Of a DNA stretch of 33,039 nt, positions 1 to 33,039 are shown piece by piece (position 1 is the stretch's first letter; each line of letters begins with the position of its first letter). The DNA is from Roseiflexus sp. (GTDB taxonomy: Bacteria; Chloroflexota; Chloroflexia; Chloroflexales; Roseiflexaceae). The stretch covers positions 1 through 33,039 of the forward strand of contig JANXAL010000067.1 of assembly GCA_025062325.1 (NCBI GenBank). Direction: 5' to 3'. The notes under the pieces were generated by a model. It was not told where the DNA came from and ran no database searches. It worked only from the letters and a program-made list of their open reading frames with translations. A program made the translations under genes and the position numbers.

Positions 1-15
1 TCACTCGTCACTCAA

Positions 16-1254
16 TCAATCTGGTCGCGTCCCCAGCGTTACGTTGAGCGACAGTTGCGCACCGTTGCGCAACACGTCGAGTGTAACCACGTCTCCCGGC
101 TTGTATTCCAGTAGCAGGGCGCGCAATGACTGCCCCGGACCGATTGGCTTGCCGTTGACTTTAGTAACGATATCGCCAGCCTGCAAACCGGCGCGCGCAG
201 CCGGGCCGCCTGGCTCGACAGCGGCTATCAGGGCGCCGGCGTTGACCGGCAGGTTGTTATCAAGCGCCATGATGGCATCAATGGTGCCGAAGCGCACGCC
301 AAGGAACGGGTAGACGACCTTGCCATTGGCGATCAACTGTTCGCTCACCCGCTTGGCAATCGAACTCGGCACAGCGAATCCAAGCCCTTCCACCGGCGCC
401 GTCCCTAAACCGCTCCCGCGCACGACTAGTGTGTTGATGCCGACTACCTCACCACGCAGATTGATCAAGGGTCCGCCGCTGTTGCCGCTGTTAATCGCAG
501 CATCGGTCTGGATCAACCCTTCAGGCGCATTGGCGCCGAGCGAGCGGTTCAGCGCGCTCACGACCCCAACGGTCACCGTATTGCGAAAATCGCCGAGGGG
601 GCTGCCAATGGCGATCACTGTTTCGCCGGGCTGCAGCGCGTCAGAGTCGCCTAGCACCGCCACACCGGGTACTGAACCATCAACCTTGAGCACGGCCAGG
701 TCCATCAGCGGATCGGCGCCGACCAGGCGTGCATCACGGCGTGAACCGTCGTAAAAAATCACCGATAGGGAACGGTGCCCTTCAATCACGTGATTATTCG
801 TGAGAATATACCCGTCCTGGCTGATAATCACTCCCGAACCGCTGCCACGGCGCACCAGTCCGCCGGGTCGATCCGGCAGCGGAAATGGCAGGTCGCCAAG
901 CAATGGCGATCCCTGCGAGCCAGGCGCTAGAGTGTTCACTACCGTGACGACCGCTGGCGATACCTTTTGCACTACCGCGACTATCGGAGAGGTGGTTGAA
1001 GGTGCGGCTGGCGCCGCTGTCGGCGCGGGCGCAATCGTCGGCAGAGGCGCAGTGGTTGCCTGAGGAGCGGCAGTTGGCGTGGGCATCGATGCCGGGATGG
1101 GTGACGGACTCGATGGCTGCGCTGCAATGCGCTCAATCTGTTGCTGCGTTACGTACCAGGCGACGCCGCCGCCAGCCAGTGCGCCAATTAGCGCACCGAT
1201 GAGTAGCGTAACGATGACGCCGAATGCCAGTGCGTATTTCGTTCCACGCTCCAT
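16..1254 (-). CDS. HtrA/DegP-type serine protease (S1C) with one PDZ domain
   Basis: A 412-residue membrane-anchored serine protease, expected to degrade or sense misfolded proteins outside the cytoplasmic membrane. Residues about 8-35 form an N-terminal membrane anchor. A Pro/Ala/Thr-rich linker (about 45-90) follows, then a trypsin-like domain with the full triad: His155 in TNNHVI, Asp185 in MDLAVLKVD and Ser259 in GNSGGPL. One PDZ domain occupies about 315-405 (GGPAARAGLQAGDIV). The start is well supported: AAGGAGGT lies just upstream of the ATG. It is divergently transcribed from the hybrid kinase at 1467. Length and order match single-PDZ HtrA proteins; which of htrA, degP or degQ it corresponds to cannot be decided. 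Confidence 0.95.
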   Translation of the reverse strand: MERGTKYALAFGVIVTLLIGALIGALAGGGVAWYVTQQQIERIAAQPSSPSPIPASMPTPTAAPQATTAPLPTIAPAPTAAPAAPSTTSPIVAVVQKVSPAVVTVVNTLAPGSQGSPLLGDLPFPLPDRPGGLVRRGSGSGVIISQDGYILTNNHVIEGHRSLSVIFYDGSRRDARLVGADPLMDLAVLKVDGSVPGVAVLGDSDALQPGETVIAIGSPLGDFRNTVTVGVVSALNRSLGANAPEGLIQTDAAINSGNSGGPLINLRGEVVGINTLVVRGSGLGTAPVEGLGFAVPSSIAKRVSEQLIANGKVVYPFLGVRFGTIDAIMALDNNLPVNAGALIAAVEPGGPAARAGLQAGDIVTKVNGKPIGPGQSLRALLLEYKPGDVVTLDVLRNGAQLSLNVTLGTRPD

Positions 1255-1379
1255 AGAGCGACCTCCTTCGCGTCGTATCTCCCAGCATGACAGTATGCAC
1301 CCGACATGTAAACCAAATGTTAGATCTCCATAAGAAACTGCTTAGTCTTGATCACCGGTAGTAGACGCGCCTCCGTCGG

Positions 1380-1408
1380 TTGGCGCATGACGGCACATGC
1401 GGTATAAT
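1380..1408 (+). promoter_or_regulatory. Sigma70-type promoter of the hybrid kinase gene
   Basis: TTGGCG (1380-1385) and a perfect TATAAT (1403-1408) are separated by 17 bases, about 60 bases upstream of the kinase ATG at 1467. The -35 matches consensus at 4 of 6 positions. Predicted from sequence only. Confidence 0.65.
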
Positions 1409-1466
1409 GAAAAGGAGTGCGTAATGATTTGGCCGCCTCCGCAACGCTAGGATCGATGGCTGACTG

Positions 1467-3926
1467 ATGGAAGAAATCTTAATCATCGACGACAGCAAGC
1501 AGATCTGCTCGATGCTTGCTGAGTATGTACTGCCGGAGCTCGGCTATACCCCCATCATTGCGCACACCGGTCGGCAAGGACTCAACTGCCTACGTCAGCA
1601 TACCCCCGATCTGATACTGCTAGACCTGCAACTTCCTGATGTCAGCGGTCTTGATCTGTTGCGCCTAATCGCTCAAGAGGGATACGATGTTCCCGTCATT
1701 CTAATGACGGCGCACGGGTCGGAAGCCATTGCGGTTGAAGCGTTCCGCTTGGGAGCGCGCAACTATCTGATTAAGCCCTTCAGCGAGACGGAAGCGCAGG
1801 CCGTGATCGATCAGGCGCTGCGTGAACGGCGTCTCAAGCGAGAAAAAGAGCAGTTGACGCGTAATCTGCGCCAGCGCGTCCAGGAATTGACTGTTCTGTA
1901 CTCCATTGGCAAGTCGGTCAGTTCGCTGCTCGATCTCGAGGAGTTGCTGGTGCGCATTGTTGAAGCCGGAGTTTACATTACGCGCGCTGAAGAAGGGTTT
2001 CTGCTGCTGCGCGACCCCAACGCCAACGAGCTGTACCTGCGCGCTGCAAAAAATCTTGGTGAGCAGCGCGCGCAGAGATTGCGCATGCCGATTGACGATA
2101 GTCTTGCCGGACAGGTTATTCGCACCGGCAAGCCAATCCGTCTCGACAAAGCCAGCGTTGGGACGCAACTGAAAGTGATCACCGGCTTTCTGGTGCGCGC
2201 CATTCTGCAGGTGCCGCTGATGGTCGGCAATCAGGTGATTGGCGTGCTTGCCGTCGACAATCAGCATTCGGAACGCACGTTCAGTGAAAATGATCAGTAT
2301 CTTCTCTCAGCGCTCGCCGACTATGCCGCTATTGCTATCGAAAACGCCCGCCTCTACCAACAGGTCAAACAGAGCGAGGCGCGTTATCGTGATTTATTCG
2401 ACAACGCGAACGACCTGATCTTTACCCTTGATCGCCAGCTAAACATCCGCAGTATCAACAAAGTTGGTCCTACAATCACAGGGTACGCCAGGGACGATCT
2501 GATCGGTCGTCCGCTGCGCACCCTTGTCTTCAACGATGCGTGGGCGCCAGTTGAACGTTTGCTTGGCAGCGTGCTTCGGGGACAGGTCGTGCCGCCATTT
2601 GAGCTGCAGCTCAGGCGCCGCGACGAAGAGGCAGTGGTGCTCGAGGTCAGCGCGCGGTTAATGCACGATGGCGATCGCTCTGAGGCAATCCACTGCATTG
2701 CGCGTGATCTAACTGAGCGCCGTCGCCTAGAGGAGCAGCTCATCAAGGCTGAAAAACTCTCTGCCATTGGTCAACTCGTCGCTGGCGTCGCGCACGAGGT
2801 GAACAATCCGCTGACTAGCATCAGCGGCTATACGCAGCTCATGCTCCGCGACACCACCCTGCCGCCGGGCGTTCGTGAAGACCTGCAGCATATTAATACT
2901 CAGGCGGAACGCGCCGCGCGCATCGTGCAGAATCTGCTGATGTTCGCCCGTGAACACAAGCCGCAGCGCACGCTTGTCGATATTAATCAGGTGGTGCAGA
3001 GTACGCTGACCTTGCGCGCCTACCAGTTGCGCGTCGATAATATCACCGTCGTGACCGACTTTGACCCCAACTTGCCGCCAACGGTCGCCGATCCTCACCA
3101 GTTGCAGCAGGTATTTCTCAACCTGATTAACAATGCGCACCAAGCGATGGTCGAGCGTGGCGGCGGGGGCGTATTGACTCTGCGCACCTCCGTTGAACGG
3201 CGGATCAGCGAGAGCGGTTATGAAGAGTCGTGTATTCGTATCGCTGTGAGCGATACTGGCGTTGGCATTGCACCCCGCAACCTGAGCCGCATCTTCGATC
3301 CGTTCTTTACCACTAAGCCAGTTGGTCAGGGAACAGGGCTTGGTCTGTCGATCTGCTTCGGCATCGTCCAGGAACATCGCGGACGCATCTGGGCGGAAAG
3401 CGAGGTAGGCGTTGGCACGACCATGTATGTCGAACTGCCGCTCGCCGATGCGTCCGACATGGCGTCCGGCAACTCCGACGCTCCATCGCCTGCCGCCGTT
3501 GCAGAAGAGCCGGAAGCGGAAGAAACAAACAGCGGCGCTGCAATTCTGGTCGTTGATGACGAGGAAGCGGTGAGCGCGTTGCTGGCGCGTTTGCTGACCG
3601 ACCTCGGTCATCGCCCGACCACGGTTGCCAGCGGCGAAGCGGCGCTCGAAGCTATTGCTCGGCAATCGTTTGATCTCATCCTGACCGACGTTAAGATGCC
3701 AGGCATGACCGGCTTCGAGCTGTATCAGCATATCAAGCAGCGTGATCCGCATCTGGCGCAACGCATCATTTTCATCACCGGAGACACCATCACCGCATCG
3801 ACGCAGGCACGCCTGGCGCAAACCGGCAATCCCTACATCGCGAAACCGTTTGCCGTGGATCGTCTTGAAGCGCTGGTGAATGCGTGCCTTGCTTCGCAAT
3901 CGGCGAATCAATTGCCAGCGCCTTGA
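1467..3926 (+). CDS. Hybrid sensor histidine kinase, REC-GAF-PAS-HisKA-HATPase-REC
   Basis: An 819-residue cytoplasmic hybrid kinase without membrane segments. Domains in order: receiver (about 3-120; acidic pair DD near residue 8, phospho-acceptor Asp53 in LLDLQLPD, Thr in LMTAHG, Lys in LIKPF); GAF (about 145-300); PAS with PAC (about 305-425); dimerisation/phospho-acceptor domain with His443 in VAHEVNNPL; ATPase domain with N box and the G-rich GTGLGLSICFG; C-terminal receiver (about 690-810) with Asp741 in LTDVKMPGM. Having receivers at both ends suggests that it takes a phosphoryl group from an upstream kinase and passes it on through a phosphorelay. An Ala/Glu/Pro-rich linker precedes the last receiver. 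No output domain is present and no partner lies next to it. No strong ribosome site is visible; a 2-codon ATG frame at 1456 overlaps the leader. Confidence 0.95.
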   Translation: MEEILIIDDSKQICSMLAEYVLPELGYTPIIAHTGRQGLNCLRQHTPDLILLDLQLPDVSGLDLLRLIAQEGYDVPVILMTAHGSEAIAVEAFRLGARNYLIKPFSETEAQAVIDQALRERRLKREKEQLTRNLRQRVQELTVLYSIGKSVSSLLDLEELLVRIVEAGVYITRAEEGFLLLRDPNANELYLRAAKNLGEQRAQRLRMPIDDSLAGQVIRTGKPIRLDKASVGTQLKVITGFLVRAILQVPLMVGNQVIGVLAVDNQHSERTFSENDQYLLSALADYAAIAIENARLYQQVKQSEARYRDLFDNANDLIFTLDRQLNIRSINKVGPTITGYARDDLIGRPLRTLVFNDAWAPVERLLGSVLRGQVVPPFELQLRRRDEEAVVLEVSARLMHDGDRSEAIHCIARDLTERRRLEEQLIKAEKLSAIGQLVAGVAHEVNNPLTSISGYTQLMLRDTTLPPGVREDLQHINTQAERAARIVQNLLMFAREHKPQRTLVDINQVVQSTLTLRAYQLRVDNITVVTDFDPNLPPTVADPHQLQQVFLNLINNAHQAMVERGGGGVLTLRTSVERRISESGYEESCIRIAVSDTGVGIAPRNLSRIFDPFFTTKPVGQGTGLGLSICFGIVQEHRGRIWAESEVGVGTTMYVELPLADASDMASGNSDAPSPAAVAEEPEAEETNSGAAILVVDDEEAVSALLARLLTDLGHRPTTVASGEAALEAIARQSFDLILTDVKMPGMTGFELYQHIKQRDPHLAQRIIFITGDTITASTQARLAQTGNPYIAKPFAVDRLEALVNACLASQSANQLPAP

Positions 3927-3955
3927 AGTGCGTCTTGTGGGCGGATGCCTCTCCT

Positions 3956-3982
3956 CGCGGCGCGATGTGCGCTTCCGCCGCG
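3956..3982 (+). terminator. Possible stem-loop downstream of the kinase gene
   Basis: Seven-base arms CGCGGCG (3956-3962) and CGCCGCG (3976-3982) can pair across a 13-base loop. There is no T tract, so a terminator role is uncertain. It lies between the kinase stop and the promoter of the next gene. Confidence 0.3.
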
Positions 3983-3992
3983 CAGGCATGGC

Positions 3993-4022
3993 TGTACACA
4001 CGTTGTCAGCATGTGCGATAAT
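3993..4022 (+). promoter_or_regulatory. Candidate promoter of the eIF-2B-family gene
   Basis: TGTACA (3993-3998) and GATAAT (4017-4022) are 18 bases apart, placing transcription start about 35 bases before the GTG at 4067. The match is moderate (4/6 and 5/6). Confidence 0.45.
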
Positions 4023-4066
4023 GGGACCACTATTCCTGGTCGTAAGTCTTGTGAGGGGTTCAGGTC

Positions 4067-4975
4067 GTGGAGCCAGTTGCAGAAATAGCAGTCGATAATC
4101 GCCAGGGTGCGGCTCAAATCGCCGAACGCGCCGCTGATCTGATGATGCGTCGCGCAGAGGCGCTCGGATCGCTGCCACCGCAGGAGTTTCGCCGCAATCT
4201 GTGTGATTTCGGATGGTCGCTCATTCGCGCGCAACCGGTAATGGCGCCGCTGGTCAATTTGGTCAATCGTGTCCTGTGGGCTATTGAGGATCAACAGACG
4301 CGGCACGACCTGCTGCGTGCGGTTGCGGAAACAACCGAGGAGTTCAAACATCAGTTGCGTCAGCACGCGCTGCACGTTGCTGAGGGCGCGCTGGCGCTTA
4401 TTTCCGATGGGATTACGATTGTGACGCTGTCGTATAGCACAACGGTTCAGCACGCGTTGCGCCATGCGCAACGTGCAGGCCGCCGCTTCCGTGTCGTCTG
4501 CGGTGAGTCGCGCCCGATCCTCGAGGGGCGGCAGACGGCTGCCATCCTGGCGGACTATGGCATTCCTACCCAACTGGTTATCGATGCTGAGTTGCCAGCC
4601 CATATCGCGCACGCCCAACTAGTGCTTGTCGGCGCCGATATGTTGAGCACCTCCGGGCTGGTCAATAAGGTTGGCACCTATGGCATGGCGCTGGCGGCGC
4701 ATGTCAAAGGGGTGGCATTCTATGCATTGTGCGGCAGCGAGAAGTTCCTGCTTCCCGGCTTTCGTCAGTTGGAGCAGCTTGACCATCCACGCAGCGAGAT
4801 CTGGGCTGAAGCGCCCCAGAATGTGTATATCCGCAATCGCTACTTTGATCTGACGCCGCTCGAACTGCTTTCAGGAATCGTGACGGAGCGCGGCATTCTG
4901 CCAGTTGCAGCCGTCGAAGCCTGGCTGGCGTCGACCCGCCTGCATCCCGCGCTGGCGCGTGAGCCAGTTCATTAG
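4067..4975 (+). CDS. eIF-2B alpha/beta/delta-family protein (sugar-phosphate isomerase-like)
   Basis: A 302-residue protein with the C-terminal fold of the eIF-2B regulatory-subunit family, which also contains methylthioribose-1-phosphate isomerase and ribose-1,5-bisphosphate isomerase. Visible signatures are VTLSYSTTVQHAL, the VCGESRPILEGRQ segment, GADML, and NKVGTYGMALAAH near residues 190-220. The N-terminal part (about 1-90) is helical, as in the family. Bacteria have no eIF-2, so a translation-factor role is unlikely; a metabolic isomerase or related enzyme is the better guess, with the substrate unknown. The start is a GTG preceded by GAGGGG at 8 bases. It is flanked by its own candidate promoter and by the promoter of the next operon, so it is probably monocistronic. 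Confidence 0.85.
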   Translation: MEPVAEIAVDNRQGAAQIAERAADLMMRRAEALGSLPPQEFRRNLCDFGWSLIRAQPVMAPLVNLVNRVLWAIEDQQTRHDLLRAVAETTEEFKHQLRQHALHVAEGALALISDGITIVTLSYSTTVQHALRHAQRAGRRFRVVCGESRPILEGRQTAAILADYGIPTQLVIDAELPAHIAHAQLVLVGADMLSTSGLVNKVGTYGMALAAHVKGVAFYALCGSEKFLLPGFRQLEQLDHPRSEIWAEAPQNVYIRNRYFDLTPLELLSGIVTERGILPVAAVEAWLASTRLHPALAREPVH

Positions 4976-4989
4976 GGAGGAAATGCGTC

Positions 4990-5018
4990 TTGACGTAGAA
5001 CTTTTGTTCTGGTATCAT
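4990..5018 (+). promoter_or_regulatory. Near-consensus sigma70-type promoter of the envelope operon
   Basis: TTGACG (4990-4995), a 17-base spacer and TATCAT (5013-5018) give 5/6 matches at both boxes. Expected transcription start is near 5025, about 100 bases before the ATGs at 5122/5125. The ATG at 5017 lies inside the -10 box, so that start cannot be used from this promoter. Confidence 0.75.
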
Positions 5019-5121
5019 GGCCTCATCTCAATCGCAGCGGGACGGCAACCTCCCCACGCCCGCAGCCAACGCGGCGGCGGGTGTGGCATATTTGTTGTCG
5101 TCTGAACAGGCGAGGAGGCGC

Positions 5122-5652
5122 ATGATGGCAGTGACGAGCCGAACTATGCACACTGGTCGTCGGATCTGGAGTCGCAACCGGCAGGTTCCACGAGCGATGC
5201 ACGCGCTCCTGTACGGCGCAGCCCTGATATCGGGCGCTCTGGTCGTGTACGCGCTCGTGGGCGCGTTAATTGGACGCATTAATGTGCTGATCGATGACAT
5301 CCGCTATGGGTATCCGCGCACGATGCACGTGCAGGCGTTCGTTGGTCACGGCGAAGCAGCCGGTCAGCCGACGCACCTGATTGCCATGAATCTCGACCGG
5401 CAAGTAGTGGTGCTGGAATTGCCGGGTGGTGATCCCTCACGGGTACGTTCAATCACCGGCCCGTACCTGTTTGGCGCCGACGAACACCTGACACCGGTCA
5501 TCATTGGCCTCAGCGATGTCGACGGCGATGCATTGCTCGATCTGCTGCTCGATATTCGACGTGAGCGGATTGTCTATCTGAACCGAGACGGCGAATTCCG
5601 CCTGCCGACGCCTGCAGAACAGGCGCGGTTGATCGCGTCCGCGCTTCCATGA
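5122..5652 (+). CDS. Membrane-anchored protein with FG-GAP-like segment
   Basis: I do not recognise a named family for the whole protein. From the ATG at 5122 it has 176 residues: a basic cytoplasmic N-terminus, one membrane helix at about 27-50 (LISGALVVYALVGALIG), and an extracytoplasmic part of beta character. This contains a calcium-loop-like DVDGDALLD (residues 132-140) flanked by sequence of FG-GAP/VCBS style. The frame is open back to an ATG at 5017, but that codon sits in the promoter -10. AGGAGG at 5113-5118 sets the start at 5122 or 5125. Its stop overlaps the next gene's start (ATGA), so translation is probably coupled. It is first in an operon with a glucosaminidase-like and an M23-like protein, suggesting a scaffold or sensor in the cell envelope. 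Confidence 0.75.
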   Translation: MMAVTSRTMHTGRRIWSRNRQVPRAMHALLYGAALISGALVVYALVGALIGRINVLIDDIRYGYPRTMHVQAFVGHGEAAGQPTHLIAMNLDRQVVVLELPGGDPSRVRSITGPYLFGADEHLTPVIIGLSDVDGDALLDLLLDIRRERIVYLNRDGEFRLPTPAEQARLIASALP

Positions 5653-6725
5653 ACAATAGTGAGACAGAGAAGTATGCAGAGCGCCGCCGTGACCTGCGCT
5701 CCACACGGCAGACGGATTGTCGTCTGCCGGAACGTCCTTCCAAGCCGGTTGCTCAGTCGTACGACCCGTTCGACGATCCGTTGATCGTTGTCAAGAAGCG
5801 CCGATTCAATGAGCGTCGCACTCACGTTCAGGAACACCCACGTGTGACTCCTCAAGGACTGAGCCGAAGCATCGACGGCGTGAGCGCTCACGTTCGCGTT
5901 CGGGAACGCCTGCCTGCCATTTCGTCGTTTGCGGCGCCGCTTGCGGAAGAACCGCTCGTACCAGACACTCCCTTCGCTATCGACGATGGCGGGCGCGATA
6001 TGTTCCTCACGGAACTGGTCGTCGCATCTCCCGTCTGCAGTCCGGCACTGTTGCGCCGATCGAGCTGGCGCCAGGAGTTCCCCTGGCGGTTGCTCGCTAT
6101 ATGTATCGTCAGTCTCGTCGTTCTGGCGCTTGTTCGATTGTGGGATGGCGCCGAGTTGCGTATCTGCGCCGCGCCCGGCTGTACGGCCCGCAAACAGATC
6201 ATTCAGGCGCAGATGATTGCGCAGTCCTCTTCGTTGCCCGTGCCCGCCGGTCAGCATTCAGTGCTCGGGCCGCCAAGCCTTTCGGCGCAGCAGATCGACC
6301 GTATCCTTGCAGAGTGGCGGTCTCCGGCTGCGGGCACCGGCGCTACATGGGTGGAGCTCGGCATCCGGTATGGCATTGATCCTGCCTATGCCCTAGCGTT
6401 TTTCATTCACGAGTCGGGGGCTGGCACTGCACCAGGATGGGCAGGGCGGAAACCGGACGGCAGCACGACCCACAACATTGGCAATATCATTTGCGCTGGA
6501 TACCGCACGTGTTATGGCAGGTTTCGCGATTACGCAAGCTGGGAGGAGGGGATTGAAGACTGGTATCGCCTGATTGCTGTTGAGTACGTCCAGTGGCGCG
6601 GCATTCATACCGTTGAAGAGATTGTGCCAATCTACGCGCCAGCCGTCGAAAATAATGTTCCTCTCTACATTGATACGGTCAACCGTCTGGTTGCTGAGTG
6701 GCGTGCGTTGCAGGCGAGGCAATGA
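5649..6725 (+). CDS. Membrane-anchored glucosaminidase-like protein (GH73-type domain)
   Basis: A 358-residue protein with three parts. Residues 1-148 are a long charged, probably disordered cytoplasmic region rich in Arg, Pro and Asp. Residues about 149-172 form one membrane helix (LLAICIVSLVVLALVRLW). Residues about 215-355 are an extracytoplasmic domain of the endo-beta-N-acetylglucosaminidase/lysozyme-like superfamily. The expected catalytic acid is Glu255 in FFIHESGAG; NIGNI, the FRDYASWEEGIEDW stretch and a YIDTVNRLV ending are typical of peptidoglycan glucosaminidases. Substrate is inferred to be peptidoglycan. The start overlaps the upstream stop and its own stop overlaps the next start, both as ATGA. 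The long cytoplasmic tail is unusual for a hydrolase and could link wall cleavage to a cytoplasmic partner. Confidence 0.85.
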   Translation: MNNSETEKYAERRRDLRSTRQTDCRLPERPSKPVAQSYDPFDDPLIVVKKRRFNERRTHVQEHPRVTPQGLSRSIDGVSAHVRVRERLPAISSFAAPLAEEPLVPDTPFAIDDGGRDMFLTELVVASPVCSPALLRRSSWRQEFPWRLLAICIVSLVVLALVRLWDGAELRICAAPGCTARKQIIQAQMIAQSSSLPVPAGQHSVLGPPSLSAQQIDRILAEWRSPAAGTGATWVELGIRYGIDPAYALAFFIHESGAGTAPGWAGRKPDGSTTHNIGNIICAGYRTCYGRFRDYASWEEGIEDWYRLIAVEYVQWRGIHTVEEIVPIYAPAVENNVPLYIDTVNRLVAEWRALQARQ

Positions 6726-7336
6726 CTCTGAGTCGAGAGCGACTGGTTCTCCTCGTTCTGGCCTTGATCGGGATCGGCTTTCTCGTCCAACAGACCCGGC
6801 AACCTCCGGTGCAGCTGAGCTTTTGGCGAGGCGGGACGCTTACGACACAGAGCGCTGCGCAGCAGAGCCTGAGAGCTGCCTTCGTTCCACAACGCGCGAC
6901 TGAACGACCGTCTGGCAATCCGCTGCGGAACCCTCGCACGGTGATTACGCAGGGATACGGGGTCGGCTCGCATGCGCCCGCCAGCGTCTGGGGCGGCATT
7001 GATTTGGCAATTGACAGCAATGGCGATGGCAAAGCCGATCCGCAGGGCACCTGGTATGCGCCGGTGTACGCCACTCACGACGGTATCGCCCGCGTGCGAC
7101 CGAACACCTGGCCCGGCGGCAACTATCTTGCGATTGAGAACTTTCACTACAAAACAGCCTACGCCCACCTCGACTCTTATGCCGTTGTCGATGGTCAACC
7201 TGTCGTGCGCGGGCAGCTCATCGGTTATGTCGGCTCCACTGGCAAGTCGAGCGGTCCACACCTGCACTACGAGGTGTGGGAACGCGGCGTGAATCGCAAT
7301 CCGCTCAGTTTTGAGGCATTGCACCACGATTGGTAG
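6722..7336 (+). CDS. M23/LytM-domain protein, one zinc ligand missing
   Basis: A 204-residue protein with one N-terminal membrane helix (about 6-23) and an extracytoplasmic LytM domain (about 75-200). The start at 6722 overlaps the upstream stop as ATGA; an in-frame ATG at 6698 is less likely. Conserved features are Asp94, the YAHLDS motif, GYVGSTGKSSG, and His180 and His182 in GPHLHYE. The first zinc ligand of the HxGxD motif is replaced: the sequence reads W90-G-G-I-D94. Metallopeptidase activity is therefore doubtful. Degenerate LytM domains such as EnvC, NlpD and SpoIIQ act as activators or scaffolds. A calcium-loop-like DSNGDGKAD (98-106) is inserted after the motif. It closes the three-gene operon. 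Confidence 0.88.
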   Translation: MTLSRERLVLLVLALIGIGFLVQQTRQPPVQLSFWRGGTLTTQSAAQQSLRAAFVPQRATERPSGNPLRNPRTVITQGYGVGSHAPASVWGGIDLAIDSNGDGKADPQGTWYAPVYATHDGIARVRPNTWPGGNYLAIENFHYKTAYAHLDSYAVVDGQPVVRGQLIGYVGSTGKSSGPHLHYEVWERGVNRNPLSFEALHHDW

Positions 7337-7674
7337 GAGGCAGGTCTGTCGGCAAATGGTGGGGTAGGGATAGGTCTCAAACCTCTCGCAAGGGTGGATT
7401 TTTTAGCAATCCCTGCCGTCGCATTGCCCGTCTCAGGCAACAGGACGCCCCAATCCTCCTTTTCCCCTGGTGGGAGAAGGGGGCAGGGAGATGAGGGCAA
7501 ACAAGCGTCAAGATGCGGCAAACCCGCTTCGCACTCGAAAAAGCCTCCACTTGAGAGGAAGGGGGCAGTGGGGATGAGGGGCGAACAGGCGTCAGGATGC
7601 CGAAAACGCCCCTCGCACCTGAAAAACTCTCTCATTGGGAGCCCTCCCCTATCCCGCCGCCTGATCAAATTTCC
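7337..7674. repeat. Intergenic dispersed repeat, copy near 7.4-7.65 kb
   Basis: Non-coding spacer. Bases about 7380-7650 hold one nearly full and one partial copy of a repeat of roughly 190 bases. Shared landmarks are CCCCTGGTGGGAGAAGGGGG, a GGGGATGAGGG core, GATGCGGCAAACCCGCTTCG and AAAAAGCCTCCACTTGAGAG. The reverse complement of the 26.1-26.77 kb gap carries the same landmarks in the same order, so the two loci are inverted relative to each other. The family is purine/pyrimidine-skewed with short internal inverted repeats. No gene is seen here. Confidence 0.75.
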
Positions 7675-7774
7675 GTATTTTTGCGTATAATGCAGATGCG
7701 CTGTTGTCCCAAGATGCATCAGTACGTCAGGGCAATAAGAAATACTCCCACAGCGCGACGGGACGCACGTACTA

Positions 7775-7803
7775 TAGACCGTTCCAGAGGGGCGGGGTAT
7801 GAT
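7775..7803 (+). promoter_or_regulatory. Candidate promoter of the coiled-coil gene
   Basis: TAGACC (7775-7780), 17 bases, then TATGAT (7798-7803), placing the start of transcription about 27 bases before the ATG at 7837. A perfect TATAAT also lies at 7686-7691 but with a poor -35; the two could be tandem promoters. Confidence 0.4.
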
Positions 7804-7836
7804 TGGATAGCAAGGTGATAGACAGGAGCCTGTAGT

Positions 7837-8469
7837 ATGACGACCCTTCCCTCTCCCCACGATGCTATCGCCGACTCAGCAAAACTGATCGCCATCCTCG
7901 AACGTCATTATAAGGACGCGCCCGAAATCGAGGCGTTGCTCGATGCGCATCGCGTCACCCACCAACAGATGACAACCAGTTACCATGTGAGTGAAGAAGC
8001 AATCGCTGCGTGGCGTGCGGCGCTTGCCCGGCGCTGGGCGTGCGAGATCGCGGCGCGGCGCCTGTATAAGCAGACGTTGCGCCAGCTTATACAGCATTAT
8101 GGCACTGCCGAAACACCAACCATCCGTCTCATTTCTCGTGGCGGCGCAGAGGCCGATAGCACGCCAGCCGAACTCCTCGAAGATATGCGTCGTCTGCACG
8201 CCGTCCTGTCGCTCGAAGCCGCAACGTTGCCCTTCGCAGAGCAACGCCTGGCTGAGATCCTTCAGTCGTGCGAGACGCTCGAATGCGCCATCAACGATGT
8301 CGCCGAGTGTGAACGGCGACGCCGTGCAGCCGTGCTTGATCTCCGCATTGCCCGCGAAGTCTATCGCCGCATGCGCCGTGAAACCTATCAGGCGCTCGTG
8401 AACCGATTGGGGGATCAGGCGCCGCTCGACCTGGCCGATGAGTCGCTGGTCGAAACGACCGATCAGTAA
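7837..8469 (+). CDS. Unknown helical/coiled-coil protein
   Basis: I do not recognise the family. It is a 210-residue soluble protein, almost entirely alpha-helical in character and rich in Arg, Glu, Ala and Leu. There is no signal peptide, membrane segment or cysteine cluster of metal-binding type. Heptad-like stretches run from about 100 to 195 (for example LEDMRRLHAVLSLEAATLPF). The segment HRVTHQQMTTSYHVSEEAIAAW at residues 30-51 could be helix-turn-helix-like, but this is weak. CAGGAG at 7823-7828 sets the ATG. It stands alone between the repeat spacer and the decayed block, convergent with the LiaF-like pseudogene. Coding potential is good: no internal stops and codon use like the neighbours. 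Confidence 0.7.
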   Translation: MTTLPSPHDAIADSAKLIAILERHYKDAPEIEALLDAHRVTHQQMTTSYHVSEEAIAAWRAALARRWACEIAARRLYKQTLRQLIQHYGTAETPTIRLISRGGAEADSTPAELLEDMRRLHAVLSLEAATLPFAEQRLAEILQSCETLECAINDVAECERRRRAAVLDLRIAREVYRRMRRETYQALVNRLGDQAPLDLADESLVETTDQ

Positions 8470-8481
8470 ACCCCAGACACG

Positions 8482-8949
8482 TCACAGGCTGGCAATTCGC
8501 CGGGTCTCACCTTCATATGAACCGGCGATGTCGGGCGACTCCGGCAGCGCTTCCGCACTTGTTTCCTGCGCCTGAACGCCCGCCACGCGGACAATTCGTG
8601 CCGAACCAAGGATTGCCGTGGCGGTCATGCGCAGTCGCACCGGCGATGTCTCGAATTCGACCTCCGCGAGACCGGTGGACGAGAAGAGCCGGTTGTCCGC
8701 TGTGCGCTATTCGTAGCTCGTGTCTCCCATTATCGCTCCGCCATCGATGTGCAACCCGATGTTTGCAGGCCCGCGAATCGTTACGGCGCCAAACATGGCA
8801 AAGGTGCTGATCGTGTGATCGCCGGGTTCCAGGGGCTGGCGCGTCAGATCGACTGTCATGCTGCCAAACATCGCCGTAAAACTCTTGTTGTCCAGGCGCG
8901 GTTTCGTGTTGATGTGCTCGATCCCGCTAAACAGGCTCATCGAAGACAT
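8482..8949 (-). pseudogene. LiaF-like C-terminal domain protein cut by an in-frame TAG
   Basis: The frame runs from an ATG at 8949, preceded by AGAGGAG, to a TGA at 8482-8484. It is interrupted by a single in-frame TAG at 8707-8709 (read on the minus strand). The first 80 residues contain the repeating beta motif of the LiaF/YvqF C-terminal domain (cell-wall-active antibiotic response): FTAMFGSMTVDLT, then FAMFGAVTIRGPANIG, then GAIMGD. After the TAG the same frame continues for 74 residues, including VRLRMTATAILGSARIVRV, which is the expected last strand pair of this fold. The stop thus splits one domain rather than ending a gene naturally. Truncation or pseudogene formation is most likely; a sequencing error or readthrough cannot be excluded. 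Confidence 0.65.
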
Positions 8950-9343
8950 GGTTCGCTCCTCTAGGTTGCATTGTGTATGAGTTTGCCGTATCATACGCAC
9001 ACAGGGTTGCGAACGTCTGTTCAATGAAGATTCCTATGCCGCTGACACTGACCACCAACTCGCTTCGTATGCCGCTGCTGACCGTCCAGGGCCTCGACTT
9101 GACTCGCTCCTCTCCTGCGCGAAAGCGACCTTTGCCAATCTCCAAATCACGTAGCGCGGGCGACAGCCGCTGGTCTTCCGTGCCAGCGGCAGCGCAGTCC
9201 GCAGCCGGACAACCTTCTTTGAACAATACCCTCGCACTTTCTCCAGCGACCGGCACATCGTCGCAGTATTTCGAGGAGTATGGTGTTGTTATAGACAAAG
9301 AGAATATTGCACCTGATTGAAGATAGCGACCAGAGACCTACTG
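8950..9343. other. Spacer between LiaF-like and sigma-factor remnants
   Basis: About 390 bases separating two divergent decayed genes. Open frames cross it on both strands but none resembles a known protein, and none has a convincing ribosome site. It may hold divergent promoters or eroded coding sequence. A minus-strand TATGAT-like box lies upstream of the LiaF-like gene, but without a good -35. Confidence 0.4.
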
Positions 9344-9612
9344 ATGAACGCCGAACAGGAACAGGAGTGGATAGCAATCGCCCGAGGCGATCTGCAGGCA
9401 TTCAAGCGTCTGTACGATCACTATTCTCCCAAGCTTTATGCTTATATAAGCTATCGCGTGGGAAAGACTCAAGATACTGAGGACCTCGTTGCTGAGACTT
9501 TTCTGAAGGCAATTGAGAACATTGACGAGTTTGAATGGCGACATACGAGTTCTTTTGCCGCCTGGATTTTCTCTATCGCTCATAATTTGGTCCTTAACTT
9601 TCATCTTTTGCA
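9344..9612 (+). pseudogene. Truncated ECF sigma factor (region 2 only)
   Basis: From an ATG at 9344 the first 85-90 residues are a clear ECF sigma-70 region 2: AFKRLYDHYSPKLYAYISYR, DTEDLVAETFLKAI and FAAWIFSIAHNLV, which form the core-binding and -10-recognition helices. Shortly after IAHNLV, at about 9598-9612, similarity to sigma factors stops. Region 4, which reads the -35, is absent. The frame stays open to 9910, but that stretch is the out-of-frame reading of the next remnant. The simplest reading is a deletion fusing the sigma gene to its downstream anti-sigma gene. A residual protein could still be made, but it should not recognise promoters normally. Confidence 0.75.
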
Positions 9613-10406
9613 CCCATCTGGCCAGCACGTTCCCTCAGTCCGATCCCTCGTTTCAGCAACAATTGGAAGAACGCCTAGTTACTACACTGAAGCAAAAGCG
9701 ATGGCAAACCACGCACTCATACCAGGAGTCAAAGCGGTTCTACGTATCTCTGTGGTCGTCGCAACCTCTTCGGTGGGCGCTGACGGGCAGCATAGCGCTG
9801 ATGCTCCTCCTGGGAATGATCGTGGCTGCGCCCGAAGCACGCGCGGTATTGGCTGCCTGGTTGGGATTTTCGTTCGAGCAACGGACAGCATTGCATCCTT
9901 TGGCTGTTAAGGTTTTGGATCATAATGGGCGGTCACCATTGACAGAAGCAGGTGATAGAAGCTATGAAGCGTACCTGGTTGATCTCCCGCAGAAGCGATG
10001 GGCGATGATCGAGGAGTCCGCTTTCTCCGTACCGGCGCCATGCAGCCGGATGATGCTTCCCAATGGCGAGGATTTCCCCGTCCCAGGTTATTTGCCAGCG
10101 GGCTATTAGTGGCAAGACATTGTGGCTATGGAGGGCAATGTTCAGGGATTGGGACTCCCCTCGCTGGCTCGTCAGCGCTGGGCAGGCGGCGGCCCGCCAA
10201 TGCCGCCGTATGACCTGCGAGTGGACTGTCTCATCGGTGGCAATCGTGCCGATCAGTCGCTCATCCTGGCGCAATTTCAAATAATGGGTGGTGACTTTCC
10301 CAATCGGGTTCTATGGATCCAGAACGGTCTGATAATCACCGTGGCAGGTGATTTGCCGTCCGAAAAGTGGCTCGATCTGGCGGCACAGGTAACGCTTACC
10401 AAATGA
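9612..10406 (+). pseudogene. Anti-sigma-factor-like membrane protein remnant
   Basis: In a different frame from the sigma remnant, sequence typical of anti-sigma partners appears: a short helical piece (SDPSFQQQLEERLVTTLKQK), one membrane helix (WALTGSIALMLLLGMIVAAP), then an extracytoplasmic part with VPGYLPAGY. An in-frame TAG at 10107-10109 follows directly. After it the same frame continues to 10406 with IQNGLIITVAGDLPSEKWL, resembling the DUF4367-type ending of such proteins. The N-terminus is missing, lost in the deletion that removed sigma region 4. No start codon with a ribosome site is present. The missing start and the internal stop both point to decay. Confidence 0.65.
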
Positions 10407-10425
10407 CAGGGAAACCTTGTCGTAA

Positions 10426-10467
10426 CTCTGGTCAGAGGATATATGAGTCACACACCTCTGACCGGAG
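10426..10467 (+). terminator. Stem-loop after the anti-sigma remnant
   Basis: Arms CTCTGGTCAGAGG (10426-10438) and CCTCTGACCGGAG (10455-10467) pair with one mismatch across a 16-base loop. A short T run follows in AATGTTTTCC. It lies about 20 bases after the remnant's final stop, so it is probably the old operon's terminator. Confidence 0.5.
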
Positions 10468-10716
10468 AATGTTTTCCAGGCCTAAATAGGGGAGGAAGGA
10501 ATCTGTGAGAACGTACATCTTCAGAACCAAACAAGTCAGTTTTCTAGCACGATCACAAATTCGAAGAGGCAATCAAACATCGGACAACCTCTTGCAACCT
10601 TCACGAATTTGAAACACTCAATGTCAACGGCAGTTGGTCGTGTAATCTCAGCATCTCGGCAAGAAGATGGTTTGCGGGCTGGCAATGGGTAAAAAGCTGT
10701 ACATAAGGATGATGTC
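10468..10716. other. Spacer upstream of the small membrane protein
   Basis: About 250 bases with no convincing gene. It is less G+C-rich than the coding regions. A 60-codon minus-strand frame at 10536-10718 has no family resemblance and no ribosome site. No strong promoter pair was found. Confidence 0.35.
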
Positions 10717-11043
10717 ATGCAATTAACAGGGCGGACGCTCTACTGGTCGATTGCCGGTACATTCCTCGGCATGGGATTTGTGGGATTCGGGCTTGGACTG
10801 CTTCCAACGCTCCTGGGGCTCGGAATGGCCATCTATGGCGTGTGGCGATATGGTCCGCACGGGCTCTGGATGGTCATCACAACGGCTGGCGCCATTCCGG
10901 CGCTTGTGTTACTCCACTCCTACCTGACCGTTGATCGGACGCACGTCGTCCTCGGTCCCCATGATCTCGTAGTCGTCATGGTATTCGGGCTGCTGACAAT
11001 CGCTGGCTTCATCTGGGGACGGCTTGATCGTCGGATAACGTAA
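10717..11043 (+). CDS. Small polytopic membrane protein, unknown
   Basis: A 108-residue protein made almost entirely of hydrophobic segments. Helices lie at about 8-45 (one long or two short; Gly-rich FLGMGFVGFGLGLLPTLLGLG), about 50-70 (VITTAGAIPALVLLHSYL) and about 83-103 (LVVVMVFGLLTIAGFIWG), with a basic C-terminus RLDRRIT. AAGGA about 8 bases upstream supports the ATG at 10717. I do not recognise the family. It stands alone between the decayed block and a repeat-bearing spacer. Confidence 0.7.
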   Translation: MQLTGRTLYWSIAGTFLGMGFVGFGLGLLPTLLGLGMAIYGVWRYGPHGLWMVITTAGAIPALVLLHSYLTVDRTHVVLGPHDLVVVMVFGLLTIAGFIWGRLDRRIT

Positions 11044-11386
11044 GCGGTCAGACATCGACCTGCGGGGTCGCCGGATCCACACCCCAAGTCAGGCATTTGG
11101 CAGCCTGGTCGGCGGGCAATGCGACATTCTGGTACATTGTCTGAATGTGCTACCCTGATCTCGTATGCTAGGCGCTGCTTTGCTTGCGGGGTATTGGTTC
11201 GTCGCTCATATGCTTGCGAACTTGCCTAGCGCCGCAGCGCCCGCCGCGCTTTGCTTACGGGGTATCAGTTCGTTGCTCATATGCTCAGTTTGCCGCTTCA
11301 GCGGAAGTTGTCGATGGCGCTTGACAATTGTCCAAACGTGTTTGATGTGTGACGGAAGCTCTAACACAACTCCTACATTCCCCTAT
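11044..11386. other. Repeat-bearing spacer before the FmdB-type gene
   Basis: Non-coding. It contains the degenerate direct repeat at 11177-11286, a 6-base inverted repeat ACATTC/GAATGT near 11125-11150, and a perfect TTGACA at 11321-11326 that has no good -10 at the right distance. No gene is supported. Confidence 0.4.
11177..11286. repeat. Two-copy 39-base direct repeat, period 71
   Basis: Copies at 11177-11215 and 11248-11286 begin GCTTTGCTT, share CGGGGTAT and end GCTCATATGCT. They differ at 5 of 39 positions. CTAGGCGCTG and CCTAGCGCCGC flank the first copy as an imperfect inverted repeat. Confidence 0.6.
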
Positions 11387-11415
11387 TTGATCATCCTCAA
11401 CAGATCGACTACAAT
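11387..11415 (+). promoter_or_regulatory. Promoter of the FmdB-type gene
   Basis: TTGATC (11387-11392), a 17-base spacer and TACAAT (11410-11415). The expected start is near 11422, giving a leader of about 44 bases that contains the strong ribosome site. Confidence 0.6.
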
Positions 11416-11465
11416 AAGAGACAAATGACGTTTACATCACTCAATGCCAGGAGGTCCTGACGGAT

Positions 11466-11720
11466 ATGCCTACCTACGTGTACGCCTGTGACGCTTGCGG
11501 TGCGCAGTTCGAGCAATTCCAGTCATTCAAGGATGAGCCGCTGCGGGTTTGTCGCTGCGGCAAAGAAGGTACGGTACGCCGGGTCTTCCAACCGGTGGGC
11601 ATTATCTTCAAGGGTTCAGGCTGGTATATCACCGACAGCCGCAAGAGTGACAGCGCGAGCGTTGGCAGCAATGGCTCGTCGAAGAGTGAGAAGAGCGAGA
11701 CAGGTGCTAGCGAGTCTTGA
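11466..11720 (+). CDS. FmdB-family zinc-ribbon protein
   Basis: An 84-residue FmdB-type putative regulatory protein. The hallmark start MPTYVYACDACG, the FEQFQSFKDEPL segment, and IIFKGSGWYITD (about 50-61) match the family. The tail is Ser/Lys-rich and probably disordered. The zinc ribbon is slightly odd: the first knuckle is the usual CxxC (Cys9/Cys12), but the second reads VCRCG, a CxC, one residue shorter than the common CPxCG. AGGAGGT at 11450-11456 sets the ATG at 11466. It has its own promoter upstream and a hairpin terminator downstream, so it is probably monocistronic. The molecular role of the family is not established. Confidence 0.9.
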   Translation: MPTYVYACDACGAQFEQFQSFKDEPLRVCRCGKEGTVRRVFQPVGIIFKGSGWYITDSRKSDSASVGSNGSSKSEKSETGASES

Positions 11721-11732
11721 TCGGAGTTATCT

Positions 11733-11754
11733 ACGCCCTCATAGCGGGCGTTTT
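11733..11754 (+). terminator. Rho-independent terminator of the FmdB-type gene
   Basis: Arms ACGCCC (11733-11738) and GGGCGT (11746-11751) with a 7-base loop, followed by a T run (TTTT to 11754), 13 bases after the stop codon. Confidence 0.65.
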
Positions 11755-11821
11755 CATACCTTTCTCCAGACCTCCCGCCGCCAGTCGGTCGGGTTCGTCG
11801 TGCAGACCTGTATCTGTCGCT

Positions 11822-11853
11822 AGGGGCGTCATTTTTGCATAAATGACGCCCCT
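11822..11853. promoter_or_regulatory. Perfect 13-base inverted repeat in the cysE leader
   Basis: AGGGGCGTCATTT (11822-11834) and AAATGACGCCCCT (11841-11853) pair perfectly across a 6-base loop, 46 bases upstream of the cysE ATG. It may be a bidirectional terminator (T and A runs lie within the stem/loop) or an operator or leader hairpin. No T tract follows it on the plus strand. Confidence 0.5.
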
Positions 11854-11899
11854 GATCTGCCTGACGCGCTTCGATTGACCGTCGAACGGGAGGTTTTGT

Positions 11900-12682
11900 A
11901 TGTCTAGAAACAAAGATAATCTGCTCTGCATCATACGTGACGATATTCGCGCAATTTTCCTCAATGATCCGGCAGCGCGCAATCTGGCGGAGGTGTTGCT
12001 CTATCCCGGATTGCACGCCATTCTGTTCCATCGCCTAGCGCATGCCCTCTGGCGACGCGGCGTGCCGTTCATTCCGCGGCTGATCTCGCAGATCAGCCGC
12101 TTCCTCACCGGCATCGAAATCCATCCAGGAGCGGTCATCGGTCGCGGCTTCTTCATCGACCACGGGATGGGCGTGGTTATTGGCGAAACTGCCGAGATCG
12201 GCGACTGGGTGACCCTCTATCAAGGGGTGACCCTCGGCGGGACCGGAAAGCAACGCGGCAAACGCCATCCGACAGTGCGCGACGGCGTGGTGATCGGCGT
12301 CGGCGCGATTGTGCTTGGCGCTGTTACAATTGGCGAGGGTGCGCGGATCGGCGGCGGCGCGGTGGTGGTAAAGGATGTGCCTCCCCACGCAACGGCTGTC
12401 GGCGTTCCGGCGCGCATCGTGGCGCAGCGCGATCCGCGCACCGGCGAAACGCGCCGCGTCGAGCACCTGCCTGATCCAGAAGGCGAAATGCTGCGTAGCC
12501 TGCGCGCCAAGGTGCTGGAACTCGAAGAACGCCTGACCGAACTCGAAATTGCGACCAACCATCACCTCAAACATCACGTCGAGGAAGATGCGCTTTCATC
12601 GCAGTGCTGGTCGGCGCTCGGTGATACAGATGGGAACGGCAAAATCGATGAGTATGGCTATGTAGCCGGTGACGGGATATAA
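11900..12682 (+). CDS. cysE: Serine O-acetyltransferase
   Basis: Acetylates L-serine with acetyl-CoA to O-acetylserine, the first committed step of cysteine synthesis. The 260 residues comprise an N-terminal helical part ([16 protein letters not shown]), then the left-handed beta-helix of hexapeptide repeats (about 75-175) with [34 protein letters not shown] and [15 protein letters not shown]. After this comes an unusual extension: a short coiled coil (about 195-215), then an EF-hand-like loop [12 protein letters not shown] (from residue 242), and the terminal tetrapeptide GDGI. The same four residues end E. coli CysE, whose C-terminal Ile inserts into the CysK active site; complex formation with CysK is therefore inferred. 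GGGAGG at 11888-11893 supports the start. The cysS gene begins 5 bases after the stop. Confidence 0.96.
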
Positions 12683-12687
12683 CGCAT

Positions 12688-14124
12688 ATGAGCATTCGCA
12701 TCTATAACACATTGACGCGCACGCTTGAGCCGTTCGAGCCTCTCGAACCCGGCGTAGTGAAAATGTATGTCTGCGGTGTGACTGTGTACGACCGGGCGCA
12801 TATCGGGCACGCGATGTCGGCGATTGTCTTCGATGTAGTGCGGCGCTACCTAGAGTATCGCGGCTATGCCGTGCGGCACGTCGTCAATTTCACTGATGTG
12901 GACGACAAGATCATCAATCGAGCGAAAGAACTCGGACGCGATCCAAAGGAACTCGCCGAAACGTACATTGCCGAGTTTCTGGAAGATCTGGAGGCGCTGA
13001 ATGTCAAACGGGCGCACGTCTATCCGCGTGTAACCGAGACGATGCCGGAGATTCAGCGCTTCATCAGCCGATTGATCGAAACTGGGCATGCGTATGTGGT
13101 CAATGGCGACGTCTATTTCCGCGTCTCGACCGTTCCTGACTATGGCAAGCTCTCGCGGCGCAGTCTCGATGAGATGATTGCCGGCAATCGCATCAGCGTC
13201 GATGAGCGCAAGGAGCACCCGGCGGATTTTGCGCTCTGGAAGGCGGCAAAGCCGGGTGAGCCGTTCTGGGATAGCCCGTGGGGTCCAGGGCGTCCCGGTT
13301 GGCACATTGAGTGCTCGGCAATGAACCTGGCGCACCTCGGCGAGCAAATTGACATTCACGGCGGCGGAACCGATCTGATTTTCCCGCACCACGAGAATGA
13401 GATTGCCCAAACCGAGAGTCTCACCGGCAAGCCATTCGCGCGCTACTGGATGCACAATGGTATGCTCCAGATCCAGACCCGTCTGGCGGATGGCACGTAC
13501 AAGCTGGAGAAGATGTCAAAATCGCTCGGCAATGTCGTGACGATTCGCGAGTTTCTGGCGCGTTATCACCCTGATGTGCTGCGCTTGACGGTGCTCTCCG
13601 GTTCGTACCGCAGCCCGCTGGCGTTTGGAGAAGAAATTGCTGCCGACCAGGAGCGCAAACTGGCGCGCCTGCGCTCGGCGCTTGAGCCGCCGATCGGGAC
13701 AATCGAAACTGGCCCGGCGGTCGAGGTGTTGCTGGCAGCGGCGCGAACGGCGCGCGAGCGGTTCATCGCTTCAATGGACGACGACTTCAACACAGCAGGA
13801 GCGCTGGCGGCGCTGTTCGAGCTGGTGCGTTCGATCAACACGGCGCGTGATGCGGGTGTCGGCGGTGCGCCGTTTGCCGAGGCGCAGGCGACATTCCGCG
13901 AGTTGATCGATGTATTGGGGCTGACGCTAATGGCACAGCGTCCGGTTATTCAGCAGGCGACGCCGTTCATCGAGCTGCTGGTGGAGGTGCGCAGCGAATT
14001 GCGCAAAGCAAAACAGTTCGCGCTTGCCGATATGGTGCGCAATCGCCTGGCGGAACTCGGCGTCGCGCTCGAAGATACGCCGCAGGGCACGCGATGGAAA
14101 GTGATAGACAAACCGAATCTGTGA
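12688..14124 (+). CDS. cysS: Cysteinyl-tRNA synthetase
   Basis: Class I aminoacyl-tRNA synthetase that charges tRNA-Cys. At 478 residues it has the usual length. Signatures: CGVTVYD with the first zinc cysteine, HIGH motif at residues 38-41, GWHIECSAM and [10 protein letters not shown] for the other zinc ligands, and KMSKS at 275-279. The C-terminal anticodon-binding helical domain (about 340-478) is present. It lies directly after cysE, so cysteine synthesis and its charging are likely co-transcribed, an arrangement also known in Bacillus. No strong ribosome site is visible, consistent with coupling to cysE. Confidence 0.98.
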
Positions 14125-15107
14125 CGTGGCTGGAACTCTCGGTTTCTTGTGACAGCGAAGCAGTCGAACCGGTCAGCGAATTGCTGGCGCGTTACGGCTA
14201 CAATGGCGGCGTAGCGATTGAGCCGCCGATCATCCCCGGCGAAGACGGTCCGGAGTACCAGTACGATCCGGCGCGTCCGGTGACAGTGCGCACCTACCTG
14301 GCGCTTGACGACTCTGCCGAAGAAACGCGCGCACGCATCGAACAGGGGCTATGGCTGCTGGGCATGATCCGCCCGGTCGGTCCGCTGCAAGTCCGGCAGA
14401 TCGAAGAGGAAGACTGGGCCAACGCCTGGAAACGGTACTACTCCATCCAGCGGATCGGGGCGCGTATCGTCATTGTACCGTCCTGGCTGGACTACCAGCC
14501 GCTGCCGAATGACCTGGTTGTGCGCCTTGACCCCGGGATGGCGTTCGGCACCGGCCTGCACCCGACGACGCAATTGTGTCTGATTGAGCTGGAGCGCCAT
14601 GTGGCGCCGGGGATGCACGTGCTCGATCTGGGATGCGGTTCCGGCATTCTCTCGATCGCGGCGGCGCGTCTGGGAGCAGCACGGGTGCTGGCGCTCGACA
14701 CAGATCCGATTGCGGTCGCGGCGACACGGGCGAATGTGGCGCTGAATGATATGACGGACAGGATTATTGTTGCGGAAGGCAGCCTGGGGCGCGGTGCGTC
14801 TTTGGGGCACTGGCTACACCCCAAAACCGACAGCCATGCCGCATTGCCTCCATTGTTGCCGGTGTCGTTGCCTAACGAGACGCTGCTGCCGTTCGATCTG
14901 ATCGTCGCCAATATCATCGCCAGGGTGCTGGTGGAAGTCGCTCCCGATTTTGTTGTAGCGCTGCGTCCTGGCGGGATCCTGATCAGTTCAGGGATTGTTG
15001 CCGACCGTGAGCCTGATGTGGTCGCCGCCTACGCTGCTGTCGGCCTGGAGGCGGTCTCGCGCCGTCAAGACGGCGACTGGGTGGCGCTGGTGCATCGCAA
15101 ACTATAA
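14121..15107 (+). CDS. prmA: Ribosomal protein L11 methyltransferase
   Basis: SAM-dependent methyltransferase that modifies ribosomal protein L11. I place the start at the GTG at 14121, which overlaps the cysS stop as GTGA and gives the family-like beginning [10 protein letters not shown]; an in-frame ATG at 14094 would add nine residues. The N-terminal substrate-recognition domain runs to about 120. The catalytic domain has [13 protein letters not shown], motif [20 protein letters not shown], acidic ALDTDPIA and the catalytic-loop [12 protein letters not shown]. An extra, low-conservation stretch of about 25 residues ([17 protein letters not shown]) sits just before that loop. Fourth step of the cysE-cysS-prmA-rsmE run is 3 bases downstream. 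Confidence 0.95.
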
Positions 15108-15110
15108 CGC

Positions 15111-15884
15111 ATGCCTCGCCGTCCACGTGATACTGTGCACAGCAACACCTACCGCTTCTTTGTCGATCCTTCGGCGTTCGACGCAGAGCGGGTGCGCCTG
15201 TTCGATCCCGAACTGGGGCATCAACTGGCGAACGTGTTGCGGCTGGGGCGCGGTGACCGCATCGTTCTGCTCGATGGCGAGGGGTGGCAGTACACTGTTG
15301 CGTTGGAGACTGTTGATCGGCGCGGCACGGTCAATGGGTGTATCGAGTCGCGCGAGGCTGCTGGCGGCGAGCCGCGCCTGGCGCTGACGGTGTACCTGCC
15401 GATTATTCGGGCGGAACGGTTCGAGTGGGCGCTGCAGAAAGGAGTCGAACTGGGAGCGGCGACATTCGTCCCGACCCTCTGCGCGCGCAGCATCGACGCT
15501 GCTCCCGACGAACGTCGGCTCGCGCGCTGGCGGCGGATCATTCGTGAGGCTGCCGAACAGTCGCGGCGCGGTCGGCTTCCGCGTCTGACATCTGTGCTCA
15601 CCTTCAATGAGGCGTGTGCCCACGTCACTCCCCACTCCCCTGCCCTGCTCTTGTGGGAAGGTGACAACGCCACACCGCTTGCAGAGGCGCTGCGTGCTCT
15701 GCGCCGCAACGCATCGCTGGCGACATTGGGCATCTTCAGCGGACCAGAGGGCGGCTTGACCGACGATGAGCACCGTTGCGCTGAACGACATGGTATCATG
15801 AGCGTGTCGCTCGGTCCGCGCACGCTGCGCGCTGAAACAGCGCCCATTGCAGCCACGGCGATCATCATGTATGAGCTTGGATAG
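15111..15884 (+). CDS. rsmE: 16S rRNA (uracil-1498-N3)-methyltransferase
   Basis: A SPOUT-class enzyme that methylates U1498 of 16S rRNA. The 257 residues contain an N-terminal PUA-like domain (YRFFVDP, LGHQLANVLRLGRGD, LDGEGW) and the C-terminal knotted SAM-binding domain. The latter has GVELGAATFVPTLCARS, EAAEQSRRGRLP, SGPEGGLTDDE and LGPRTLRAETAPIAA, the last two forming the trefoil knot. It begins 3 bases after the prmA stop. The prmA-rsmE pairing is common in bacteria. Nothing unusual is seen. Confidence 0.96.
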   Translation: MPRRPRDTVHSNTYRFFVDPSAFDAERVRLFDPELGHQLANVLRLGRGDRIVLLDGEGWQYTVALETVDRRGTVNGCIESREAAGGEPRLALTVYLPIIRAERFEWALQKGVELGAATFVPTLCARSIDAAPDERRLARWRRIIREAAEQSRRGRLPRLTSVLTFNEACAHVTPHSPALLLWEGDNATPLAEALRALRRNASLATLGIFSGPEGGLTDDEHRCAERHGIMSVSLGPRTLRAETAPIAATAIIMYELG

Positions 15885-15988
15885 CGGCGCCGCCCAATCC
15901 GTCAAAATCCGTCCCGATCCGTGCTAGTCTGTGTGCTATCACGCACCGTGCACCAGCGCAATCCGTCAGGCATCCCAGGAGTGTCGCC

Positions 15989-17320
15989 ATGTCCGCCCGT
16001 TTCCGGTTCCTTCGTCACCTTGCCACCGCATTTCTGCTTCTGCTGGCAGGGTTCGTTGGCGGTTGGGTCTGCGCGACCATCTTCGCCGACAGCATCTCGC
16101 TCACACGCCTGGTTCCAGCCATCGGTCCGGGGCTGATCGCCAACCAGGAGACGCCGCCGCCGCTGCGGCAACAATTTCGCGTGTTCTGGGAAGTGTGGAA
16201 TCTGGTCGAGGCTGAGTTCTATCGACGCGACAAGATCAACCACACCCGCATGATCCGTGGGGCGATCACCGGCATGCTGGCATCGCTCGATGACCCGTAC
16301 ACCGTCTACCAGGAACCGGAGCTAGCGTCACAGACAAATGAGCATATGCAGGGGCGGATGGGCGGCATTGGCACGTATTTGCGGATCACCGACGGACGTG
16401 CGTTTCTCTACAAGCCGATCAAAGGGGCGCCTGCCGATGCTGCCGGTCTTAAGCAGGACGATGAGATCGTGGCGATCGACGGCGAACCAGTCGCGCCAAT
16501 GATTGCTGGTCTCGACGTCAACGAAGCAGCGGTGAAGGTGGCAGCAAAAATCCGCGGACCGGCGGGCACGCAGGTGCGCCTGACCATCCGGCGAGGAGAG
16601 CAGGTATTTGACATAACATTGACGCGCGCCGACATTGTGGTGCCTAGCATCGAGGCCCAACCGGTCGACGGCGGGATCGCCTACATCCGGATCATCGAGT
16701 TCAAAGCCAACACCGTTCCTGAGTTTGATCGGGCGCTCCGCGAGTTGCTGCCACAGGCGCCGAACGGCATTATCCTTGATCTGCGCAACAATCCCGGCGG
16801 CTTTCTCGACCAGGCGCGCGCTGTGCTTGGACGGCTGTACGATGGCGTGGCGCTCTACGAGCAGAACAGCAAAGGCGAAATCACCGAAATCCGCACGGTT
16901 GGCGGTGACATTCGCGCCTTCGATGTCCCCATCGTGGTGCTGGTCAACGGCGGTTCCGCCAGCGCGAGCGAGATCGTCGCTGGCGCCTTGCGCGACAGCC
17001 GCCCTAATGTCACTCTGATTGGCGAGAAGACGTTTGGCAAGGGATCAGTGCAGAACATTTACCACCTGAGCGACGGCAGCAGCGCGCGGATCACCTTTGC
17101 CCACTGGCTTACCCCGACGCGCGCCGAGATCGACAAAGTCGGTATCACACCGCAGTACGTCATTCCCTACGCCGAGGATCCCGCCACGCAGACCCTGTGC
17201 GTCGGCGATCGCCAGCCGCCGCCAGGAACGACGACCTGTGCCGACAATCAGCTCTTCTACGCCATTCGACTGCTGAAAACTGGCGAAGCGCCGCCGTCGA
17301 TGCCAGCAGCAGCGCGGTGA
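15989..17320 (+). CDS. C-terminal processing peptidase (S41, CtpA/Prc type)
   Basis: A 443-residue serine protease with a Ser/Lys dyad that trims or degrades envelope proteins from the C-terminus. An N-terminal membrane anchor spans about 8-30 (FLLLLAGFVGGWVCATIF). A helical segment with SLDDPYTVYQEPE, a PDZ domain (about 115-205; KGAPADAAGLKQDDEIV) and the S41 core follow. The core has LDLRNNPGGFLDQA, catalytic Ser325 in GGSASASE and Lys351 in GEKTFGKGSVQ. The tail after about 395 contains two cysteines (LCVGDR and TTCADN) that may pair outside the cell. AGGAG precedes the ATG. The 104-base gap after rsmE contains several ATCCGTC-like short repeats, so it may have its own promoter. Confidence 0.94.
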   Translation: MSARFRFLRHLATAFLLLLAGFVGGWVCATIFADSISLTRLVPAIGPGLIANQETPPPLRQQFRVFWEVWNLVEAEFYRRDKINHTRMIRGAITGMLASLDDPYTVYQEPELASQTNEHMQGRMGGIGTYLRITDGRAFLYKPIKGAPADAAGLKQDDEIVAIDGEPVAPMIAGLDVNEAAVKVAAKIRGPAGTQVRLTIRRGEQVFDITLTRADIVVPSIEAQPVDGGIAYIRIIEFKANTVPEFDRALRELLPQAPNGIILDLRNNPGGFLDQARAVLGRLYDGVALYEQNSKGEITEIRTVGGDIRAFDVPIVVLVNGGSASASEIVAGALRDSRPNVTLIGEKTFGKGSVQNIYHLSDGSSARITFAHWLTPTRAEIDKVGITPQYVIPYAEDPATQTLCVGDRQPPPGTTTCADNQLFYAIRLLKTGEAPPSMPAAAR

Positions 17321-17435
17321 TGAGAAAGCGCGCGGCGCTCGAAGTCTAGCTGGATATCTGCTGATCAGGCGTTGCTGTGAGTGAAGCGTCGTCTGTTATC
17401 CGGAGAGTGGCAAGTTACATCGAGGTGCAGCTTAG

Positions 17436-19388
17436 CTATCTTGCCACCCTGATCTTGCTCTTGGCGGCGATAAACTCCGTTATCTGTTGATGGAGCACCC
17501 AAATCATCGAAACGTGTCCAAAAACATGAACCAGCAATCCATTAGTCAGATGAAATCGGTCAATTTGAATAATGAACAATCCCGTCAAGCACCACTTCAC
17601 TACGTCATTATCAAATTTTTTCCAGCATACCCACACGAATATCGGTAGCAGCAAAAAGACATAGTGGTGATACCACATAATATTTGGGAGAAGAGTCGTT
17701 CCCAGACCAGTGATGATAAATGCAGGCTCTTTCGAAGACTTTCCGCTGAATAGCACAAGATTGGTCAGAATTATAATGATTGCGATATAAAAATTGATAA
17801 TCCGCTGAATAGCTCGATAATCTGTTAGAAAACCCATAAATAAAATTCCTTTCGATTGAAGTTGATGATTCATCATAAATATTCTGGAAACGAGAGATTG
17901 AGAGTTGCTGTTTATGACAAATTGATCAGTAAGCCACTGTATGATAGAGAAATACTCGAGAATTGATGTCTTGTATCGAAATTGACCTGCAGCCACTAAA
18001 AGTGTTAATACAAAAATTGTAATAATGAAGTTTTTCCACCTCTTTCGGGCGAAAAGATAAACTAAAAACATTGCCGGAGAGAACTTAGTTATCACGGCTA
18101 AAGACAAGCCGAGACTTCCGATAAATGGTGAAGATGTAAAATAGAAAAAAACGAATATCCCGAAAAGGGTGATCATGTTAATCTGACCTACTTGCAACAG
18201 CTCGAGAAATGGCGCAAATCCTAGGCACAAGATGTACCAGTACCAGGTCTGATCGATCTGATACCCGTACATATGCGGTAATTTGTATATCATTACGGTC
18301 ATGAGAAGCACATTTAAGGCAGAATAAACTGACGCCCTGAGAAGAAAAGGATCGATAATGTGAAAAACCTCGACAACAAAAAGGGCCGGTGGAGGATAGA
18401 GATAGGCGGATCCTATTATGAAATCATTATACGGACCTTTGCCACTTAATGCTTCCTGAAGCGCTCTCTCGTAGTGATTGAAGTCCTGTAAAAAAACTGG
18501 ATTTATAATGGATAAAAAATTCAATTGAGTAAATAATCCGGCGGTCAGATATGCGAACAAAAATGGGGCTAGAACGTAGTTTTTTGGGGGAGTATTTCGC
18601 TGATAGCGGTGTATGCTCTCGATAATGAGCGCTATTAGCATTAAAATCGCAGGAATGCACCAATTCGTAGGCAGTAAACGAATAAAACGATCAGGCGCCC
18701 ACAGTGCTAAGAGTACAAGGATTGGGGCTAGAGCAGCCACTATAAAGCCAATCTGTCGTATACGCCACGAAATGAGGGTTATAAGCGCGGCAAGAGATGC
18801 TAGAAATAGCCATCTTTCTACGATGATGCGATCATGAGGCGGCAATAGACGGATCGCCCGCAACTGCCCTAACAAAATGCCCAAATCGCGCCTATCCCCC
18901 GGAGAACGCCATGTATCAGTAATGATGGTGAACGCTGGAACGTTTGATGGCTGTGCCCTAATGAGAAAATGATAGGTACGCCACTCTGACGCAATGTCGA
19001 AGTGCAAAGGTAAACCAGTATTAGTCGTAACTAGCGCTGCAACTGACGCCTGCTCTGGTTGTTGCGGAGCGGAGAGTTGCACAGCGACGCGCAACAGCGA
19101 TGTTCCCTCCAAACCCGGAAGATGAACTTGTGCCTGGCCTTTAGTCCAGCGGTATATGCGTTCACCATTATGCTCTGGCGGCCAAAACCCATCCCCACCG
19201 AAATGCGCTGACTCAATTGGATAGACAATCGAGGCAGGTGTCGCTGCTGCTATCAGCGACAAAATTACAAATAGTGCAACTGTTACCGCCGAAATAACAG
19301 TCGAGCGACGCGAGAAACGGAAACGCCAGTAGTCACTATGACGTGGAAGTGCTGCTTTCTTAACCAACTGTTGCCGCATTCGAGGCAT
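17436..19388 (-). CDS. Polytopic glycosyltransferase, GT87/DUF2029-like
   Basis: A 650-residue membrane protein of GT-C type, with about 11-13 helices. After one N-terminal helix (about 30-52) there is an extracytoplasmic region of about 140 residues, unusual for the family. The membrane core then has an acidic loop FLQDFNHYERAL, YNDFIIGSAYLYPPPALFV, LLQVGQINMITLFGI and LAVITKFSPAMFL, matching GT87 landmarks (polyprenyl-phosphate-sugar dependent mannosyltransferases). Substrate is unknown. The start ATG overlaps the stop of the upstream DUF3048 gene by one base (TAATG), so translation is coupled. The C-terminal two thirds are conspicuously AT-rich with TTA/ATA/AAA codons, unlike all neighbours; acquisition from another lineage is possible. 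Confidence 0.85.
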   Translation of the reverse strand: MPRMRQQLVKKAALPRHSDYWRFRFSRRSTVISAVTVALFVILSLIAAATPASIVYPIESAHFGGDGFWPPEHNGERIYRWTKGQAQVHLPGLEGTSLLRVAVQLSAPQQPEQASVAALVTTNTGLPLHFDIASEWRTYHFLIRAQPSNVPAFTIITDTWRSPGDRRDLGILLGQLRAIRLLPPHDRIIVERWLFLASLAALITLISWRIRQIGFIVAALAPILVLLALWAPDRFIRLLPTNWCIPAILMLIALIIESIHRYQRNTPPKNYVLAPFLFAYLTAGLFTQLNFLSIINPVFLQDFNHYERALQEALSGKGPYNDFIIGSAYLYPPPALFVVEVFHIIDPFLLRASVYSALNVLLMTVMIYKLPHMYGYQIDQTWYWYILCLGFAPFLELLQVGQINMITLFGIFVFFYFTSSPFIGSLGLSLAVITKFSPAMFLVYLFARKRWKNFIITIFVLTLLVAAGQFRYKTSILEYFSIIQWLTDQFVINSNSQSLVSRIFMMNHQLQSKGILFMGFLTDYRAIQRIINFYIAIIIILTNLVLFSGKSSKEPAFIITGLGTTLLPNIMWYHHYVFLLLPIFVWVCWKKFDNDVVKWCLTGLFIIQIDRFHLTNGLLVHVFGHVSMIWVLHQQITEFIAAKSKIRVAR

Positions 19389-20380
19389 TATCGGACCGTC
19401 AAATTATCCAGCTTCGGCACCGCAGCAATCCACACCTGCCCTGGACTCATCGCGGCTTCGCTGCTATCGGCGAGGTAAAAGCGCAGCGGCGCAGCTTCGG
19501 ACTCCTTGCGCCAGGTGATCTCACGCGCCACGCCGTCCTGGAACAGCACCCCCGGACCGCTGCCGATGACGTCCTGCTGGATGCGCCCTTTGGGGTCGCC
19601 GGGGATAGGGCGCTCCTGCACTTCGATGACGACGACGTTGCTGGCGCGCAGTTGCTGCCCGGTGGCGGCATCGATCGCCGGTTTGCCGCGGCGCAGGCGC
19701 AGGTAGACGTTGCTGGCGGGGTCATACGTCCAGCCGACGCTGTCCTGGCGGTAAATGAAATAGTAGCTGAGTTCCTGCGCTGCCGGGCGCTGATCCGGTG
19801 GCGCGCCAGATTTGATCAGGAAGCCCAGTTCGGGATCGTTGATCGCGGCGTTGCCGAAGCGCGCTGCGGCCCGGTCGAGGAGTGCCGTGCTAGTATAGAG
19901 ATTGTGCGGTGCTTTGCGCGTGCGGACGCGGGTGAAATAAGCGCCGCCAGAGCGTGCCAGCGCGTCCACATCGATGATCTCCGTCGCCTCACTTGCGCGT
20001 TTGAGTGCGTCGGGGGCGCCGCCAGCGTGGATATACATTCCACGCATCCCCATGGCCCAGCGCACAAAGTAGAGTCGCGCGCTGCGCACCGGCCCAATCG
20101 ACGGAACGTCGGGCGAGACGCCAGGGACATATACTGCCATGAAACGGGTAATTCCCGCCTCGGCGAGCGCCTCAAAGACGACCGCTGCTTTGTCGAGACC
20201 AGTCTGCGGATAGGCATTCGGATGGTTGTCGATCATGACCACATATGGTCGCCGGGTGATTGTGCCGCGCTCAAAGGCGGCGGAAGCGCGGGGCGGCGCT
20301 GTAGCAGACGCTGCCGGGGTGACGATCGCAGTTAGCATAATTAGGGCGGCTACCGCACGCAGGAAAAGAAAGGTTTGCAT
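19388..20380 (-). CDS. DUF3048-domain secreted protein (YerB-like)
   Basis: A secreted protein of 330 residues. I place the start at the ATG at 20380: it has GAGGAA at a good distance and begins with a clean signal peptide (MQTFLFLRAVAALIMLTAIV, then TPAASA). The frame is open to 20464, but that would bury the signal. The mature part has RPYVVMIDNHPNAYPQTGLDKA, FEALAEAGITRFMAVY, IGPVRSARLYFVRWA and the later VGWTYDPASNVYLRL, all typical of DUF3048 proteins, whose function is unknown. There is no lipobox cysteine, unlike Bacillus YerB. It is coupled to the GT87-type gene downstream, which suggests a shared role in surface glycan or wall assembly. Confidence 0.88.
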   Translation of the reverse strand: MQTFLFLRAVAALIMLTAIVTPAASATAPPRASAAFERGTITRRPYVVMIDNHPNAYPQTGLDKAAVVFEALAEAGITRFMAVYVPGVSPDVPSIGPVRSARLYFVRWAMGMRGMYIHAGGAPDALKRASEATEIIDVDALARSGGAYFTRVRTRKAPHNLYTSTALLDRAAARFGNAAINDPELGFLIKSGAPPDQRPAAQELSYYFIYRQDSVGWTYDPASNVYLRLRRGKPAIDAATGQQLRASNVVVIEVQERPIPGDPKGRIQQDVIGSGPGVLFQDGVAREITWRKESEAAPLRFYLADSSEAAMSPGQVWIAAVPKLDNLTVR

Positions 20381-20401
20381 ACGATTCCTCAATGCGTCTG
20401 T

Positions 20402-20423
20402 TCCGCCTGATGAAGAAGGCGGA
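20402..20423. promoter_or_regulatory. Hairpin in the DUF3048 gene leader
   Basis: TCCGCCT (20402-20408) and AGGCGGA (20417-20423) form a 7-base stem with an 8-base loop, 22 bases upstream of the start at 20380. A TTGACG box and a TATCAT box lie just upstream on the minus strand, but only 14 bases apart, so I do not call a promoter. Confidence 0.4.
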
Positions 20424-20579
20424 GCAATGATACCATATTTCCTAAGCGTCAAAGGCATGGACAACGCAGGACTCGTCGATGACGCGCATCGGTTGTGCGT
20501 GTCTTATTAACCTTCGTCTCTGAGCCGCTTATTCTGAACTCTGACTGTGCTACGGTCGCAGACCCAGTATGGCATTGCA

Positions 20580-21353
20580 TTATGGCGCCGTCGGAGTGCT
20601 GCGCACCGTTGAGACTGGCGTTGGAGACGGATTGACCGTCGGCGATGCCGCTGAGATGTCGGTTGCTGTGACTTCTGGCGTTCTAGTGAGCGCTGGCGCC
20701 GGCGCGGGTGCAGTGGTTGGCGTTGGTAGGGCTGTTGGCTCTGCAACTGCTGTGGGCGCCGGTAGAGCAGCCGGGAGCAGCGGCGTGGGTCCGCGCAGGT
20801 CGAGCGCGGCGTCGCCTGCAATGTCGCTCAGGCGCTGCAGAAAGCGCTCGATACGCTGGGAACGACGGTCAAGTTCTTGTAGCAACGCCGCACGCCCCGC
20901 CTCTGCTGTTGCAAAGGCGTTCACCTGATCGCGACTGGCGCGCACATCGGCGACAAGCGTCGCGTTCTGCGCGACGATGGCGGTCAACTGTTCGCGCACT
21001 TGTTCGCGCAGGATGCGCACATCGTCGATTGCGCTGCGGATATCGCCAAGCGCCTCCCGGTGATCGCTAGCGCGGCGAGAGAGGTCGGCAACGGCAGTCT
21101 CCAGGGCGTATGTGCGGTTGACAAGGTTAGCGTTCTCTCTACTCAGCAATGCCACATTTGTTTTTGCCAGATCCATCTCAGATGGCATTTCTGGCGTAAA
21201 TCCTAGCCAGAGGAGCATTGCGCCGGTCGCCAGCAGTGTAATTGTCGTCGTGATCAGGACAACGAGGAAGGCCGCTATCAAGCGAGCAAAAAAACCACCG
21301 CCCCGACGTGCTGGCGGCGGCGTGGCAGGCGCAGACTCAGAAGCGTTGGTCAT
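20580..21353 (-). CDS. Membrane-anchored coiled-coil protein with Pro/Thr-rich tail
   Basis: A 257-residue protein without a family I can name. A short Pro/Ala/Arg-rich cytoplasmic N-terminus is followed by one membrane helix at about 25-50 (LIAAFLVVLITTTITLLATG). A long coiled coil covers about 60-180 (for example LSRENANLVNRTYALETAVA). The last 65 residues are a low-complexity Pro/Thr/Ala tail, which in such proteins usually spans or contacts the wall. Topology is inferred as type II with the coil outside. AGGAAG precedes the ATG. It starts 18 bases after the stop of the amidase gene, so the two are almost certainly one operon; a structural or regulatory partner of the amidase is a reasonable inference. 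Confidence 0.75.
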   Translation of the reverse strand: MTNASESAPATPPPARRGGGFFARLIAAFLVVLITTTITLLATGAMLLWLGFTPEMPSEMDLAKTNVALLSRENANLVNRTYALETAVADLSRRASDHREALGDIRSAIDDVRILREQVREQLTAIVAQNATLVADVRASRDQVNAFATAEAGRAALLQELDRRSQRIERFLQRLSDIAGDAALDLRGPTPLLPAALPAPTAVAEPTALPTPTTAPAPAPALTRTPEVTATDISAASPTVNPSPTPVSTVRSTPTAP

Positions 21354-21371
21354 TGGACATCTTCCTGCATA

Positions 21372-23750
21372 TCACTCGTCCGGCACGCCAGGCGACGTTT
21401 CGCCGCCGCGATTACTGGCGGATGCCGGAGGTCCCGCGTAGATCGAGCGCTCTGCCACAACCGGTTGTGTCGCACGCACAGTTGCGGAGATGGTCGTCTG
21501 ATCAGGGAAAAGTTCGTGCACTGCCATCGTATAGCGCGAACCGGCAGGCATCACCAGTGACCGGCTGGCACCTGAGCCATCCGCCAGAATGAAAGCGACA
21601 TCGATACGCGCCGGGCTGCGTGATGGATTGCTGATCAAAAGATACTGCTGGTAGTCGCCGCTCGTGCGACCATCGGCGAAGCGCCACGCGTAGGCTGGCG
21701 CCGTGACTCCCGGCCCAGCCGTTCCCGCCGCGCCATTGCGCCAGTAGAGCGCCCGTTCTGCTGCAACAGGGCGATCGGAAATGATAGTTGTAGCGACTCC
21801 CAGTTCCGGTACGACTTCGTTGACATCGATTGACAGACGCGCCAGTGGCGGGATGGCGTAGCGCCGCGCCAGCGATGTACCGTCGGGGGTCAGGAACCGC
21901 ACCGTGACATTCGCACGGTCGCCATTCGGGTTCACGACCAGGAGCGACATACGAAACGGCGGCGCTGTGGTTCCTTCGGCGAAGTGCCACTCCCGGGAGA
22001 GTTCGGTGATCCCTGGCGATATGTGCATACCCCCGCTAGTCAGCGTGCTGCCGGGACCAAAGATCATCGTGCGTTCGGCAACAATCGGCTGGCTAGCTGT
22101 CACCCGCATCCCAAAGGAGGCATTCGGCAGCAGATCACCCATGACAATCACAGTTCGCTGCCGGGGTAGCAGCGTGACCGGTTCGCTGTCGAACGGCGGA
22201 TACACAAATGTTGTGCCATTGTTCGTGATCAGCAGGACGCGTGCGCCGACCAGATCAGATTGCGGGTTGAACAGAACCAGGAAAGTGCGTTTATCGCCCT
22301 CGGTCGAACCTTCAGCGAAGTACCACACGCGCGATGGGCGTACAATGCCAGGTTGCACGCTCAGATCGGCGCCAAAATTCATAAAGCGTTCTGCAATGAT
22401 CGGCGCATTGGCTTCGATAATCGCGGGAGCATTGGGGGTGTCGTTGAAGATCTGGTTGATCACCAGACTGGCGCGCGCCCCAGGTGCTAGTGTTGTCTCC
22501 CGGATAACCTCGACGCCTGGCTGACGCACGATGATGAAGCGCACATTTGCTGGTGTTGCGCCAGGATTGAGCACTGCCAGTCGCTCTTCGTAATCACGCG
22601 GATTCCCCTCGGCGAAGAACCAGCGTGAGCGAACGATCGCGGCGCTAGCAGATTGCCGGATCTGCGGCAGCAGGTCGCGCAGCGCATTCGAGGGATCGCC
22701 TGCGGCTGGCGCCAGGTCGCTATGCGCGGCGATAGTCGGCCCGACAACGTGAGAGCTATGAACCTTAAGTATCCGTTGCCCGGTCGGCTCGATGCGGTAC
22801 GCATCACATAGCCACGCCAGCAGAGCGCGGAGCGCGTCGAGCTGGGGTGCAGGCGGCGCGCCCTCACCAATGAGCGCGATGTGGACCGCTGCGCCGCCGC
22901 TCAGTTCAGCGACGGATGCAGTTGGTCCGCCGGTCCGCCCCTCATAGATCGCACCATCGCGCCCGATGATATAGTGATAGGCCACATCGTTCAATCCTAG
23001 CGTCTGCTCGTGATAGGCAGCGAGAGCGCGCAGGAATGGCAAGGGATCGTCAAGCGCATCGGCGCCGACCTGATGGAGCACGATTCCCTGCGGCGCCAGG
23101 CGCGGTCCACGGTATGCGCGTGGGGCGCCGCCGGCCCACGACGTGCGCACGAACACCTTTGGCGGTACGGTCAGCGTTGCTGGTCCGCCGGTCGCCGGAA
23201 CGGCATCAATCGCGCGCGGCGGTCCGACGCTCGTGTCGAAATAACTAATGCTGACATCGTTCAGCACCGGCGACGCATTGGGGACCGTGGTGCTGAATGT
23301 TGCGCGGAATTGCAATGCGCGCGTATCCGGCGGCAGTGGGCGCACTCCTTCGGTTGCAAAAGCGTCCGGGATCGCTCTGGCGCGCAATTCGCTGGTTGCC
23401 AGCGATTGCCAGGGTCCCCATTGATCGGGGGCGGGTCCGCCGCGGATCTCGAGCGTGAGCGTGGTGCCCGGTGGAACATCAGCGTGCCAGACAACGCCCA
23501 CTGCATTCAGGGCAGTGGTTAGGGAGACGGGTTCGGAAACAAACGTTCCGCGGGTTGCGCCGCGCTCCAGGCGCACTTCGCCGTCGGCATTCGTAATAAT
23601 CTGGACATCGGTGCGCGTCCCGCGCTGCCAGTCCGCCTGGGTGCTGAACACAATCCGTCCCGACCGCACCGGCGCCTGCGCAGACGCTTGCGGCGGAGCA
23701 ATGCCAATGATAATGCTGATGAACAGAGCTGCAACAACCAGGCGGTGCAT
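21372..23750 (-). CDS. Secreted PGRP/amidase-2-type amidase with four FAEG repeats
   Basis: A 792-residue exported protein. The signal peptide is MHRLVVAALFISIIIGI, cut after ASA. Residues about 30-190 form a beta-rich domain. An N-acetylmuramoyl-L-alanine amidase domain (about 205-360) follows, with IVLHQVG (zinc His), YHYIIGRDGAIYEGR, VHIALIGEG, and AHSDLAPAAGDP (zinc His and Asp/Cys position). The C-terminal half has four repeats of about 105 residues, each opening with an aromatic-FAEG motif: RWFFAEG, VWYFAEG, EWHFAEG and AWRFADG, followed by a LxxxNP core and a later IVAER or VAAER. These look like extracellular beta-domains, possibly for binding wall or sheath. GGGGAG precedes the start. 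Confidence 0.88.
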   Translation of the reverse strand: MHRLVVAALFISIIIGIAPPQASAQAPVRSGRIVFSTQADWQRGTRTDVQIITNADGEVRLERGATRGTFVSEPVSLTTALNAVGVVWHADVPPGTTLTLEIRGGPAPDQWGPWQSLATSELRARAIPDAFATEGVRPLPPDTRALQFRATFSTTVPNASPVLNDVSISYFDTSVGPPRAIDAVPATGGPATLTVPPKVFVRTSWAGGAPRAYRGPRLAPQGIVLHQVGADALDDPLPFLRALAAYHEQTLGLNDVAYHYIIGRDGAIYEGRTGGPTASVAELSGGAAVHIALIGEGAPPAPQLDALRALLAWLCDAYRIEPTGQRILKVHSSHVVGPTIAAHSDLAPAAGDPSNALRDLLPQIRQSASAAIVRSRWFFAEGNPRDYEERLAVLNPGATPANVRFIIVRQPGVEVIRETTLAPGARASLVINQIFNDTPNAPAIIEANAPIIAERFMNFGADLSVQPGIVRPSRVWYFAEGSTEGDKRTFLVLFNPQSDLVGARVLLITNNGTTFVYPPFDSEPVTLLPRQRTVIVMGDLLPNASFGMRVTASQPIVAERTMIFGPGSTLTSGGMHISPGITELSREWHFAEGTTAPPFRMSLLVVNPNGDRANVTVRFLTPDGTSLARRYAIPPLARLSIDVNEVVPELGVATTIISDRPVAAERALYWRNGAAGTAGPGVTAPAYAWRFADGRTSGDYQQYLLISNPSRSPARIDVAFILADGSGASRSLVMPAGSRYTMAVHELFPDQTTISATVRATQPVVAERSIYAGPPASASNRGGETSPGVPDE

Positions 23751-23781
23751 AACATCTCCCCGGTCAGTGATCAGGATTAGG

Positions 23782-23860
23782 GTTCTGAGTTCCTAACCCC
23801 TAACCCCGAAATCCGCCGCGCCGCTGAGGTTCGCGAACAGTTCTGAATTCCTAACCCCTA
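23782..23860. repeat. Two-copy repeat with TAACCCC runs
   Basis: GTTCTGAGTTCCTAACCCC (23782-23800) and GTTCTGAATTCCTAACCCC (23840-23858) are a direct repeat with one difference in these 19 bases. Tandem CCTAACCCC units and an upstream ATTAGGGTT can form an imperfect hairpin. The second copy contains the stop codon of the upstream minus-strand gene. Confidence 0.5.
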
Positions 23861-25900
23861 CTCTGCCGGCTTCAACGCTTCCACGTGATACACATTCGTT
23901 GAGTCATACAGAATCCAGCCCGCACCGGCGTCGAACTCTTCGACCGCGCGGATCTGCGCCCGTACTTCAGCGGGTGTGTATTCGACAATCTGGTCTTTCG
24001 GCACCCAGATGAGCGTAAAATCCTGCAACCAGGGGCGCAGCAGCGCACGTTTGCCTTCGACCTGCCTAAGCGCTGCGGCCATGGCTTTCTGAATAACTTC
24101 ATACGGATACTTTGCTGGATTGTCGAAGCCAAATTCGCCTGGACTGAAGTGCGAAGGATAGATCATCGGACTGATGTAATCGGTGTACTCCGCCATCATG
24201 CTCAGATTCTGTCCGAGCGTCTGGGAGGGGCGGAAGGACGTATAACCGAACACATCAACCGAAAAGAACGCTCCTGCGCCATTAATCGCACGGTGTGATC
24301 GTCTGAGCACTTCCGTAATGTTCGCCCAGCGTTCTTCCGTCGTGCCTTCACGCGAGAGCAGCAACCGGTCCTTGTCGGTCGGAGAGAACTCCAGCGACGG
24401 GAACCGAATGTAATCGTACTGAATCTCATCAAAACCGAGCAGCGCCGCTTCGACTGACAGTTGAATATTGTAATCCCAGACGTTCTCATTCCAGGGATCG
24501 AGCCAGGCATAGCGAATACCCGGCGCCGGATAATCATAGAAGATTCCGCCAGTTGTGCGATCTTTCGCCGCCCACTCCGGCTTCGCTTCGGCGAGCACAT
24601 TGTCGTGGCTGAAGATGTGAACGCGCGCAATGGTGTAGATGCCGCGTCGTTTCGCCTCATCGAGGATCTTGCGCAGGTCCATGTAGGGCTTGAACGTCCC
24701 CAACTCTCGGACGATCGGCACCTGCGAGTCGTAGTACACCAGCCCCAGATCATTTCGAAGATCTGACTTGATATCGATCACGATCGCATTCAGTTCAGTT
24801 GCATCGATCACGTCGAAATATTGCATGAGCCGATCCCAGCGCGCTGCGGTGGCGGCAGTGACGTAGAGCGCCTTTGCGTAGAATGGCTCAAGTTCGATGG
24901 TCATTGGCGCACTGCCAGGTCGCAGCTCAACAACGGCTTTGCGATACCCTGGCGCCAGTACTTGAAGGTATCCCCGCTCTGGAATACCTTCCAAAGTGAA
25001 CGATCCATCGGAACTATTGTCGATTCGCGTCATCGCGACGTCGCTGCTCTGGAGGTTCAGCGTTGCAATAATGGTCGCATTGCGGATTGGTCGTTTTGAT
25101 TGCGCGTCGAGCAAGATGCCGCTCAGCGTATCAGGACGGAGCGCCGCATCAAGTGTCGTTATGCGTTCGATCGGTTGATCGAGGCTGGCGTATCCTTTGG
25201 CGCTGATGGTGATCGTCCCTTTCTCAGGGACGCCCTGTAAAAGATACTGTCCCTTACTATCGGTCGTCGACCGGAAATCGCCGAGCGACACTAATGCGCC
25301 AGCAATCGGTTGACCAGTGTATCTGTCGGTTACTGTCCCGCGCAGGGTGTCAGGACGAATCGCAGCATCGAACGATGTCGTGCGTGACAGATCACGGACC
25401 AACGGCGCATATCCGACGGCAGCGACCGTCACTCGAAACGTTTCCGGCACGCCCGACAGCATATACCGACCCGTGGCATCGGTGGTGTCGCTGATCGTTT
25501 CCGATACCTGCACTAAGGCGCCAGCCACTGGCTTTCCCGTATACAGGTCGGTGATTGTGCCGCTGAGTGTGTTGGGGCGCATCCGTAGCGGATCAAGTCT
25601 GACTGCTGGAGGTTCTGGTCGCTGCAGGTTTGGCAGGGCGGAGAGGTCAATCTCTGCAGGCTCATATCCGTTGGCGACGACCTTGATGACATCGCGCGCG
25701 CTCCAGCGGTTAATCTGATAGGACCCATTTGCATCAGTCGTCACTTGGGTGTCGCCAATGATCAATGTAGCAACGACTGGCGCTCCTGTGTATGCGTCGG
25801 CGACCGTTCCCGTGAGCGGTACAGCGGGTCGTCCGCACGATGCGGCAATCAGCGCCAGAAGAAGCGCGCTTGCAAAAGCGCCCACTTGAACCCGTCGCAT
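23858..25900 (-). CDS. Lipoprotein with four carboxypeptidase-regulatory-like repeats and DUF4015 glycoside-hydrolase domain
   Basis: About 680 residues from the ATG at 25900, which has GGAG upstream; an in-frame ATG at 25912 is weaker. The signal ends in a lipobox-like LIAASC, with Cys22 as the likely lipid site. Four tandem Ig-like repeats of about 75-80 residues follow, with openings LTGTVADAYTG, LSGTITDLYTG, LRGTVTDRYTG and LSGILLDAQSK, each with a D-x-x-G-x-Y/F core. The C-terminal domain (about 335-680) is a TIM-barrel of the DUF4015/putative glycosyl hydrolase type: LNAIVIDIKSD, GIYTIARVHIFSHD, LLGFDEIQYDYIRFP and FSVDVFGYTSF. A polysaccharide substrate is inferred. It has its own strong promoter. 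Confidence 0.88.
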   Translation of the reverse strand: MRRVQVGAFASALLLALIAASCGRPAVPLTGTVADAYTGAPVVATLIIGDTQVTTDANGSYQINRWSARDVIKVVANGYEPAEIDLSALPNLQRPEPPAVRLDPLRMRPNTLSGTITDLYTGKPVAGALVQVSETISDTTDATGRYMLSGVPETFRVTVAAVGYAPLVRDLSRTTSFDAAIRPDTLRGTVTDRYTGQPIAGALVSLGDFRSTTDSKGQYLLQGVPEKGTITISAKGYASLDQPIERITTLDAALRPDTLSGILLDAQSKRPIRNATIIATLNLQSSDVAMTRIDNSSDGSFTLEGIPERGYLQVLAPGYRKAVVELRPGSAPMTIELEPFYAKALYVTAATAARWDRLMQYFDVIDATELNAIVIDIKSDLRNDLGLVYYDSQVPIVRELGTFKPYMDLRKILDEAKRRGIYTIARVHIFSHDNVLAEAKPEWAAKDRTTGGIFYDYPAPGIRYAWLDPWNENVWDYNIQLSVEAALLGFDEIQYDYIRFPSLEFSPTDKDRLLLSREGTTEERWANITEVLRRSHRAINGAGAFFSVDVFGYTSFRPSQTLGQNLSMMAEYTDYISPMIYPSHFSPGEFGFDNPAKYPYEVIQKAMAAALRQVEGKRALLRPWLQDFTLIWVPKDQIVEYTPAEVRAQIRAVEEFDAGAGWILYDSTNVYHVEALKPAE

Positions 25901-25946
25901 CGATTGCTCCATTCCGGGTATGTATTGCTAGTATGGCGTTGCGCGT

Positions 25947-25975
25947 ATGATAAAGGCTTGACAGCGCATTGTCAA
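25947..25975 (-). promoter_or_regulatory. Strong sigma70-type promoter of the DUF4015 lipoprotein gene
   Basis: On the minus strand, TTGACA (25970-25975) and TATCAT (25947-25952) are separated by exactly 17 bases. Transcription should start near 25940, about 40 bases before the ATG at 25900. The -10 is identical to that of the envelope operon promoter near 5 kb. Confidence 0.75.
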
Positions 25976-25976
25976 G
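25957..25976. promoter_or_regulatory. Inverted repeat covering the -35 box (operator-like)
   Basis: CTTGACA (25957-25963) and TGTCAAG (25970-25976) form a perfect inverted repeat with a 6-base centre. One arm is the -35 of the minus-strand promoter, so a bound dimeric regulator would block or position the polymerase. No plus-strand -10 matches the other arm. Confidence 0.45.
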
Positions 25977-26139
25977 CATGGCGTGCCAGCAAATTGATCA
26001 GTGCAGGGGTGTCAAATCACTGGTGAGTGCCAAGGGGCGCGCGATTTGGCCAACTGTGCTGTTGCGGATCGAAGCGACGCCTTGAACGCATTCTGCAGGC
26101 GACAAGTCCGAACGTGGAGGCTCAGCGCCAAAAGCATGG

Positions 26140-26770
26140 GTTCAGGCGTTCTCTCAGGTGTGGGTGGGGTGCGAAACGGGTTTGCCGCATCTTGACGCCC
26201 TTTTCCCCCTCATCCCCCGGCCCTCTTCTCCTATGAGGGGCGAAGGGGGAGGCTCTCAAGTGTAGGCTTTTTGGCATGCAAAGCGGATGTGCCGCATCCT
26301 AACGCCCTTTTCCCCCTCATCCCCCCGACCCCCTTCTCCCACCAGGGGAGAAGGGGGAGTTAGGGCGGCCTGCTGCCTGAAACGGGCGATGCCGGGTAAG
26401 GGCTTGCTGGAAAAATCTACACTTGTGAGGAAGGGGGAGGTAGGGCGTCTAGAGGCTCTTTTCCCCCTCATCCCCATACCTCCTGCTCCCGCTAGGGGAG
26501 AAGGGGACGGGAGCGCGTTGCAACGCTCAGAACGGGCGATGCAATGGAAGGGCTTACTGGAAAAATCTACATGCGTGAGCCCGTTGCCCTCTGCGTGCGG
26601 GGGATCAGGGGGAGAAAGGGAGCTAGGATGTCCTGGCGCCCGAAACTTTTTAACAACCGCCCATTTTTCAATGTTCTGTCCTGGGAGGGAGAAAGGGAGC
26701 TAGGATGTCCTGGCGCCCGAAACGGATGATGCTGCGCAAGGGCTTGCCGAAAAAACTGCCCTCGTGAGGT
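26140..26770. repeat. Intergenic array of about three degenerate dispersed-repeat units
   Basis: This stretch fills most of the gap between two minus-strand genes. It contains repeated blocks with GACGCCCTTTTCCCCCTCAT (or AACGCCC variant), TTCTCCCACCAGGGGAGAAG-like inverted repeats, and GGGCTTGCTGGAAAAATCTAC followed by a TGTGAGG-like end. The units recur near 26180-26270, 26290-26440, 26450-26580 and in a weaker form to 26770, at roughly 150-200-base spacing. Its reverse complement matches the spacer near 7.4-7.65 kb. No coding sequence is supported; frames crossing it are low-complexity. Confidence 0.75.
26610..26723. repeat. Perfect 37-base direct repeat, period 77
   Basis: Identical 37-base copies at 26610-26646 and 26687-26723 include GGAGCTAGGATGTCCTGGCG and end in GCCCGAAAC. 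The perfect identity within an otherwise degenerate array indicates a recent duplication. Confidence 0.7.
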
Positions 26771-28699
26771 TCAAGCGTCCAGGATTGCACGCACCTTCTG
26801 CAGGAGTTCAGCAGGAGTGAACGGCTTTTGGAGAACCGGCATATCGGCGGATCGCTGCCTGAGCTGCTGCACTTCAGTAACGTACCCGGTCATGAAGAGC
26901 ACCTTGATCTGCGGTTGCAACGTGACCAGTTGATCCGCCAGCGCGACTCCGCTCGTATGCGGAATGACATGGTCGCTCAAGAGCAAGTGGATTGTTGCAC
27001 TCTGTTTTGCGTGCGCAATCGCTTCAAGACCGTTACCTGCTTCAAGGACGGTGTACCCGTGGGCTCGAAGCACCCGCGCCGCCAGTGATCGTACGGCTGG
27101 ATCGTCCTCGACCAGCAGAATTGTTTCGGAACCGCTGAAACTAGCGGCCTGATCGATCATCGGGGAAGCGTGCTGCTCCGGAGCCGGGGCGCGCGGCAGA
27201 TAGATTGTAACGACCGTGCCGCGACCCGGCTCGCTCGCTAGATCAATGGCGCCGCCGTGGCGGGTCACAATGCCATAACAGGTTGCCAGCCCCAGCCCGG
27301 TGCCTTCACCGGGATTCTTGGTGGTGAAGAAAGGCTCAAAGGCGCGTCGACGCGTTTCTTCGTCCATGCCAATGCCGGTGTCACTGACCGTCAGGCGAAC
27401 ATACTCTCCCATCTTCAAGGGAGGATAGAGACGTTCGAATGTCTCATCGGTGACCACATTCGTCGTAGCGATAGTGAGCGTACCGCCGCTTGTCATAGCA
27501 TCGCGCGCATTGACGGCCAAATTGACCAGCACCTGCTCAATCTGCCCTGGATCAGCGCGCACGTGCCAGAGATCGGGAGCAAGCTGCGTCTGCAAAGAGA
27601 TGTTCTCACGGATCAGGCGACGCAGCAGTTTGTGCATATCGAGGATGAGCGCATTCAAGTTAATTGGGCGTGGATCGAACTGCTGGCGGTGGGCAAAGGC
27701 GAGTAACTGGCGGGTCAACGCCGAGGCGCGTTCGGTGGCCTGCTGGATCTCGATCAGTTCCGCCATTGCCGGATGGTCATCGGGAAGCGACTGACGCGCC
27801 AATTCGGTGCAGCCAGCGATGACTGCCAGAAGATTATTGAAATCGTGAGCGATGCCGCCCGACAACCGACCGAGCGCGTCCATTTTCTGCATTTGCAGCA
27901 GCCGCTCTTCCAGTTCGCGGCGTGCTGTGATGTCGCGTCCGATAATGATAACGGCAGAAGCGTTGTCCTGCTCGACGGCTTTGATGTCGCACTCGAACCA
28001 ACGCCAGGAACCGTTTGCATGACGGCAGCGAAATGTGGCAGTCGTGCGCTTGTGCTGGATGATGCTCTGCCAGTATTCTGTACTATCTGGCACATCATCG
28101 GGATGCACGTAATCAAAGGCATCGCGTCCGAGCAATTCTTCGGGAGTACGCCCCAGCAGGTTGATGGCTGAAGGGCTAACATAGGAGAAGCAGCGCCGAT
28201 TGTCGAGGATGGCGATCAGATCCGAGGTGTTTTCGGTGATCAGGCGATAGCGCGCTTCAATTTCGCGCAATGCCTGCTCGGATTGGCGCTGCGCCTCAAT
28301 GGCGCGCCACTGACGCAAGGCGCGCTGCGCTACATGCGGCAGATCAATAAATGCGGCTTCGCTTTTGACAATATAGTCGAGCGCGCCAGCGCGGATAGCT
28401 TCGACTGCCACCCGCTCATCGCCGTAGCCCGTCATCAGAATAACCGGCAGCGGGTGCGCTGGATCGAGCAACTCCATACCGTCGCCATCGGGCAGACGCC
28501 AGTCGCAGATGATCAGGTCTACGCCAACTGCGTTGTTAGCCAGCAGCGCGCGCGCCTCCTGCAGGCTGCGGGCGACGGACAAATCGAAAAGCGATTGCCA
28601 GGCCTCGAAAGCGCGTTGAATGAGTTCGATGTGCAGGTCATCATCCTCGATGAGCAGCAGTCGGACGTGTTCGATGCCTACCACAGTTCGGTTCCGCAT
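26771..28699 (-). CDS. Hybrid sensor histidine kinase, REC-PAS-HisKA-HATPase-REC
   Basis: A 642-residue cytoplasmic hybrid kinase. Domain order: receiver (about 12-128; EDDD at 18-21, Asp66 in ICDWRLPDGDG, Lys in YIVKS), PAS/PAC (about 145-262), phospho-acceptor His285 in GIAHDFNNLL, ATPase domain with NARDAM (N box) and GEGTGLGLATCYG, and C-terminal receiver with Asp576 in LLSDHVIPH. The GIAHDFNNLL box is typical of soluble NtrB-like hybrid kinases. The gene begins directly after the stop of the response-regulator gene with no spacer and no ribosome site, so its translation should depend on coupling. Receivers at both ends, as in the kinase at 1467, suggest a multistep relay. No output domain is present. 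Confidence 0.94.
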   Translation of the reverse strand: MRNRTVVGIEHVRLLLIEDDDLHIELIQRAFEAWQSLFDLSVARSLQEARALLANNAVGVDLIICDWRLPDGDGMELLDPAHPLPVILMTGYGDERVAVEAIRAGALDYIVKSEAAFIDLPHVAQRALRQWRAIEAQRQSEQALREIEARYRLITENTSDLIAILDNRRCFSYVSPSAINLLGRTPEELLGRDAFDYVHPDDVPDSTEYWQSIIQHKRTTATFRCRHANGSWRWFECDIKAVEQDNASAVIIIGRDITARRELEERLLQMQKMDALGRLSGGIAHDFNNLLAVIAGCTELARQSLPDDHPAMAELIEIQQATERASALTRQLLAFAHRQQFDPRPINLNALILDMHKLLRRLIRENISLQTQLAPDLWHVRADPGQIEQVLVNLAVNARDAMTSGGTLTIATTNVVTDETFERLYPPLKMGEYVRLTVSDTGIGMDEETRRRAFEPFFTTKNPGEGTGLGLATCYGIVTRHGGAIDLASEPGRGTVVTIYLPRAPAPEQHASPMIDQAASFSGSETILLVEDDPAVRSLAARVLRAHGYTVLEAGNGLEAIAHAKQSATIHLLLSDHVIPHTSGVALADQLVTLQPQIKVLFMTGYVTEVQQLRQRSADMPVLQKPFTPAELLQKVRAILDA

Positions 28700-29143
28700 C
28701 TAGGTGGGAGACACCGTGTTCCGTGTCAGCCAGTAAACCCCAACGTCGTGCATCAGATTGCGGAATTCCTCAAAACCGAACGGCTTAACCAGGTAGCTGT
28801 TGGCATGCGCATCATAGGCATGAATGATGTCACGCTCTGCGGATGATGTAGTCAGCACCACTACCGGAATGCGGCGCAAATCCGCCGATTGCTTGATGCT
28901 TGTCAGAACATCGAGCCCATCGATGCGCGGCAGGCGCAGATCGAGCAGGATCACATGCGGACGAGGACTCTGATCAGGGTCGACCCATGCCCCACGACGA
29001 TATAGGTAGTCAAGCGCACTCTCGCCATCACTCATGTGTACGATCTGCGGCGCCCACTCCTGCTCGCCGAGTGTTCGCCGGATCAGCTCTGCGTGATCAT
29101 CATTATCTTCAACCAGAAGCACTCTGAGCGTCGCGTCGGCCAT
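28700..29143 (-). CDS. Single-domain response regulator (CheY-like)
   Basis: A 147-residue receiver with no output domain. The start is the ATG at 29143, preceded by AGGAGG at 7 bases; the open frame to 29239 runs inside the upstream kinase gene and is not needed. Key residues: acidic patch VEDNDD, phospho-acceptor Asp68 in LLDLRLPRIDG, VVLTTSSAERD with the switch Thr/Ser, and LVKPF with the conserved Lys. The family resembles the Rcp1-type regulators that pair with phytochrome-like kinases, as does the H box of the upstream kinase. It overlaps that kinase by 35 bases and ends flush against the next hybrid kinase, so it is probably a phosphotransfer shuttle between the two. Confidence 0.92.
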   Translation of the reverse strand: MADATLRVLLVEDNDDHAELIRRTLGEQEWAPQIVHMSDGESALDYLYRRGAWVDPDQSPRPHVILLDLRLPRIDGLDVLTSIKQSADLRRIPVVVLTTSSAERDIIHAYDAHANSYLVKPFGFEEFRNLMHDVGVYWLTRNTVSPT

Positions 29144-31208
29144 GGCTCGCCTCCTGGACCGGTGTGGCAACGACGGGAAGCGTGAAGTAGAAGGTGGCGC
29201 CAGCGCCCGGTCCGGTTGATTCGACCCAGATCCGCCCACCGTGAACTTCGATGATGCGACGAACGATTGTCAGCCCAACGCCTGTGCCTTCACTCCGTGG
29301 ATCGAGTTTATTGAACAGACCAAAGATTTGCTCATGATACTTCGGGTCGATCCCGATGCCATTGTCTCGCACGAAGAAGACCGGCGACCCTGATGACTCT
29401 TTGGTGACACCGATCTCAATAACAGGCTCCTTCTGATTATCGCAGAACTTGAGCGCATTATCAACCAGATTTTGAATAACCTCAACAAGTCGACCTCGAT
29501 CGCCGTACACGACTGGCATATCCGGCGCAATGCTGATATGCGCCTGTCGTTCGGCGATTTTGCCGGCGAGTAGATCGAGCGCATCTTGCACAATTGCGTT
29601 GAACGCTACTTCCTGAGGCGGAGCGCTCAGGCGACCAATCCGCGACAGCTCGAGCAGATCGCTCAACAGGCGCTCCATTTTTTGCACGGCTGCGCTGATG
29701 CGTCGGATGTCGCTCCGCGTCCGCTCGGTGTTTCCTTCCTCCAGGTCGCGTTCTAAATAGCCGAGAAATCCCTGGATAGTGATCAGCGGGCTTCTCAGGT
29801 CGTGCGAGGCGGTGTAGGTGAACCGTTCAAGCTCAGCGTTTTTCTGTTCAAGTTCAGCGATCAGGCGCTCGCGCTCCGCCTCAATCTGTTTGCGTTCGGT
29901 TATGTCGCGCGTAGTGATGATGGCGCCGGTGAACTGCTGGTGTGTAGTGTAGAGCGGTCGGATCTCTGATTCGAGCCAGACGCCCTGACTGCCAGGTCCG
30001 CGGTACTCGACGCGGACGGCAGATGCACCTTCGTCGCGCATGCGTTCGAGTCTCCTGATCACGTCTGATGCGTCGTCAGGATGGATGAGCGCTGACACAT
30101 GCGCGCCTCCAAGTTCTGCGGGAATTCGCCCAAACACGCGCTGCACCGAAGGGCTAGCGTAGACAATCGTGAGATTCGCGTCGAGCTGCGTGATCGCGTC
30201 TCCCATGTTTTCAGTGATCATCCGGAGCTGCGCCTCCCGCTCGCGCAGCGCCGCCTGTGCTCGACGCTGTTCTGTTACGTTGCGCGCTAGGATCATAGCA
30301 TACTTCACACGTCCGCCGTCGTCGATCAACGGAACGTAATGGTAATGGTAGATCCGATCCTCGTATGGAATCTCTGCTGAAAAGCGCTTACCGCTCAGAA
30401 CAGCGCGGATATTCCCTTCGACCTGCGCAGCAAAGGATGGCGGTACGGCTTCGTAGAGCACACGCCCCTCAAGGCCTTCCTTCGAGTAACCAGTTGCGGC
30501 GAGTTCTGGTCCGTCGGCGAGCACAAACCGCAGGTCGTGATCGAAGATGAGCACGGCGCTATCGGGGAGATTCGCTGCCAGGATACGGTAGCGCTCCTCC
30601 GAAGCGCGCAGCGCCGCCGTCTGCGCCTCAAGCGCCTCCGCGTTCTTGCGCGCAAGCGCCCGGCTGTGCTGCAGGCTCTCGCTCAGCAGACGCGAGGCAA
30701 ACGCCGTGAGGCCTAGAATGAGCGCCAGATCAAGCCAATCGCCGGGTTCGCCGTCGTATGGCGATCTCGTCCATCCATACATCTCTGCTGTCACGATCCC
30801 GGCGATGACTAGCAGGATCACTGCAACCATTGCGATGAATGCATGCCGGTCGAGGAGAAGACTGCCAATGACAATAACAGTGGCGTAGAGACTGGTGACT
30901 GTGTCGTGCGCGCCGCGACCGATGAACTGGAGCGAGGCAGTCAGGGCAATGAACAGGCTCAGCAGCACGATGATCGACAGGCGCAGCCGACGCACATAGA
31001 GCAGGAGCAGCGCAATACACGCGACACTGCTGCTTGCAAGTAGTGCAATGGTTGATATCGAGCGCCCGAGCAGCGCATTGATCCCCGAAGCGCTCAGCGC
31101 AATCGCGAGACAGATAAGCAGGAGCAGGTGTTGGATCTGCGCGATGCGCGTCTGCTCTTCATCGTCGAATCGGGGAGGTTGGAACTGTCTCGAAAGGACG
31201 CGTTTCAT
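29109..31208 (-). CDS. Membrane PAS sensor histidine kinase
   Basis: A 699-residue sensor kinase. Six hydrophobic segments fill residues about 25-180 (for example LLLLICLAIALSASG and VAVILLVIAGIVTAEMYG), a membrane sensor module with almost no extracytoplasmic loop. Two PAS/PAC domains follow (about 205-320 and 325-445), then a short coiled coil. The phospho-acceptor His469 lies in YTASHDLRSPL, the type seen in bacteriophytochrome-like kinases. The ATPase domain has NLVDNALKFCDN, DNGIGIDPKYHEQIF and GTGVGLTIVRRIIE. No GAF/PHY domain or chromophore cysteine is seen, so it is not itself a phytochrome. It is first in the kinase/regulator/hybrid-kinase operon. A -10-like TACAAT lies at 31243-31248 without a clear -35. 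Confidence 0.94.
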   Translation of the reverse strand: MKRVLSRQFQPPRFDDEEQTRIAQIQHLLLLICLAIALSASGINALLGRSISTIALLASSSVACIALLLLYVRRLRLSIIVLLSLFIALTASLQFIGRGAHDTVTSLYATVIVIGSLLLDRHAFIAMVAVILLVIAGIVTAEMYGWTRSPYDGEPGDWLDLALILGLTAFASRLLSESLQHSRALARKNAEALEAQTAALRASEERYRILAANLPDSAVLIFDHDLRFVLADGPELAATGYSKEGLEGRVLYEAVPPSFAAQVEGNIRAVLSGKRFSAEIPYEDRIYHYHYVPLIDDGGRVKYAMILARNVTEQRRAQAALREREAQLRMITENMGDAITQLDANLTIVYASPSVQRVFGRIPAELGGAHVSALIHPDDASDVIRRLERMRDEGASAVRVEYRGPGSQGVWLESEIRPLYTTHQQFTGAIITTRDITERKQIEAERERLIAELEQKNAELERFTYTASHDLRSPLITIQGFLGYLERDLEEGNTERTRSDIRRISAAVQKMERLLSDLLELSRIGRLSAPPQEVAFNAIVQDALDLLAGKIAERQAHISIAPDMPVVYGDRGRLVEVIQNLVDNALKFCDNQKEPVIEIGVTKESSGSPVFFVRDNGIGIDPKYHEQIFGLFNKLDPRSEGTGVGLTIVRRIIEVHGGRIWVESTGPGAGATFYFTLPVVATPVQEASHGRRDAQSASG

Positions 31209-31275
31209 CCCATATCTGCATTATGATATCTTCGTCATACATATTGTACCTGAGAGATATTAAACACAGTTCAGA

Positions 31276-33039
31276 TTACTGCCACTCGCGCACCTGGTTC
31301 ATCCACGCCCTTCCGGTCTGGATCAGACGCTCCTGATAGCGCTCCAGGATAACATACGCCAGCACCATGAGCAGCCCTATAGCGCCAAGCAAGACCCACT
31401 GATTTAGCATTTGCGCTGCATTGATGGTCATCCACAGAACAGCTCCAATAAAGAAGGCGATGCCGCCAACGAACGGCACTCGAAGCCGCGCCAATGCCCC
31501 ATATGCGGCAATGATCAACGACTCGGCGAAGAGCAGCAACGCATACCCCAGCCCGCTTCCGGGCATCAGCGCCTGAACCGCAGTTGTGCCAGGCATCAAC
31601 GCCAGAGCGGCGGTCTCGATGAGTCGTGAAACGTGATGCTGTCCCTGGAAGCGGCGCAACCCGGCTGCCAGCGCGAACAGGTACAACCCTGCTGGAATGA
31701 CGTACCACTGGGGATCGCGCAGATCCCAGGTAGTCATCTGGCTGAGGATCGCACCAACAAAGGCTGCACCGGACCCATAGGCGTAGCCGAATGCCCGCTC
31801 GCGCACGGCGAGCGTCGCCAGCAGCAGCCCCAGATTCGCCAGGGCGAACGTGAGCGGCGCAAATCCGCCCACAAACGATCCAAAGGTTAACGGCAGGGCA
31901 GCCCATACCATGCCCAACCCGGTAACCTGTCGCCACAGGATGGCGCCCAATCGCTGCGCTCCCCACCCTGCCAGACACACGCCGACAAGTTCAAGAACCA
32001 TCCAGGCGGCAGCCCAGGCGCCATCAAGCCCGGCAGCGGTGTGAGCCAGCCAGGCGCCCGGAATAGCCAGCGCCAGACTGCCCCACGCTGCAACCGTGTT
32101 CCTCTCAATCTGCGTCAGAACGACGAGCAACGCAGCCAGCGCCAGCGCGACGGTTGCCAGCGTTGCATTGCTGGCAGCAGCCAGCGCCAGATCAACGAGC
32201 GTCTGGAAGGTATCGCTCCCGGCAGCCAGCGCCAGCGCACCGGCGCCGCCGAGTCCGGCGGCGACGTAGCCCCATGTTCCAGCAGTGCGCCATAACGCAG
32301 TGCGCCGTCGCAACCACGCGCTCGTCAGCGCCTGCGCCCAGACGATGCCTGTCAGCAGAAGTCCGTCTTGCTCAGGCGCGCGTTCAGGGAGCAGCCAGGC
32401 GATACCCTCCAGGATGGACAGATCGCCTGCACCAAATGCCAGCGCCAGCATCCAGGGGCGCCGGTAGCGCCAGAGCGCCAAACTGTAGAGCGTTGCCATG
32501 GCTGCCCAGGTGAGGGTCAGGCGTACCGGATCACCTGCCGCAGCCCAGGGAGCGAGGAGTAGAACCGCAAAAGCGGTTACTTCGTAGGGCAGCGCATAGG
32601 CCCGATCCACGCGGCGCAGCGCCTGCCCGATCAACGCCAGACCGAGAACCAGGGCGCAGATGATGAGCGCCATATCGCCCGGCGCTGGCTGCCAACCGGT
32701 GAAAAATCCCTGGGAGGCAGCAATCAGCGCACTGCCAAGCATCAGGGGTGCAGCCACATACCCCAGCGTCGCCTGACGCCAGAGCCAGGTGTGCAGGGCT
32801 GCCAGCCCCGCCAGACCCAGGATCGCCAGTGTGGCGAACGGCGGGTCGAAGAAGAAGAGGACGAAGCCAAGCGCCGCAGCGATCAGACCGCTCAGGCTGC
32901 CCCACGTGATGGCTGGCCAGGTCCAGTAGCGCAGAGGTGTGGTGCGGAGACGTTCACCACAAATGGTGTAGGCTGCACTCATGATCAGCGCAGCAAGAGC
33001 AGCGGCGCGGAGCAGTCGAGCCCCAGCAACAAACTGGTC
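31276..33039 (-). CDS. Large polytopic membrane protein, 5' end outside the window
   Basis: The frame is open to the window edge; 588 codons are seen and the N-terminus is missing. An ATG at 32982 is possible, but the 19 preceding codons continue an apparent membrane helix (ARLLRAAALAALIMSAAY), so the gene is probably truncated by the window. It has about 14-16 hydrophobic segments, very rich in Ala, Leu and Gly, separated by short loops with Arg/Trp, and ends with a short amphipathic tail (ERLIQTGRAWMNQVREWQ). No transporter signature, glycosyltransferase acidic motif or enzyme motif is recognised. It ends 67 bases before the sensor kinase start and could be co-transcribed with it. Confidence 0.75.
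   Translation of the reverse strand, partial: DQFVAGARLLRAAALAALIMSAAYTICGERLRTTPLRYWTWPAITWGSLSGLIAAALGFVLFFFDPPFATLAILGLAGLAALHTWLWRQATLGYVAAPLMLGSALIAASQGFFTGWQPAPGDMALIICALVLGLALIGQALRRVDRAYALPYEVTAFAVLLLAPWAAAGDPVRLTLTWAAMATLYSLALWRYRRPWMLALAFGAGDLSILEGIAWLLPERAPEQDGLLLTGIVWAQALTSAWLRRRTALWRTAGTWGYVAAGLGGAGALALAAGSDTFQTLVDLALAAASNATLATVALALAALLVVLTQIERNTVAAWGSLALAIPGAWLAHTAAGLDGAWAAAWMVLELVGVCLAGWGAQRLGAILWRQVTGLGMVWAALPLTFGSFVGGFAPLTFALANLGLLLATLAVRERAFGYAYGSGAAFVGAILSQMTTWDLRDPQWYVIPAGLYLFALAAGLRRFQGQHHVSRLIETAALALMPGTTAVQALMPGSGLGYALLLFAESLIIAAYGALARLRVPFVGGIAFFIGAVLWMTINAAQMLNQWVLLGAIGLLMVLAYVILERYQERLIQTGRAWMNQVREWQ

Follow-up and report, generated by a model that had tools for sequence, protein, structure and literature searches.

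A membrane operon of Roseiflexus sp. pairs a glucosaminidase with a LytM (M23) protein whose zinc-ligand set is incomplete, and the two proteins probably function together as a single unit of cell-wall remodelling in filamentous Chloroflexales. With middling confidence, we read the three genes of this operon as encoding a Chloroflexales-specific, membrane-anchored peptidoglycan-remodelling unit. The product of gene 2 would be a beta-N-acetylglucosaminidase of GH73 type, tethered on the outer side of the membrane and able to cut the wall, and that of gene 3 would be a LytM partner working beside it, in physical contact, on the same stretch of wall. Gene 3 would most likely position or gate gene 2, rather than serve as an ordinary M23 endopeptidase, and gene 1 may supply the complex with an FG-GAP-like adaptor anchored in the membrane. 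The unit might have a role in division or in the growth of filaments. To our knowledge, little has been established about wall remodelling in filamentous Chloroflexota, and our search of the open-access literature found no paper on this gene set, or on any LytM system, in this phylum.

Operon layout and its first two genes

The operon is on the forward strand of the window, a 33,039-nucleotide stretch of the Roseiflexus sp. genome. Its three genes occupy positions 5125-5652, 5649-6725 and 6722-7336, and overlap through ATGA sequences at 5649-5652 (genes 1 and 2) and 6722-6725 (genes 2 and 3). Hydropathy analysis gives a single hydrophobic segment in each protein. ORF positions and hydropathy thus agree with a preliminary description of this DNA, which proposed three single-pass membrane proteins with such overlaps. 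That description also placed the genes under a near-consensus promoter. A sigma-70-like candidate, TTGACG-17-TATCAT, is indeed present at 4990-5018 on the forward strand, with 10 of 12 matches and a TG before the -10 element, but it is a weak one, because chance alone would produce about 1.1 sites of such quality over the 3.3 kb scanned.

Upstream of the operon, at 4067-4975, lies a gene of the IF-2B family (similar to ribose-1,5-bisphosphate isomerase or MtnA), a homologue of which directly adjoins gene 2 in genus g8. Downstream, two diverged copies of a ~120-base sequence (..GGGGGCAG..GATGAGG..GAACA..GCGTCA.GATGC..) were spotted by eye at 7437-7640. This sequence is probably an interspersed repeat of the Roseiflexus sp. 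genome, and a similar stretch elsewhere was apparently read as an ORF (L286:5804-6286).

Gene 1 (5125-5652, forward strand) encodes a single-pass membrane protein of 175 amino acids with an FG-GAP-like beta domain. An alternative start is available at 5122, but the second ATG, at 5125, is the more likely one, because orthologues read I/V-MAVTS there and an AGGAGG sequence lies ~7 bases upstream of 5125. The FG-GAP_3 family matches 23 of 30 gene 1 homologues (best E-value 5.9e-7), but does not match the Roseiflexus protein itself. An AlphaFold2 model (mean pLDDT 83) shows a single long helix at the N terminus, plus a beta domain that best fits the propeller blades of integrin alpha (Z 9.7 over 90 residues, 2.6 A), of which only about two are present. 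A lysozyme-inhibitor function was considered and rejected, since the resemblance to PliI-Ah (Z 8.0; 1 of 30 homologues at E 0.17) is at noise level. A stand-alone paralogue of gene 1 is found elsewhere in the same genome (G000:C25:18399-18920, corresponding to L286:6394-6921), beside a PIG-L family deacetylase gene.

Gene 2 (5649-6725, forward strand) encodes a 358-residue, membrane-anchored protein of GH73 type, with an N-terminal tail of ~142 residues and a transmembrane segment at approximately residues 144-162. The Roseiflexus protein matches the Pfam Glucosaminidase family with an E-value of 1.9e-6 and 29.0 bits, which is 1.2 under the cut-off of 30.2, and PF01832 matches all 27 of the gene 2 homologues (best 1.4e-7). 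Structural comparisons, made for the fold of each half by itself, relied on an AlphaFold2 model covering the outer portion of a natural fusion of genes 2 and 3 (locus L105; mean pLDDT 85.9, pTM 0.61). Its glucosaminidase half resembles LytB of Streptococcus pneumoniae (Z 16.7 over 143 residues, 3.0 A) and autolysin E of S. aureus (Z 13.7). Glu255, within FFIHES (6411-6413, forward strand), is invariant in the 27 homologues and is presumed by analogy with GH73 enzymes to be catalytic; a pair of cysteines is invariant as well. The cytoplasmic tail was previously suggested to connect the enzyme to a division or filament-growth machinery. Although the long tail is real in the Roseiflexus protein, tail length ranges from ~10 to ~190 residues among homologues, with only ~10-30 in Herpetosiphon and family f2, and in view of this spread the idea of a conserved division tether was rejected.

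Distribution and fusion of the gene set

A DNA pattern for the distinctive LytM site, H-x-P-x3-W-G-[AG]-[IV]-D, occurs in every one of the 30 genomes sampled from the order, and a scan of 271 other genomes of Chloroflexota gave no match. Among 40 genomes drawn from the same genome, genus, family and order, homologues of gene 1, gene 2 and gene 3 are present in 39, 39 and 40, respectively, when paralogues are counted in. Reading of the flanking stretches revealed that the three genes are consecutive in 24 of these 40. Within 16 further genomes of the order, genes 2 and 3 are side by side or fused in every case, and gene 1 is visible alongside in 14. In total, the contiguous set, with genes 2 and 3 either separate or fused, is present in 38 of the 56 genomes examined from the order, and 40 of the 56 have genes 2 and 3 adjacent or fused. 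The contiguous set spans Roseiflexus-, Chloroflexus-, Oscillochloris- and Herpetosiphon-type lineages. Herpetosiphon aurantiacus, Candidatus Chloroploca, Candidatus Viridilinea, Oscillochloris, Chloroflexus and Kouleothrix are among the named records.

Genes 2 and 3 are not adjacent in the remaining 16 genomes: nine of genus g8, which have gene 2 only, two of genus g3, which have genes 1 and 2, one with gene 3 on a separate contig (G032), and four in which the set is incomplete or truncated by a contig end (G005, G016, G033 and G039). The preliminary description had proposed constant co-occurrence of the three genes as a check. Genomes with all three have them next to one another, with the exception of one metagenome-assembled genome (MAG), but g3 and g8 have retained gene 2 and lack the LytM gene of the operon. 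Because of these two genera, gene 2 can evidently do without gene 3.

Natural fusions of gene 2 to gene 3 were identified at six loci, namely L105, L109, L223/G240 and those of three g17 genomes (g17 being a genus). A single open frame that encodes the glucosaminidase together with the LytM domain is seen in L105 and L109, which are Chloroflexaceae MAGs, and in G124, G224, G256 and G240; gene 1 remains upstream of the fusion in G224 and G256. On a tree of LytM domains the fusions occupy at least two separate places, although some branches are weakly supported. These fusions are the strongest evidence for joint action of the two proteins. Since they arose at least twice, a functional partnership between gene 2 and gene 3 is likely, albeit not an obligate one, and the pairing first noticed in the Roseiflexus operon is borne out by both conserved adjacency and fusion.

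Two contigs from IMG/VR also carry related sequences: a glucosaminidase-LytM fusion and a LytM domain of the tryptophan type (L322:1155-2423 and L323:1542-2399), in what by appearance is host or prophage-flanking DNA. A phage origin of this LytM type was rejected, given that both contigs look like host DNA and that the seven other viral matches read have histidine.

The altered LytM site and its possible roles

Gene 3 (6722-7336, forward strand) encodes a membrane-anchored, divergent LytM protein of 204 amino acids that matches Peptidase_M23 (PF01551) with an E-value of 6.8e-20. The LytM half of the fusion model aligns with ShyA, DipM, Csd1-Csd2, EnvC and SpoIIQ at Z 15-16 over 120-130 residues. 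When scored with the SpoIIQ family model NCBIfam NF053738, the protein reaches only 21 bits, against a cut-off of 250.

We compared 64 distinct LytM sequences, among them a second, helix-turn-helix paralogue. Trp90 (6989-6991, forward strand, as are all codons given here) occupies the position of the first zinc-ligand histidine and is invariant in all 64. Also invariant are Asp94, at the zinc-ligand aspartate position (7001-7003), His149, at the catalytic histidine position within YAHL (7166-7168), and His180, the first histidine of the HxH motif His180-Leu-His182 (7259-7267). The preliminary description had reported Trp90 together with intact Asp94 and HLH, which is what we observe, and the catalytic His149 is intact too. 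Both members of the catalytic histidine pair (His149 and the first His of HxH) are thus kept throughout, whereas the zinc ligands HxxxD and HxH are incomplete in the family: the first is Trp in 64 of 64, and the third, at position 182, is Asp in 48 and His in 16. A tree built without the column for position 182 indicates that His and Asp were swapped there at least four times. Nearly all homologues also have a calcium-loop-like DxDxDGxxD insert in the LytM domain (Asp98-Asp106, 7013-7039), which is missing in L120 and L322. The fifth invariant residue is His84 (6971-6973; 64 of 64), where many canonical M23 proteins have the histidine of an HP sequence; it is a possible substitute ligand.

The alignment yielded no operon homologue with histidine at position 90. 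Conservation of Trp90 in all 64 sequences, and of the pattern in 30 of 30 sampled genomes of the order, rules out a private mutation or sequencing error. For comparison, Escherichia coli EnvC, a non-catalytic activator, likewise carries Trp in place of this ligand, but its equivalents of Asp94, His149, His180 and His182 are all gone; NlpD keeps some of these, and MepM is canonical. In view of the five invariant residues and of this comparison, the site in gene 3 has changed in one constant way and has not undergone general decay. The invariance of Asp94, His149 and His180, with only His or Asp at position 182, suggests a working metal or catalytic site, as opposed to a dead one.

The second paralogue with the tryptophan-type site (G000:C66 ~59904-60911, corresponding to L287:5905-6912) has an N-terminal Cro/C1-type helix-turn-helix. 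The HTH_31 match is weak in the Roseiflexus sp. genome and reaches 1.1e-9 in L113, and most homologues have a transmembrane segment. Across the order these proteins form a separate clade with a RodZ-like layout and a LytM head.

Other readings of gene 3 deserve consideration. Tentatively, it could still be a metal-dependent peptidase whose first zinc ligand has been relocated to His84, six residues upstream, with Asp94 and His/Asp182 completing the site, so that the operon would form a two-cut machine acting on glycan and peptide. Such relocation would fit the invariance of His84, Asp94, His149 and His180, and the restriction of position 182 to His and Asp, with at least four changes, is typical of zinc-ligand exchange. 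There is also a precedent in the crystal structure of Csd1 from Helicobacter pylori, in which zinc was bound by His164 in place of the normal ligand, which lies five residues further downstream (PMC5053510). However, Csd2 retains Asp and His ligands and binds no metal (PMC5053510). Moreover, His84 sits at a non-ligand histidine of many canonical M23 proteins (FGxRxHP), often at the same distance after GYG; given this shared spacing, it may be an old structural residue that is simply ancestral. In the structural model, the loop holding His84 (model residues 193-201 of the L105 fusion) has pLDDT below 50 and its geometry is unusable. Finally, no intermediate with both His84 and the canonical histidine was found with the pattern H-x-P-x3-H-x-G-[IV]-D in 301 genomes: matches occur in 74, but none of 32 loci read was M23-like, so a loosely defined pattern is simply matching by chance. 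The fuller proposal, which we regard as rather unlikely, is that gene 3 belongs to a subclass of M23 in which the metal site has been rebuilt (the invariant Trp, His84 as substitute, Asp94, and His or Asp as third ligand). Joined to the glucosaminidase within one complex or one polypeptide, it would form a machine that cuts two kinds of bond in the wall of Chloroflexales filaments.

Gene 3 might instead serve chiefly to bind peptidoglycan, keeping the glucosaminidase on its substrate while leaving catalysis unaffected. Natural fusions and the invariance of groove residues would fit such a module, but it does not predict the His/Asp exchange at position 182, and nothing specific sets it apart from a regulator; we consider it improbable. 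More improbable still is that the three genes are neighbours without shared function in an ordinary autolysin cluster. Genera g3 and g8, with gene 2 and no operon gene 3, are consistent with this idea, yet it leaves unexplained why the arrangement is kept order-wide and why repeated fusion into one polypeptide occurred. Our preferred reading remains that gene 3 positions or gates the glucosaminidase. The natural fusions provide a ready single-chain construct for testing LytM control over this enzyme, and the invariant Trp with the His/Asp exchange constitutes a natural experiment on the metal-site requirements of LytM domains.

Relationship to known systems

LytM proteins paired with wall hydrolases are a known theme, of which the glucosaminidase-LytM set of Chloroflexales is a new variant. 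On the glucosaminidase side, gene 2 has the fold and conserved Glu of the GH73 enzymes LytB and autolysin E. Unlike LytB, it is anchored by an N-terminal transmembrane segment and has no wall-binding repeats.

For the LytM side, gene 3 combines the LytM beta fold with incomplete zinc ligands, as do degenerate proteins of the EnvC, NlpD and DipM type. EnvC shares Trp at the lost first ligand, although gene 3 retains far more of the active site. Proteins of this type have coiled coils or LysM domains, and their targets are amidases or transglycosylases encoded elsewhere. DipM, whose LytM domain is inactive, stimulates the lytic transglycosylase SdpA and so activates a glycan-cleaving enzyme (PMC10336132). 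SpoIIQ is also a single-pass LytM protein with a degenerate site, and matches the model with Z 15.6, but its partner is SpoIIIAH in sporulation, and no such partner is present in the Chloroflexales operon.

In the Csd1-Csd2 pair of H. pylori, a LytM protein with a replaced first histidine is paired with another wall enzyme; Csd2 has Glu in its place and binds no metal, and Csd1 exhibits the ligand relocation described above (PMC5053510). The partner in that case is a second LytM protein, and no glucosaminidase is involved. In PrgK, a membrane-associated protein from the type 4 secretion system of pCF10, a degenerate LytM domain down-regulates a glycan-cleaving muramidase domain of the same chain (PMC11323569). 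PrgK differs in that its muramidase is followed by a CHAP domain and its LytM domain has lost both zinc motifs, whereas the Chloroflexales glycosidase is of GH73 type and most of the LytM site in gene 3 is kept.
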